From Okeania hirsuta (GTDB taxonomy: Bacteria > Cyanobacteriota > Cyanobacteriia > Cyanobacteriales > Microcoleaceae), in assembly GCF_003838195.1 (NCBI RefSeq), contig NZ_RCBY01000019.1, positions 1 to 62,035 of the forward strand: 62,035 bases of DNA, written 5' to 3'. The first letter of the stretch is position 1, and every line of letters starts with the position of its first letter. The position numbers and the translations under genes are program-made. Below are positions 1 through 62,035 of this stretch, in pieces. A model generated the notes under the pieces. The model was not told the DNA's origin. It did no database searches and saw nothing but the letters and a program-made list of their open reading frames with translations.

Positions 1-109
1 CTCTTCGATACTTTTGTGTGGTTCTAGCTTTAACAATCTCGGCATGGCGATCGCCCAACTCTTACTATTCATCCCTTAATTTATCAGGTTTAATTTTTTT
101 ATACCGATG

Positions 110-441
110 CTACCGGATTTGATATAATTCCTTAATTCCAATATCGACACCAATTGTAGGTCTTTGTGCTTCAATACTTGGTTTCTCAACTTCATATTTA
201 CAGCGCTTTTCATTTAAGTAGACTACAAAATTCTGTTGGTGCGCGGGAGTAGGGAGTATGGAGTAGGGAGTAGGAGAATGCTTTGGCCACTGTAGTCTAT
301 CTATTTGAAAACCGCTATAATAGCTATAAACCATTGATCGGCAGTACGAGAAATCACACAATTATGTATTGCTGTTACAGGTAATGGTTTGGCAAGACGC
401 ACCCAACCTATTGAAGGTAATGTAAGACGAAGGTTTTTCAA
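110..441 (-). pseudogene. TnpB (IS200/IS605-type) remnant split by a small TA-flanked element
   Basis: Minus-strand translation of 441-318 reads LPSIGWVRLAKPLPVT and then an SRTADQWFIAI segment, typical of the N-terminal half of transposon TnpB proteins. After the insertion at 201-317 it resumes as KYEVEKPSIEAQ and PTIGVDIGIKEL, the start of the RuvC-like domain with its first catalytic Asp. The frame then stops shortly after GIKEL, so most of the nuclease domain is missing. Removing 201-317 with one TA joins the parts as IAI-KYEVEKP in one frame, which shows the fragment was once continuous. It is a dead relic unrelated in sequence to the IS607 tnpB next to it. Confidence 0.75.
201..317. mobile_element. 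117-bp inverted-repeat element (family delta), TA target duplication
   Basis: The ends are imperfect inverted repeats of about 26 bases (left end CAGCGCTTTTCATTTAAGTA; the right end read backwards begins TAGCGGTTTTCAAATAGA). TA dinucleotides flank it at 199-200 and 318-319. The interior holds GGAGTAG-type tandem repeats. Related copies lie at 9058-9160, 41684-41786 and 47371-47474. No coding capacity. A TA duplication suggests mobilisation by an IS630/Tc1-type transposase, which is not in the window. Confidence 0.75.
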
Positions 442-483
442 TCAACAAAATTGGGATGGTTCAAACTGATAAATATACACCAT

Positions 484-580
484 CCGATACTATTTTGCTA
501 ACAATTGTTAACAATGCACAGTAAGATTAACTTACTGAGGGGGTATCTCCCAATGTGGTAGAAAATTTTTCTACCACGCT
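484..580 (-). ncRNA. Putative omegaRNA (reRNA) 3' part / right end of the IS607 element
   Basis: Two hairpins lie at the tnpB 3' end: 554-576 (GTGGTAG paired with CTACCAC) and 519-537 (CAGTAAG paired with CTTACTG, overlapping the tnpB stop at 527-529). The relic at 21990-22085 keeps both hairpins with different stem bases, including a T-A to C-G exchange. Family knowledge: TnpB nucleases use an RNA whose scaffold overlaps the tnpB 3' end and whose guide is copied from the flank beyond the right end, here just below position 484. The RNA itself is inferred. Confidence 0.55.
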
Positions 581-1702
581 TTTGATCAAAATTCCACGCG
601 CTCCGTTTAAGTCGCGATCAAGGCGAAAACCATCGTTACCAGTCACAACTTTTTTGCCACCTAAATTGTTGAGGATTTCACCAGTCCAGCTAACGGTTTT
701 GCTAGTGTAGGCTTCACTTACATCTACAACGACTTTGTTGTATTCAACAGCTTTATGCTTTAAGAAAAGCTCAAACCTATAGTGTGCCCAGTTCAACATT
801 TGTCTCACTGATTTACTTCTGAGTTTTCTGCTTGATTTGGTTGTCATCTGAGAAACTTCAAAAGTTGGCAGCAGAATTACATCAAAGTTTTGAACCAAAA
901 ATAAAGCTGTTTTGTGGTGCAACTCATCTATCAAGTTTCTAATTTTTGACCTCATTCGATTAGCTGCTTTTTTCATACGCTGCTTGGTTTTAGATTTAGC
1001 TTGAGTCAGCCTAGAAATCAAATCATCTAAGTGATAACAAAGTCTCTGAATTTTGCCAATATCGCCAGAACCTATCCAACCAAAACTATTTTCTGAAAAT
1101 AGCGTTAAGAAGTTTCTCACTCCAGGGTCTAATGCTACAACCCGGCCTTGATTTTCAGCCGGATGTTTTGGTGCATCAACTGGCAAGCAAAGGTAATATT
1201 GTCCTCGAGCAACAACTATTCTGCAATCTCCAAAAGTCTCAGGTAATAGCTCAGAAAATTTGAGTAACCCAAGCTTAGTGTGGTAAATACCTTTTGTTGA
1301 TACTGCCGATTTAGGTATGTAGCAAGACTGAATAGGATTTTTACGAGATTTGAATTTTACCTGCTGTACCTGTCCTGTTTGAGAATACTTAACTTTTGCT
1401 TCTCTGACTGCTATACAAGCATCACGAACAGCAATAGATTTTATCTGGTAAGGAACAGGTTTAGACCACTCAGGTAAATTCTTCAAAATCCCACCCTTGA
1501 TTGCTTTCCAATTAGCCTTGGTATCAGGTTGCTGAAGGTATTCAACGGTTCGGTTATAGGTAAACCTAGCCACACCTATCCATTGTCTGAGTAGTTGTCT
1601 TTGTTCACTATTTAGGTAAATCCGAATCTTCTTTGATTTTTTGCTTGTACTTTCTAAGTCCGTGGACTCTACAGGAGAATATGTGGATGATGGAGAGAAC
1701 AT
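527..1702 (-). CDS. tnpB: IS607-type TnpB, RNA-guided nuclease-like, zinc-finger cysteines absent
   Basis: A protein of about 391 residues from the ATG at 1702. The open frame runs further upstream, but that part lies entirely inside tnpA in another frame and is not TnpB-like, so I reject the longer start. The RuvC-like triad is visible: Asp of VALDPGVRN (about residue 192), Glu of LPTFEV (about 282) and Asp of DRDLNGARG (about 364). Between TSKT and DRDLNG, where most TnpB proteins have a CxxC...CxxC zinc finger, this one has TSKTVSWTGEI and no cysteine. It overlaps tnpA by about 95 bases, suggesting coupled translation. The frame is complete; activity is unknown. Confidence 0.85.
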   Translation of the reverse strand: MFSPSSTYSPVESTDLESTSKKSKKIRIYLNSEQRQLLRQWIGVARFTYNRTVEYLQQPDTKANWKAIKGGILKNLPEWSKPVPYQIKSIAVRDACIAVREAKVKYSQTGQVQQVKFKSRKNPIQSCYIPKSAVSTKGIYHTKLGLLKFSELLPETFGDCRIVVARGQYYLCLPVDAPKHPAENQGRVVALDPGVRNFLTLFSENSFGWIGSGDIGKIQRLCYHLDDLISRLTQAKSKTKQRMKKAANRMRSKIRNLIDELHHKTALFLVQNFDVILLPTFEVSQMTTKSSRKLRSKSVRQMLNWAHYRFELFLKHKAVEYNKVVVDVSEAYTSKTVSWTGEILNNLGGKKVVTGNDGFRLDRDLNGARGILIKSVVEKFSTTLGDTPSVS

Positions 1703-2180
1703 CGGCGACCATTTCTGATTCTGGACAATATATAGTTTGCCCTTGAACCAGGATTTTTCCACCGTTTTGTTCGACCAAATACTGTATAAGCTCGAATCCA
1801 AATCTGGTAAGTCTGTCCCTACAGGTAACAATAATTGTGAGCTTATCCCCTCGCAAGAGTCTGTCCAGTATGGCTCTAAGACCTTTTCGTTTGAAGTTGA
1901 GTCCACTGCCAATGTCTTTGATAACTTCTGCTTCTGGGTACTGGTTTTGCATGAACTCAACTTGTCTATTGAGGTCATCTTTTTGTTTTGCTGATGAGAC
2001 TCGGCAGTAGCAAATAAGGGTAGTTCTAGTTGCACCTCTGATGTAAGATTGTGTGTTATACAATCTTTGCCTGGCTTCGTTATTAATGATTTCGATTTTG
2101 CCTTCATCTGCATATTTGCGTAGTGTGTTAGGATGCAAGCCAAGTATTTCTAAGGCTTTCTGGGGTGGAACATAACCCAT
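1608..2180 (-). CDS. tnpA: IS607-family serine recombinase TnpA
   Basis: A protein of 190 residues starting at the ATG at 2180 (MGYVPPQKALEILG); the in-frame extension to 2249 has no family resemblance. The N-terminal 50 residues form a MerR-like helix-turn-helix (ALEILGLHPNTLRKYADEGK). The catalytic domain begins at LICYCRVSSAKQ, with the nucleophilic serine at about residue 62, followed by the DLNRQ and RDRLTRFG motifs of small serine recombinases. IS607 TnpA performs excision and integration. It looks intact and is followed by overlapping tnpB. Confidence 0.9.
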   Translation of the reverse strand: MGYVPPQKALEILGLHPNTLRKYADEGKIEIINNEARQRLYNTQSYIRGATRTTLICYCRVSSAKQKDDLNRQVEFMQNQYPEAEVIKDIGSGLNFKRKGLRAILDRLLRGDKLTIIVTCRDRLTRFGFELIQYLVEQNGGKILVQGQTIYCPESEMVADVLSIIHIFSCRVHGLRKYKQKIKEDSDLPK

Positions 2181-2264
2181 AATCCTATCTTGGCATACAT
2201 ATAGAAGCTTATGTGAATATATGTGAGCAAATAGATAATAGTTAGTCAACCCTTAAATTTAACT

Positions 2265-4668
2265 TTAGCGTGGCCTTGGTTGACCCCTTTCCATCATTTG
2301 CAAAGCATCTGGACTAGGATTAAATCGATAACCCCAAGAAGAGCGATCGCCATCATCCAGTATTTGAGGTGTTAGTAGGACAATTGTCTCTGCTCGTTGA
2401 TTGTCATTTTGGCTGCTGCGGAAGAGGGAACCAATGATGGGTAAATCTCCCAAAATAGGCACTTTATCTATTATTGTTCTTTCTTGCTCTTGAATAATGC
2501 CAGAAATAATCAGAGTTTGTCCATCCCGCAGGCGAATTCTACCGGATTCTACCCGACGCCTGGCAATTTCTGTACCAAATTCACTTTGATTATCAGCGTC
2601 TGTTGGCACCCTGTTTGAAATAAAGCTTACTTCTGGATTTACTGTTACAGTCACAAAACCATTATCGTCTATTCTCTCTACCTGTATAGCTAGGGTTAAA
2701 CCTACATCTTCAAACCTAACAGTTCTAGTTTCTCGACTCGTACCTCCATCATCTGTAAAATTACTGTCAATACTTCTGACAATATTTTCTACAAGTCTGA
2801 CACTAGCTATTTCTCCTTCTTGAACCACTAAAGTTGGATCGGTGAGAATCTTGGCATTACCAGTCCTCACAGTAGCCCTTAATTGACCGAGAAATCGCCT
2901 TGGATACAAAATTTGAGGGAATAAGCCAAATTCTGCCTCTCCTAATTCCACATCTATTACCCCATCATTATCAACATCTATTTCTGATGGTTCATAATCA
3001 TCAATACCAACTCTTGTCGGTTCACTTGTGGTGGGAGCTATAGGTCTGAGGAAAGTTCCTCTACCCTGATTAAGGTTAGGGATACCAGTTCCTGGAACTT
3101 CAAATGTACGTTGGCTATCAAAGAATGGGTCTCCCAAAATTGGGTTACCAGTGACAGGGCGGGAAAGAGGGTTAGTAGCATTCTGTTGTGTAATACTAGC
3201 AGGTTGAAGACTACCAAAGTTTAGAGATGCTGCCCCATTATCGTTAATAAAGAAACTGTCATTAACCCCAAAGGAGAAACTACTATTAAGGTTTTCCTCT
3301 GCTGATAAGTTAATATCTATAACCTTTACGTTTACAGCTACTTGCCTTTGTCGCAAATCTAGCTGTACCAATTGGGCTGCAGCAATCTCTACTTGTTGTG
3401 GTGGACCTACTAAAGTAACACTATTAAGTCGGCTATCAGTTACTACCTGTAAACCTTTTAACAACGGAGGAGCATCTTGGGGGTCGTAGCGTAGAGGCTG
3501 AATAACTGTTCTTTCAATTGTTTCTGTATTTGTAATTGCCTGATTAGTTCCAGGAATATTAACTGTATTTACCTGAGTTACTGGCTGACTTGTCACAACT
3601 GCACTTTCAGCTCCCATACTAACTAAGAAACCCGCAGCAGCTTGGGCAGTAACTTGGTTTAAGCGGAAAGAACGGACTACAACATTTCTGGCTTCTGCTG
3701 GTAATTCTTGCCCCACAAATACTGTATTCCCTACTCGGTTGGCCTGCAACCCACTTAGACGTAGAACATAGTTAAAAACATCTTGAACAGACTCATTTTC
3801 AATATCTAGGGAAATACTAGGTCCAGTTTCTTCTTCCCCACCTGAACTGAAGGCTACATTCAACCCGGCAGCTCTAGCTAGTAAAGCTAAAACATCTCTG
3901 ACTGGAGCATCTCGCAAAACTAAACGAGGTATTCTTTCTTGTGTGCCTAAATCTATAACTTCTACTGAGGGGTTAATATTGGATATTGCTATGTCACCTA
4001 CTGGTGGTGCTATTGCTCGTGGTTGAAAAGGAGGAACTTCACTGGGGGATGGTTGTCCTGGTAAGGTGGGGAAACCGTCTCCTGTGAGCTCAGAATCTGG
4101 TAATAATACCTTTGATTCTTGGGAGCTGGTGGTTTCTCTTGGAGGTACTACAGTAGGTTCTGGTTGTACAGGTGGGGGGGCAGGTTCAGATGCTTCTGAG
4201 GGTGGGGGAAAACTATTAGGTTTAGGTGTGGATGCCTGAGCTACTTCTCCTGACCCTGCAGCAGCGCTCAGAATAATTCCTCGCCCCCCCCCCTTGGATA
4301 ATTCTGCCTCTGGGAGCAACTTCTGTACCTTGGATGACTACCCGCACACTGTTGGCATCTACCTGCATTACTTCTACATATTTTATGCCAGGTGCTGGAC
4401 TATCTTTCCGAAATTTGTTGCCTTCGGGAATCCTAAGTTGAGCATTAATTATGTCTGCAACGAAAGAGTTATCTCTATTAACTGAGAAAACTTCGGGGCG
4501 ATCGCCATTGTTTGTCACTAGGACAATGTTCATGCCCCCTTCTGCTGAATTTAACTGGACTTGGGTAATTTGTGTAACTGCAAAAGCTGGTGTCTGGGCG
4601 ATGATTACCGCAGCTACCCCACCTAACAGTCCACTACTAAATTGAATTTGCTGTTTCACTGTCCTCAC
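2265..4668 (-). CDS. pilQ: Type IV pilus secretin PilQ, interrupted by a +1 frameshift in a G10 tract
   Basis: The outer-membrane secretin through which type IV pili extend and DNA is taken up. The N-terminal frame (4668 to about 4284) has a signal peptide (SGLLGGVAAVIIAQTPAFA) and an AMIN domain. The frame from 4293 to 2265 has a proline-rich linker, a secretin short domain (NVAFSSGG...SISLDIENESVQDVF), NolW-like repeats and the secretin core ending in LRDGQTLIISG and PILGDLPIIGSLFR. The halves are out of frame by one base at 4284-4293; nine instead of ten G would give one 800-residue protein of normal length. The likely start is GTG at 4668, or GTG at 4659 behind GAGTGAGG. It is separated from pilO by 500 bases containing repeats. 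Confidence 0.9.
4284..4293 (-). other. G10 homopolymer tract inside pilQ
   Basis: Ten consecutive C on the plus strand (G on the coding strand) fall between the AMIN domain and the linker. With ten the frame runs on into a short nonsense tail (ending GIHT at 4222); with nine it continues into the secretin. This is the only break in the gene. It may be a phase-variable tract, a transcriptional slippage site or a sequencing error. Confidence 0.9.
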
Positions 4669-4817
4669 TCCACGCTAGGCCATGATTAGGAAAATGTTGG
4701 TTTGACATCTCCAGGGGTTGAAACACCCTGGATTCTGTGTAAAAAAACACCGCAAAAGGGACAAATCCACTTTTACTTGCAGCCTGTCAACAGACTTCTA
4801 GACTCCTCGGGGTAGAC

Positions 4818-4971
4818 AAAAATCCACCTGTGAGCTTACTTTCAGAGCAGATTTTTACTTCGGGTTAAAACTCCCGTGTCGTTATTCAACCCGAAGTAAA
4901 AATCCACCTGTGAGCTTACTTTCAGAGCAGATTTTTACTTCGGGTTAAAACTCCCGTGTCGTTATTCAACC
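4818..4971. repeat. Two tandem copies of an 80-bp unit between pilO and pilQ
   Basis: AATCCACCTGTGAGCTTACT recurs 80 bases apart (4821 and 4901), and the units are nearly identical up to TTATTCAACC. ATTTTTACTTCGGGTT (4850-4865) and AACCCGAAGTAAAAAT (4888-4903) form a perfect 16-base inverted repeat, so the transcript could fold into a strong stem. The rest of 4669-5168 holds no gene I can support. A pilQ promoter probably lies here. Confidence 0.85.
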
Positions 4972-5168
4972 AGGGGATAAATCCGCCTAGCTAACTCTCT
5001 ACCGTCGTTTTTTATGTATTTGGCTAGAGTATAGGGCTTTATCCACAGCTTTGGAACTGTCACCTTTCAAATTTTTCTTTTTTCTACTTTTCCCACCCTT
5101 CCAAGCACTAACTGTCAAATTTACATATATATAACAAGATAGCATACCATAGTATTTGGCAAATTATG

Positions 5169-5966
5169 TTATCTTTTCTTTTTTTGCTTTTCTGGTTTGG
5201 CAGGTTCTGGTTTAGCCAATGATTCTTGTTTGCTTAAGGCCAACAGAGCGTGCATATCAAAGGATGTTCTGAGTCTACTTTCTGGTTGCCTGACTGGTAT
5301 AAATCTATTTTGTCTCCATTCAACTTCGATAATCTGATTTCCTTGCTGTAGTTTAGTTTTTAAGTTTTTTACTACCAGTAATGTTTGCATTCTCTCCAAA
5401 GCAATCATAAAGGCTCTTGTTTGGGCATAAGTTCCTTCAAATTCTACTTTGAATTCTCGTCGCTTTAATTTACCATTTACCAGTGGTCCTAATGAATTAT
5501 CGTTAACTATATAGTTGCCATCTTTTGACTCCACTGGTTCAAATTTAATCATTTTGGCTTGTCGGTCTTCATTACTAATTCCTGTATTAATTTGATCGAT
5601 CAGTTTATTCATATCGTACAGCAGAGTTTTCATGGTTTTTTCACTGGCAAATAAGCTGGTTACGTCTTCTCTTTGTTTCTCAGCTTCTGCCCTTTCTGCT
5701 TCTGCTTTTGGTCGTTCTTTTATTTGTTTTTTCTGTTCTTTTATAGTGTTTTTTGCTGTCTCTATTTCTGTTCTTAATGTCGCACTTTTTTCAATTGCTG
5801 GTTTGAAATGACTATATCCTAAAAATCCTGCTGCTCCTAATCCGACAACGCCAATAACTGCTCCGAGAAATCTGGGGTCTTTGAGTGAGATACCGAATAT
5901 TTTCGGACCCCCTACTTCTCCTTCTTGTTCTTCTAATTCTGGATTCCATTCATTTGCTACTACCAT
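5169..5966 (-). CDS. pilO: Type IV pilus inner-membrane protein PilO
   Basis: 265 residues. A short cytoplasmic N-terminus is followed by one membrane segment (about residues 32-52, FLGAVIGVVGLGAAGFLGY), a charged coiled coil (about 60-105, rich in Lys/Glu/Ala) and a ferredoxin-like periplasmic domain with FKVEFEGTYAQTRAFMIALE. PilO pairs with PilN to link PilM in the cytoplasm to the secretin PilQ. It begins 2 bases after pilN ends, so the two are co-transcribed and probably translationally coupled. The basic C-terminal tail (KPEKQKKKR) is a local feature. Confidence 0.9.
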   Translation of the reverse strand: MVVANEWNPELEEQEGEVGGPKIFGISLKDPRFLGAVIGVVGLGAAGFLGYSHFKPAIEKSATLRTEIETAKNTIKEQKKQIKERPKAEAERAEAEKQREDVTSLFASEKTMKTLLYDMNKLIDQINTGISNEDRQAKMIKFEPVESKDGNYIVNDNSLGPLVNGKLKRREFKVEFEGTYAQTRAFMIALERMQTLLVVKNLKTKLQQGNQIIEVEWRQNRFIPVRQPESRLRTSFDMHALLALSKQESLAKPEPAKPEKQKKKR

Positions 5967-5968
5967 TT

Positions 5969-6796
5969 TTAAAATACTCCTTTTTGTGTTAATATTTCTA
6001 TCCTATCTACTAATCCAATTGCTCCTTGACTTTTTAATTGAGGCAATAATTCTGATGCGCCTAAGGGGCTGAGATTGGTTTCGATTTTATATTCAACTAC
6101 TTGTGGTAATTCTGGTATATCCGGAGCTAAAGTTGACCTAGATTCTTGTAATTCTAGTCTGGTTGGATTAGGTTTTTTCGCAGCACTAATTAGTTTTGTT
6201 TTTTCTCCTTGGAAAAATGGGGAGTTTTGCAGTAGCAATAAAAAGTCATTAATTTGACCATAAGAATCTGCTGTCCCAGAAAATGATATAGTTGCTGTTG
6301 GTTTTGGGGGTACTGCTGCCTGTTCTTTTTTATCCCTTTTTGGAGCTTTTTTACTTGCTGGAGGTGCTGCTGGAGCAACTATTTTTGGTTCTTTTTGTTC
6401 TATACTAGCTATTTTGACCCCGCTAGGTATGAGGGTGCCAAATTCTCCCAATAAAGCTGACCATGGTTTAATTTGGTCGAAAACTGTTGCTAAGGCTTTT
6501 GCCTCTGCTTTAAATGTCTTAGTTTTTTCTTTGATTGCTTCTATATCTTTAATTTGAGTGTTTAGTTTGCTCAATTCGGCATTTAATTTGTCTAGGTCTG
6601 CCTGTAATTTGGTGTTTACTCGATTGAGATAGAACCATCCACCTGCAACTAGACCATTAACTGCTACTGCTACTGCTGCCCCAATCAGAATTGGTCTGGG
6701 GTCTTCTAGTGATAGTCCACCACCACTTACTGGTTTGGGAATATCTTTTTTATATTCTGGGCGATCGTTAAGAAAATTTATATCTAAGCCATACAT
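5969..6796 (-). CDS. pilN: Type IV pilus assembly protein PilN
   Basis: 275 residues starting at MYGLDINFLNDRPEY. The conserved N-terminal INxLNxR-type motif (DINFLNDRP), which docks into PilM, is present at residues 5-13. A single membrane helix spans about residues 33-58, followed by a coiled coil (KLQADLDKLNAELSKLN) and a periplasmic domain with a lysine/alanine/proline-rich low-complexity insert (about 140-170). Seven bases separate it from pilM and two from pilO. Confidence 0.9.
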   Translation of the reverse strand: MYGLDINFLNDRPEYKKDIPKPVSGGGLSLEDPRPILIGAAVAVAVNGLVAGGWFYLNRVNTKLQADLDKLNAELSKLNTQIKDIEAIKEKTKTFKAEAKALATVFDQIKPWSALLGEFGTLIPSGVKIASIEQKEPKIVAPAAPPASKKAPKRDKKEQAAVPPKPTATISFSGTADSYGQINDFLLLLQNSPFFQGEKTKLISAAKKPNPTRLELQESRSTLAPDIPELPQVVEYKIETNLSPLGASELLPQLKSQGAIGLVDRIEILTQKGVF

Positions 6797-6803
6797 AATT
6801 AAT

Positions 6804-7901
6804 TTAAACCTCTCTTAATCCTAAACCTAATACGACTCCTAGACTGGAACGTTGTTCTAGTGGAATTTCTTGTTCTATTTCTAGGGCTAAAGTTTCTATT
6901 GGATCGACTTTGGATGCGGGTAAACTTAAACGTTGCATAAAAAAGTCATCTATTTGTCCTATTGCTGCACCCGATCCTGTTAATAATAATTGTGCCACCT
7001 CCAAATCTTCAAATTGATTGAGATAGAAATCTATTGAGCGTCGCAGTTCATCCCCTAATTCTGCTAATACTTTTAGTAAGGCATTAGTTCCAGGGTTGGG
7101 TTCGTTGCCTGTGACTCCCATTGTATCTAATACTGGAACGGTCATTCCCAGTAGTTCGGTAGTATCTCTGGTCGGAGGTAAGTTCATTGCTTCGTTTAAG
7201 GAAGATTGCATTTGATAAGTACCAATGGGAATTGTCCGGTTAAATTGAGGTATTCCATCTACTACGATAGCAAGTTCAGTACTGTCAAATTCTAAATCTG
7301 CTATTACTGTTGCTTCTTGGGGTCCATATTGTTGAAGTATATCTTTTACTGTTCGGATTAAGGCAAAGTTACTTACTTCTAAAACGTCTATTACTAATCC
7401 TGCTTGGTGGAATACTTCTATGTAGCTATCTGTTACTTCTTTTCTAGTTGCTACTAAGGCTACTTGTACTTTTTCTAAATCATCATTTGGGTCTAGTATT
7501 ATTCCTAATTTTTGGTAGTCTACATCTGCTTCTTCTCTGGGAAATGGTAAGTATAAACCTGCTTCTTGATTCATATAATCTTGCAATTCTTGGTCGTTTA
7601 ATTCTGCTGGTACAGGTATTACACGAGTTACTGCTTCTCTGCCTGGAATTGCTGTTGCTACTCTTCTGGTTTTTATATTGTTTTCTTCTATAGCTGACTC
7701 TATTAGCTCTGATACTGTAGGGGGATCAACTATTTGACCTTCTAAAAATACATCTTCTGGCACTTCTGCTGTGGCAAGGGTTATTAACTTTAATTGCTCT
7801 CCTTGTTGACGGATTTCAGCAATATTAATTCTTTCTGGGCCTATCTCTACTCCTATTCCTGGTTGCTTTTTTTTTAACAATTTTTTTAAGTAATTAACCA
7901 T
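6804..7901 (-). CDS. pilM: Type IV pilus assembly ATPase-like protein PilM
   Basis: 365 residues of the actin-like PilM family. The phosphate-1 region GIGVEIGPERINIAEI starts at residue 15; the adenosine region LLLTGSGAAIGQID is near residue 300. PilM is cytoplasmic and binds the PilN N-terminus. It is the first gene of pilM-N-O, so the promoter must lie in the AT-rich stretch above 7901. It is well conserved and shows no lesion, unlike pilQ downstream. Confidence 0.92.
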   Translation of the reverse strand: MVNYLKKLLKKKQPGIGVEIGPERINIAEIRQQGEQLKLITLATAEVPEDVFLEGQIVDPPTVSELIESAIEENNIKTRRVATAIPGREAVTRVIPVPAELNDQELQDYMNQEAGLYLPFPREEADVDYQKLGIILDPNDDLEKVQVALVATRKEVTDSYIEVFHQAGLVIDVLEVSNFALIRTVKDILQQYGPQEATVIADLEFDSTELAIVVDGIPQFNRTIPIGTYQMQSSLNEAMNLPPTRDTTELLGMTVPVLDTMGVTGNEPNPGTNALLKVLAELGDELRRSIDFYLNQFEDLEVAQLLLTGSGAAIGQIDDFFMQRLSLPASKVDPIETLALEIEQEIPLEQRSSLGVVLGLGLREV

Positions 7902-8661
7902 AGTTCTCCTGATTTTAATTTAATACAAATATGTTTTTCTAAATTTGCCATGACTAGACCTAGAAATTATGGCTGTTTTGAATCAGTTCGCTTCCTGCAG
8001 AGGAACTGCGAAATTCTGGTGTATGATGGGGATTTTGATTTACCAAAAATGTACACACTAATTTTTCAAATAAACGTGAGGGTTGGAAATACAATGTTAA
8101 AAACTATTGATAAATTGATGATGATAATCTTGGCAATACTATCTATAAGTTAATTAAGTATTAAGGTATAGTTAGTTGTGTTTATTATCAGATTTCTATT
8201 AAAATACTCATACTAACTACCAAAAGTCTTAACTATGATTTTTTGTTTTCCAAGAGTTAGTGTTTAGTATTTAATAACTTTTGTTATGCTGATTTTTTCC
8301 ATTTTCCAAGAATAGCATTAATTTCTGAAAAATGCTTTGAATCAGTTATCAGTAATCGGTAAAAGTGTTTCGGCATTTCAACTGTATCTCCCAATTATGG
8401 CCAAGAGAAAACCAAATATAGTTAAAAAAAGTGAGCAGTTATCAGCGATTGGTAAAAGTGGTTCAGTATTGAAACTGTATTTGCCAATTCTGTGCTCAAA
8501 GAAGTCCGCGATACTCTTGATTCTAATCTACTCCAAACAATTAATATTAAATCCGTTTAATTAGCAAAAAAATTGTCTATTGGAGTGAGAAACAGTGAAC
8601 TGATAACTCAATAGTGAAGAGTCAATGATGGACTTGTTAATAGACAATCAATATTTGTCTA

Positions 8662-8842
8662 ATACCAATTTTATCTGAGGCGACACAGGATGAGGATTAG
8701 GTGTTCATTTTTGGGCGTTAGGTATAATACCAATTTTACGTGAGGCGACACAGAATTATGAAATTTATTAACTTTTCTGTCTCGCTCTACAGTCAGCTCT
8801 GATTAAAATATTATTCTATGCAACTTCACTTTAATTTTGTAT
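8662..8842 (+). repeat. Dispersed repeat with ATACCAA-type ends, copy 1
   Basis: It begins ATACCAATTTTA and ends TTAATTTTGTATAA. It contains GAGGCGACACAG twice and GAATTATGAAATTTATTAAC. The same series of blocks occurs inverted at 38071-38226, ending in ATACCAAATTAA. No coding capacity. Confidence 0.7.
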
Positions 8843-9057
8843 AAGCTATTTAGCCTACCATAAAATTATGTAATTAATTTTGCTTATATCTTTCCAAATT
8901 AAAACTAGATTGCTTATATTTTATAGACAGTTAAGTGATTTTAAAAAGTATCATTTTACAGCTTAAATTTAATCTAAAACAATGTTTTTTAACGAGAAAA
9001 TTATTGAGATTCAGTTACTAAAAACTAATCTTATAATTTTTTACTATTCTCAATTTA

Positions 9058-9160
9058 TAGCGGTGTTCACAAAGGTAGACTACAAAGCTTCTGCCTTCTG
9101 CCCTCTGCCTTCTGCCTTTAAGCCAAAATCTCTGTATTCTATGTTAATGAAAACTGCTAT
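9058..9160 (+). mobile_element. Inverted-repeat element, family delta, copy 2
   Basis: TAGCGGTGTTCACAAAGGTA at the left end and ATGTTAATGAAAACTGCTA at the right end match the ends of the element at 201-317. The interior carries TCTGCCTTCTGCCCTCTGCC heptads. Confidence 0.65.
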
Positions 9161-9373
9161 AAGCTATTAACTGTTTTCCCCCAAAATTAATTCCTGAATC
9201 ACCTTTCAAAGTTAAATTTTATATATTGATAAAACCTCTACTATAAATAGACAAAAAGATAGTAATTTAGAATTATATAATAATTTTATTTTTCCTTGAT
9301 AATGGAAAGTGCAAAAATTATCATAACTTCAATCAAATAACTATATTTCAGATACTTTTATAGATTTCATCAA

Positions 9374-10651
9374 ATGTTTTACATTGTTAAATGGCAACGT
9401 TTTAGACTATTTGCTATCTTCGGACTAATTTTAACATTTTTGATTAGTTGCACCACTCTCTCTCCTAACTTAAATACTCAAGAAATTAAGTTTTGGACGA
9501 TACAGCTTCAACCTCAATTTACGAATTATTTTAATCAATTGATTACTGATTTTGAAGCAGATAATCCAGGTTTATCGGTGCGATGGGTTGATGTGTCTTG
9601 GTCAGAGATGGAAAGCAAAATTGAGAGTGCTATTTTGACAGAAACTCTTCCAGATGTTGTTAATCTTAATTCAAGTTTTGCACATTTATTGACTGAACCT
9701 AATACTTGGTTAAATTTGGATACTATTTTATCAGATTCGGTTAAGAATGAATATTTATCTAATCTTTGGCAAGCTAGTCAGATTAATGGTAAAAGTTTTG
9801 GTATCCCCTGGTATGCCACAACAAATATAACTATTTATAATTCTCAGCTATTTCAACAAGCAGGACTAGAGCAACCTCCCAAAAATTATTCAGAGTTAGC
9901 AGAGGTGGCTAAACAGATTAAAGAAAAAACTGATAAGTACGCATTTTTTATTTCTTTTCTACCAGAAGAATTTTCAGAGGTATTAGAGTCTTTTGGCAAG
10001 ATGGGAGTGACACTGATAGATGTTGATGGAAAGGCTGCTTTTAATACTCCAACTGGTCAGACAGTATTCAAGTATTGGGTTGATTTATATCAAGATGGGC
10101 TATTACCAAAGGAAGTATTGACAAAAGGGATTCAAGCTGGTATTGATTTATATCAAGCTGGAGAAATAGCTATGTTGTTTTCTGGTTCAGAAGCGATCGA
10201 GGCAATATCTGAAAATACACCGGATATTGGACAAGCATCAGAACCTGTATCTCAAATTACGGGTGAAACTGGTAAAAAGAGTATGATGTTAATGAATTTA
10301 GCTATTTCTAGTAATACTAAACTACCAGACCAAGCGCTGAAATTTGCTTTGTTTATCACTAATAATCAAAATCAAACTGCTTTTACTCAAGAAACTAATG
10401 TTCTACCTTCTATAACTCAGACTTTAGAGAATAATTATTTTCAAAATCTTCCTTCTAATGCTTCTACTCAAGATAAAGCTCGAATTATTAGTGCTAATCA
10501 AATGCTGAAAGCAGAAGTTTTACTTCCACAAGTTAAAAATTTGAATGAGTTGAAACAGATTATTTCTCAAAATTTACAGGCGGCTATGTTGGCAGAGAAA
10601 ACTGTTGATCAGGCCATAGCTGATGCGGCGTCTGAGTGGGATAATTTATAG
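9374..10651 (+). CDS. Extracellular solute-binding lipoprotein (sugar ABC-transporter type)
   Basis: 425 residues. An N-terminal signal peptide ends in the lipobox LISC (cysteine about residue 27), so the protein is probably anchored in the inner-membrane outer leaflet. The mature part follows family 1 solute-binding proteins: IKFWTIQLQPQFTNYFNQL, FEADNPGLSVRWVDVSW, LPDVVNLNSS and IPWYATTNITIYN. Family members deliver mono- and oligosaccharides or glycerol phosphates to ABC permeases. No permease or ATPase gene is adjacent, so the partner must be encoded elsewhere and the ligand cannot be named. Confidence 0.85.
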   Translation: MFYIVKWQRFRLFAIFGLILTFLISCTTLSPNLNTQEIKFWTIQLQPQFTNYFNQLITDFEADNPGLSVRWVDVSWSEMESKIESAILTETLPDVVNLNSSFAHLLTEPNTWLNLDTILSDSVKNEYLSNLWQASQINGKSFGIPWYATTNITIYNSQLFQQAGLEQPPKNYSELAEVAKQIKEKTDKYAFFISFLPEEFSEVLESFGKMGVTLIDVDGKAAFNTPTGQTVFKYWVDLYQDGLLPKEVLTKGIQAGIDLYQAGEIAMLFSGSEAIEAISENTPDIGQASEPVSQITGETGKKSMMLMNLAISSNTKLPDQALKFALFITNNQNQTAFTQETNVLPSITQTLENNYFQNLPSNASTQDKARIISANQMLKAEVLLPQVKNLNELKQIISQNLQAAMLAEKTVDQAIADAASEWDNL

Positions 10652-10688
10652 TTTTTCAGGTTTAAAATTGGGAATTCTTAAAGTAGTA

Positions 10689-10790
10689 ATATTATGTCCG
10701 GTTAAACATTTATAAATAATTAGGGAGGAGTCAGGAGACAGGAGTCAGGAGACAGGAAAAAAGGGCATTGGTAATTAGCAAGATGATTTT
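10689..10790 (+). repeat. Partial element of family beta (ATATCATGTCCG ends)
   Basis: TAATATTATGTCCGGTTAAACATTTATAAATAATT followed by GGAGTCAGGAGACAGG heptads matches the left half of the elements at 16209, 34825, 36630 and 49314. No matching right end is visible. Confidence 0.55.
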
Positions 10791-10832
10791 CTACTAGGGG
10801 TAATACCCATCACTGACTCTGGTAAAATATTT

Positions 10833-11094
<262 letters not shown>

Positions 11095-11170
11095 ATTTAA
11101 AGGTATCAGAAACAGATTACTCTTAAAGTTTCATCTCTTGATTTACCAACGCCCTTTTGTGAGACTACCG

Positions 11171-13165
11171 TTAGAACCAGCCATATTCCTTGAGAAAATC
11201 ACGTACAGTGTCTGGGTCATCTTGAGTTAATAGACGATGTTTAACGGGGTAAACCCGATAATCTGCTCCTGACCTTTTTTTTCTCAAGACAGAAATTGTT
11301 TTTTTAACAGCATCAGAACCAATCTCAAGACCGGACTGATCGATAATCAACTCTAAAGGACTATTGGGATCTAGTAACATTTCTGCTTTCTCTTTCGACA
11401 GGTCTAAAACCCCAAAAACCTTAACTTTGTTATTCAAACCAGATTCTGTCACTGCTGTAAGTGCAGTCTCCGTTGCTAGATTTGACCCTCCCCAAAGTAT
11501 CTGAACATTAGGATTATTTTTAAGTAGTTTTTTAACCTTTATAATATCCCTGGTAGAAGTAACGCTAACGGAGTCAACAATTTCAAACGAGACATTCGAT
11601 TCATTTATCGCTTTTGATACCCCTTGAAGATAGGGGTAGTAGCGATCGTAGACAGCACCATCAACCAAGGCAATTTGAACCGATTGTCTTGAGGAGGAAT
11701 TGGGCAGTAAATTCTTTTGAGTCCATTGTGCTATGTATTGGCCTGAATCATAGCCCATTTGGAAACTATTTGTATTAAAGCAAGCAATGGCTAAATCTTC
11801 TGCTTTGATAAAATCGAAGCAGAAATCTACAGTGATAATAGCCACTCCAGCATCGCTAGCCTTTTTCAGCGCAGGAAGTGAGTCAACGGGATCTTCAGGT
11901 GTTAAGATAATCCCATCCATACCATCATCGATCAACTGCTTAATTATTTTGGCTTCGTTCTCCACACCACTGGAATGAGAAATCCCCCAAATTTCCACAC
12001 GACGGTTAGCAGCACGACGCATCCCCAATTCATAGGCATCGGAAAGACTTTGACCAGTTTCTGGTTTGAGCAAAGCTATCCGTAAACGAGGTAATCGTTC
12101 TTGTTCGATCTGCTGTTCCCAATTAGGCATCTTAGTAGTTTCCTGCCAATTTTTAGACCGTTTAATTTGAAATGTTGACCACATTTTTGCTCCCCACAGA
12201 TCGGCCCCTTTTAATTCGGTTTCTCGCAGATTAGTGGGCTTTAATTGCGCTCCTGTGGCTTTAGTCGTGCTACTTAAATCGGCAAAACGCAAGGTGGCAT
12301 TCTCTAGATTAGCTTTATAAAAATCAGCCCCCCTTAAATCTGCTCGATTAAAATTCGCTGATTGTAATTTGGCTCGATGGAAAATAGCATTACGGGAATT
12401 AGCCCATAAGGCTCTAATCTTGACTAGACTAGCTTCAGAGAAATTGGCTGCTTGAAGGTTAGCTCCATACAAATTACTATTATCTAAATTACTATCTTGG
12501 AGTATGGCTTTCTTTAAGTTGGCTTGTGCTAAATTCGCACCCTGTAATTGGGCACCCGTTAGATCCGCACCTTTTAAATTAGCCTTGGCCAAATTTGCAC
12601 CCTGGAGATTACTCCCTCGTAAATTAATTCCGACAAGACTTGCACCTGAGAGATCAGCTTCTTCTAAATTTGAATGGGAGAGATCCATTGAATATTTATT
12701 AACCTTCAGTGAACCCTGACTGAAAGATAAAGATTGGCAAGGATTAAGGGTAAGATTAGGCATTTTTGCTTTAGGTGCTTTTAGTCCTGGATTACCTTGG
12801 CAACTTTTATTATTTAAAACTTTCAGGGCAGCAATCCGTGCGTCACTATATTCATGGCCAGATTCTTCACGCAGAACATTTCGAGCTTCTTGTATCTTCT
12901 GTTCGTTTCGAGCAGGTATGGTAATCACATAAGATACCACGGCCAACAACAGTGCGCCCTCACTTAACATAACTGTTAACTTAAAGAAAGATAAATCTTG
13001 CAGCCATTCAACAAAATCATAAATTTTGGCGTCTACAATAGAAATGGGGTTCAATAATTTAGGTTCTTTTAATCTAGTCTTTTCAGGACTGCTTTTAGAT
13101 TTTTCAGAATTGAGAGACTCAGGATTACTCATTTCTTCTAGTAAATTTTTTTCTCTTTTATCCAT
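11171..13165 (-). CDS. Membrane-anchored pentapeptide-repeat / type I periplasmic-binding fusion protein
   Basis: 664 residues. A polar N-terminus precedes one membrane helix (about residues 62-82). Residues about 160-330 are pentapeptide repeats (runs of A(N/D)L-x-x such as NLRGSNLQGANLAKANLKGA). Residues about 355-664 resemble sugar-type periplasmic-binding proteins (LRIALLKPETG, DGIILTPEDP, AIITVDFCFDF, QILWGGSNLATETAL). The domain order implies a sensor or binding domain outside the cytoplasmic membrane. It lies 40 bases downstream of another binding-protein gene on the same strand, which suggests an operon. I know no named protein with this architecture; ligand and role are unknown. Confidence 0.8.
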   Translation of the reverse strand: MDKREKNLLEEMSNPESLNSEKSKSSPEKTRLKEPKLLNPISIVDAKIYDFVEWLQDLSFFKLTVMLSEGALLLAVVSYVITIPARNEQKIQEARNVLREESGHEYSDARIAALKVLNNKSCQGNPGLKAPKAKMPNLTLNPCQSLSFSQGSLKVNKYSMDLSHSNLEEADLSGASLVGINLRGSNLQGANLAKANLKGADLTGAQLQGANLAQANLKKAILQDSNLDNSNLYGANLQAANFSEASLVKIRALWANSRNAIFHRAKLQSANFNRADLRGADFYKANLENATLRFADLSSTTKATGAQLKPTNLRETELKGADLWGAKMWSTFQIKRSKNWQETTKMPNWEQQIEQERLPRLRIALLKPETGQSLSDAYELGMRRAANRRVEIWGISHSSGVENEAKIIKQLIDDGMDGIILTPEDPVDSLPALKKASDAGVAIITVDFCFDFIKAEDLAIACFNTNSFQMGYDSGQYIAQWTQKNLLPNSSSRQSVQIALVDGAVYDRYYPYLQGVSKAINESNVSFEIVDSVSVTSTRDIIKVKKLLKNNPNVQILWGGSNLATETALTAVTESGLNNKVKVFGVLDLSKEKAEMLLDPNSPLELIIDQSGLEIGSDAVKKTISVLRKKRSGADYRVYPVKHRLLTQDDPDTVRDFLKEYGWF

Positions 13166-13205
13166 TAGTTATTTTTCCGATAAAAAAACCAATAATAATC
13201 AATAA

Positions 13206-14465
13206 TTATTGAAATATATCCCTTAATTTATCTTGCTTTAAATGTTTAAATCCTTGAGGGGTAAGAACAGTTATTGAAACAAGCTCAGAGGACTGAGTTC
13301 TGCCTTGAGTTAAATCAATTGCAATACCACCTAGATCGAATTTGGAAATAGCAACCTGTTTTAAAAAGCTTTCACGATTAATTTTTCCTGGTATTGCTCT
13401 GAGAATTTTTAAAGTCATTTTTCCTACAATATATCCTTCTAAAGATACACGATCAAACTCGTTTTTTAGCTTGGATTTTGCTTCTTGAACAATAGGTAGA
13501 TTGGAGTCTAATGAGGGAACAACTTCTGTGATAATCACTTTCTCTTTGACACCGTATTCTTCTAAGTCAAACTGTAATTCCTCTGCATGAGCAAATGACA
13601 GGGACGAAATGACCCAATCCTCTCTTTTCTCTTGAGCTAACTTAATAAATCGTGCGATATTAGTAGAAGTTCCTGCTGTGACGACTAATCTACAGTTTAT
13701 TCCTGTGCTTTTTTCCCACTTTTTTAATGAATTATAACCTTCTTTTACATAGGGAGTATTACGGGGATAAAATCCTACGGGGCTAAGGAAAGGATTGTCT
13801 TTATTTCCCTTTTCTTTATACTCTAAAACTTGGTCATAGGGACGTAAGATATTCTCTTCAACCTTTGCTTTTACTAAAGCGTGTCTGACTCCTTTTAATC
13901 CCGATATACCATAGCTGTCATCTTGAACATAAGCACAGATTTCAGAGGGTTTTACCCCAAATTTTAAAGCCATTTTAACTACAGTTTCTATTTCCTTTGC
14001 ATAAGTTGCACGATAATTAATAATTAGTTCAGATTGCGATCGCAAAAGTTCAGAACCAGTATAAAAACCAATGGCAGGAATATTATTTTCCTTTAAAATT
14101 GGCAATGTTTGTTTTGCGGTGGGTGTACCGACATTTCCAATCATCAAAAAAATGCCAGATTGAATTAACTGTTGTGTTTTTTGACGAGCAACTGAAGGCT
14201 CATAATAATCATTTTCAAAGATTAACTTAATTTTTTTTGCCTGTACTAATTGGTTATCAAGTGCAGCTTTTAAACCAGATTTCATCCTATTCCCTAAAAT
14301 CTCTTCTTGTCCTTCTAAAGCAAGGACAGAACCTAGTCTAATTATTTGGTGAGTAATTCCTTCTTTGGGATCTGATAATGTTTGGCAAGCAATAAGTCCT
14401 ACTAAGCTAAGACTAAAGCAAAAATGAAAAAAAAACTTAAAGGTCAAATAAATCTTAAAATTCAT
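13206..14465 (-). CDS. ABC-type branched-chain amino-acid-like substrate-binding lipoprotein
   Basis: 419 residues with a hydrophobic signal segment ending in the lipobox LIAC (cysteine about residue 27). The rest matches Peripla_BP_6/leucine-binding proteins: IRLGSVLALEGQEE, LKAALDNQ, NDYYEPSVARQKTQQLI and LMIGNVGTPTAKQTLPIL. Such domains bind amino acids, amides or urea for transport, or act as sensors. It is the first of two genes (the next is the pentapeptide/binding-protein fusion), and neither has a transport permease nearby, so a sensory role is as likely as transport. Confidence 0.82.
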   Translation of the reverse strand: MNFKIYLTFKFFFHFCFSLSLVGLIACQTLSDPKEGITHQIIRLGSVLALEGQEEILGNRMKSGLKAALDNQLVQAKKIKLIFENDYYEPSVARQKTQQLIQSGIFLMIGNVGTPTAKQTLPILKENNIPAIGFYTGSELLRSQSELIINYRATYAKEIETVVKMALKFGVKPSEICAYVQDDSYGISGLKGVRHALVKAKVEENILRPYDQVLEYKEKGNKDNPFLSPVGFYPRNTPYVKEGYNSLKKWEKSTGINCRLVVTAGTSTNIARFIKLAQEKREDWVISSLSFAHAEELQFDLEEYGVKEKVIITEVVPSLDSNLPIVQEAKSKLKNEFDRVSLEGYIVGKMTLKILRAIPGKINRESFLKQVAISKFDLGGIAIDLTQGRTQSSELVSITVLTPQGFKHLKQDKLRDIFQ

Positions 14466-14611
14466 AAGAAATTGTCAATTAAAACAATCTTAATTGAACA
14501 GTTGATGTCACTTTTTCTGAATATTAATGTCGTATTAAATCGAAGCATAGTCTACACAACTTCACTCTTCTGAGACGATTGGTACTTGATGTTCTCCATC
14601 AAGAGAAAATA

Positions 14612-14709
14612 TAGCAATGTGCGCTCAGGTATTTACAATGTCCAGCTCAAAGTGCAGTCTAGAACAGGTCTACAAAAATAATGTGTAAATATGCCAGCGC
14701 ACATTGCTA
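14612..14709. mobile_element. 98-bp inverted-repeat element (family zeta), TA-flanked
   Basis: TAGCAATGTGCGCTCAGGTA at the left end and TATGCCAGCGCACATTGCTA at the right end form inverted repeats of nearly 30 bases with a short mismatch. TA flanks it at 14610-14611 and 14710-14711. I saw no second copy in the window. The rest of 14466-15056 holds only AT-rich DNA and the upstream region of the PatA-like pseudogene. Confidence 0.75.
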
Positions 14710-15056
14710 TATTTAAACGCAGTCTTCGTCAAAAAATGAAGCAAGCTGCTATAAACAACAATTACATGATGACTATTATCAATACTTTATGTCAACCCTC
14801 TTTTAGATGAGCTTACCCTGGTTCTGCACAGGGGAAAAGATTAGCAACGGCTCAAGTTTCTCTTCTGAAGAAAACCATCATCAAAAACGATTATCTTCTG
14901 GTCAACAATTAATTTTTTCCTAAATTTCCTTAGTACCATAGCGATAATCTGAATAAAATTTTAATTAAGATTCAGTGAAATGACGGATGTTAATGTTTTT
15001 AGAAGTATTATTTTAAGCATATCGCCAATCAGGACTGCATTGATGGAGCATTAAAA

Positions 15057-16419
<1,363 letters not shown>

Positions 16420-16440
<21 letters not shown>

Positions 16441-17682
16441 AAAATATCCTAATAAATACAGAGAACCACATAAAACAATCAGATTTTCACTGTCAACCAC
16501 AGCCTCTTCCATCGCGGTTCTTAAATTGGGGTAAGCTTGACAGAATGCTAATTCTGTGCAAATATTCTTAGCTATAGTAGTAAGCTGACCCGTATCAGCC
16601 GAACTATGGTCTGGAACAGGAACTAGGTATAAACGATCGCCCGGTCTAATCAAAGCGCGAAAAATTTCTGAATGTTCTTTAGTTGAGAGCATACCCATAA
16701 CCCAACTGATAGATTGGTAATTAAGTGTCCTGACATATCTCCCCAATACTTGGGCAGCAGCAGTATTATGAGCACCATCAATCAATAATTTACGGTCTTG
16801 CCATTTTGTCCATTGCAAACGCCCAGGCCATTTAGTATTAGCTATTCCTTCTTTAATTGCTGCTGGAAAAATCTGCCAACCCTGTTTTTCCAGGATATGA
16901 ATTGTCGCAATAGCGATCGCTGAATTTATTAACTGTACATCTCCAAGTAATGGGAGTGGGTATTCAATACCTTGATAATTAGCCATTGGCAGAGAATCAT
17001 TTTCTCTACTCCCCTCTAATAATTCAGCAGGTTTCACCCAAACTACGGGACACTCCAAATCATTAACCCGTTTTTGTACTACTTTTTCCGCTTCTGGTGG
17101 TAGTTGCCCAATTACTGCAGGACATCCTGGTTTCAGAATACCCGCTTTTTCACCAGCAATATCAGCTAAAGTTGGACCCAACCTTTGCCAATGTTCCCAA
17201 CTAATTGAAGTAATCACAGTTACCATTGGTTGCTGACAAACATTTGTGGCATCTAGTCTTCCTCCCAAACCTACTTCTACAACTGCTACATCTACTTCTT
17301 GTTGAGCAAAATATAACCAAGCTGCTGCAGTAATAACTTCAAACAGAGTGGGTGAAGCTTGTTCTGGATTAATAGCTGCTTCTACTTCTTCCAATAACTC
17401 TTCTAGTTTAGTCGGAGAAATTTGTTGTTCGTTAAGGCAAATACGTTCTGTCCAGTCTACTAAATGGGGTGAAGTGTAACGTCCAACTTTATATCCCGCT
17501 GCTGTGAGGATCGAAGATAAGTAAGCACAGACAGAACCTTTACCATTTGTCCCCGCAACGTGAATAATGGGTACTTGTTGATGAGGGTTTCCTAGGTTAT
17601 CTAAGAGTTGGTAGATGCGTTCCAGACCAAGCTCAACGCCAAAGTGTTCAAAGCGTTTCAGGAAAGAGTCTATTGAGTTCAC
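16420..17682 (-). CDS. folC: Bifunctional folylpolyglutamate synthase / dihydrofolate synthase
   Basis: 420 residues from a GTG start at 17682. It adds glutamate to dihydropteroate and to folates using ATP. Mur-ligase-type motifs are clear: P-loop IHVAGTNGKGSVCAYL (about residues 39-54), TSPHLVDWTERI, EVGLGGRLDATN and LLIDGAHNTAAA. Length is normal. Its 3' end overlaps the ancestral end of the PatA-like pseudogene on the opposite strand by 21 bases. It lies 109 bases downstream of the graspetide ligase on the same strand, so some readthrough is possible, but a functional link is not implied. Confidence 0.95.
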
Positions 17683-17791
17683 AGTTTTTTATACCAAAAA
17701 GCGATCGCGTTCCTCATATAATGTAGATGTAATCTGATAATATTACAGTAAATTTCTAACTATGTCCATTTTTTTCTTCTGTAGTTTGCCC

Positions 17792-18685
17792 CTATCCTAT
17801 CAAGGTCTCAATCATCGCCTCACATAGAGACCCCTTGACCACTTGATCGAACCTAACAAACATAGGTGAACTATTCAGTTCTAAAAATACAAGTTTCTTC
17901 GTTTTTGGATCTGTTTTGAAGTCAGCGGCTCCAAAATCCATCCTTAAATTTGCCATGAACTTTCGTAATAACTCCACTTCATCTGGCAGTGTTGCAAGAG
18001 GAATGATTTCCGCATCTGGCTGAACTCGATAATCTAGATGCTGACTACGAATTTCAAAAGCAAAGGCAAAATTTCCTACTATATATATCCGAATTTCTGG
18101 CGCAACTAATCGATTTTGGACAATAGCTGGCATAGCTGCACAACCATTCCGAAACTGGATAGAGGAATGCAATTGTTCTAGGGAATAACAAAAATCACCC
18201 CCTGCAACTGGCTTGGCAATTGCACTCCCAGCAGAATATTTGCCCAACTCCTCAGCTTCGTTTGTAATCAAAGTATCAGGAATGAGCAACCCTAACTTTT
18301 GGGCTAAAATCAGCATTGCTGGTTTATTGCCAACTGCAGGTAAATGGTTACGATTGAACAACCGGATTTGGGGTTGTGAGAGTAACCAACCATAGAGGGT
18401 TTGATACCAACCCGACGCCCGTTGTGATGCTCCAGATTTGGGAGCGCTCAAATTACCAAAAACGTCATACCGAATAAACGCTCCAGTTGCCGATACAACT
18501 CGGTCTTTTATTGTAGGTTGTCCCTGAGTAAGATGCCATGAAAACTCTGGACTTTCTTCTTGCCCATGAAGTACCTCGCAAATAGGAACCTGTTGACTTT
18601 GAGCAATTTCAATCAGTCGAGTAAGATTCGGGTCTAACTGCCCACCTGCAATTAGCAAACATTTACCATCTGCTGATTTAATCAT
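17792..18685 (-). CDS. Graspetide-type ATP-grasp ligase (macrocyclase), PsnB/MvdD-like
   Basis: 297 residues from ATG 18685; a TTG nine bases upstream is a weaker choice. The precursor stop and this start overlap as TAATG, a classic coupling arrangement. The ATP-grasp fold is visible: NRNHLPAVGNKPAMLILAQ (mid-protein), GLLIPDTLITNEAEEL, AIAKPVAGGDF and the C-terminal metal/ATP site DFGAADF...LVFLELNSSP. Family knowledge: such enzymes join Glu/Asp side chains to Thr/Ser (or Lys) side chains of a ribosomal precursor with ATP, producing omega-ester macrocycles. The neighbouring precursor with repeated TTxxxxEE cores fixes the likely substrate. No transporter or protease gene is adjacent. Confidence 0.85.
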   Translation of the reverse strand: MIKSADGKCLLIAGGQLDPNLTRLIEIAQSQQVPICEVLHGQEESPEFSWHLTQGQPTIKDRVVSATGAFIRYDVFGNLSAPKSGASQRASGWYQTLYGWLLSQPQIRLFNRNHLPAVGNKPAMLILAQKLGLLIPDTLITNEAEELGKYSAGSAIAKPVAGGDFCYSLEQLHSSIQFRNGCAAMPAIVQNRLVAPEIRIYIVGNFAFAFEIRSQHLDYRVQPDAEIIPLATLPDEVELLRKFMANLRMDFGAADFKTDPKTKKLVFLELNSSPMFVRFDQVVKGSLCEAMIETLIG

Positions 18686-19542
18686 TAGTACCAACCAAAT
18701 GGACCACCCTCTTCACCGACTGCCAGTGTTGTTGGTGGACTTTCCTCTCCTACTGCTTGTGTTGTCGCTTGAGGATCTTCCTCTCCTACTGCTTGTGTCG
18801 TTGGTTGACCTTCTTCTCCTACTGCATATGTCGTTGGTTGAGGACTTTCCTCTCCTACTGCATATGTCGTCGGCTGACCTTCCTCTCCTACTGCATATGT
18901 CGTTGGTTGACTTTCTTCTCCTACTGCTTGTGTTGTCGGTGGAGGACTTTCTTCTCCTACTGCTTGTGTCGTTGGTGGAGGACTTTCCTCTCCTACTGCT
19001 TGTGTCGTTGGTTGAGGAGGTTGTTCCTCTCCGTATGCCAATGTTGTCGGTTGAGCTTGTGAAATGAGTTGAGGACCTTCCTCTCCGTATGCCAATGTAG
19101 TTGGTTGAGGACCTTCCTCCCCTACTGCTCGCGTACTTGGTTCTTCCTCTCCTAGTGCCAATGTCGTAAATTGAGGCTCTTCTTCTCCTACTGCCAATGT
19201 TGTAGGTTGAGAGCTTATCTGGCCAGGTGTGATAAACTCACCAGCATGAACAGTAATGGAATTAATGCGGGCCGAAACAATTACCGCATCTGCACCATTG
19301 GTCGGTGTAAAGTCCACAGTAGCCATAATTGGTGTTAAGCGTGGAAGACTAACATCTGATGGTTTATCAGCGTCAAAACTAAATTCTAGGACAGAATCAT
19401 CTGGATTAGGATCGGCTGAGTTATCTAACCGAGGATTTGTCCAGCCAGAAGTTGCAGTCAGTCCCTCTGCTTGAATACTGAGCTTCAGCGGAGACTCGGT
19501 AATCTTAGTTACAGAAACCCGCAGTACCTTGAAAACTTTCAT
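18685..19542 (-). CDS. Multi-core graspetide precursor peptide with 14 TTxxxxEE-type cores
   Basis: 285 residues. Residues 1-110 form a leader-like region (starting MKVFKVLRVSVTKITESPLK) that I do not recognise. Residues 114-278 hold 14 copies of an eight-residue core: TTLAVGEE (114, 271), TTLALGEE (126), STRAVGEE (136), TTLAYGEE (148, 166), TTQAVGEE (179, 191, 203, 248, 260) and TTYAVGEE (214, 225, 237), joined by short linkers of Pro, Gln, Ser, Gly, Glu or Asp. The tail is GGPFGWY. TTxxxxEE is the core consensus of plesiocin-type graspetides, where two Thr and two Glu side chains form two ester rings. It lacks the TxKYPSD signature of microviridins. The repetitive DNA makes the opposite strand appear open; those frames are shadows. 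Confidence 0.88.
   Translation of the reverse strand: MKVFKVLRVSVTKITESPLKLSIQAEGLTATSGWTNPRLDNSADPNPDDSVLEFSFDADKPSDVSLPRLTPIMATVDFTPTNGADAVIVSARINSITVHAGEFITPGQISSQPTTLAVGEEEPQFTTLALGEEEPSTRAVGEEGPQPTTLAYGEEGPQLISQAQPTTLAYGEEQPPQPTTQAVGEESPPPTTQAVGEESPPPTTQAVGEESQPTTYAVGEEGQPTTYAVGEESPQPTTYAVGEEGQPTTQAVGEEDPQATTQAVGEESPPTTLAVGEEGGPFGWY
18709..19203 (-). repeat. Intragenic core-repeat array of the graspetide precursor
   Basis: Fourteen tandem coding units of about 30-54 bases with a conserved block coding for (A/G)-V/Y/L-G-E-E and variable linkers. Unit spacing is 10-18 codons. Codon-level identity is highest among units 6-13, suggesting recent duplication by unequal exchange in the middle of the array. 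Confidence 0.85.
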
Positions 19543-19662
19543 GTTCGAGTATATCTTTAACTTAGGTAAATTTGAGGTTTAACTCAAGCTATACAATTTT
19601 AGCATAGTGTGGATAATGACTTCCTATTTTTTTTTGATCTTCTTAATATTTAATGCTGATAA

Positions 19663-19923
19663 CTAGGGCGTGACCGATCTAATCTAAAAGAATTGACATA
19701 TAAAGACAAGTGCCTTTTTGGGGCATTGAAAAAGTGCCTGGTATCACGTCTAAAACGCTCAAAAAGTTAGTATTTTAGGCAAGGTTGGGCATAAAAATAA
19801 TTCTTACAATTCTTACTCCTGCCTCCTCTAAATTCCCCTAACTCCTGTCTCCTGCCTCCTGCCTCCTGCCTCCTGCCTCCTGCCTCCTGCCTCCTGCCTC
19901 CTGCCTCCTACCCCAAACCCTAA
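19663..19923 (+). mobile_element. Inverted-repeat element, family alpha, copy 2
   Basis: It begins TAGGGCGTGACCGATCTAAT, aligned with AGGGTTTACTGATTAAATC of copy 50956. It shares AACGCTCAAAAAGTTAGTAT and AATTCTTACTCCTGCC, followed by a long run of TCCTGCC heptads, and ends AAACCCTAAC. The right end lacks the TTTTTCAGC part. It lies between the graspetide precursor start and the rsmI stop, about 120 bases upstream of the precursor ATG. Confidence 0.65.
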
Positions 19924-20763
19924 CTATATTTTTAGAGCTATTTGATAAATTTGGCGACGGGACAGGTTTGTTTGATAGGCCAGTTGGCGACTAGCTTGCG
20001 ACCGCGAAATTCCTTGTTCTAAAAGTTTTTGTAATTCTACTTTAATAGTATCTTCTGATATTACTGGTGTATCTGGTTCAGCTCCTGCAATAATCAGGGT
20101 AAATTCTCCCCTTGGTTGATTAGTTTGATAATGAATAATTGCTTGTCCAATTGTACCACGCCAAAATTCTTCATAGAGTTTTGTTAATTCTCTAGCTAAG
20201 ACTATTTTTCTCTGTTTACCTAATACTTTAGCTAAATCTTCCAAGGTTTGTTTGAGCTTATGGGGAGATTCATATAAAATTATGGTTTCTTGTAAGTTGG
20301 GTAAAATTTCTAAGTCTTGTTGACGTTGTTTACTTTTGCTTGGTAAAAAACCGATAAATATAAATTTATTGCTAGGTAGTCCAGAAGCACTTAATGCTGT
20401 AATACTTGCACTTACTCCTGGTATTGGTACTACGGATATATTTGCTCCAACACAAGCTTTTACTATTTCATATCCAGGGTCAGATATTCCTGGCATTCCT
20501 GCATCAGTTACTAGAGCAATTGTTTTTCCTTGATGTAATTTTTCGATTAATTCAGGTATACGACTTTGTTGGTTATGTTGATGGTAACTTAATTGTGGAG
20601 TTTGGATATCAAAATGTTGTAATAATTTGTTGGTGTGGCGAGTGTCTTCTGCTGCTATTAAGTCTACTGTTTGTAGGGTTTTAATTGCTCGAAATGTTAT
20701 ATCTTCTAGATTGCCTATTGGTGTGCCAACAATGTAAAGAGTCCCTGAATTTACTTCACTCAT
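19924..20763 (-). CDS. rsmI: 16S rRNA (cytidine-1402-2'-O)-methyltransferase RsmI
   Basis: 279 residues. Motifs of the tetrapyrrole-methylase-like fold are clear: LYIVGTPIGNLEDITFRA at the N-terminus, AAEDTRHTNKLL, ALVTDAGMPGISDPG and PIPGVSASITALSASGLP. Together with RsmH it modifies C1402 in the ribosomal decoding centre using S-adenosylmethionine. The C-terminal helix-turn-helix-like segment GISRSQASRQLAYQTNLSRR is usual in the family. It starts at ATG 20763 and is monocistronic as far as I can see. Confidence 0.95.
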   Translation of the reverse strand: MSEVNSGTLYIVGTPIGNLEDITFRAIKTLQTVDLIAAEDTRHTNKLLQHFDIQTPQLSYHQHNQQSRIPELIEKLHQGKTIALVTDAGMPGISDPGYEIVKACVGANISVVPIPGVSASITALSASGLPSNKFIFIGFLPSKSKQRQQDLEILPNLQETIILYESPHKLKQTLEDLAKVLGKQRKIVLARELTKLYEEFWRGTIGQAIIHYQTNQPRGEFTLIIAGAEPDTPVISEDTIKVELQKLLEQGISRSQASRQLAYQTNLSRRQIYQIALKI

Positions 20764-20933
20764 AACTTGACTATCCTACTTCCTCGATCTTTCATTTAGG
20801 AGTAAAGTCTCTTTAGTTTTTCAATGCTTAGAAAGTAACTCTGAATGGTCAAAATAATCTGATTTCTAAATAGTTCCAATTTACAACTAAATTAATCGTA
20901 AAATTTTGATTCTAACAAATTTATTACTTCGGT

Positions 20934-21359
20934 TTAGTTCAAATTACTATTATCTGATTCCCAGTCTGGACAAGTTTCTCCCTCTACACCATAAGGGTGC
21001 ATTCCACAAACTAATAAATTTCCGCCATAAACTTGACCATGATAATTATTACATCCCCTACAAGCTGGATGTTCTTCTACTGTTGGTTCTACACGATCAA
21101 CAAAATAGTCTATATCTTCCCCTCCCACATCAAAATCTAAGTCCAGGTATACTTCGATAATAGGATCTATTAAATCATTTAGATACTCATCTATCTCTAC
21201 AATAAAGTTAGTACGTATTTCTTCAGTAATCTCTTCCGAGAACTTTCCCCACTCATCAAATACTTCAGAAATTTCTTCTGACATTTCATTGAAGAAATTT
21301 TCTACCTCTAATGCAGCAGTTTCAATTACTTCAAACAAGTTTTTTGACCAGTCTTCCAT
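20934..21359 (-). CDS. Conserved cyanobacterial acidic protein with Cys-rich C-terminus
   Basis: 141 residues, strongly acidic. The first about 90 residues are predicted amphipathic helix (repeated Glu/Asp/Phe). The C-terminal part HPACRGCNNYHG...LLVCGMHPYG...CPDWE has four cysteines and two histidines, a probable Zn or Fe-S binding site. I recognise the tail as a motif of cyanobacterial hypothetical proteins but know no function. It faces the same way as the coiled-coil gene upstream (78 bases away), so co-transcription is possible. Confidence 0.7.
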   Translation of the reverse strand: MEDWSKNLFEVIETAALEVENFFNEMSEEISEVFDEWGKFSEEITEEIRTNFIVEIDEYLNDLIDPIIEVYLDLDFDVGGEDIDYFVDRVEPTVEEHPACRGCNNYHGQVYGGNLLVCGMHPYGVEGETCPDWESDNSNLN

Positions 21360-21436
21360 GATTATCTGTTTGAGCTTTTCTCTTTAAACCTAGGGTGTCT
21401 AAACTCTTGGAGCAGAGCTTAATTTTGGCCTAAGAT

Positions 21437-21805
21437 TTAATCTTTTTGTAGCCGACGCAATTCATCCTGTAGCTTATGCACTTCTTGGCGCATTTTATCT
21501 ACTTCTTGGTTTGACTCTGATGAACTGTCATCCTCAGAAAGAATTTCTATACGACGTGGTTCCCTTGGTCCTGTTTCTGGAGATGATTCTACCGTTGGCT
21601 TTTGCATAGCTTTATTCATCATATCTTCGACAAATTTACGACCCTCTTCCGTAGTCATTTCACCACGCTTAACCATCTCATCTGCCAGTTTTTGGGTCTC
21701 TGTTCTTAATTCATTCAATTTCTGGTTAGCTTTCTCTCCTGCATAAGAGGCTAATCCCACTCCTAGATAAACCGCCCTTTGAATAATTCCTCCGAAATTA
21801 TCCAT
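21437..21805 (-). CDS. Phasin-like coiled-coil protein
   Basis: 122 residues. The N-terminus (FGGIIQRAVYLGVGLASYAGEK) is amphipathic. It continues into KLNELRTETQKLADEMVKRG and the TTEEGRKFVEDMM motif seen in phasin-family and PHA-granule-associated helical proteins of cyanobacteria. A polar linker and a second coiled coil (VDKMRQEVHKLQDELRRLQ) follow. Probably helical and self-associating, perhaps lipid- or granule-associated. Function is inferred from similarity only. Confidence 0.65.
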   Translation of the reverse strand: MDNFGGIIQRAVYLGVGLASYAGEKANQKLNELRTETQKLADEMVKRGEMTTEEGRKFVEDMMNKAMQKPTVESSPETGPREPRRIEILSEDDSSSESNQEVDKMRQEVHKLQDELRRLQKD

Positions 21806-21839
21806 AATATATCCTGGCTCCTGTTAAGTGACGTTATCT

Positions 21840-21985
21840 CCCGCTAAATCTCGCTATTATAGCGGAAGTTTCTCCTCCTCACGGATGGATATTCCTGCTT
21901 CCCTGGCTGACTAATGTCTAAGCCTCCACAGGCAGCAACGATGAGACCCACCGCTGTCTTGTACTAAAAGTTCTGTACTCACCTG
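21840..21985 (-). pseudogene. Possible TnpB C-terminal relic
   Basis: Minus-strand translation near 21925-21848 reads ACGGLDISQPGKQEYPSVRR, which resembles the degenerate C-terminal tails of IS200/IS605-type TnpB proteins in cyanobacteria (ACGG...KQE...). No upstream domain remains. It directly adjoins the IS607 relic, so the site may be a hot spot for such elements. Low confidence because the stretch is short. Confidence 0.4.
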
Positions 21986-21989
21986 GTTT

Positions 21990-22321
21990 CCGATACGATT
22001 TTGCTAACAAATGTTAACAATGCACAGCAAGATAGCCTGCTGAGGGGGTATCTCCCAAAGTCTACAAGAAAACCTGTAGACGCTTTTTAAACACTTACAT
22101 CGTCTTGGTTATCGACGTTCGCAGAAGTTTTAATTACTTGACCATGCTAGGGGTAACTTATCAGGATAGCGGTTACATAGTGGCCTGGTGCGTGCACCAC
22201 AAACTACTCTGTCTGCACATGATTATAGCACAATCTATGCAACTATATCGGTATAACTATATCAACGTATATGAATTTATGTGAATAAATATTAGCAAAT
22301 CAACAATAGTTAATCAACCTT
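21990..22321 (-). mobile_element. Non-coding IS607-type relic with both ends and omegaRNA-like hairpins
   Basis: The first 70 bases (CCGATACGATTTTGCTAACA, then TGAGGGGGTATCTCCCAA) match 484-553 of the IS607 element, and the last about 45 bases (TTATGTGAATAAATATTAGC, then GTTAATCAACC) match its other end at 2210-2252. The 250 bases between have no tnpA or tnpB. Hairpins at 22025-22042 (CAGCAAG with CCTGCTG) and 22061-22083 (GTCTACA with TGTAGAC) replace those of the full element with changed stem bases. It may be an internally deleted element that still supplies an RNA. Confidence 0.7.
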
Positions 22322-22431
22322 CAGGGAATTTTACCTCAAATAAGGAATTACCAGAACTTCACCACCAAGTTTAACCCTCTCGTTAGGATTAACAGGTATA
22401 ACGGGAGACCCCTCGTGACATTTAGTTGGGT

Positions 22432-22525
22432 GACCCGGAGTCAACGCCTACCACAAGCATCCCGTGTTGCTGCTACCTTCCGGTCCTGACAAGGTTTAGG
22501 CGTTATAGTCGCGCTGGTCCGGATC
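22432..22525 (-). ncRNA. ffs: Signal recognition particle RNA (bacterial small type, 4.5S-like)
   Basis: The minus strand carries the universal SRP domain IV signature: GTCAGGACCGGAAGGTAGCA followed by GCAACAC. The flanking arms ACGCC and GGCGT pair, and the outermost GATCCGGA (5') pairs with TCCGGGTC (3') to close a hairpin of about 94 nucleotides. The RNA binds Ffh and directs membrane-protein export. Ends are set by the closing stem and may be off by a few bases. It lies 24 bases downstream of the YciI-like gene on the same strand. Confidence 0.95.
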
Positions 22526-22548
22526 ACTTATTACTATAACACAAATTT

Positions 22549-22815
22549 TCATTCTGCAACTATGCACCACTGATAAATTTCATAACTGACACAATTATTT
22601 TTGATGAGAGGGTCTTGGGCCACTTTTTTTTTGGCTTCTGACATAGATGAAGCCTCGAATAGTAACATTCCTCCTTGATGGTTTTTCCAGTAACCAGTCT
22701 TAGCTTTATGTCCTTTAGCAATTAATTCTTGGACATAAGCTTTATGAGCTGGTACATACTGGTCAAATATGGTTTTTTCGACTATACCTTTTTCTATTTT
22801 GGCAAACCAAGGCAT
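22549..22815 (-). CDS. YciI-family protein
   Basis: 88 residues of the YciI/ferredoxin-like (dimeric alpha-beta barrel) family: a small N-terminal strand (PWFAKIEKG), the conserved YVPAHKAYVQELIAKGHKAKTGYW segment with its histidine, then GGMLLFEASSMSEAKKKVAQDP. Some family members are dehalogenase-like or muconolactone-isomerase-like; no specific activity can be assigned. It is divergent from the 2'-5' RNA ligase-like gene with only about 24 bases between starts, so the two promoters must overlap the coding regions or each other. Confidence 0.8.
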   Translation of the reverse strand: MPWFAKIEKGIVEKTIFDQYVPAHKAYVQELIAKGHKAKTGYWKNHQGGMLLFEASSMSEAKKKVAQDPLIKNNCVSYEIYQWCIVAE

Positions 22816-22839
22816 TTTATTTTTTAAATTTTGAATTTT

Positions 22840-23400
22840 ATGGGCCTATCAAAACGTTTATTATTTGTGGCTCTTGTGCCACCGGAAAATATTCAAAACC
22901 AAGTAACTGAAATTAAGGAATATTTTGCTAGAGAATATAATAGCAGTCATGCTTTAAAGTCTGTGCCTCATATTACTTTACAGCCTCCTTTTAAATGGCC
23001 GACTGAAAATTTAGCTCTTTTGCAGGAGTCTTTAGAGACTTTTGTTCAAAATTGCTCTGCTTTTCCCATTACTTTATCTGGATTTGCTGCTTTTCCACCT
23101 CGTGTTATCTATATTAATGTTGTCAAAACTCCAGAACTTTTAAAAATACAAAAAGACTTAATTGGATTTACAGAAACTACTTTAGGAATTGTGCATCCCG
23201 CTTCTAAAACTCGACCTTTTTCTCCTCATGTTACTGTAGCTTTTCGAGACTTAACTAAACAGAATTTTAGAGCAGCTTGGTTAGAATTTCGGGAGCGATC
23301 GCTTGACTTTGAATTTACAGCTTCTCAGTTAACTTTATTAATTCATAATGGTAAGCGGTGGGATATTTGTAATGAGTTTCCTTTTTTCAGCAAAAATTGA
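22840..23400 (+). CDS. 2'-5' RNA ligase / cyclic phosphodiesterase family protein (2H superfamily)
   Basis: 186 residues from ATG 22840 (an upstream TTG at 22831 is possible). It contains the two HxT/S signatures of the 2H phosphoesterase fold: PHITLQPPF (about residue 49) and SPHVTVAF (about 134), with the strand LLFVALVPPENIQNQV at the start. Family members (ThpR) hydrolyse 2',3'-cyclic phosphates or join 2'-5' RNA ends. Length is normal. The real substrate is unknown. Confidence 0.88.
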   Translation: MGLSKRLLFVALVPPENIQNQVTEIKEYFAREYNSSHALKSVPHITLQPPFKWPTENLALLQESLETFVQNCSAFPITLSGFAAFPPRVIYINVVKTPELLKIQKDLIGFTETTLGIVHPASKTRPFSPHVTVAFRDLTKQNFRAAWLEFRERSLDFEFTASQLTLLIHNGKRWDICNEFPFFSKN

Positions 23401-23572
23401 GATAATCCGTAAGTATTCAGCACTCAGCTATCAGTTATTAATTTATTGCTTTTTGAGGAGGAATTAGTATTAATAGATTTAAGGAGAATTCAAAGTATTG
23501 GAAAAAACTGACCTTGACAAGGGAGAGTGTATATTCATTATTTATGAAACAGCTAAAAGCTGAGTGCTAATA

Positions 23573-23822
23573 AGCGTTCTTCTTTTTTCCGAAATTCAAT
23601 AATTCCTATTTCCCTCATCAAAGAAACAAACTCTTCAAAATTTTCTAGAATTTTCTCGAACTTTCTCTGGCAAATTCTGCCATATTTCTTGTAATTCTTC
23701 TTTGATTAAAAAAGCTGGTTTTCCCTGAAGGGAATCAAAAAAATTAATTAGATAGGGATATTCCTCTAGAATTTTTTCACATCACTTTTCTGATGCTTTT
23801 CTGAATCCAGATTATAGAGATT
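23573..23822 (-). pseudogene. Decayed second copy of the 3' end of the KGGVGR ATPase gene
   Basis: The stretch is about 85 percent identical by eye to 23959-24200, the part of the ATPase gene that codes for EEYPYLINFFDSLKGK and QEIWQNLPEKILENFEEF. Frameshifts, a 12-base insertion (TTTTCTCGAACT) and stop codons destroy the frame. This shows a past tandem duplication or allele replacement followed by loss of one copy. No other domain of the ATPase is found in 23401-23898. Confidence 0.8.
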
Positions 23823-23898
23823 TTATTTTTTCATTTTCTCAGCACAAATTGAGATAATTCACTAATAAGACTTAGGCAAATTTGGCAGATAGAAATTT

Positions 23899-26589
23899 CT
23901 ATACTGTACCTTGGCGAATTATTTCAAAGCCATAAACATATATATCTGCAAATTTATAGCGTTTTTCTTTTTCCCAAAATTCAATAATTCCTATTTCCCC
24001 CATCAAAGAAATAAACTCTTCAAAATTTTCTAGAATTTTCTCTGGTAAGTTCTGCCATATTTCTTGTAATTCTTCTTTTGTTAAAAAAGCTAATTTTCCC
24101 TTAAGAGAATCAAAGAAATTAATTAGATAGGGATATTCCTCTTTAATTTCTTGACATCGCTTTTTTGATGCTTCTTTTAACCCAAATTCTAGAGATTTTC
24201 CTTGCAGTAGACGCTCTGTACGGATTTGAGTTAATGATTTTCCTCTGAAAGTTAATTCTTGTTCTTTTGCTCCTTCAAGTAATAGACTTAAACTTCGAGG
24301 AAAAGTCGTGCCACTTGAGTCTGTTAAGCGTTCATAAACCCATCGAGATACTTTTCCTCTTCGACGACGACTTCCCCATAGTAATTCTAATGCTTTATCA
24401 AGCTCTTCTTCATTCGCTATATCTATACTTTCAACAGCAACAGGAGAAACTTGGTCAACTAAATTTTTGAAATCTTGAGATTGTATTGCTTGACGAAGCG
24501 CTAAACGTAAAAAGTCTATTTGATTCCACTGTAAAATAATATCCCTTCCAGTAAAATGACTTTTATTATCAAAACTTAAACGATTCCAAATATCTTCTCT
24601 CAAGAAAATTTTAAATCTAATTTCTGTTAGTCTACTTGCATCACAAGACTGAACTAATTGAAATAATCCAGTTAATGCTTGTTGTCTTAATTCTCCTGCT
24701 TCCGAAAAATCTTCATCTAAATCATCGTAAAGAAACCATAATTTTTGAGACTTTTCTTTTGCCTCTTGATTAAGAATAATATTTACTGCATCTTTAACTG
24801 TAAGTATGAGTTGAGAGTTAGTAGATAATTCTAATAAAGCTTTAGTTGATTCAGACTGCCATGTATCTTTTGGTAAATTATTAATTATTTTTTTCAGCTC
24901 GGTAAACTTTCCCCTTTTACCTTTATTACCTCTGGGAAATTTTAGTAATTCTTCCTGATCACATCTAAATAGTAAATAAGCTCTCCAAAAAGCTTCCCAT
25001 GTTCCATTCTTTTCCTGCAAAGTTCCATGAATAATTTGAAATTCTTCACGGGTAGGTCTACTTTCTTGAAATCTACCGTGTCCTGATAAAAATACAGTAT
25101 TATCTAACCGTCCGCGAGCTAATTTTTGAGCTAGTTCTTGATGTTTTAAAAATAACCAATATAGGGCAGTTTTACCTGTTCCTTTTTTCCCTCGAATTAG
25201 GCAGGTTGTGTCATCTAAAAATTTTTCAAAATCAGTAGTGCGCTGAAACAATAAGCTTAAATCTTGCTTCTGATCGGCCACATTTACTTCAGGAAACTTT
25301 AGATTTTCAAGAATTTCCCATCTTTGTTCAACAATATTTAAAACTTTACTGCGTTTAATTTCATTATTTTTTTCATCAATTATATTAGTGATTTTACTAT
25401 AGTAATCTTGTATTTCTGGTATGGGATAACTATCAGCTAAGGCAATTGGTACAAGGTAAGGAATTACTAATAATTCATCATTTTCTGGTTGCTCGTTACT
25501 TGTATTTGAATCTTCTTCATCAGTATCATAGTTTTCATATGTTTCATTTTTTATCTTTTCAAGCAAGGAATTCCAAATGTTTTTGACTTTATCTAAACCA
25601 CTATTTGTCACATCAGTTACAGGAGAAAAAACAAAATTAATAGATAGGTTTTTCAGAGTTTGAAGAGATTCTAATAGTAGCTCTATTCCCTGTTGATTTT
25701 GTTCATTAGGAAAAATAAAAATAATTGCTTCATCAGCAGCTTGAATTAATGATAAAGCACCCCATTGATTAATCCCAGTTCTAGAGTCAATTAAGAGAAT
25801 ATCTGGTTTTAATTGTTCTTGAATTTCCTGCTTAAAAATAGACCAAAGATTTTTATCTCCATCTATAACAGTTGTGGCATGAAGATCGTCAACTTTAGAC
25901 ACATAATCAAGACTAAGATATCCAGCAGGAACAACAAATACTCTACCTGTGGCATTAGGTATTCTTACTTCACTAAATATGTCTGTAATTAAAATACTGG
26001 GTTCTATTCCTTCTGGTAAGTAGGAACGTTCGTAAAAATAATCAACAATTCCATATTTTGGCTTTTCCTTAAGGTTAAATGCTGTACTTAACCCAGGTGC
26101 TTCTAAATCTAAATCTACAGCTACAACTTTACGGCCTCGCATTGCTAAAATTGAGGCTACATGAGTTAATGCAGTAGTCCTACCTACTCCTCCTTTAAAA
26201 GAATAAAATGTCACTGTTCTGGGTATACTGGGTTCTTTCTGGGGTAGTTGAGGTTGATTTTGTGGGTTTGCTGCTTGGATAGCTAAATCTTGCCAAGTTA
26301 CTAATGAGAATGTCTCAGAAATTTGTGGAGGTGAAATATTTAGTGATTCAGCTTCTTTAGGTGTATATAAGGAAAGAAACCCAGGAGATAAATGAGGCAC
26401 TTGAGATTTTAATAAGTTAGAAATTTGTTCTTTCCGATGAGGGATGGATAAACCAAAAAAGCGATCGCTAACTAAAGTTAAATTGAGCAAACCTGATGTG
26501 GAAATATTTACATCAACCCATTCTTGAGAGTTTTGAACGTATTGGTTTTTAATATTTTGCTTTAGTAATACTTGCCAATTTTCTTGCAT
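23899..26589 (-). CDS. Two-domain ATPase: KGGVGR-type ParA/MinD domain + second P-loop ATPase
   Basis: 896 residues. Residues 1-115 are of unknown fold. At 124-175 lies a deviant Walker A of the ParA/MinD class, FYSFKGGVGRTTALTHVAS, followed by VAVDLDLEAPGLS and DILLIDSRTGINQWGA. An acidic linker (355-375) leads to a second ATPase domain with Walker A RGKKGTGKTALYW (466-478) and Walker B LWFLYDDLDED (617-627). The C-terminus is helical. The KGGVGR variant plus STAND-like second domain is typical of large cyanobacterial and actinobacterial conflict-type ATPases. The HEPN-like gene lies 19 bases upstream on the same strand, consistent with a sensor-effector pair. Function is inferred. Confidence 0.8.
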   Translation of the reverse strand: MQENWQVLLKQNIKNQYVQNSQEWVDVNISTSGLLNLTLVSDRFFGLSIPHRKEQISNLLKSQVPHLSPGFLSLYTPKEAESLNISPPQISETFSLVTWQDLAIQAANPQNQPQLPQKEPSIPRTVTFYSFKGGVGRTTALTHVASILAMRGRKVVAVDLDLEAPGLSTAFNLKEKPKYGIVDYFYERSYLPEGIEPSILITDIFSEVRIPNATGRVFVVPAGYLSLDYVSKVDDLHATTVIDGDKNLWSIFKQEIQEQLKPDILLIDSRTGINQWGALSLIQAADEAIIFIFPNEQNQQGIELLLESLQTLKNLSINFVFSPVTDVTNSGLDKVKNIWNSLLEKIKNETYENYDTDEEDSNTSNEQPENDELLVIPYLVPIALADSYPIPEIQDYYSKITNIIDEKNNEIKRSKVLNIVEQRWEILENLKFPEVNVADQKQDLSLLFQRTTDFEKFLDDTTCLIRGKKGTGKTALYWLFLKHQELAQKLARGRLDNTVFLSGHGRFQESRPTREEFQIIHGTLQEKNGTWEAFWRAYLLFRCDQEELLKFPRGNKGKRGKFTELKKIINNLPKDTWQSESTKALLELSTNSQLILTVKDAVNIILNQEAKEKSQKLWFLYDDLDEDFSEAGELRQQALTGLFQLVQSCDASRLTEIRFKIFLREDIWNRLSFDNKSHFTGRDIILQWNQIDFLRLALRQAIQSQDFKNLVDQVSPVAVESIDIANEEELDKALELLWGSRRRRGKVSRWVYERLTDSSGTTFPRSLSLLLEGAKEQELTFRGKSLTQIRTERLLQGKSLEFGLKEASKKRCQEIKEEYPYLINFFDSLKGKLAFLTKEELQEIWQNLPEKILENFEEFISLMGEIGIIEFWEKEKRYKFADIYVYGFEIIRQGTV

Positions 26590-26608
26590 TTTTAGTTCCT
26601 TTAATTTA

Positions 26609-27043
26609 TTAAAGTGTAGTAGCTTGTTTTTGTAGCCATCCTATAAGCTTTTGATATGTGTTGAAGCAGTTTTTATAATTTACATTATTAGCTTCAATAG
26701 CAAAATAACGTATATCTATAAAATGTTGACACATTGGGTTTTCAATTTCATCCAACCACTTTCGTACTTGAGGAAATTTATCAATTCTAGATTTAAGTTT
26801 ATTGTGTCGTTTTAATGCTTCTGTGTAGCTATGTCCTGGATTAGTAAAAGTATGTCCTGGATTATTGTTATCTGTTTTCCATTCTCTAGTTGCACTGTTT
26901 GGTAAAGTAGCAAAAATCATTGCTTTTAATAAACACTCAATAGTGACACCTCCAAAGTGCATAGCTCCAATTTTTATTCCTGATTTATCTAATATTTCTG
27001 TATCAGAATAGCGTTCTAAAAAAGCTGCTTGGTAATCTTCCAT
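26609..27043 (-). CDS. HEPN-like small helical protein, putative partner of the ATPase
   Basis: 144 residues, all-helical by composition. GAMHFGGVTIECLLKAMIFATLP near the N-terminus and IDIRYFAIEANNVNYKNCFNTYQKLIGWL at the C-terminus match the general layout of HEPN nucleic-acid-binding domains; the RxxxxH ribonuclease motif is not evident. It is the first gene of a two-gene operon with the KGGVGR ATPase. HEPN proteins in such pairs are often RNases of phage-defence or toxin systems. I regard the assignment as probable, not certain. Confidence 0.6.
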   Translation of the reverse strand: MEDYQAAFLERYSDTEILDKSGIKIGAMHFGGVTIECLLKAMIFATLPNSATREWKTDNNNPGHTFTNPGHSYTEALKRHNKLKSRIDKFPQVRKWLDEIENPMCQHFIDIRYFAIEANNVNYKNCFNTYQKLIGWLQKQATTL

Positions 27044-27159
27044 AAATAAAAAAATATAGCTTTGATAATGAAAAATATCATGATTTTAACATTATATTTC
27101 CTACGCATCCGTAGAGACATATTTGGAGAAAGCTAGTTTCTGGTTTCTCGTTATTGCTA

Positions 27160-27771
27160 ATGATACAATCATATAATACCTCTATCTCCCAAAACATGAT
27201 TGCTAACCAAAACACAAATTATATTCCTCCTGAAGAATACCTAACAGGAGAAGAACTCAGCTCTATCAAACACGAATATATTGATGGACAAGTATACGCA
27301 ATGGCAGGTGCTAGTGATGCTCATGTCACCATTGCTGGAAACTTATTTGCACTGTTGAGAAATTATCTGCGAGGCAGTGGTTGTCGTGTTTATATGTCGG
27401 ACATGAAAGCTCTTATAGAAACTACCAATACATTCTTCTATCCTGATGTTATGGTGACTTGCGACACCAGAGATAAAGCTTTGCCAAATCATAAAAAATA
27501 TCCTTGTTTAATAGTGGAAGTTTTATCGGAAAGCACTGAAGCATTCGATCGCGGTGACAAATTTGCCAACTATCAGCAATTACCAACTTTGCAAGAATAC
27601 GTTTTGATTAACCAAAAACGCCAACGTTTAGAATGCTTTCGTCGCAATGCTGAAGGTCTTTGGGTATTGCACACTTACACTCAAGGCAGTGAAATTCATC
27701 TGGCAAGTATTGACTTTCGGACTAGCATTAATAGTTTGTATGAAGATGTCACTTTTGGAGAAACTCTGTAG
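27160..27771 (+). CDS. Uma2-family (DUF820) putative endonuclease
   Basis: 203 residues from ATG 27160 (TTG 27154 and ATG 27196 are alternatives). It shows the Uma2 pattern: IPPEEYLTGEELSSIKHEYIDGQVYAMAGAS, then FFYPDVMVTC and CLIVEVLSEST, giving the PD-(D/E)XK acidic residues (Glu of HEYIDG, Asp of PDVMV, Glu of VEVLS). The family is hugely expanded in cyanobacteria, often near transposons. The biological substrate is not established. The gene is divergent from the HEPN/ATPase operon. Confidence 0.88.
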   Translation: MIQSYNTSISQNMIANQNTNYIPPEEYLTGEELSSIKHEYIDGQVYAMAGASDAHVTIAGNLFALLRNYLRGSGCRVYMSDMKALIETTNTFFYPDVMVTCDTRDKALPNHKKYPCLIVEVLSESTEAFDRGDKFANYQQLPTLQEYVLINQKRQRLECFRRNAEGLWVLHTYTQGSEIHLASIDFRTSINSLYEDVTFGETL

Positions 27772-27961
27772 TGCATTATATCCTTGGGGGCGGGATCATC
27801 AGATAATTTATAACACCATTAATTTAACGCGGAACCTGCCCCTACTTTTGCAACGTTGAGATCGCTTTTACGTTTACTGCTAATATCTACTTTTTTTCAT
27901 TTTCTAGTAGATTTCCTATTGTATCATTTTATATGAAACAGTCTACTACAGTCCACTACTA

Positions 27962-28573
27962 CTAACTCACGGTCGAATAACTTACAAAATTCGTTAAAAT
28001 TCCTAAAATTTTCGGTAAATTCTTAACAGAATATTCTTCCAAATCAACTGTCATAGTTTGAGATTCTAACTCTAAAAACTGCCAAGTAGTTCCAGTAGTA
28101 ACAACCCCATAAATTAAAGGAATTTCATTATTTTCTCTTTGATTAAAAACTTGGGCAGCGACCATTTCTGCCATACATTGAGCTAAACCCGACTTGATAT
28201 TATCGTTTTTCGCTTCCACCAAAGCAACAACTGGCGCTTCAATCAAAAGTTGCAAAGTGGAACAGCTAATAATAAAGTCACAAAAACCATTCAATCCCTG
28301 TTCGATATCAATATTAAATTCTACACCCGAAAAAATGCTTATTTGATTGTCTAACTGTTTTTTGATTGCAAATAAAATCGGCGCAATAATTAACTCGGAA
28401 CGCGCTTTTTCTGTACCAATAGCGACTGCTAACGGTAAGTAATATTGCAGTGCTTCTTGTAAGAATTGACTGGGTGGAATTTCTGGCAAGTCATTAAACT
28501 TTCCCACGGTTTCAACTATTGTTAAATTAAAGGTTTTTTGCAACTCTTCTATAGTGAATTTACTGTAAGACAT
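27962..28573 (-). CDS. Conserved cyanobacterial PD-(D/E)XK-like protein
   Basis: 203 residues. A central ...LNGFCDFIISCSTLQLLIEAPVVALVEAKNDN segment has Asp then Glu-Ala-Lys, as expected for a restriction-endonuclease-like fold; the next helix (SGLAQCMAEMVAAQVFNQ) carries the usual Gln. Related hypothetical proteins occur in many filamentous cyanobacteria. No companion methylase is nearby, so it is unlikely to be a classical restriction enzyme. The intergenic 27772-27961 contains no further gene. Confidence 0.7.
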   Translation of the reverse strand: MSYSKFTIEELQKTFNLTIVETVGKFNDLPEIPPSQFLQEALQYYLPLAVAIGTEKARSELIIAPILFAIKKQLDNQISIFSGVEFNIDIEQGLNGFCDFIISCSTLQLLIEAPVVALVEAKNDNIKSGLAQCMAEMVAAQVFNQRENNEIPLIYGVVTTGTTWQFLELESQTMTVDLEEYSVKNLPKILGILTNFVSYSTVS

Positions 28574-28626
28574 TGGTTTTAATTTTTTGGGGAGTGTCTC
28601 CTAATCTTTGTTTTGATTGCTATATT

Positions 28627-28965
28627 TAGGGTTTGCTGAAAAAGTCGGGTGATGGTAGGCAACAGGGAACAGGGAACAGGCAACAGTCTAGTAGTCTGGT
28701 AGGGTGTGTTAGCGAAGCGTAACGCACCGAACATAATCAGGACTTACGCAAATTCATCTTTAAAACGCCATATGTAGGGGCGTTAACGATAGTTATGCGA
28801 AGCAAATGGCATTGGCGTTCCGCCAAGCTCCGAATTGCGCCCTCACTGGATTTAGTGTCCGTGTGTAAGTCCTGATTATGAAAGAGGCGGTGCGTTACGA
28901 CGGATTGCTAAATCTCTTTCAGAGTCTAAATTTACGCCGTCTAACGCACCCTAAAAATTTGGCTG
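28627..28965. repeat. Nested repeats: alpha-type end, GTGCGTTA-type palindromic repeat and inner inverted-repeat element
   Basis: AGGGTTTGCTGAAAAAGTC at 28627 is a lone family alpha end. From about 28700 TAGGGTGTGTTAGCGAAGCG...AACGCACCG begins an outer repeat whose other half (CGGTGCGTTACGACGG, CGTCTAACGCACCCTA) is at 28888-28953. It is split by an inner element at 28731-28880 with 19-base inverted ends (CATAATCAGGACTTACGCA and TGTGTAAGTCCTGATTATG). No coding frame is supported. Confidence 0.75.
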
Positions 28966-28993
28966 ATAGCTGATAGCTGACCGCTGACCGCTT

Positions 28994-31918
28994 TTAACTA
29001 TAAGCTTCTATCGGCAAACAGGAACACACAAAATTACGATCGCCAAAAGCATTATCAACCCTTCCCACAGCAGGCCAAAACTTATGCTCCCGCGTCCAAG
29101 GTGCGGGATAAGCGGCACGTTGTCGAGAATAACCATGTTTCCACTCATCCACCATCAAACTCTCTGCGGTATGAGGTGCATTTTTCAACAAATTATCCTG
29201 TTTATCTGCTTTCCCAGTTTCAATTTCTTCTATTTCCTGGCGAATCAAAATCATTGCATCACAAAAACGGTCTAACTCTTCCTTCGACTCACTCTCTGTC
29301 GGTTCCACCATAATTGTTCCCGCCACAGGCCAAGAAACAGTCGGCGCGTGAAAACCATAATCCATCAAACGTTTGGCAATATCTTCCACTTCAATACCAG
29401 CCAACTTTTTCAACGGACGCAAATCCAAAATGCACTCGTGAGCAATAAACCCATGCTTACCCTTATACAAAACTGGATAATAATTCTCCAACCGTTGAGC
29501 AATATAATTAGCATTCAAAATTGCTACTTTGGTTGCTTCAGTCAAACCATCTGCACCCATCATGGCAATATACATCCAAGAAATTGGCAGAATACTGGCA
29601 CTACCCCAAGGTGCAGCAGATACCGCTCCACTAGAATTTTCTCCACCAATATTAATCACAGAATGACCTGGTAAAAACTGTGCTAAATGAGATTGAACGC
29701 CTATGGGACCCATTCCCGGACCACCGCCACCGTGAGGAATACAAAAAGTCTTGTGCAAATTCAAATGACAAACATCTGCTCCTATTTCTGCGGGGCGACA
29801 TAAACCTACCTGAGCATTCATATTCGCTCCATCCATATAAACTTGACCGCCGTTACTGTGGATAATTTCGCATATTTCAGAAATTTCTTCCTCAAATACA
29901 CCGTGAGTTGAGGGATAAGTAACCATAATGGCAGCTAAGTTATCTTTGTTTTTTTCTGTCTTCGCCTTTAGATCTGCAATATCTATATTTCCTTGTTTAT
30001 CGCATTTGACGACTACAACTTTCAACCCACTCATCACTGCCGAAGCAGGGTTTGTACCGTGAGCAGACTCAGGAATCAAACAAATATTGCGATGTGCTTC
30101 TCCTCGGTGAGCGTGATATTCGCGAATTACTAATAAACCTGTATATTCTCCCTGGGAACCTGCATTTGGTTGTAGAGAGATGGCGCTAAAACCTGTGATT
30201 TCTGCTAACCATTCCTCTAGTTGTTCAAACATTATTTGATAACCTTTGGTTTGGGAAGTGGGGGCGAAAGGATGAATTTTGGCGAATTCCGGCCAGGTTA
30301 CAGGTATCATCTCTGCTGTAGAGTTGAGTTTCATTGTACAGGAACCTAACGGTATCATTGATGTTGTTAGGGATAAGTCTTTTGCCTGTAAACGGTGGAG
30401 GTAACGCAATAGTTCGGTTTCTGAGTGGTAGCTGTTAAATACTGGGTGAGTTAAATAACTGCTGGTGCGGGAATGTAATCCCCCCTGACTCTCCTTTGTA
30501 AGGGGGGGAGTGTTTTCGATGTCTGGTAATGGTTCTCCACCAGCAAAAATTTCCCACAAATTTTGCACATCTATATTAGTTGTGGTTTCATCTAGGGAAA
30601 TGCTGAAAGTTTGATCGTCGAGACTCCGGAGATTAATACCTGCTGAAACAGCAGCATCAATAATTTCTTTTGCACTTTTCAGAGGAGATTCAGCACCCAC
30701 TGTTATCCGAATAGTATCAAAAAATGATTCTGCACCAACTTGATAACCAAGCTGTTTTAAACCTGTTGCCAACTTAACAGTCAAACTGTGAATATTTTCC
30801 GCAATCTCCTTTAAACCATCAGGACCGTGATAAACCGCATACATACCTGCCATCACTGCCAGCAAAACTTGAGCAGTACAAATATTACTCGTTGCCTTCT
30901 CCCTGCGAATATGTTGTTCCCGTGTTTGCAATGCCAACCTTAGCGCAGGGTTGCCGTTAGCATCTTGAGAAACTCCGACAATACGTCCTGGAGTTTGTCG
31001 TTTATAAGCTTCTTTTGTCGCAAAATAGGCAGCATGAGGACCGCCGTATCCCAGAGACACGCCAAAACGTTGAGTATTACCTACAGCAATATCAGCACCA
31101 AATTCTCCTGGAGGCGTTAACAAAGTCAAACTGAGTAAGTCAGCAGCAACAGTAACTAAACCTCCCACTTCGTGAACTCTTGCCACAAAGTTGCGGTAGT
31201 CATATATTGCGCCGTCGGTGGCAGGATATTGGAGGAGTGCGCCGAATATTGGTTTGTCAAAGGTGAAGGTGCGAAAGTCGCCAACGATAACTTCTATTCC
31301 CAATGGTTGTGCCCTAGTTTTCACAACTTCAATATTCTGAGGATGGCAGTTAGAGTCAACAAAGAAAGCTTCTGCTTTAGTTTTGCACAGACCGTAACTC
31401 ATGCTCATTGCTTCTGCTGCTGCTGTAGCTTCGTCGAGTAGGGAAGCGTTAGCTATTTCTAAACCTGTTAAGTCTGTAATCATGGTTTGAAAATTCAGCA
31501 ATGCTTCCATTCGTCCTTGAGCTATTTCTGCTTGATAGGGAGTGTAAGCAGTGTACCAACCAGGGTTTTCTAGGATATTGCGGAGGATAACTGGTGGGGT
31601 GATGCAGTCGTAATAACCCATTCCTATGAAGGAACGAAAGACTTGGTTTTTGGAGGCTATTTCTTTGATTTGGGCAAGAGCAGCAGTCTCGCTCAGAGAT
31701 TTTGGTAGATTTAGGGGTTTTTGGTATCGAATTACTTGTGGAACTGTTTTGTCAATTAGGTCATCTAGGGAGGAAACACTTAATACTGTCAACATTTTTT
31801 GAATTGCGTCAGAAGCAGGGCCAATATGTCGTTGGCAAAAGTTAGTAGATTTCTGGCCATTATTCTGGTGTTGTAGTTGAGCGGTTGACTTTGTATTAGA
31901 TTTGTGTATTACTACCAC
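28994..31918 (-). CDS. gcvP: Glycine dehydrogenase (decarboxylating), P-protein of the glycine cleavage system
   Basis: 974 residues from GTG 31918, chosen because AAGGA lies at 31927-31931; the frame is open 14 codons further to a TTG without a ribosome site. The PLP enzyme decarboxylates glycine and passes methylamine to the lipoyl arm of GcvH. N-terminal half: [39 protein letters not shown]. The PLP lysine is in [20 protein letters not shown] (about residue 723). Length is that of single-chain P-proteins. GcvH is encoded 3.3 kb away on the same strand; gcvT is not in the window. Confidence 0.97.
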
Positions 31919-31926
31919 TTTTATAT

Positions 31927-31931
31927 TCCTT
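31927..31931 (-). promoter_or_regulatory. Ribosome binding site deciding the gcvP start
   Basis: AAGGA lies 8 bases before GTG 31918 on the minus strand (CCAAGGAATATAAAAGTG). It favours this GTG over the upstream TTG at 31960. Confidence 0.6.
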
Positions 31932-32191
31932 GGAGTTAACTTCTGATTAAGTTTTAACAAAAATTCATAACTTCATGGGAGATAAAATAATTTTTTTTGT
32001 TTAGAGGCCAAATTTTGGGATTGTCAATTCAGTTATCAGTTATCAGTAGGCATCTCCGGAAAAGAGGGAGTAGGGAGTAGGGGTTAGGCAGTAGGGGGAA
32101 AGAATTGATAATTTCTGTGGGATAATTGATTTGATTTTTTATTATTGGAACTGAAATAATACGGAATCGAAACTTTTCAGTATGAAGATAT

Positions 32192-32425
32192 TTTCAACAA
32201 TTAATTATTAATTATTACCTCTTCTTTTTAAGGAGAGGATTGACGCGGTAGGGAAAATTTTTTCTTCTCTTGGTCGATTGGATATGGCGAGGAGACCTTG
32301 CCATCCCACCCTACGGGAAGCTGCGCTTTTTCCTAGGTCATGCTACGCAACATATTTGCGGAGCAAAACGACCGCTTTTTTCTCCTTTAAAGAAGAGGCT
32401 TTAAACCTTAATTATTCGGTAAAAG
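32192..32425 (+). repeat. Family epsilon repeat carrying a GC-rich inserted module
   Basis: It starts TTCAACAATTAATTATTAAT and ends TTAATTATTCGGTAAAA, as do the copies at 33828-33947 and 56152-56271. It contains GAGGATTGACGCGGTAGGGA. Inside, 32269-32375 (CTTGGTCGATTGG to CAAAACGACCGC) is GC-rich and homologous in inverse orientation to 45750-45892. The rest of 31961-32601 contains tandem GTTCCCT heptads (about 32512-32540) and no gene. Confidence 0.7.
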
Positions 32426-32601
32426 TTTATACTATTGCTGTAATATAGCAATCCTAAATTGGTTGTGACAAATCAAAAAGTAGATAAAAAAACTGAAACT
32501 CTTACCTGTTCCCTGTTCCCTGTTCCCTGTTCCCTGTTTCCTAAAAATAGTAAGATTTTTATACACAAATAAAATAGGATTACTATAGTATTTTTTTGAC
32601 T

Positions 32602-33666
32602 ATGAAAATAAAATTTATTGCTGCTGGCTTAGGAATTTTGAGTATTTTATCAGTATCATTTAGTGTAGTTAAGTTACGCCAGAATCAAGTACTCGATCGT
32701 ACTGTTAATTATGCTCAAATTGAAACTTGGCAGCATGACTCAAGAGAAGATTTTTTTAATTGGGAATCTATTTTAGAACAAATTAATAGTTTGCCTTTGT
32801 TCAGATATACTATAGGAATTACTTTCATATTTTTCTTTATTTTTGTCTTTGCAATCTATCGGGAAAAAGAGTTAAACCCGATTACAATGAAGCCAGAAAG
32901 AGTTCATCCAGTTATCTACTTGAATAACCTCTTATCCTCTATAGCTAAGAAAGAACCTTGGGAAGTTTTTGAGAAAATATTTTTGCCTGTTTTTATCGGT
33001 TTAATTGCCAGTTTTATTACTTACGATTTAGAACAGATTCAAGAACAAATTGCTGATAAACGCCTCCACGAACAAATATGGGAAAACTACCTGAAAGAAA
33101 TACGAGAAATTTTGGTAGATCGATCAAATATTAATAATACTGATACGGATAAATTTGATTATTTAGATTTAATTAGGGCTAATACATTAGCTTTATCAAT
33201 TCGTTTAGAAGATAATAAAATACTCAAAGGATTATTATTACAATTTCTATATGATACAGAATTAATTCGATGCAGACAATTAGATGCAGATTGCAATCGA
33301 ATAGTTTCTCTGGATCGAGTTAATCTAGAAAATGCTCAATTAATGAATGCTAATTTAGAAAAAGCCAAGTTAAGTGGTACTAATTTTACTCATGCCAAAT
33401 TGACAAATTCTACTTTGGTAGAAGCTGATTTAAGTTATGCAAGATTAGTAGAAGCTAAACTTAATAATGCCAACTTATATCAAGCAAATCTCAGTTTTGC
33501 TACATTAAATAATGCAGATTTGCGAGGTGCAGATTTAAGTCAAGCTAACTTAACTAATGCAAATCTTAGTGGTGCAAAACTGGATAAAAAAACAACGTTG
33601 TTATTTGCTACTTTGTGTCAAACAATTATGCCAGATGGAAAAATTTCTAATGAACAATGTCCTTAG
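32602..33666 (+). CDS. Membrane-anchored pentapeptide-repeat protein
   Basis: 354 residues from ATG 32602 (TTG 32596 is weaker). Hydrophobic segments lie at about residues 4-22, 70-88 and 125-141, so the protein is in the membrane. Residues about 230-330 are pentapeptide repeats (RVNLENAQLMNANLEKAKLS and similar), a right-handed quadrilateral helix. The C-terminus CQTIMPDGKISNEQCP is the common tail of secreted pentapeptide proteins of cyanobacteria. Role unknown. Confidence 0.8.
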   Translation: MKIKFIAAGLGILSILSVSFSVVKLRQNQVLDRTVNYAQIETWQHDSREDFFNWESILEQINSLPLFRYTIGITFIFFFIFVFAIYREKELNPITMKPERVHPVIYLNNLLSSIAKKEPWEVFEKIFLPVFIGLIASFITYDLEQIQEQIADKRLHEQIWENYLKEIREILVDRSNINNTDTDKFDYLDLIRANTLALSIRLEDNKILKGLLLQFLYDTELIRCRQLDADCNRIVSLDRVNLENAQLMNANLEKAKLSGTNFTHAKLTNSTLVEADLSYARLVEAKLNNANLYQANLSFATLNNADLRGADLSQANLTNANLSGAKLDKKTTLLFATLCQTIMPDGKISNEQCP

Positions 33667-33827
33667 CGATCGCCCAGGGTGATATAGCAGTAAGTTCTTT
33701 GGCGTTTGACAATAAATTTGAGTGGTTTGTGCAGCATTCCGCACCGGAATTGGGAGTAAGGAGTAGGGGGTAGGGAATAGAGGAATATCCGCGTCCTATT
33801 TGCGTAGTCCTATAGATGAAGCATATC

Positions 33828-33947
33828 TTCAACAATTAATTATTAACAATTACCTCCCTTGAAAACCGATTAGGATTGGCAAACAGGATTTTTTTCTTTA
33901 TTTCTTCAAAGAAGAAGATGCTTTCAACCTTAATTATTCGGTAAAAA
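33828..33947 (+). repeat. Family epsilon repeat, copy 2
   Basis: TTCAACAATTAATTATTAAC at the left and CTTAATTATTCGGTAAAA at the right, with TTAGGATTGGCAAACAGG where the copy at 32192 has GAGGATTGACGCGG. Lacks the GC-rich module. The remaining sequence of 33667-34015 holds GGAGTAGGGGGTAGGGA-type repeats only. Confidence 0.65.
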
Positions 33948-34015
33948 CTACAAAGATTTCAGGAACTAATTATTGTCAATTCCTGTTGTAGTTTAATAAC
34001 ATTTACAAACAGTCT

Positions 34016-34363
34016 CTAAAATTTTGGATTTTCATTAACACTTTGCCAGATTTGTTTACAACGCTCTGGATTCAGTGTTTGGTCAAAATACTTTCCCTCT
34101 CTCTCTGATTTTTTTAAAATTTTCAGGCTTTCATTACTATCTATATCTCCATTAATAATAGCCTTCTCAAGTGCTATAGTTCCAGCACGTCTAGCAGATT
34201 GATAAATAGATGCTTCCGAAGGATTTTTAGCAGCATTATTTGTACACCAACTCATAGCACCAATCATCTGAGAAATTTTTTCCCCATTCCATGTTTCTGC
34301 TTTTACAGATATAGGTATTAAGCCGATTATGACAGTTAAACTAAACCATATATATTTTTTCAT
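34016..34363 (-). CDS. Small secreted protein of unknown function
   Basis: 115 residues with a signal peptide (KKYIWFSLTVIIGLIPISVKA, cleavage after VKA). The mature part is helical and has two cysteines (SWCTNNAA and PERCKQIW) that could form a disulphide. I do not recognise a family. A GGGGTAG stretch 6-12 bases before the ATG could serve as ribosome site. No operon partner. Confidence 0.65.
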   Translation of the reverse strand: MKKYIWFSLTVIIGLIPISVKAETWNGEKISQMIGAMSWCTNNAAKNPSEASIYQSARRAGTIALEKAIINGDIDSNESLKILKKSEREGKYFDQTLNPERCKQIWQSVNENPKF

Positions 34364-35253
34364 TGTACTACCCCGACTATATTTTTTTTATATATTCCTA
34401 TTATATCAGATCACCTTCAAATTATCATAATCCGGGAATTAAGATAGCCAAATTAACTAAAAAAAATATCAGCCATGCTTGACCAGATAAATTCACAAAA
34501 AACAATTTATGATGAGGAATAAAATAACATTAATACCACTAACTTCAGCAAAGAAAATAAGGCAGAAAGGTTAATAAAGACAGATAAGGTCATTTCAGTT
34601 ATCAGTTATCAGAAAAAATCTACACCCTGCTGAAAAATTTTCATCATTTAAGGCTGATATAATTTCCGTTTAATAGCGTGATCAAAAACTTTCTTATCCT
34701 TCTTCTCCTAATTCCTGATTTTTTCCTCCTGACTCCTGAGTTATCACTCCTCCGTAGTTAGAGAAAATAAGGCAGAAAAATTAATAAACGCAGATAAGGT
34801 AAATAATCTGAAAAATACTTATTTAATATCAAATCTGGTTAAACAGTTATAGAATGGTTAAGTATTTAGGAGTCAGGAGTTCAGGAGTAGAGAGAATCAC
34901 TTTGATGAGCATAGTTATGACGATTGGAAATTTTTTTTATGTCCAATAAAACGGATTTGATATAACTAGATACTATTTCAAATAACTTAGCCAGAAAAAG
35001 TCTACCCCTGCTGAAAAATTTTCATCATTTAAGGCTGATATAATTTCCGTTTAATAGCGTGAAAAAAAACTTTCTTCTCCTCTTCCTGATTTTTTCTGAT
35101 AACTGATAACTGATAACTGAAATGACTCCTCCATCATTTTCAAGCAACCTTTGTAGAGACATTCCATGGAACATCTCTACATTATTGTTCGGAGGTGTAT
35201 AATGAACTTAGTCAAGCTATTGTTGTAGATTTGAGAATATTTTTGGTTACTAC
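34364..35253. other. 890-bp intergenic region with direct repeats and one family beta element
   Basis: A block of about 70 bases (CTGAAAAATTTTCATCATTT AAGG... then TTTAATAGCGTG) occurs at about 34629-34680 and again at 35010-35061. AAATAAGGCAGAAA...CAGATAAGGT is also present twice (34556, 34766). A family beta element (34825-34964) and a 28-base near-palindrome GTAGAGACATTCCATGG... (35153-35180) are embedded. No gene seen. Confidence 0.7.
34825..34964 (+). mobile_element. Inverted-repeat element, family beta
   Basis: ATATCAAATCTGGTTAAACA at the left; AAAACGGATTTGATAT at the right, inverted. The interior has GGAGTCA heptads and TTATGTCCAATAAAACGG. Similar to the element that split the PatA-like gene, but with a GATTTGATAT rather than GACATGATAT terminus. 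Confidence 0.6.
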
Positions 35254-35652
35254 CTACTCTCCTTCTACCATTTCACGATACTCCTCAGCAGAATAAATAT
35301 CATCTCCTTCTAGTTCATCAGGGTCTTTAACGCGCACCTTCATCAGCCAACCCTCTATGTATGGGTCTTCTTCTGATAACCGCTCTGGACTTTCTAATAT
35401 TTCTTCATTGCGGTCTATTACTGTACCAGTAATAGGAGCATTCAAGTCTTCAACTGCTTTGACAGACTCAACACTGCCACACGATCCTTCTTTTTCTATT
35501 TGATCTCCCACCTCTGGAAGCTCCAGAAATACAATATCTCCCAACTGCTCAATAGCATAGGCACTGATACCAATAGTGGCAATTTCGCCATCCATTCTTA
35601 CATACTCGTGGGTTTCAAGATACTTGAGGTCATCTGGAAATTCTAATTGCAT
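35254..35652 (-). CDS. gcvH: Glycine cleavage system H protein
   Basis: 132 residues of the lipoyl-carrier family. The lipoylated lysine is K65 in [19 protein letters not shown]-terminal [20 protein letters not shown] and C-terminal EGWLMKVRV...EYREMVEGE match well. It shuttles the aminomethyl group between P, T and L proteins. It is transcribed alone, the neighbours being divergent or distant. Confidence 0.96.
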
Positions 35653-35758
35653 TTATATTCCTCGCAATAGTACAAATAATGCTAGCCAGCTCAACACTAG
35701 ACCTGCGTTACAAATTATTCCGTATAGAATAATATAGGTAAATATCCAGTTCTTTCTT

Positions 35759-36583
35759 ATGGATAAGAAAAATATTATAGGATTACTTATAGGGAAATTT
35801 TCTGTTCTTAGACTAATCAGATCTACCCTAATTATCTATGTCCTTGTTGGTTTTTGGGCTTTCTTTTTCTCAGATCGGCTGATTTTTTTACCCCGTCCAT
35901 CTAGCTATCAAGAAAACCAGGAATTTGTCAAGCTTCAGTCTAGTAATACAGTCCAAATTACAGGTGTTTATTTAGCATTACCCAAAGCAAAGTATACTAT
36001 TCTCTACAGTCATGGTAATGCTGAAGACCTAGGGGAAATTTTGCCCAGGTTGCGAGATTTGCGAGATATTGGGTTTAGTATATTTTCCTACGACTATCAG
36101 GGTTATGGAACAAGTCAGGGAAATCCTTCAGTGAAAAATGCCTACCAAGATATTAATGCAGCTTATGAATACTTGACCCAACAGTTGGGCATACCTACAA
36201 ACCAAATTATTGTTTATGGACGTTCAGTTGGTGGAGGGCCTTCAGTAGATTTGGCATCCCGGCAGTCTGTGGCTGGTTTAGTAGTTGAAAGTTCATTTAC
36301 AACTGCATTTCGGGTTGTGACGCGCATCCCTATTTATCCCTTTGACAGGTTTCGCAATATTGATAAGATAAAAAATGTTAATTGCCCAGTTTTGGTAATC
36401 CACGGAAATTCTGACCGAGTGATTCCTTTTTCCCAGGGGAAACAACTTTTTAACACAGCTAATGAGCCTAAACTTTCCTTTTGGGTTGATGGTGCTGGTC
36501 ATATTGATTTATTAGAAGTGGCGGGTGAAAAGTATGAAAAAGTGATGATTGAGTTTGCTAATTTGGTGCAACAAAATCAATAA
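35759..36583 (+). CDS. Membrane-anchored alpha/beta hydrolase (BEM46/ABHD13-like)
   Basis: 274 residues. One N-terminal membrane helix (about residues 18-40, LIIYVLVGFWAFFFS). The hydrolase core has YSHGNAEDLGE (oxyanion region), SYDYQGYGTSQG, the nucleophile elbow GRSVGGGP (Ser about 162), an acid in VIHGNSDRVIP and a catalytic His in GAGHIDL. Complete triad, so an active serine hydrolase is expected; substrate unknown. It starts about 105 bases from the divergent gcvH, so regulation may be shared. Confidence 0.88.
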   Translation: MDKKNIIGLLIGKFSVLRLIRSTLIIYVLVGFWAFFFSDRLIFLPRPSSYQENQEFVKLQSSNTVQITGVYLALPKAKYTILYSHGNAEDLGEILPRLRDLRDIGFSIFSYDYQGYGTSQGNPSVKNAYQDINAAYEYLTQQLGIPTNQIIVYGRSVGGGPSVDLASRQSVAGLVVESSFTTAFRVVTRIPIYPFDRFRNIDKIKNVNCPVLVIHGNSDRVIPFSQGKQLFNTANEPKLSFWVDGAGHIDLLEVAGEKYEKVMIEFANLVQQNQ

Positions 36584-36629
36584 TAGGAATTAAGTTTGAT
36601 TCAAGAATAATTTTAAGTTTCTTGATACT

Positions 36630-36746
36630 TATATCATGTCCAATTAAATACTTATAAATAACAAGCGAGGAGTCAGGAGTCAGGAGGGAAGAATCAGGAA
36701 CAAGAGAAGAAAATTTTTCATCACCCTATTAAACGGACATAATATT
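36630..36746 (+). mobile_element. Inverted-repeat element, family beta
   Basis: ATATCATGTCCAATTAAATA at the left and TATTAAACGGACATAATAT at the right are inverted. The interior carries GGAGTCA heptads. It lies between the converging hydrolase and mazG genes. Confidence 0.7.
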
Positions 36747-36805
36747 ACCTAAAATCTGATAGAGCCAATTATCTATAAATTTGTATTTCATCCAATTTCT
36801 AACTG

Positions 36806-37615
36806 CTATACATACTTCTTTTTTTCCCTTGCTAATTGTGCTTTTGCATTTTGCCACATTTGTTCAAACTCCGCCAAAGTATACTCAGAAAGAGGACGGT
36901 TGCACATTGTTTCTACTAAAGCAAACCGTTGCAAAAATCGATGATTAGTTCCTTGTAAAGCTTGTTCTGGATTCAAATCATACCACCTTGCCAATTGCAC
37001 CAAAACAAATAAAATATCTCCCATTTCTGCTTGTTGATGTTCCTGATCTTCAGATTGTAAAGCTTCTTCAAACTCCCCAACTTCTTCGTGAAATTTTCTC
37101 CAAACTCCTTCAATATTTTCCCATTCAAAACCAAGAGCAGCAGCTTTTTTAGAAATTTTCATTGCTGCCATAAGTGGAGGTAACTGTCGAGCGTATCGAC
37201 TGAGTTTTGTACTAAATAAATCATTAGTTTCTCCTTTTTCTGCTGCTTTGATTTGTTCCCAATTTTGCTTAACTTCTTCTGTACTATTTACTTTCACATC
37301 TCCAAATACATGAGGATGTCTTCTAATCATTTTTTGATTAATATTTTGAGCGACTTCAGCTAAAGTAAAATCATTTGCTTCACTAGCTATTTGTGCTTGC
37401 AAAACCACCTGTAATAATAAATCTCCTAATTCATCAACTACTGCTTCTTTCTCTCCGCTTTTTATTGCATCAACTGCTTCATAAGCTTCTTCAATAATGT
37501 AAGGAGTTAAAGTTTCTGAAGTTTGAGCTAAATCCCAGGGACACCCCCCATCTGGAGAACGTAATTTTGCTACTATTTCTATTAGTTCTTGTAACGCAGT
37601 CAATGTTGAATCCAT
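36806..37615 (-). CDS. mazG: Nucleoside triphosphate pyrophosphohydrolase MazG
   Basis: 269 residues from ATG 37615 (a TTG four codons upstream is unlikely). It has two MazG domains, each with the acidic metal-binding helix pair: IIEEAYEAVDAI...VVDELGDLLLQVV (about residues 40-80) and EVGEFEEALQ...EMGDILFVLVQLA (about 180-215). CPWDLAQTSETLTPYI is diagnostic. It hydrolyses non-canonical NTPs and may lower ppGpp-related pools. Length is normal. Confidence 0.95.
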   Translation of the reverse strand: MDSTLTALQELIEIVAKLRSPDGGCPWDLAQTSETLTPYIIEEAYEAVDAIKSGEKEAVVDELGDLLLQVVLQAQIASEANDFTLAEVAQNINQKMIRRHPHVFGDVKVNSTEEVKQNWEQIKAAEKGETNDLFSTKLSRYARQLPPLMAAMKISKKAAALGFEWENIEGVWRKFHEEVGEFEEALQSEDQEHQQAEMGDILFVLVQLARWYDLNPEQALQGTNHRFLQRFALVETMCNRPLSEYTLAEFEQMWQNAKAQLAREKKKYV

Positions 37616-37627
37616 ATTAGATAACAA

Positions 37628-38620
37628 AATAGTTTAATTTTAATATTAAATAAGTAAAATCCTTACTAATGTTTACCCTATCGTCTATAGAGCAGACTTC
37701 CAAACTCATTACTAGAATATTTTTGTCCTACAGTAATTTTGCTGTTATTTAAGTTTAAGGAAAAAAACAGTATTTATAGCTAATTAAGAGGATTTGATCT
37801 AGCAGCCATCTTTGATGATTATATAATAAATATTCTGGAAAAAGGCAGCGTGGATAAAGATTTTCAAACTGTTGATATAGAAAGTTGAGGATTTATGACA
37901 ACTCTTACGGGTGAGTACTTGTATTTCTACTTAAGTAAGTAGGTAAGCTTAGTGAATCCATATATCTTAAACTATAATCATACACATATTTACATATATT
38001 CAATTTATTAAATTTTGATCCCAATTTATTAAAAAATAACTGGTATCGTTACAGAATTATATATTATAGTTATACCAAATTAATATGAAGTTGCATAGAA
38101 TAATGTTTTAATCAGAGTTGATTGTAGATCAAGATATACAAGTTAATAAATTTCATAATTCTGTGCCACCGCGCCACCTAATACCTAACACGTAATTCTG
38201 TGCAACCTCACATAAAATTGGTATTAGTTATAGATAAAAATATTGAGTACTTTGCTCAATTTACTTACTTAAATTTTATAAGAATAATTACTGATTTACC
38301 TACATTTACAGTCATAAATTTATCATAGTATCCAACTATATAGATTATTATCTATCAAGTAGTATGCAATGAAATAATTAAACCTTTTTTTATTTGTGAC
38401 CAAGATATAGGCCACATAATCTATACATATTAGATAAAACAAACAAATCTATTAAGAAATAAAATTAAGCAATTGTTATCAGCTCTGATGATCTTCTGAG
38501 GATTGTGCTAGAAAAGTTAAAGATAGCCATGATAATATATTCCAGATGTGCAAGCAAACTATCAGGAATATTTTGATAAATAGTATCTATTGATACAAAA
38601 ATACTAGGAATTCCCTTAAT
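37628..38620. other. 1-kb intergenic region, AT-rich, with one dispersed repeat
   Basis: Apart from the repeat at 38071-38226 I see only AT-rich DNA without a plausible coding frame. It separates divergent mazG and histidine-kinase genes, so promoters of both should be here. Confidence 0.6.
38071..38226 (-). repeat. Dispersed repeat with ATACCAA-type ends, copy 2
   Basis: Starts ATACCAAATTAATATGAAG and ends CATAAAATTGGTAT; in inverse orientation it shares GAATTATGAAATTTATTAAC and the GAGG(C/T)(G/T)(A/G)CACAG blocks with 8662-8842. The ends are inverted repeats of about 10 bases. Confidence 0.7.
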
Positions 38621-39955
38621 ATGTTTGCTTTGTATGAGTCATATTCAGATTCATTTATTGTGCCTAATTTAGAGGTTAAAAGTCAATTTTTATCTTTAGA
38701 GTCAACTATACAGGAACTACCTCTGCAAGACTTTCAAATTGTATCTAGCTACCTTGGGAAAGATATTGCAACTGTGTTTGAAGCCAACCCTTTGCTGCCT
38801 GGTGTGATTTTGAGAGATCGGCAAGATAAATTAGTTGGTATGATTTCCCGAAGATTATTTTTTGAAAAAATGGGAAGTCGCTATGGTATGGAGATGTTTT
38901 ACAAGCGACCTATAGAAGCTTTATATCATGTCTCCAAAACAGATATATCTATTCTTCCTGGTAATACGTTGATAGTAGAAGCAGCACAAAAATCTTTGCA
39001 GAGACAGCCTGAGTTATTATATGACCCAATAGTTGTAGAAATAGAAGCTAATGTTTATAGACTTTTGGATGTGCATCAGTTATTAGTCGCTCAGTCAAAT
39101 ATTCACGAACTTACGAATTATCTACTACAAAAACAAACTCAGGCAAAAGCTATTCAAACGGAGAAAATGGCAAGCTTGGGAAGAATGGTTGCCGGGGTAG
39201 CCCATGAAATTAGAAATCCTGTTAACTGTATTTGGAATAATTTAATATTTCTAACTTCTTATTTAGAAGAAATTACTAAGCTTTTATCTGCTTATGATCA
39301 AATATCAGAGCCATCTCCAATTATCAATCGAATTAAAGAACAAATAGATTATGATTCTTTACAGGAAGAATTAGCTGAGACGACTCAAGGTATTAAATTG
39401 GGTTCGGAACAACTTCTGAAAATTGTGAATAGTCTTCGCAATTTTTCTCACATGGATGAGTCTCAAAAGAAACAAGCATATATCCATGAATGTATAGATA
39501 GTAGCTTACTTATTTTAAATAATCGTCTTAAAAATGGTATCAAAATTCTTAAGAATTATTGTACAAATTTACCAATGATTAGTTGCTATTCTGGTCAACT
39601 TAGCCAAGTATTTATGAATCTAATTAGTAATAGTATTGATGCACTTAATGAAAAATTAGCTGAATTGGACTTGTGTGATTGGCAACCTCAAATTGAAATA
39701 AGCACAGAAGTCATAGTTAGGAAAGAGTCTGATTGGTTGACTATTAGAATAGCTGATAATGGGCAAGGTATTCCTCTAGAAATACAAGATCGAATCTTTG
39801 AAAATTTTTTTACCACTAAACCTGTAGGTAAAGGAACAGGTATGGGTCTAGCTATTTGTTACCAAATTATTACTGAAAAACATGGTGGAAAGCTTAAACT
39901 AAATTCCTTACCAGGCAAGGGTACTGAATTTGAAATTATTATACCAATAGTTTAA
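38621..39955 (+). CDS. Sensor histidine kinase with CBS-like N-terminal domain
   Basis: 444 residues, no membrane segment. Residues about 40-155 look like a pair of CBS-type modules ([20 protein letters not shown]...[14 protein letters not shown]). A short coiled coil leads to the dimerisation/phosphoacceptor helix [20 protein letters not shown] with His195. The ATPase part has [10 protein letters not shown] (N box), IADNGQGIP (G1), [17 protein letters not shown] (G2) and [12 protein letters not shown] soluble kinase of the type paired with PatA/CheY-like regulators; no response regulator is adjacent, unless the broken one at 15 kb was its partner, which cannot be judged. Confidence 0.9.
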
Positions 39956-40539
39956 TTGAATACTGTTCACGCTCTAGAAAAGAAAAAATATAAATCAGAC
40001 AGTCCTTACTGAAAAAAAAAGAGCAGAGGATCTTTACCAAGAGAATTTATTAAAAGTCTGAAGCGGAAATTATAGATGTATTATTTATAGATATATTATT
40101 TCCAATAGACATCTCCAGAAATTAGATTTTCACCTATGACAGGATAAGGGTTTCAGATTCTTTTTCAGATATATGTAATAGTAGTATACTGCAAATTATA
40201 AAATTTTTAGGGTAAAAACAGAAGCTCAAATCCTACCTAAATATACTCTTTCCCTACTTTTTTTCAAATTTTTTAGTGGTAAATGGCAAAACTTCTGTTA
40301 TACTTGAATTACTAGGTGGAGTTTCCAGGGATTTTAAACCTGTGGAGAAGATAAGTTACAGACTGGGGTCAATGGTCTTCAGTGTTTGCGCAGCATTGCG
40401 TCAGCACGCGCAGGAAGCTAGCTCCAAAGCTCAAAATACCGTTTTGGGTAAGTTTGGGTAAGTTTAGTCGAATGGTATCCTATCATATTATATACTTTAT
40501 ACTTTCAACTGAACTTCTTAACCATAAATACTCTTTACC
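39956..40539. other. 584-bp intergenic region without a supported gene
   Basis: An open frame at 40276-40461 has no family resemblance and overlaps a dispersed TTTGCGCAGCATTGCG-type repeat (related GCGGAATGCTGCGCAAA at 46301 and CCGGAATGCTGCGCAAA at 50889). The promoter for the TPR gene is expected near 40500. Confidence 0.55.
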
Positions 40540-41430
40540 GTGCCAAATCGAAATTTCTTAGTTTCTTTATTCATTACCCTTGGCCTATGGGGCACTACAG
40601 TGAAACCGATGCTGGGACAAGCATTAGTTCCTCACATACTACAGCTAAACTCAGCTCAATTGGAACAAACGGGTTTAAGTTTAGCTGAGGAAGCTGTACA
40701 GTTAGCAAGATTTCAACAATTTGAGTTAGCTTTATCAAGAGCTGAATTGGCCACTGAGTTAGCCCCAAATAGTCAACAGACCTGGGCACTATTAGGCAGT
40801 CTTTACATTCAAGCTGAAGAGTTAGAAGAAGGTATTACAGCTCTAGAACAAGCTCAAGAACTCGATCCAAGTAATGCTGATATTCGATTTATTCTTGGTA
40901 GAGCTTACTTTCAAAAAGCTGAGTATGGAGAAGCTATCAAGCAGTTAAGAGCAGGTTTGAAGTTCAAACCAGATAGTCCTGGTGCTTTATTCGATCTAGG
41001 TAATGCTTATTACAAACGTGGTAAGTTTAAAAGAGCGATCGATCAATATGAAGAAGCTTATTCCCTCGAAAAAAATCTATGGCCTGCAATTAATAATATT
41101 GGCTTAGTTGAGTACGAGATGGGAAATGTGGATGATGCGATCAGAAAATGGCGTGAAGCTATCTCTTTAGATAGTAAGGCAGCAGAACCACTTCTAGCGC
41201 TATCAGTAGCTCTTTATACTAAAGGGGATAAACAACAAGGTTTTGCTATGGGAGAAAAAGCTCTACAACTAGATAGTAGATATGCAGATATTGATTATCT
41301 TGACCAAAACTTGTGGGGAAAACGCTTGCTGGAGGATGCAAAAAGGTTTTTCGCAACTCCGCGTATTCAGGAAACCTTAGCTCAAATAGAAGACTTACCT
41401 CCCTCGTCTCCATCTCAGGTATCTCCATGA
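40540..41430 (+). CDS. Secreted or periplasmic TPR-repeat protein
   Basis: 296 residues from GTG 40540. A signal peptide (LVSLFITLGLWGTTVKPMLGQA) is followed by TPR units from about residue 60 to 245: QTWALLGSLYIQAEELEEG, DIRFILGRAYFQKAEYGEA, GALFDLGNAYYKRGKFKRA and so on, each about 34 residues. TPR superhelices serve as protein-binding scaffolds. Similar proteins are common in cyanobacteria with no defined role. Monocistronic. Confidence 0.85.
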   Translation: MPNRNFLVSLFITLGLWGTTVKPMLGQALVPHILQLNSAQLEQTGLSLAEEAVQLARFQQFELALSRAELATELAPNSQQTWALLGSLYIQAEELEEGITALEQAQELDPSNADIRFILGRAYFQKAEYGEAIKQLRAGLKFKPDSPGALFDLGNAYYKRGKFKRAIDQYEEAYSLEKNLWPAINNIGLVEYEMGNVDDAIRKWREAISLDSKAAEPLLALSVALYTKGDKQQGFAMGEKALQLDSRYADIDYLDQNLWGKRLLEDAKRFFATPRIQETLAQIEDLPPSSPSQVSP

Positions 41431-41683
41431 TATAGGGTCATCTTCAATATTTAACTGTTGCAGAAACCTCACGCCATTATCAAGTAGCTAATCGTAAAAT
41501 AGCTAGATGTCGAGAGTATTTTTTGCACAAGCTATCCTGCGCGGCAGTCCCTACAATGGGAAGATATCCCACAATAGGCTGCCTTAAAATAGTCAATGAA
41601 AACGATAATTATCGGAATGTTCGATGGAACATCCCTGCTTTGTATTTGAGGAGTGTTGTTCTTTTCAAGATTTTTCAAAATTA

Positions 41684-41786
41684 TAGCGGTTTTCATTAAC
41701 ATAGAATACATCTGTCAGGTCTGTAACTTATTAAACTTAAAACATACTTATATTTTGTCTATAGTCTACCTTTGTGAAAATCGCTA
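41684..41786 (+). mobile_element. Inverted-repeat element, family delta, copy 3
   Basis: TAGCGGTTTTCATTAACATA at the left end, CCTTTGTGAAAATCGCTA at the right; nearly the same as the ends at 9058-9160. TA flanks are present. It lies in the 1.3-kb gene-free stretch 41431-42745, which otherwise holds the family eta element and short low-complexity DNA. Confidence 0.7.
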
Positions 41787-42237
41787 TAAGTATTCGCGAT
41801 TATTTTTTTCACTTAAGATGGAGATATTGCTAGCAATTTTTCTACACTTCAAATAAAAGTAGCTTCAGCATCCATCAATTCTTTATTTTTCTCAAAAATT
41901 AACATTGCTGGTTTATCTTGGTCTGTCAGCTTCTGATAATAATTAAGAATACAAAACCAATGTTCAAACTTGACATCCTCTCCGGCCTGAAAGCGCGGAT
42001 ATTTCTAATGTTCAGGTAAAGTTTCTACTACAAAACTTAAGAAATACCTATTAGTGGGACTTACACACAATAAAGCCAGAAAATAGGCTCAAATATAGAT
42101 GGGCAGAGGCTTTTACGTCAAAAATGCATAAATCCTTAATTACCAAGGGTTCTAGGCATTTTTAGGGCATTGATGTAATTTCCTTATCTAGACTGACACG
42201 AGCGCCATTTTTCGACCTAAAAATTTTTAAGTCCCAT

Positions 42238-42472
42238 TATAGAAGCCATTTGGTATCTTTGTGGGCGATTCAGCTTTTTGCGAGGACTCAGGAGTCAGGA
42301 GAACCGAGTCAGGAGGTGGAGGGAATGAATATGGGAAAAAGGTAGAAAAATACTCCCCAGCTCCCTGTCTCCCAACCTCCCCATCTACCCATCTATTTTG
42401 AAAGGGGAAAAAGGTAGAAAAATGCTCCCATCTCCCCATCTCTTTTTAAATAGCTCTCAAATGGTTTCTATA
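42238..42472 (+). mobile_element. Inverted-repeat element, family eta, copy 1
   Basis: TATAGAAGCCATTTGGTATC at the left and TCTCAAATGGTTTCTATA at the right are inverted. The interior contains GGACTCAGGAGTCAGG heptads and a duplicated AAAAGGTAGAAAAATRCTCC phrase. The partner copy is at 46047-46238. Confidence 0.7.
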
Positions 42473-42745
42473 AATTGATGGGGGGATAGTCAGGAATTAG
42501 ACCTCTGGTAAAAGTATGAAAAGTTGGTTTCAATCATACTATCCGGCGATCGCTAACTCGATCTATAAAAAAATATTTTCACCTCTTTCAAACTCTCGAT
42601 AATTTGTGACAAATTGGAAAAATGTAGGTTGCTCAAACCACTTTAGTGATAAATAATATTTTTTCAGATCAATTAAAGTTGGTATAATTGCTAAAACCTC
42701 GAAAATATAAAAATTTTATTTTTTTTCCTTCTGTCAAAATAAGCT

Positions 42746-45640
42746 ATGACAAATTATCAATATCAAGTTGGTGGATGTTTGCCAATTGATTCTCCTACCT
42801 ATATTAAACGTCAAGCAGATTTAGAATTATATCGTGGATTAAAAGCAGGAGAATTTTGTTATGTTCTTAATTCTCGACAGATGGGTAAGTCTAGTTTGCG
42901 AATACAAACTATGGAAATTTTACAAACGGAAGGAATTATTTGTGCTGGTATCGATTTAAGTGCAATTGGTAATTTAGACATTACTCCCGAACAGTGGTAT
43001 GCAAGTGTAATTGACAGTATTATTAGTAGTTTGGATTTATACGATCGCTTCGATTTAACAAGTTGGTGGTTTGAGCATAATAATTTATCTTATGGGCAGC
43101 GTTTTAGCAAATTTATTCAATCGATTATTCTCAAGTTAATTTCCCGAAATATTATAATTTTTATTGATGAAATTGATAGTACCCTTAGTTTAAAATTTCA
43201 AGTAGATGATTTTTTTAGGGTGATTCGCTCTTGTTACGACAAAAGAGGGCAAAATCAGGAATATAAACGTTTAACTTTTTCTTTTTTTGGTGTAGCTACT
43301 CCTGCTGATCTAATTAGAGATAAAATTGGGAGTCCTTTTAACATTGGTCGTGGAATAGAATTAACTGGTTTTAGTTTTAAAGAAGCTCAACCTTTAGTAA
43401 CAGGATTAGCTACAAAATATAATAATCATCAACAAATATTACAAGCAATATTAAATTGGACTGGGGGGCAACCTTTTCTGACTCAGAAGCTATGCCAACT
43501 CATCCTAAAATCTGAGTCTTTTATTCCCCTTGGTAGGGAGAAAGAATGGGTAGAAAATTTTGTCCGAAGCATGATAATAGATAATTGGGAAAGTCAGGAT
43601 GAACCACAACATTTACGGACTATTCGCGATCGCCTCTTATTAAGTAATCAACGTCAGAAGTTATTATTGTTATATCAAAAAATTTTGCAGACAAAAGGAG
43701 TAAAAGTTAATCAAAGTCCTGAACAATTAGAATTAAGATTAACTGGGTTAGTTATTCATAACCGAGGTAAATTAAAGGTTTATAATCGCATTTATGAAGC
43801 AATTTTTAATCTAAATTGGATAAATAATGTTTTGCCAGAAGCGGGAATAGTAAAAGATAGTAAATATCTGCGAAATTCGGATACTAACTTATTAATAAAT
43901 CGGCAGGAATATCGAAATAGTCAGATATTGTTGAACAAGGTAAAAAATTATTGGGTTAAAGGTGTTTTAGAAACTTCCTTGCACGGCAAAGTATTAATTG
44001 AACTAGGATTAGAAGAACGAAAAAATGCAGTAAATCGTCCTTGGGGTTTACTATGGTCAGACTTAGAAAATCCCCAGCAAAAATTACCGCCTGGTACTCG
44101 AATTATTGATAAATTTGATGAATTAGGCGCGGGGCGAACTTTATTAATTTTGGGTGAACCTGGTTCTGGCAAAACGACAACTTTATTAGAATTAGCACGA
44201 GATTTAATTAATAGAACTGAAGCTGATTTAACTCAACCAATACCTGTTGTTTTTAACTTGTCTTCTTGGGAAGGTAAAAAACAAGCGATCGCTGATTGGT
44301 TAGTTATAGAATTACATACTAAATATCAAGTTTCTCAACAAATTAGCAAAGCTTGGATAAAAGAACAAAGGTTACTTTTACTACTTGATGGTTTAGATGA
44401 AGTTAGTAGAGAAAAACGAGAAGATTGTGTAGATGCTTTGAATAAATTATGTCAAGAATACGGGCAGACAGAAATAGTAGTTTGTAGCCGGATTCGTGAT
44501 TATGAAGCTCTTGCAAGTCAATTAAAATTTCAAGCAGCTATTTATTTACAGCCCTTAAGTTTAGAGCAAATTCAAGAATATTTAAAAAATGCAGGTTCAG
44601 AATTAGCAGCAGTCAGAAAAGCATTAGAATCTGATGTTAAATTGCAAGAATTTTCTCGGTCTCCTTTAATTTTAAGTATTATCAGTTTAGCTTATCAAGG
44701 AATATCAATTGAAGAGTTACCTAGTCGCAGTAATGTTGAACTCAGAGAACATTTATTTAATGCTTATATTGAGCGAATGTTTAAGCGGCGTTCTGCTAAT
44801 ATTCCCTATTCTCAAGAGAAAGTCAAAAAATGGCTGATATGGTTAGCAAAGCAAATGGTAAGCGAGTCAGAAACTGTATTTTTAATTGAAATAATGCAGC
44901 CAACTTGGCTACGAAATAAAAATTATATTATTGGTTATATTATTACTCTTTTGACGATAATATTCTTCGTATTATGGAACTTATTTTATCAATTTTTAAA
45001 TTTGCCTAAAATGGCTTTACTTGTAGCATTTTGTTTTGTATATTTTTGGCGTTTTTTTGGATTTAAAACTATTCAAACAGTCACTACTTTGAGATGGTTA
45101 GGAAAATATACTATCAACCAAGTAGTTATTGGCATAACTATCGGACTAATTTATGGTTTATTATCTACAGTTATTTTCTACTATAATTTAAAAATTCCTA
45201 ATCAAATTAGTCATCCTCTACTTAGAGGAGCAATATCTGGATTAAGTTTAGGTCTAGTTTTGGGAATAGTCCGTGGTATGACAGGTCCGGGAATAGAAGA
45301 AGTAACTGTTCCTAATCAAGGAATTTGGCAGTCAACAAAAAATGCTTTTATCTTTGGTTTAGTTGGTGCAATAGTAATGAGTTTAGCTGCTAAATTATTA
45401 GACTGGTACTTCATAGATTGGGGTGAATATGGGTTGATTTTCGGATTAGCTGTGGGAGGAGGGGAAGCTTGTGTAAAACATTTTATTTTACGAATTATTT
45501 TGTATTTTAATGGTTATATCCCTTGGAATTATACTCGTTTTCTTAACTATGCAACTCAGTTGATTTTTCTACAGAAAGTAGGAGGAGGCTACATTTTTAT
45601 TCATAGATTATTGTTAGAACATTTTGCCAGAATGCCATGA
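42746..45640 (+). CDS. AAA_35-like + NACHT ATPase with C-terminal membrane domain
   Basis: 964 residues with three parts. Residues 1-350: an AAA-like domain with [16 protein letters not shown] (Walker A, about 42-57) and [10 protein letters not shown] (Walker B). Residues about 400-720: a NACHT NTPase with [18 protein letters not shown] and [18 protein letters not shown]. Residues about 730-900: five or six membrane helices ([19 protein letters not shown] and following). The two NTPase types usually occur in separate cyanobacterial proteins, so this is a fusion. NACHT modules act as ligand-triggered switches in signalling or immunity; here a membrane output is suggested, but function is unknown. 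Confidence 0.85.
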
Positions 45641-45670
45641 AGAAGGTCTTAGGTGTTAGGTTTTAGGTGT

Positions 45671-46050
45671 TATACCAAGCGTGAAAAAAGAATGTTACAA
45701 ATAGTAAGAGGAATAAAAAAACACGTGCAGGATATTCCCCTTTGACAAAGCGGTCGTTGCGTAGCTTCCCGAAGGGTGGGATGGCGATCTTCGGAGCGGG
45801 TCTGCAAGAACGGGTCTCCTCGCTGGCCTCCAATCGACCAAGAGAGCGGTGCGACCCCGCGACGACGCCAGTCGCACCTGGTAGCGCACCAAGACAAAAG
45901 AATGATTTCCAACCTGAAAAATGGTATTGAAGCTATTCCCGTGTGACTCGGTCCTCCTGACTCCCCCTCCTGGGAGGGGCGCGCGGGTGGGTTGACTCCT
46001 AAGAAATATCCTAGCTATTTGTAGCAAATATTTATCAATTTGGTATTATA
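45671..46050 (+). mobile_element. Inverted-repeat element, family gamma, with GC-rich insertion
   Basis: TATACCAAGCGTGAAAAAAG at the left, TCAATTTGGTATTATA at the right. Blocks AAGAATGTTACAAATAGTAA and GAAATATCCTAGCTATTTGT are shared with 49466-49666. A GC-rich module, 45750-45892, interrupts it after TTTGACAAA; GACAAA recurs on the other side, perhaps a six-base duplication. Open frames across it are repeat artefacts. Confidence 0.75.
45750..45892 (+). repeat. GC-rich module, copy 2
   Basis: It begins GCGGTCGTTGCGTAGCTTCC and contains TCCAATCGACCAAG. Reverse-complement homology to 32269-32375 includes GCGGTCGTT, TTCCCGWAGGGTGGGATGGC and GGTCTCCTCGC. Its GC content contrasts sharply with the surrounding AT-rich element. 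Confidence 0.7.
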
Positions 46051-46238
46051 GAACCCATTTGAGATCTATATAATTATGGTAGTCAAGTTTTTTCGCGCAT
46101 CAATTTTGAGGAAAAATCATATGAAGGAGTGTTGAATTTTTTGTATGATCTCTCCCCACATCTTCCCTCCTGTCTCCTGTCTCCTGTCTCCTAGCTAAAA
46201 AAACTTGATATTTATGAAGATACCAAATGGGTTCTATA
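46047..46238 (+). mobile_element. Inverted-repeat element, family eta, copy 2
   Basis: TATAGAACCCATTTGAGATC at the left, ATACCAAATGGGTTCTATA at the right. It shares its first TA with the end of the family gamma element, so the two stand head to tail. The interior has TCCTGTC heptads. A lone end CCAATGGGTTCTATAA occurs at 47831 next to the RT relic. The rest of 46239-46660 holds short tandem GTGTGGGAA units and no gene. Confidence 0.7.
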
Positions 46239-46660
46239 TCAAGTCTCATTAATTAGCCATAATAAAAATGTTATTCTCTTGAGAAAGAATATTTTTTTGG
46301 TGCGGAATGCTGCGCAAATAAATTTATCCCTGCTCCTTACTCCTTAAATTTTTTGGTGGTGGTGCATAGTAATGGTAGAGAGAGTGTGGGAAGTGTGGGA
46401 AGTGTGGGAAAAAATTAAAAAATATATATCTTCACACCTTAGGGAGCAGGACAACTAATTTTTTATTGTGATTATTCAAAGATAATGGATAAGCTGTGGT
46501 AAAATTTATCAACCCAACCTGCTAAATCTTCAATTTTTGATATTGAATCAGATTACTATAAGCGTAAAAAAAATCTGTAGCTAAAATTGCTATTCATACT
46601 AGAAAAATTAGTTATGCTCTAAAAAGGTAAATTTATAGCTAAGACAGTACGTTAACCATA

Positions 46661-47362
46661 ATGCTGACACAAATAGTTCGTCCCATGGTTCAGACCCAGG
46701 TTCGGTTATTAGCAAACTGTCACTCAACCCGTCTAACATTAATTCATACAATTGCTAAATGGCTAGGTTTTTTGGGAGTAAAAGCAGAAGTAATCGAACT
46801 TAATGCTAATCTAGACAAAAAAATAACTATTTCCTTAACTGTAGAAAAACCAGAATCTTGCGATAACCAAGATTGGCAAAAAATTGTCGATGGCATTAAT
46901 ATAGAAAAACCTCAAAATAGTTCCCAAGAAATAACTGCAACCGAACCGATCCAAATAATGACAGCCAAACAACAAGGAAAACTGCAAAGGTTGATAGCTT
47001 ATCTTATTCAAGCAGGGGAACCAAATCAGAAAATTAAATGGGAAGAAATATGTCCTAATTTACAACAATTGGGATTAGATGAAAATATGTTAGACGGAAT
47101 TCGTTCTGCGATTAGAGTACCTCAATCTATCGATTTATTAGTTGAAGAATTAGAGCCAGATGTAGCAGCGATCGCTCTTCCTTTAGCGATGAATATTGCT
47201 CTTTTTGATCGGCAAGTCAACTCATCTGAAGATTATGCTTTAAATTCATTATTACAGGTAATGAAACAACCTACAAAACCTACAATTGTAGAGAAAAATG
47301 TAGAGAAAAATTTTTTCAGGCATAAGCTATATTGGCTAATAACTTCAGTTATTCCTAGATAA
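46661..47362 (+). CDS. Conserved hypothetical protein with TerB-like C-terminal segment
   Basis: 233 residues, soluble. The N-terminal about 60 residues (LTLIHTIAKWLGFLGVKAEV) are followed by a polar linker. EELEPDVAAIALPLAMNIALFDRQVNSSEDYALNSLL recalls the TerB/tellurite-resistance helical repeat (aliphatic helix, then an acidic turn). I do not recognise a specific family. It starts with a clear ATG after GTTAACCATA; no neighbour on the same strand. Confidence 0.6.
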   Translation: MLTQIVRPMVQTQVRLLANCHSTRLTLIHTIAKWLGFLGVKAEVIELNANLDKKITISLTVEKPESCDNQDWQKIVDGINIEKPQNSSQEITATEPIQIMTAKQQGKLQRLIAYLIQAGEPNQKIKWEEICPNLQQLGLDENMLDGIRSAIRVPQSIDLLVEELEPDVAAIALPLAMNIALFDRQVNSSEDYALNSLLQVMKQPTKPTIVEKNVEKNFFRHKLYWLITSVIPR

Positions 47363-47370
47363 TGGTACTT

Positions 47371-47474
47371 ACAGCGCTTTTCAGATTGGTGAACCACACA
47401 TTCAAAACAATAATACTTGTAGGGACGTTCCATGGAACGTCCCTACTGTGGTCGATTCAAATAAAAACTGCTGT
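47371..47474 (+). mobile_element. Inverted-repeat element, family delta, copy 4, with a perfect 28-bp palindrome
   Basis: ACAGCGCTTTTCAGATTGGT and GATTCAAATAAAAACTGCTGTA form the ends. The interior contains the 28-base perfect palindrome GTAGGGACGTTCCATGGAAC...TAC at 47419-47446, related to the near-palindrome at 35153-35180. Confidence 0.65.
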
Positions 47475-47589
47475 AGACATTTTTTTGGCTAGTTTATAGC
47501 CGAAAAAATGTCTAGGCAGGGGAAAGACGTCAAATCCATAAAATTGGCTAAAACCCTTATCAATACTGGATTTATACCCTTTTTACCTA

Positions 47590-47840
47590 AAATCTATCTT
47601 TAGAGTCTAGATACCAAAACCAGGAAAGGATGAAAAACGACCGCTGGGAATTCCAACAATGTACGATCATGCATTACAAGTCCTGGTGAAATTAGGTATG
47701 GAAGCAGAATGGGAGGGACGTTTTGAACCTAATAGCTATGGTCTTTTCCGGTGGCCAACGCATGATGCCATAGCAGCCATCTATGCCAGCATCAACAAAA
47801 AATCTAAATATGTGCTAGATGCTGACATATCCAATGGGTT
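47590..47840 (+). pseudogene. Group II intron reverse transcriptase (maturase) fragment
   Basis: Translation gives RV-stop-IPKPGKDEKRPLGIPTMYDHALQ, then EWEGRFEPNSYGLFRWP and AIYASINKKSKYVLDADIS, the RT domains 2-3 of group II intron-encoded proteins (IPKxxGKxRPLGIPT, FEPNSYGFR, VLDADI). A TAG (47608-47610) replaces the expected tyrosine of VYIPK and the protein stops at DADIS, where a lone family eta end begins. No intron ribozyme domain V was recognised nearby. Confidence 0.85.
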
Positions 47841-48082
47841 CTATAAAGCGTTTTGGCATAGTGGCGTTCGTGGAGCGTGGTGGAGCGCCGTATCGCTCTT
47901 TTTTTCTTCAACTTGATTATACACTAACGATGCAACCAGACATGATATAATTCGCGATCGCTCTTCAGATGTAAAATACACTTCAAATATTGAAATTGTT
48001 GCCAATGGTGTTATCTTGTGGAAAGGAAAATATTGTAAAAATGTTGGTTGTTTGAATAGCAACTAATTTATCACGCTCACCG

Positions 48083-49297
48083 ATGGAAAAATCTAATATA
48101 AACCAGCGAGTCTTAATCGCAAATAATCAAACTCCAGACCGCATTCCACGAATAATATCAATAGACCTTTTGCGTGGAGTAGTAATGGTGCTAATGACAT
48201 TAGACCATGTACGAGGATTTTTTTCCAATGCCGACTTTAACCCCTTAGACCTTACTCAGTCAAACATTCCTCTGTTTTTGACACGATGGGTGACTCATCT
48301 TTGCGCGCCTACATTCATTTTTTTAGCAGGAATTAGTGCTTATCTCTCTCTCAAACGTGGCAAAACTAAACAACAACTTTCTCGGTTTTTGTTGCTCCGA
48401 GGACTGTGGTTAGTATTTCTAGATTTAACAGTAGTACGTTTGAGCTGGAGGTTTGACTTGAATTTCACTTTTTCTGCTGCCGGAGTATTGTGGGCGATCG
48501 GATGGTCGATGATTTTCTTAGCAGCAATAATTTATCTTCCTACTCGAATAATTGCGACAATTGGAATTTTCCTGATATTCGGACATAATCTTTTTGATAA
48601 CGTACAAGCAGAACAATTAGGAAATATTGGTTGGATTTGGACAATACTTCACGAGCAAAAAATGATTGAACCAATTTCTGGGTTTCGCTTGTTTATCCTC
48701 TATCCTCTGATTCCTTGGATCGGAGTAATGGCATTAGGTTATGCTTTCGGAACACTGTTTGAAATGGAAAAAGAACGGCGACTTCAGCTATTAATAAACA
48801 TCGGTTTAAGTACGATTGCTGCTTTTATCATTATCCGAGCAACTAATATTTATGGCGACCCCAATCCTTGGTCAATCCAGTCTAACTTTCCTAATACCTT
48901 ACTATCCTTTATCAATTGTCATAAATATCCGCCTTCTCTACTCTATTTACTAATTACACTCGGTCTAGCAATATTATTACTTTATTGTTTGGAAAAAACA
49001 AAAATACGTTATTTTAAACCATTAATTATATTAGGGCAACAACCATTATTTTTCTATGTTATCCACATCTACTTAATTCATCTAACCGCTATTTTATTTG
49101 CCTTGTCTAGATATGGTATAGAACCTTTTACTTTCTCCCAAGTAGGCATCAATTGGAAACCAAAATAATTTGGGTATGATTTACCAATTGTTTATCTAAT
49201 TTGGTTGTTAATAACCTTCCTTTTATACATTATCTGTGACTGGTTTGCTAAGTATAAGAAAAAGCATCGAGGCAAGTGGTGGTTAAATTACTTATAA
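48083..49297 (+). pseudogene. DUF1624-type membrane protein with a premature TAA
   Basis: The frame from ATG 48083 reads through ten or so membrane helices (ISIDLLRGVVMVLMTLDHVRG at the N-terminus is diagnostic; APTFIFLAGISAYLSLKRG, LFFYVIHIYLIHL). TAA at 49166-49168 ends it after WKPK, but the same frame continues as FGYDLPIVYLIWLLITFLLY to KKKHRGKWWLNYL, stop at 49295. That tail is the usual last helix and WWL motif of the family, so the stop is an internal lesion or a read-through codon. The 361-residue truncated product might still fold. Family members are acyltransferase-like membrane proteins related to heparan-alpha-glucosaminide acetyltransferase. Confidence 0.8.
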
Positions 49298-49313
49298 ATT
49301 ATAAAGACCAGTT

Positions 49314-49465
49314 ATATCATGTCCGGATAATTAGTGATGAAAAAAACTATCCTGTCACTTGCAGAGCAAATCTCTATATTTTCCCTATTCCCTATTCCCT
49401 ATTCCCTACTCCCTACTCCCTACTCCCTACTCCCTGATTTATAAGTATTCAAACGGACATGATAT
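49314..49465 (+). mobile_element. Inverted-repeat element, family beta, copy next to gamma
   Basis: ATATCATGTCCGGATAATTA at the left and TTCAAACGGACATGATAT at the right are inverted repeats. The interior contains TTCCCTATTCCC and TACTCCC heptads. It abuts the family gamma copy at 49466 directly. Confidence 0.75.
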
Positions 49466-49666
49466 TATACCAATTAAAAAAAAAGAATGTTACGAATAGT
49501 AAGAGAAATAAAAAGACAGGTGCAGGATATTCCCTTTGACAAAAAAGATGATTTCCGACCTGAAAAATGCTATTGAAGCCATTCATTCTGACTCCTGACT
49601 CCTGACTCCTGACTCCTTACGAAATATCCTAGCTATTTGTAGCAAACACTTATCAATTTGGTATTA
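49466..49666 (+). mobile_element. Inverted-repeat element, family gamma, short copy
   Basis: TATACCAATTAAAAAAAAAG at the left; TATCAATTTGGTATTA at the right. It has the uninterrupted version (TTTGACAAAAAAGATGATTT) of the site that carries the GC-rich module in the copy at 45671, which lets the module be defined. The interior has TCCTGAC heptads. Confidence 0.75.
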
Positions 49667-49758
49667 TTGACCGAAAAATTCTGGATTATAAAATTTCATC
49701 GCCAACTGATATACTATCTAATCAACAAATTTAAGTTTTATCAGATTAAAATTTATCT

Positions 49759-50832
49759 ATGGGTTATCCTTCTTATACTCCTCCGTGGTTCCTGAAAAAT
49801 GGTTTAGCAATGACCCTTTATGCAGCCTTTTGGATACCCCGTTTTTGGGAAGAAACTACTACATTTCCGAAGCTTTCTTACCAAGAGAAAATTTTTATGG
49901 GAGCAAATAATGTGCCAATTTTTGGCTGGATGGCTATTCCAGAAAACCCAAAAGGTACAATTATTGGGACTTATGGAATTACAGGAGAGTTAGATAATCA
50001 ATGGTTCTTAAAACTATTAGGACGCAAAGCTTATGCTCAAGGTTATGCCATTATTTTATTTGATTGGCGTGCCCATGGCAAGACAGCATTATTATCACAA
50101 ACTCTAACTTCAGATGGTATTTATGAAGGGCAAGATTTTGTTCATATTGCTGCTCAAGCAAAAGCAATGGGTTGTCCGCCTAATTTTTGGTTTACTGCAT
50201 ATTCTTTGGGAGGACAACTAGCACTTTGGGGTGCAAAAGTAGCAGAAAGTTTGGCTCCAGAATTAGGGTTAGCAGAAACAGATATTGGTGGTTGTGCAGT
50301 TATTTGCCCCAGTCTGGAAGCTCAACGTTCTCTATCTTACTTAGATAGCTCTCCTTTAGGAAGATACTTAGATAGAGGAATTACTAAAAACCTAAAAAAA
50401 TTAGTTTGGTTAATTCACGAACATCATCCAGATTTTATCGATCCAGAGGCAATAGAGCGTGCTGATTGTATCTGGAAATTTGATGAAGAATTTGTTATTG
50501 AAAAGTTAGGATTTTCATCAGTAGAAGCCTACTATCAAGCAACAAGTCCTCTATATTTTTTACCTCATATAAAAAAACGAACATTGATTATTTATGCTGA
50601 AGATGACCCCATGTTTGACCCAACAATTGCAGCAGATTTAAAAGCTGCTTGTGACAGTAATTCTGCCATTGATTTAATGTTAACTCGTTATGGTGGTCAT
50701 GTAGCTCATGTTAGTAGTAAATCTTGTCAAGTTCATGCTCAAGATCCTGATGTTTGGTGGGCATTGAATCGAGTTTTTGAGTGGATTAAACAAAATGAAA
50801 TGTCAACATTAACTACTTCAGTTACTGCTTAA
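49759..50832 (+). CDS. Alpha/beta-fold hydrolase (YheT-like)
   Basis: 357 residues, soluble. IFGWMAIPENPKGTIIGTYGITG and YAIILFDWRAHGKTA are the first strands of the fold. The nucleophile elbow is FTAYSLGGQLALWGAK (Ser about residue 150). A later acid is in IIYAEDDPMFDP and the histidine in YGGHVAHV. The arrangement recalls YheT-type hydrolases rather than lipases. No neighbour on the same strand within 450 bases. Substrate unknown. Confidence 0.82.
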   Translation: MGYPSYTPPWFLKNGLAMTLYAAFWIPRFWEETTTFPKLSYQEKIFMGANNVPIFGWMAIPENPKGTIIGTYGITGELDNQWFLKLLGRKAYAQGYAIILFDWRAHGKTALLSQTLTSDGIYEGQDFVHIAAQAKAMGCPPNFWFTAYSLGGQLALWGAKVAESLAPELGLAETDIGGCAVICPSLEAQRSLSYLDSSPLGRYLDRGITKNLKKLVWLIHEHHPDFIDPEAIERADCIWKFDEEFVIEKLGFSSVEAYYQATSPLYFLPHIKKRTLIIYAEDDPMFDPTIAADLKAACDSNSAIDLMLTRYGGHVAHVSSKSCQVHAQDPDVWWALNRVFEWIKQNEMSTLTTSVTA

Positions 50833-50955
50833 ATTAATCATTTGGAATTGGGTTATAATCCTAATTCCTGATATGTAAGCATTTCCTCCGGAATGCTGCG
50901 CAAACAGCTATTAGCAGTCAGCTCTTCCTGCGGAATGCTTACCCTGATATTAATT

Positions 50956-51195
50956 AGGGTTTACTGATTAAATCTAAAAGCACTGACATATAAAGGTTTT
51001 AGCATTTTTGGGTTGAAAAAAGTACCAGCTTTTCAGTGGCAAGAGCTGCAAAAAGCTAGTATTTTGGGATGGTTATGGCAGAAAAATTGAGGGACAATTT
51101 TTCCGACTACCTCCTCTATAATTCCCATTTCTCCTGTCTCCTGTCTCCTGTCTCTTGTCTCCTACCCTCACTCATAAGACTTTTTCAGCAAATCC
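50956..51195 (+). mobile_element. Inverted-repeat element, family alpha, copy 3
   Basis: AGGGTTTACTGATTAAATCT at the left; GACTTTTTCAGCAAATCCT at the right (inverted ends of 12 bases). The interior has GCTAGTATTTTGGGATGG and TCCTGTC heptads. It lies in the 400-base spacer between convergent genes. Confidence 0.75.
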
Positions 51196-51240
51196 TAATT
51201 AGTTGCTCATTTTGTAGCAATATTTAGCCAATTAATTTTA

Positions 51241-53838
51241 CTACCTAATTTGAAAATTATTCGCTTCCAGAGAAGCATCATTATTCAAAACGGCAAATTG
51301 AGCACCATCTCCTAAACCAGATTCACTACCATTAGGATTATAAAATAATGCGCCACTGGCAGAATTATAAACAATAAAAGCACCATTAGTGGCAACAGCA
51401 TCATCACTTTCAACTATGGCAAAGTCTGTTTCCACACTGAAACCTTCACCTGCATCACTCTCTAAAGCAGTGAATGTTTTTTTGTCTAACAAAATCAAGT
51501 CTCGTTGTACATCAAAATCTGTGATTGTATCTATACCTATTGTAGGGGTTTCAAACTCTTGGTTAGTGTTGAAAATGAAGCGGTCAATGCTTGCTCCACC
51601 GGTGAGAGTGTCGTTGCCTGCACCTCCATTGAGGCGATCGCGACCAATACCTCCTGTTAAAATATCGTCGCCATTGCCACCGAGTAAGATATCAAACCCA
51701 GGGCGACCTTCGAGAGTGTCATTGCCGTCGTTACCACGCAACAGGTCATTGCCTCTACCACCAATGATTTGGTCTGCACCACTACCACCATTAACAGTAT
51801 CGTCACCACCTCCAGCTTTGAGAATGTCATTGCCGTCGTTACCATTAACACGATTATTTGCTATATTGTCTGTGATGGTATTATCTAGGCTATTACCTGT
51901 ACCATTAATTGCATCGTTGCCTGTGAGATTGAGATTTTCTAAGTTATCTCCTAGAGTGTAAGTGATAGAGGAGTTGACAGTATCATTACCTGCATCGGCT
52001 AATTCTGTGACGGTATCTTCTGAGTTATCTACCACATAATAGTCATTCCCCGGCCCACCAATCATCATGTCTATTCCTGAGCCGCCATCGAGTTGATCGT
52101 CGCCAGCACCACCTATGAGGGAGTCGTTGTCAGTATTGCCTAGAAGAGTGTCATTTCCCCCTGCACCGTCAATAGTATCATTGCCTGCTAATCCATCTAT
52201 CAATTCGTTTCTGGAGGTGCCAGAGAGATTATCGTCTTCTGGAGTGCCAGGAGGTCCGGTAGTATTGAGTAGTATTGAGACAACATCATGGGAATTAGTC
52301 ATAACTAAGTCGAGATAGTCATCTCCATTGAATTCCCCTACTGCTATTGACCCTGGATAACCTCCTGTTGCAAAAGTAGTAGGATTGGCAAAAGAGCCAT
52401 CTCCATTTCCTAATAACACTGACACATCATTGGAGAAACCATGAGTTGTGGCTAAGTCGAGATTGCCATCTCTATTGAATTCTCCTACTGCTATTGAGGT
52501 TGGGTCATATCCTGTCTCAAAATTAGTACGAGCAGCAAAAGAGCCATCTCCATTTCCTAATAACACTGACACATCAAATTCATTAGTCACAGCTAAGTCG
52601 AGATTGCCATCTCCATTAAATTCTCCTACTGCTATTGACAGTGGGAAATCTCCTACCTCAAAATTAGTAGGAGCAGTAAAAGAGCCATCTCCATTTCCTA
52701 ATAACACTGACACATCAGCGAAGAAATAATTGGCCACAGCTAAGTCGAGATTGTCATCTCCATTAAATTCTCCTACTGTTATTGAGCGTAGTTCATCTCC
52801 TAACTCAAAATTAGTAGGAGCAGCAAAAGAGCCATCTCCATTTCCTAATAATACTGAAATAACTGAGACACTACCACTCAAAGAAATATAGTTAGCTGTA
52901 GCTAAGTCAAGATTGCCATCTCCATTGAATTCCCCTACTGCTATTGACAATGGGTTATCTCCCACTGCAAAATTAGTAGGAGCAGCAAAAGAGCCATCTC
53001 CATTTCCTAATAATACTGACACATCATCGGATAAAACATTAGCTGTAGCTAAGTCGAGATTGCCATCTCCATTGAACTCCCCTACTGCTATTGACAATGG
53101 GTTATCTCCCACCGCAAAATTAGTAGGAGCAGCAAAAGTGCCATCTCCATTTCCTAATAATACTGAGACATCATTGGATAAACCATTAGCCGTAGCTAAG
53201 TCAAGATTGCCATCTCCATTGAATTCCCCTACTGCTATTGACAATGGGTTATCTCCCACTGCAAAATTAGTAGGCTCGCTAAAGGAAACTGCAAACACCC
53301 CCGAATACTCCTGAATAACTTCTGGCAAAAACGCCAACCCATAATTAACTTGACCTATCTGAATTTCTAACTGCCAACTGCCACCTTTAGCAATATTTCC
53401 CACCCGATGCGCCGATGCTGCAATATTCGCTCCTGTTAACTCGTGGAGAGAATTGAGAAATTGGCGATCGCCACCGACATTACAGCCATAAAGCAAAATC
53501 TCCTCAACTGCCCATTCTTGCAGTAACCCTCTATATTGATAAATATTCTCCTGACTCACAGGAGTTTTACCCAAGTACAAAATACCATCAGCACCGTGAC
53601 AAACTACATGAAGACTGGTAGCTAGTTCATCTGATAAAGCTCCTGTAATTTGTTCAATGCCATCTTTTCTCACATCCAGCACCACCACTTTTGTCTCTGG
53701 ATAAGTTCCTGAAACCAACTGCTGATAATTATCCACACGGCGGTCAATAATTACTAACGTCTGTTTTGTTTTTTTTGGTGCAGTTATTTCCCTAACTGTT
53801 GTTGTGAAGTTTGTATCGTCTTTTCTCGTAAAAATCAT
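51241..53838 (-). CDS. Large secreted DUF4347 / FG-GAP / RTX (hemolysin-type) protein
   Basis: 865 residues from ATG 53838, preceded by GGAGG (TTTGGGAGGATTAGTAATG); a start at 53853 is less likely. Residues about 25-180 are a DUF4347 domain (LVIIDRRVDNYQQLVSGT, LLYGCNVGGDRQFLNSL). Residues about 195-530 are seven FG-GAP/VCBS units built on SIAVGEFNGDGNLDLATAN and DVSVLLGNGDGSF. Residues about 540-790 are RTX calcium-binding nonapeptides (GGNGDDILTGGIGRDRLNGG). The C-terminus is DUF4347-protein-like. RTX implies type I secretion by a C-terminal signal; adhesion, motility or calcium-dependent surface roles are typical. The secretion genes are not nearby. Intragenic DNA repeats in units 1-3 are nearly identical. 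Confidence 0.88.
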   Translation of the reverse strand: MIFTRKDDTNFTTTVREITAPKKTKQTLVIIDRRVDNYQQLVSGTYPETKVVVLDVRKDGIEQITGALSDELATSLHVVCHGADGILYLGKTPVSQENIYQYRGLLQEWAVEEILLYGCNVGGDRQFLNSLHELTGANIAASAHRVGNIAKGGSWQLEIQIGQVNYGLAFLPEVIQEYSGVFAVSFSEPTNFAVGDNPLSIAVGEFNGDGNLDLATANGLSNDVSVLLGNGDGTFAAPTNFAVGDNPLSIAVGEFNGDGNLDLATANVLSDDVSVLLGNGDGSFAAPTNFAVGDNPLSIAVGEFNGDGNLDLATANYISLSGSVSVISVLLGNGDGSFAAPTNFELGDELRSITVGEFNGDDNLDLAVANYFFADVSVLLGNGDGSFTAPTNFEVGDFPLSIAVGEFNGDGNLDLAVTNEFDVSVLLGNGDGSFAARTNFETGYDPTSIAVGEFNRDGNLDLATTHGFSNDVSVLLGNGDGSFANPTTFATGGYPGSIAVGEFNGDDYLDLVMTNSHDVVSILLNTTGPPGTPEDDNLSGTSRNELIDGLAGNDTIDGAGGNDTLLGNTDNDSLIGGAGDDQLDGGSGIDMMIGGPGNDYYVVDNSEDTVTELADAGNDTVNSSITYTLGDNLENLNLTGNDAINGTGNSLDNTITDNIANNRVNGNDGNDILKAGGGDDTVNGGSGADQIIGGRGNDLLRGNDGNDTLEGRPGFDILLGGNGDDILTGGIGRDRLNGGAGNDTLTGGASIDRFIFNTNQEFETPTIGIDTITDFDVQRDLILLDKKTFTALESDAGEGFSVETDFAIVESDDAVATNGAFIVYNSASGALFYNPNGSESGLGDGAQFAVLNNDASLEANNFQIR

Positions 53839-54154
53839 TACTAATCCTCCCAAAAATGTAGTTATTTACTGGGCAGAGTAACTCAATTTTAGATTCTTAA
53901 TTTTAGATAAATTATAGCATTCCGATTGTGGAGAAAGTTTGTCTTCGTTACATATATTCTCAAATTTCGCTCACTTCCCAACTTGATTAGAGAAAACTTC
54001 TTAAGGAAATTATTAATTTGAAGAAGGAGTCAGGAGTCAGGAGTCAGGAGAATGGGGTCGATGGGGATTCTCACCCCACCAACCGCATTTGCACCGTGTA
54101 GACGGTGGGGTATTAAACCCATAAGGGATAAAGATTAATATTAATCATTAATTA

Positions 54155-54391
54155 TTGCTCTGCTGATTAAATCTAAAAGCATTGACATATTATAAAGACA
54201 AGTGTTTTTTTGGGAACGAAAAAAGTGCGCCTGTTTCAGTCAAAAACGCTCAAAAAGTCAGTATTTTAGGCGCATAGTTGGGCAGAACAATCTTGGGACA
54301 ATTCTTATTTCTACCTCCTCGCTCATTCACATTTCTCCTATCTCCTGTTTCCTGTCTCTTACCCCTACTAAAATACTTTTTCAGCTAATCT
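54155..54391 (+). mobile_element. Inverted-repeat element, family alpha, copy 4
   Basis: TGCTGATTAAATCTAAAAGC at the left; ATACTTTTTCAGCTAATCT at the right. It includes AACGCTCAAAAAGTCAGTAT and TCTCCTATCTCC heptads. Confidence 0.7.
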
Positions 54392-54965
54392 CAATTATAG
54401 CATAAAAAAATCTGGAAAGCAAGACTGATTTAGCGTGAAAAACATTAAATTGTTCTGTAAATTTAGTTACAGGATTTGAGTCAGATTGAAAATATCATAA
54501 TATTAAATTTTAATTAAATATCTAGCTTTTGTAGAGTTGAGGTCGATTATTGCTAATACAAAATCCGACTTATAATCCCCTCTAATTAAATACCTATAAT
54601 CTTTTGAAATTAAGCTATATAGTCATTACAGAAAAGATATGTAATTTTAAGGATTGTCAGACCTATAGATTATAAGATTTTTTACCTTTTCAGAATAAAA
54701 ATAGTTTAGTTAATTATGACAAACCGTAAAATCTGAAAAAAAAATTATGTTGTCTTGACTACATTACTTTTTCACTTTGATTAAAGAAAAAAAATGAGTA
54801 TGTTTTGAGAAAAACTGTGAGAATTGATACGGTAAAAAATAGACAGATTTTATAAATTCAGTTAGAAAGTTGTAAGAAAAAATTGATGAAAATATTTGCC
54901 TGTAGTAACTCGTAAAATTTACATTTTTTTCAAGCATATCTACTTATCTACTGAAGGAGAAGACT
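54392..54965. other. 574-bp AT-rich region upstream of the oxidase operon
   Basis: No gene or clear repeat. It must hold the promoter of the two DUF2231 genes and probably of the whole oxidase operon. A ribosome site GAAGGAGAAG lies just before ATG 54966. Confidence 0.6.
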
Positions 54966-55466
54966 ATGTGGGAGTATCTACCACCATTAAACGATCATTA
55001 CTTACCCTATCCAGATACAATACATCCCATCGTTGTCCACTTCGTAATAGCGATGGTATTATTTGCTTTTGTATGCGATCTTATTGGTTATTTTACTCGT
55101 AATTACCGTTTATATGAAGTAAGCTGGTGGAATATGTTTTTCGCCACAATTTCTATTTTTATCGCCATAATATTTGGTCAGTTTGAAGCTGGTCTGGCAC
55201 AACCCTACGAAGTAGTCCAACCAGTCCTAAATTTACATACCTTGATTGGTTGGTCTCTATCAGGAATCATTGCTGCACTTACTGGTTGGCGGTATGTGAT
55301 TCGTTCAAATAATACAGAAAAACTGCCGATGCCATATCTGGGATTGGGGTTGGTGCTAGTAGGTATAGTTTTCTTCCAGGTATATCTTGGGGATAAACTG
55401 GTTTGGGTATATGGGTTACATACAGTGCCAGTAGTAGAAGCGATCGAGGAGGGAATTTTACAATGA
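54966..55466 (+). CDS. DUF2231 membrane protein, first of a pair upstream of coxB
   Basis: 166 residues with about four membrane helices (IVVHFVIAMVLFAFVCDLIG, WWNMFFATISIFIAII, LIGWSLSGIIAALTGW, LGLGLVLVGIVFFQVYLG). The DUF2231 signature is HPIVVHFVIAM and the conserved histidines (PIVVHF, LNLHTLIG). Family members are small membrane proteins of unknown job, often placed beside respiratory genes. Start at ATG 54966 behind GGAGAAG. The stop overlaps the next start (ATGA). Confidence 0.85.
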   Translation: MWEYLPPLNDHYLPYPDTIHPIVVHFVIAMVLFAFVCDLIGYFTRNYRLYEVSWWNMFFATISIFIAIIFGQFEAGLAQPYEVVQPVLNLHTLIGWSLSGIIAALTGWRYVIRSNNTEKLPMPYLGLGLVLVGIVFFQVYLGDKLVWVYGLHTVPVVEAIEEGILQ

Positions 55467-56068
55467 ACCCAGAATTAATAGATAGTTTGAGTTCTCAATT
55501 AGGAGCAAATGGTCTCCCATACAGCATCCCAATTCATCCTAATTTAGTTCATCTGACTTTAGGTTTGTTTATTATGGGGATCGCCTTTGATATCGTGGGT
55601 ATACTCTTTCCTCTACAAAAACCAGTCTTTAAACTTTTAGCAATATCCACTACTCGTTCTAATTTTTTTGATGTAGGTTGGTACAATATGCTAGCTTCAT
55701 CAATAATTACATTTTTCACGGTAGCAGCAGGTTTTTATGAAATCATGCTAGCGAGACCATCCGCAGAGCTAAAAAGTGCCTGGGGGTTGGGAGCTATGGA
55801 TACTATGCTCTGGCACGGTGTTGGTGGTGTGTTCCTGTTGGCCTTCATTGTGGGTATGACAATCTGGAGAGGATTTCAACGCTATATCTGGTCTAAGGAC
55901 AAACTCCAACAAGTGCAGTGGAGCTATTTAGCAGTGGGTTTATTCATCATGTTTCTGATGTATGTTCACGGGACTCTGGGAGCACAGTTAGCTGCTGAAT
56001 TTGGAGTACATAATACTGCTGATGCGTTGCTAAAAATAGGCGAAAATCCCAACCAAGTGCTTAAGTAG
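55463..56068 (+). CDS. DUF2231 membrane protein, second of the pair
   Basis: 201 residues from ATG 55463, which overlaps the preceding stop as ATGA and has GAGGAGGG 8-15 bases upstream; a longer open frame from 55403 is therefore rejected. Four or five membrane helices; signature IHPNLVHLTLGLFIMGIAFD and WYNMLASSIITFF. It is homologous to the preceding protein. The two may form a heterodimer that binds haem or serves the oxidase; this is inference. Confidence 0.85.
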   Translation: MNPELIDSLSSQLGANGLPYSIPIHPNLVHLTLGLFIMGIAFDIVGILFPLQKPVFKLLAISTTRSNFFDVGWYNMLASSIITFFTVAAGFYEIMLARPSAELKSAWGLGAMDTMLWHGVGGVFLLAFIVGMTIWRGFQRYIWSKDKLQQVQWSYLAVGLFIMFLMYVHGTLGAQLAAEFGVHNTADALLKIGENPNQVLK

Positions 56069-56415
56069 GGTTTGCGCTCAAAAGTCTTTTAGTAGGGGTA
56101 GGAGACAGGAGACAGGAGACAGGAGGAACGGGAAATTTATACGAGGTAGGATTCAACAATTAATAATTAATAATTAACAATTACCTCTCCTGTAATAGGA
56201 TTGACGCTTAAGGAAATTTTTCTTTTTATCCCCTTTTCAGGGGAGGCTTTAAATCACAATTTTTCGGTAAGAATTGTAAGAATGATTTTTCTGCCCAACT
56301 ATGCGCCTAAAATACAAGCCATGCATGAGCATCAAGAGCTGAAAACCAGGCACTTTTTTCGACCCCAAAAAGGCACTTGTCTTTATATGTTAATGCTTTT
56401 AGATTTCCCTAAGTA
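56067..56415 (-). mobile_element. Inverted-repeat element, family alpha, copy 5, with a nested family epsilon copy
   Basis: AGGGTTTGCGCTCAAAAGTC begins at 56067, and TTATATGTTAATGCTTTTAG then ATTTCCCTAAGT ends it, the inverse of the other alpha copies (GATTAAATCTAAAAGCATTG). GGAGACA heptads and AAAATACAAGCCATGCATGA occur inside. Family epsilon sequence, 56152-56271 (TTCAACAATTAATAATTAAT to TTTTTCGGTAA), is inserted in it. The element sits between the DUF2231 pair and coxB, so it may interfere with operon transcription or carry a promoter. Confidence 0.65.
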
Positions 56416-56435
56416 ATTTAGTAGGGTATTTTGAT

Positions 56436-57341
56436 ATGAAAATCAGGACTATTTTGACATTGGGAGCGATCGCTCTCGTTTTAACTGCTGTTAGTATTTG
56501 GGTTGGACGACTATCCTATTCATGGTTACCACCTCAAGCAGCAGCAGAATCTATATTAATTGATGACCTATTTAGTTTTCTCGTCACCCTTGGTACATTC
56601 ATCTTTCTGGGGGTAACTGGAACTCTAATGTATTCAGTTCTATTCCAACGTGCTGCTAAATATGACTACAGCGACGGACCCCACATTGAAGGCAACGTCA
56701 CCCTAGAAGTTGTCTGGACAGCAATTCCTATTTTTCTCGTATTTTGGATTGCTGCTTATAGCTACAATATTTACCAACAAATGGGAATTCAGGGACCGAT
56801 GGAATTAGTACATCTGCATACACCATTAGAAATGGAATCAGCAATTGCAGACCCACTAAAACCTGTAACTGAACCTGTAGAAGAAATTGAAGTTATTGCC
56901 AAACAATGGTCTTGGGTATTTAGATATCCAGAAAATGGCGTTACTAGCACTGAACTACATTTACCAGCAAATAAGCGAGTACGGGTAGCATTAAATTCAG
57001 AAGATGTGCTGCATGGATTTTATATTCCAGCATTCCGACTGAAGCAAGACATTATTCCCAACCATTCAATAAATTTTGAATTTACTCCCATTCGTGTTGG
57101 GAAATATAGTCTAACTGACTCCCAATATAGCGGTACATATTTTGCCACTATGCAAGCAGATGTAGTAGTTGAATCTGCTAAAGATTATCAAAGCTGGCTG
57201 GCCACAGCAGCAAATACCGAACTGTCTCCCGCAGCAAATCAGGCAACCACTGAATATATGGAAAAATCAACAGCACCAGTGGAAGCAGGTTGGCCTACTG
57301 TTAAACCCGCTGCACCTCCTGTTGTTAATTATCATAGTTGA
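56436..57341 (+). CDS. coxB: Terminal-oxidase subunit II without CuA ligands (ARTO-type CoxB)
   Basis: 301 residues. Two N-terminal membrane helices (ILTLGAIALVLTAVSIWVG and FSFLVTLGTFIFLGVTGTLM) precede the cupredoxin-like domain: QWSWVFRYPENG and DVLHGFYIPAFRLKQDIIPNH with H193. In ordinary cytochrome c oxidases the next segment is CxxxC...H...M. Here residues 224-239 are YSLTDSQYSGTYFATM, with no cysteine, so the CuA centre cannot form. Subunit II without CuA is known for the cyanobacterial alternative respiratory terminal oxidase, thought to use quinol. First oxidase gene of the operon. Confidence 0.9.
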   Translation: MKIRTILTLGAIALVLTAVSIWVGRLSYSWLPPQAAAESILIDDLFSFLVTLGTFIFLGVTGTLMYSVLFQRAAKYDYSDGPHIEGNVTLEVVWTAIPIFLVFWIAAYSYNIYQQMGIQGPMELVHLHTPLEMESAIADPLKPVTEPVEEIEVIAKQWSWVFRYPENGVTSTELHLPANKRVRVALNSEDVLHGFYIPAFRLKQDIIPNHSINFEFTPIRVGKYSLTDSQYSGTYFATMQADVVVESAKDYQSWLATAANTELSPAANQATTEYMEKSTAPVEAGWPTVKPAAPPVVNYHS

Positions 57342-57376
57342 GAGGGAGGTAAGGGAAGAGATAAAAATATAGCTCT

Positions 57377-59053
57377 ATGAAAAAAATTTACCCCGTAATA
57401 TCGGGAAACAGCCCAACTATTCTTGCTGAAATTTTACAAACAGCAGCCAAAACAGACCAAAAAATTGTTTATATCCAACCGGATAAATCAGAAAAAACCC
57501 AAACCTATAAAGACTTACTTTTAGAAGCTCAACAGATTCTGTCAGGCTTGAGAAAATTTGGATTAAAACCACAAGAAAAGGTGGTTTTTCAAATTGAATC
57601 TTATCAAGACTTTATCAGTAGTTTCTGGGGGTGCGTCCTTGGTGGTTTTGTTCCAGTTCCAGTTAGGAGTATTAACTATACACCTGAACAAATCAACAAA
57701 ACTACTAGCAGACTTGCCCATACCTTACAGATGCTAGAGCAGCCATTGTTGTTGACAGATGTCGTATTTGCTGAACAAATTCCTCAGATTCCAGAACTAT
57801 CGCAGGTGGGAAAGTTTCCAGTGCTGACAGTTGAGGAATTGTGCGGGAATGAACCTGATACTAACTGGCATTCTAGTCAACCGGATGATGTGGCAGTCAT
57901 GATGTTTACTTCTGGGAGTACAGGTATACCAAAAGGAGTGGTACTGAGTCACAGAAACCTGCTGAGTCAAACAATGGGTTCAGTCCAAATGAATGGTTTT
58001 ACCAGGAAAGATATTAGCTTGAATTGGGTTCCAATCGATCATGTAGGAGGACTGGTATATTTCCACATTCGAGATGTTTATTTAGGCAGCAAACATATTC
58101 ATTTTCCTTTTGAATTATTTTTGCAAGAACCGCTAATTTGGCTAGATTTAATCGATCGGTTTAAAGTGAATATTGCCTTCGGCCCAAATTTTGCATACAG
58201 TTTAATCAATGACTGTGCTGAAACTATCTCAAAACGACAATGGGATTTATCGTCGATCAAATTTTTCTTAAACGCAGCGGAACCTATTGTGACAAAAACA
58301 GCACGGCGTTTTTTGCAGTTGTTAGCACCCCACGGATTAGCTCCTACGGTGATGTGTCCTTCTTGGGGGATGGCAGAAGTTTCTTCTGGTGTGACTTTCT
58401 CCCATAATTTTTCCCTGGATTCCACCACAGATTATGATTTGTTTGTGGAAGTTGGGTCGCCAATTCCTGGAGTTGATTTGCGAATTGTCGAGGATCAAAA
58501 TCAGGTTGTTTCAGAGGGGGAAATTGGCGGATTACAAGTTAAAGGGTTAACTGTAATGTCTGGGTATTATCAAAATCCCGAAGCAAACCAAAACGCCTTC
58601 ACTCAGGATGGATGGTTCAATACTGGAGATTTGGGGTTTCTCCAGGATGGGCGTTTAACTATTACGGGACGGCAGAAAGATTTGATTATTATTTGTGGTA
58701 CTAACTATTATTGCCATGATCTTGAAGCAGTCGTAGAAGAAATTGCAGGTATTGAAGTCTCTTATACTGCTGCTTGTGCAGTTAGAGAATCAGAGGACAA
58801 TACTGATAAGTTGGCAATCTTTTTCAGTGCGACTGACACTGAGGATAATTCCTTACAAGTCCTGATGCAGAAAATTCGGGATAAGATTGTGGAAAAGATT
58901 GGCGTGAGTCCAAATTACTTGATTCCGGTTTCTAAAGAAACAATTCCCAAAACAGCGATCGGTAAAATTCAGCGCCAGGAATTAAGAAAAAGATTTGAGG
59001 CGGGTAAATTTAATGGGATATTGACTGAAGTTACACTTCAGAAATGGCAGTAG
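57377..59053 (+). CDS. Stand-alone AMP-dependent (adenylating) synthetase inside the oxidase operon
   Basis: 558 residues of the ANL superfamily. Core motifs: MFTSGSTGIPKGVVLSH (A3), SWGMAEVSSGV (A5), FNTGDLGFLQDGRLTITGR (A7/A8) and PKTAIGKIQR with the catalytic lysine (A10). The start resembles fatty-acyl-AMP ligases and loading adenylation domains of natural-product synthases (QKIVYIQPDKSEKTQTYKDL, GLKPQEKVVFQIES). No carrier-protein domain is attached. It sits between coxB (35 bases) and coxA (36 bases) on the same strand, so it is translated with the oxidase. Substrate and role are unknown. Confidence 0.88.
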   Translation: MKKIYPVISGNSPTILAEILQTAAKTDQKIVYIQPDKSEKTQTYKDLLLEAQQILSGLRKFGLKPQEKVVFQIESYQDFISSFWGCVLGGFVPVPVRSINYTPEQINKTTSRLAHTLQMLEQPLLLTDVVFAEQIPQIPELSQVGKFPVLTVEELCGNEPDTNWHSSQPDDVAVMMFTSGSTGIPKGVVLSHRNLLSQTMGSVQMNGFTRKDISLNWVPIDHVGGLVYFHIRDVYLGSKHIHFPFELFLQEPLIWLDLIDRFKVNIAFGPNFAYSLINDCAETISKRQWDLSSIKFFLNAAEPIVTKTARRFLQLLAPHGLAPTVMCPSWGMAEVSSGVTFSHNFSLDSTTDYDLFVEVGSPIPGVDLRIVEDQNQVVSEGEIGGLQVKGLTVMSGYYQNPEANQNAFTQDGWFNTGDLGFLQDGRLTITGRQKDLIIICGTNYYCHDLEAVVEEIAGIEVSYTAACAVRESEDNTDKLAIFFSATDTEDNSLQVLMQKIRDKIVEKIGVSPNYLIPVSKETIPKTAIGKIQRQELRKRFEAGKFNGILTEVTLQKWQ

Positions 59054-59089
59054 ATTTTTATTTGCAGATATCAAGGAAAAAAATATTTT

Positions 59090-60784
59090 ATGAAAGAAAT
59101 AACAATTGACGGCATCAGTGATGTCACGGAAAAACCAGAACACGAACAACCGCCTAACTGGCGACGATATTTCAGCTTTAGCACCGACCACAAAGTTATC
59201 GGTATTCAATATCTAGTTACCTCTTTCCTATTTTTCCTAGTAGGTGGAATATTCGCCATGGTAATTCGTGGCGAACTGATGACACCAGAATCAGACCTTG
59301 TAGACCGCACCATTTATAACGGAATGTTCACCATGCACGGCACGATCATGCTGTTTCTGTGGACATTCCCATCTTTAGTTGGTCTGGCAAACTATCTCGT
59401 ACCCATAATGATTGGGGCGCGAGACATGGCATTTCCTCGTCTAAATGCTGCTGCATTTTGGATGGTGCCAGTAGTTGGCGTCCTGATGATAGCTAGTTTC
59501 TTTGTTCCCGGTGGTCCCGCACAGTCAGGTTGGTGGGCCTATCCTCCAGTAAGTATACAAAATCCCACGGGTAATTTAATCAACGGTCAGGTACTATGGA
59601 TTCTTGCCGTTGCCATTTCTGGTGTTTCCTCCATTATGGGGGCAGTTAATTTTGTCACAACTATTGTGAGAATGCGAGCGCCTGGTATGACATTTTTCCG
59701 GATGCCAGCTTTTGTTTGGACAGTATTTGCTGCTCAGATTATTCAATTGTTCGGACTGCCAGCACTAACAGCAGGTGCAGTGATGTTACTATTTGATATC
59801 ACAATGGGAACTGGATTTTTTAATCCTGCCAACGGAGGAAACCCGGTTCTCTTCCAGCACTTTTTCTGGTTTTACTCCCACCCCGCAGTTTATGTGATTA
59901 TTTTGCCTATCTTCGGCATTTTTTCTGAAATATTCCCAGTCTACAGTCGCAAACCACTATTCGGGTACAAAGTGGTGGTAATTTCATCAATGCTGATCGC
60001 TGGGGTAAGTGGTTTAGTTTGGGTACACCATATGTATGCGAGTGGTACTCCTCCCTGGATGCGGATGATTTTTATGCTTTCAACTATGTGTGTTTCTGTA
60101 CCTACTGGAATTAAGGTATTTGCCTGGGTGGCGACTATTTGGGGTGGAAAAATTAGACTGAATACTCCCATGCTATTTGCTTTGGGTGGGTTGATCATGT
60201 TTGTGTTTGCTGGTATTACTGGCATTATGCTCTCTGCTGTTCCGGTAGATATTCACGTTAACAATACCTATTTCGTTGTCGGTCACTTCCACTACGTTCT
60301 CTATGGTACGGTAACAATGGGAATGTATGCTGCTATTTACCATTGGTTCCCTAAAATGACTGGGAAAATGTATTATGAAGGTTTGGGACAGTTGCACTTT
60401 TGGCTGTCATTCATCGGTACTAACCTCAACTTTTTACCCATGCACCCATTAGGTTTACAGGGAATGTTGCGCCGAGTTTCTTCTTATGCACCTGAGTATG
60501 AATTTTGGAATTTGGTTGCAAGTCTGGGAGCATTTTTATTAGGAATGTCTACTTTACCATTCATTTTAAATATTGTCAGTTCCTGGATACAAGGTAAGGA
60601 AGCACCTGCTAACCCTTGGCGAGCGATCGGTTTAGAGTGGATGATTTCTTCTCCACCAGATGTGGAGAATTTTGAAGAAATTCCGATAATTATTGCTGAA
60701 CCCTACGGTTATGGTAAGTCGGAACCTTTGACTTCTAATGACCCCAATGGACATCATGCAGAAGTTCCCGAACCTGTTAATTAA
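59090..60784 (+). CDS. coxA: Haem-copper terminal oxidase subunit I (ARTO-type CoxA)
   Basis: 564 residues, about twelve helices. Haem a ligand and active-site motifs are visible: FTMHGTIMLFLW, HFFWFYSHPAVYVIILP (H264), VWVHHMYASGTPP (the two CuB histidines) and VVGHFHYVLYG. The proton-channel glutamate usual after the CuB histidine (HPEVY) is alanine here (HPAVY, A266), so proton delivery must follow a different route. ATG 59090 follows CAAGGAAAAAAAT. It completes the oxidase with coxB and coxC. Confidence 0.95.
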   Translation: MKEITIDGISDVTEKPEHEQPPNWRRYFSFSTDHKVIGIQYLVTSFLFFLVGGIFAMVIRGELMTPESDLVDRTIYNGMFTMHGTIMLFLWTFPSLVGLANYLVPIMIGARDMAFPRLNAAAFWMVPVVGVLMIASFFVPGGPAQSGWWAYPPVSIQNPTGNLINGQVLWILAVAISGVSSIMGAVNFVTTIVRMRAPGMTFFRMPAFVWTVFAAQIIQLFGLPALTAGAVMLLFDITMGTGFFNPANGGNPVLFQHFFWFYSHPAVYVIILPIFGIFSEIFPVYSRKPLFGYKVVVISSMLIAGVSGLVWVHHMYASGTPPWMRMIFMLSTMCVSVPTGIKVFAWVATIWGGKIRLNTPMLFALGGLIMFVFAGITGIMLSAVPVDIHVNNTYFVVGHFHYVLYGTVTMGMYAAIYHWFPKMTGKMYYEGLGQLHFWLSFIGTNLNFLPMHPLGLQGMLRRVSSYAPEYEFWNLVASLGAFLLGMSTLPFILNIVSSWIQGKEAPANPWRAIGLEWMISSPPDVENFEEIPIIIAEPYGYGKSEPLTSNDPNGHHAEVPEPVN

Positions 60785-60794
60785 TTAGGTGGTA

Positions 60795-60985
60795 GTAGTA
60801 GGTTGGGTTAAGCGAAAGCGCAACCCAACAAAAATATTTGTCTGTAATATAGCAGTCGTCTAGGAGATTCTCGCTCCTCTCAAATTTAGTCCAGTAGGTT
60901 GGGTTAAGCGAAAGCGCAACCCAACAAAAATATCTGTCTGTAATATGCATCTGTTGGGTTGAGGGACCCCTCAACCCAACCTACG
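60795..60985 (+). repeat. Two copies of the GTAGGTTGGGTTAAGCG repeat between coxA and coxC
   Basis: GTAGGTTGGGTTAAGCGAAA followed by GCGCAACCCAACAAAAATAT occurs at 60799 and again at 60894. Each unit contains an inverted repeat (GTTGGGTT with AACCCAAC) that can form a hairpin; GTTGGGTTGAGGGACC closes a third copy near 60955. A transcript across here would fold strongly, so it may attenuate expression of coxC. Confidence 0.8.
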
Positions 60986-61032
60986 GCAACTATAGCGAGG
61001 ATAAAACCAGTAAATTAAAGGAGAATTAAAAC

Positions 61033-61647
61033 ATGGATAGTTCGATCGCATCAGAACAACTACAGGAACCTTTGCATTCAGCAGTTGCCGAACATACCCA
61101 CGATGAAGAAGGTAATAGTATGTTCGGGTTTATCGTTTTCCTACTTTCAGAAAGCGTAATTTTCTTGAGTTTCTTTGTCGGATACATCGTCTACAAAACG
61201 AGTGCCACCAACTGGTTGCCAGAAGGTATTTCTGGTTTGGAAATTAGAGAACCTGCAATTAATACAGTAGTTTTGGTTTCTAGTAGTTTCGTTATATATT
61301 TTGCCGAAAAAGCTTTAGAACGTCATGATTTGACTTGGTTTCGCATATTTCTGTTTGCTACAATGGCAATGGGAACTTACTTTGTAGTAGGTCAAGGAAT
61401 TGAATGGAATAGTCTAGAATTTGGTTTCACAACGGGAGTATTCGGTGGAACTTTCTATCTGTTGACTGGTTTTCACGGTCTGCACGTTATGACAGGTATT
61501 TTGTTGCAGGGTATTATGTTGGGCCGTTCTTTCATTCCTGGTAACTATGATAACGGTCACTTTGGCATTAATGCTACTTCTTTATTTTGGCATTTCGTTG
61601 ATGTAATTTGGATTATTTTGTTTATCCTCATTTATATTTGGCAGTGA
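61033..61647 (+). CDS. coxC: Terminal-oxidase subunit III (CoxC)
   Basis: 204 residues with five or so membrane helices. MFGFIVFLLSESVIFLSFFVGYI and the C-terminal FHGLHVMTGILLQGIML and LFWHFVDVIWIILFILIYIW are the hallmarks of subunit III (conserved SE, GLHV, WHFVDVIW). ATG 61033 has AAAGGAGAAT upstream. It is the last gene of the oxidase operon, 248 bases after coxA because of the inserted repeats. Confidence 0.95.
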   Translation: MDSSIASEQLQEPLHSAVAEHTHDEEGNSMFGFIVFLLSESVIFLSFFVGYIVYKTSATNWLPEGISGLEIREPAINTVVLVSSSFVIYFAEKALERHDLTWFRIFLFATMAMGTYFVVGQGIEWNSLEFGFTTGVFGGTFYLLTGFHGLHVMTGILLQGIMLGRSFIPGNYDNGHFGINATSLFWHFVDVIWIILFILIYIWQ

Positions 61648-61660
61648 AATAATTAGGAAT

Positions 61661-62035
<375 letters not shown>

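Follow-up and report, generated by a model that had tools for sequence, protein, structure and literature searches.

The gene pair and its setting

What does a cyanobacterium make from a protein that carries one octapeptide fourteen times over, when the adjoining gene encodes an ATP-grasp ligase, and how would such a ligase find its substrate? The question is raised by two genes of Okeania hirsuta, both on the reverse strand of a 62,035-nucleotide stretch of contig NZ_RCBY01000019.1 that we analysed as a whole (the window). The first (18685..19542) is an open reading frame of 285 aa, the proposed multi-core graspetide precursor; ten relatives share its layout, and one of these is damaged. The second (17792..18685) encodes an ATP-grasp ligase that HMM searches, a PDB sequence match, its predicted fold and phylogenetic trees mark as a proposed graspetide synthetase. 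The stop codon of the precursor and the ATG of the ligase have one base in common (TAATG), and the list of open reading frames also offers an alternative ligase start, a TTG at 18694, nine bases upstream of the ATG. On recounting, the length of the precursor, its 14 tandem octapeptides and the TAATG overlap were all as stated in an initial reading made from the letters alone (the sequence-only reading).

The pair is flanked by folC (16420-17682) and rsmI (19924-20763), and neither the open reading frames of the window nor an HMM search placed a transporter or protease beside it, which bears out the initial impression of a locus that lacks both. An NHLM-type transporter or peptidase is absent beside the window pair, no neighbour of that sort recurs in the 16 related loci described below, and the five matches to C39 peptidases in the genome all lie off the window's contig. 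Carriage by a plasmid or by a virus was considered and set aside, there being no match to a plasmid or to a viral contig. A scan returned 8 promoter-like sites (3.5 expected) and 2 terminator-like sites (2.1 expected), which we do not use as evidence. Between rsmI and the precursor lies an array of the heptanucleotide CTCCTGC (9.7 copies, 19842-19909).

Affinities of the ligase

The sequence-only reading took the ligase for a graspetide macrocyclase and not a RimK-type enzyme, and HMM scores, PDB sequence match and predicted fold agree with this. The comparison with graspetide family models that it had suggested, now run for the ligase, gave 76.9 bits for TIGR04187, 52 for MvdD and 44.9 for MvdC, against 17.4 for RimK (E 0.0022); since all of these NCBIfam scores fall far below the curated cut-offs (143.4 for RimK), the ligase is to be regarded as divergent. 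A Pfam search of the ligase yielded no match. The best PDB sequence match was 7drm (PsnB), at 4.8e-11. When an AlphaFold2 model of the ligase (13 sequences; pLDDT 84.6, pTM 0.85) was compared by Foldseek, rows 1-30 were occupied by the graspetide macrocyclases PsnB, MdnC, AMdnB, CdnC and PruB (the last of which we take to be such an enzyme), with PsnB at the top (4.1e-17) and matches at a TM of ~0.7 and ~20% identity; LysX (row 31), MdnB (32), ArgX (33-34) and RimK (35; 6.2e-12) followed. This ranking favours the graspetide enzymes, though all the proteins compared are of one fold. With its score so far below the cut-off, its fold rank of 35 and Pfam silent, RimK/GSH-S was rejected as the closest family. 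The ATP-grasp residues K159, R200, D256, E270 and N272 align as well with the RimK row as with PsnB, MdnB and CdnC; they therefore point to an intact site without telling the families apart.

A tree of 27 ligases sets the 14 rows of the window clade apart on one side of a branch supported at 100/100, with a very long stem (2.82 changes/site), and places beside them the cyanobacterial ligases of a second, HPF-led type. A tree of the C-terminal half (28 rows), in which PsnB, MdnB and CdnC are represented by fragments and two of three RimK-family rows are omitted, again recovers the window clade (98/98) and joins it to the Mdn/Cdn enzymes (84/82), with PsnB beside RimK (97/88) on long branches; that placement led us to set this tree aside as evidence of descent. 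Because both trees contain long branches and disagree about neighbours, they do not fix the nearest known synthetase. By sequence the ligase falls in a clade of its own, found in marine cyanobacteria, Acidobacteria and Aquabacterium. Its nearest named relative, in Okeania sp. SIO2C9, is 94% identical, and against nine relatives its dN/dS is 0.13-0.27.

Conservation and variation of the cores

The array of 14 (T/S)TxAxGEE cores (18709..19203, reverse strand), delimited by the core pattern, a genome-wide count and TRF, begins at residue 114 of the precursor, and short Pro-rich linkers of 2-10 residues separate its units; the full chain has a mass of 29.8 kDa and is acidic (pI 4.05). The cores comprise TTLAVGEE, TTLALGEE, STRAVGEE, TTLAYGEE (twice), TTQAVGEE (five times), TTYAVGEE (three times) and a further TTLAVGEE. 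Position 3 is therefore L in five, Q in five, Y in three and R in one, which confirms the variants first listed (L, Q, Y and the single STRAVGEE core) and adds the R of the latter; variation at position 5 (V, L or Y) had been overlooked. Searched as a DNA pattern, TTxAxGEE has 25 matches in the 8.79-Mb genome, as opposed to 0 for the reversed control: 13 make up the window array (the STR core falling outside the pattern), 11 a second array on contig C698, and one lies elsewhere.

The central units had been suspected of recent duplication, and this is supported by cores 6-13, which differ pairwise at 0-4 of 24 bases and include two identical pairs, and by a 36-bp array of 8.1 copies that TRF reports at 18737-19018. 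Recent duplication is not, however, the only source of uniformity. We collected 150 cores from 11 precursors (that of the window and those of ten cyanobacterial relatives) by the core pattern, which leaves an MTLAVGEE unit of L016 uncounted. Positions 1, 2, 4, 6, 7 and 8 read T143/S7, T150, A148, G150, E149 and E149, such that the ring donors (T or S, then T) are present in all 150 cores and the acceptors (E,E) in 149, a conservation that supports what would be expected if two esters formed per core. At these six fixed positions, the third base differs in 15-67% of pairwise comparisons and the first and second in 0-9%; since silent bases vary where the residues do not, selection on the protein sequence, and not recent copying alone, keeps the amino acids of the cores. 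The codon for position 3 varies at all three bases (39-65% of pairs), and the residue has an entropy of 2.41 bits (L49, Q36, R23, M17, Y16, K8, E1), compared with 1.88 bits at position 5. Core units differ at 4.89 of 24 bases within a gene and at 5.72 between genes.

The number of cores, which had seemed exceptional, is not: the ten cyanobacterial relatives have 10-17, and the precursor of L087 (2409-3440) has 23 exact TTxxxxEE cores, or 26 with degenerate ones.

The N-terminal domain and the C-terminal tail

Residues 1-113 of the precursor (19204..19542, reverse strand) form an N-terminal domain that is kept in marine cyanobacteria, where nine relatives are 83-96% identical to the window's under purifying selection (dN/dS 0.07-0.36). 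The sequence-only reading had spoken of an unfamiliar leader of about 110 residues; its length and novelty hold, in that searches of Pfam, NCBIfam and PDB produced no match, but its role as a docking leader is doubtful, because other members of the ligase clade lack the domain altogether. An AlphaFold2 model based on ten near-identical leader sequences was unusable (pLDDT 34.9). The motif PF is absent from the domain. Matches to the loose motif Phhx(1,2)h turn up in each of the 11 cyanobacterial N-terminal regions, without a common place (it starts at 71 in eight regions, at 18 in five and at 68 in L018).

The domain may have a parent elsewhere. A 261-aa protein (L025, 1432-2217) resembles it in its C-terminal third, with GWTNPxL in common (E 5.7e-6, in one of 386 genomes; hhalign E 1.5e-7), and the 3.2 kb of DNA around it contain no ATP-grasp gene; on this similarity, the precursor may have acquired its N-terminal domain from such a protein. 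Adding L025 to the leader model brought in no new member among 244 genomes. A 196-aa protein beside another ATP-grasp gene, on contig C112, was considered as a relative of the leader and rejected for want of any evident relationship.

At the other end, the precursor closes with GGPFGWY (18688..18708, reverse strand), which we propose as a docking (follower) motif on the strength of its conservation in clade precursors. PFG occurs within the last six residues of 13 of 17 such precursors (the window, L008-L016, L017, L019 and L087), with the consensus PFG-x-(Y/F). The tails in Aquabacterium have no proline (AFGSF in L021 and L022, ALGSF in L023), and the truncated precursor L018 has neither a PFG nor an AFG/ALG tail. 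Since 11 of the 13 PFG tails are cyanobacterial, mostly from close kin, independent support is provided by L019 and L087 and, less exactly, by Aquabacterium. Judged by eye, the stretches ahead of the cores differ: cyanobacterial precursors have the 113-residue domain, L019 has 28 residues, and L023 and L022 of Aquabacterium have 17-21 (L021 being cut by the contig end). L087, from the same phylum as L019, begins its cores ~10 residues after the ATG and ends in NPFGGF. By eye, L019 and L087 have a short M-x-EKK start in common; the short N-terminus of L019 also contains PF. That the tail is a by-product of the overlapping ligase start can be ruled out, for the TAATG junction of the cyanobacteria is replaced by others in L019, L022 and L023.

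In the HPF-type precursors of the same cyanobacterial family, which are paired with another ligase, an N-terminal HPF(D/E/G) was present in 14 of 14 and a C-terminal PFG in 0 of 14, a count that omits ligases L053, L058/L073, L061, L064 and L065 (no precursor was seen in the adjacent stretch). In the accessible part of PMC8939145, microviridin leaders carry PFFARFL, and roughly half of the graspetide precursors match the loose pattern Phhx(1,2)h; the tail does not itself fit the strict pattern. A closer parallel comes from the accessible part of a 2026 paper (PMC13003496), in which RPFG is the key recognition tetrapeptide of ThfA, the fuscimiditide precursor, and the ThfA leader is still effective when engineered to the C-terminus as a follower. 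Given a conserved PFG tail, the role of RPFG and the C-terminal activity in ThfA, we propose that the window encodes a natural follower-guided graspetide, whose PFGxY tail would be a better docking candidate than the 113-residue domain. A literature search, with many subscription papers outside its reach, turned up no earlier natural follower in a graspetide.

Other graspetide-like systems in the same genome

The genome contains a second multi-core TTxAxGEE system (L030, on contig C698, 414-1880 and 2392-3297), whose HPF-led precursor of 488 aa has about a dozen cores and then a conserved C-terminal region of ~180 residues ending in NLNFI. Counted with its relatives (L069-L072, L074), this type occurs in the five genomes of the genus searched and in one of another genus. 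The C-terminal region presumably resembles the end of a secreted RTX-type protein, and Pfam returned nothing for it. The HPF-led precursors (L030, L069-L072, L074 and eight short ones) are similar to that of the window in their TTxAxGEE cores and a nearby ATP-grasp ligase, and differ from it in the N-terminal HPF, in a ligase of a separate clade and, in six, in the long C-terminal region. A third graspetide-type ATP-grasp gene (TIGR04187, 158 bits) is present on contig C112 (L031; 7491-8429, 8785-9534 and 9549-10139), with 249-aa and 196-aa neighbours that have no family match.

Distribution, exchange and decay

A scan of bacterial genomes with the ligase recovered 16 loci, distributed among Okeania, Trichodesmium, Moorena, Symploca, Oscillatoria, Crocosphaera, two Acidobacteria and three Aquabacterium, and 10 of the 16 (the damaged L018 among them) have a precursor of the window's plan. 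The pair occupies the site between rsmI and folC in the Okeania and Trichodesmium types (L008 and L016; L018 with folC only), and neither gene was found in the DNA examined around the other loci. Across unlinked settings, the precursor and the ligase are the sole families that recur in the 16 loci. This comparison considered ORFs of at least 90 aa after an overlap filter, by which the L022 ligase and short precursors dropped out; shared neighbours were confined to sets from the same site or genus, except for L015/L019 and a response-regulator type common to L008, L018, L022 and L023.

Between the window and L016, dS is 0.142 for the leader (only 104 codons) and 0.303 for the ligase, whereas folC (0.757), rsmI (0.488) and two further neighbours (0.921 and 0.594) have all diverged more. 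With a dS below that of the surrounding genes, the pair appears to have changed hands later than its flanks did.

Losses are evident as well. In a genome of another genus of the family (G320), the rsmI-folC site retains ~28 codons from the start of the leader, the rest being gone, and this relic (L026) is a record of loss. In Crocosphaera watsonii (L017, 4448-6004), the precursor has no N-terminal domain, and its cores, tail and ligase remain; the ORFs directly ahead of it are, we presume, transposase-like. Matches to the leader were obtained in 3 of 386 cyanobacterial genomes (its own, the relic and a distant domain; E 0.001) and to the ligase clade in 1 of 386 (its own; E 1e-30). Within the family of Okeania, 20 of 61 genomes match the ligase at 1e-20; four of these have the window type, one of them in partial form, and all others the weaker HPF type. 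The family sample of Aquabacterium yielded 1 of 299 genomes, the centre itself (E 1e-40), and the acidobacterial sample 2 of 347, including the centre (E 1e-40). At the thresholds used, these matches indicate that the pair is rare; it also often decays.

Three further observations concern gene content. L020 (4300-4933) encodes a clade ligase with no recognisable precursor directly upstream, where there is instead an unrelated-looking protein. A SET-domain gene (by Pfam) adjoins the precursor in L023, and a similar gene is seen by eye in L022. An HD-domain gene precedes the precursor in L023 and another lies ~8 kb from the C698 pair, possibly by coincidence.

Discussion

Going by the sequence comparisons, the two genes very probably encode a graspetide system whose cores are of the plesiocin type. 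In the mechanism that we propose, the ligase would phosphorylate both glutamates in every TTxAxGEE core and join them to two threonines (or to a serine and a threonine), converting each core into a bicyclic hairpin; by homology to plesiocin, one window chain could carry up to 28 esters. The ligase would dock on the C-terminal PFGxY tail as a natural follower and work over the repeats from there, and the 113-residue domain would be a lineage-specific fusion with another job. According to the accessible part of PMC13097080, plesiocin is a potent inhibitor of serine proteases, and the more of its motifs are cyclised, the more potent it becomes. By extension, the hairpins would present residue 3 (L, Q, R, M, Y or K) and residue 5, both variable, the former possibly being the specificity residue, and the product would be a many-headed serine-protease inhibitor of several specificities. 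There being no linked protease or transporter, the chain might be used whole, or machinery encoded elsewhere might process and export it. We consider this reading as a whole (a two-gene graspetide unit with the ligase docked on the tail, an N-terminal fusion with other duties and an inhibitory product) to be somewhat probable. We put forward more tentatively, as falling a little short of probable, its extension to the clade, in which a C-terminal PFG-x-Y/F follower would free the N-terminus, and precursors with 14-23 cores would become giant ester-locked inhibitors used whole.

A possible alternative, which we regard as rather doubtful, is that the system is a plesiocin-like graspetide guided by a leader: the 113-residue domain would bind the ligase, and PFGxY would serve stability, export or folding. 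The leaders of microviridin, AMdnA and ThfA are N-terminal, going by the accessible parts of PMC8939145, PMC5934393 and PMC13003496; purifying selection on the domain could reflect a docking site in cyanobacteria; and each of its copies contains a loose Phhx(1,2)h match. Unfortunately, this hypothesis has difficulty with the rest of the clade: the same clade of ligases serves N-termini that are different, short or nearly absent, and the tail is kept.

Nor need the product be an inhibitor. Ester hairpins might stiffen an acidic, Pro-rich chain into a cross-linked structural or surface repeat protein, with protease inhibition beside the point. The lack of a linked protease or exporter, the length and acidity of the chain (pI 4.05) and a second precursor family, of the same genome and genus, with its ~180-residue and presumably RTX-like C-terminal region (on which Pfam is silent) are consistent with this explanation; we nevertheless think it unlikely, because variability peaks at a position within the ring, which better fits diversification toward targets.

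That the locus is a decaying remnant with no present function in the window genome would agree with the relic in G320, the damaged L018, the two altered cores in L016 and the beheaded precursor of L017 beside its presumed transposases, and is nonetheless very improbable, given two intact reading frames in the window, 14 complete cores and a ligase that evolves under constraint (dN/dS 0.13-0.27). Least probable of all is that a ligase of the RimK/LysX type extends the EE ends of the repeats with further residues and closes no ring, for although there is a RimK-family HMM match and the ATP-grasp fold and residues are common to both, graspetide macrocyclases outrank RimK by HMM, sequence and fold, and at least 149 of the 150 cores retain T,T along with E,E.

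Comparison with known systems

We found no report in the literature that links graspetides with Okeania. The kind to which the system probably belongs is already known: a graspetide with a plesiocin-type core. Its variant features, as they appear from sequence, are a separate ligase clade, a C-terminal PFG tail, N-termini that differ or are minimal, and very many cores. Plesiocin (PsnA2/PsnB, graspetide group 2) is alike in its repeated TTxxxxEE cores and single ATP-grasp ligase, and PsnB is the best sequence and fold match of the window ligase by score and rank. A search of PDB for the PsnA2 core with a made-up repeat query gave nothing useful. The differences from plesiocin are a PFG tail, the 113-residue domain, 14 cores in place of 4 (according to the accessible part of PMC12291112) and the absence of an NHLM transporter, with which group 2 has a high co-occurrence in the available portion of PMC13097080.

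Cyanobacteria already offer a multi-core precursor with an ATP-grasp macrocyclase in AMdnA/AMdnC, a microviridin system of Anabaena; as far as the accessible text of PMC5934393 goes, AMdnA has three microviridin cores and an N-terminal helical leader, unlike the window precursor. The available portion of the 2026 survey in PMC13097080 describes long precursors with repeating motifs in groups 34 and 35, and a synthetase and precursor alone in group 35. Since group 35 fits by its general description, on which our comparison is based, the window locus may already be catalogued among these groups.

The most informative comparison is with fuscimiditide (ThfA/ThfB), which has a similar PFG-type recognition tetrapeptide and, in the accessible part of PMC13003496, tolerates an engineered C-terminal leader. 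The recognition motif of ThfA is naturally N-terminal and its core is a single stem-loop, whereas the window precursor has a C-terminal tail and 14 cores. If the tail is indeed a natural follower, evolution would have made the same C-terminal move as that engineering, and the result would be a minimal two-gene system for installing ester-locked hairpins in a chain whose N-terminus stays free, as well as ready-made arrays that display many loop variants on one invariant frame.
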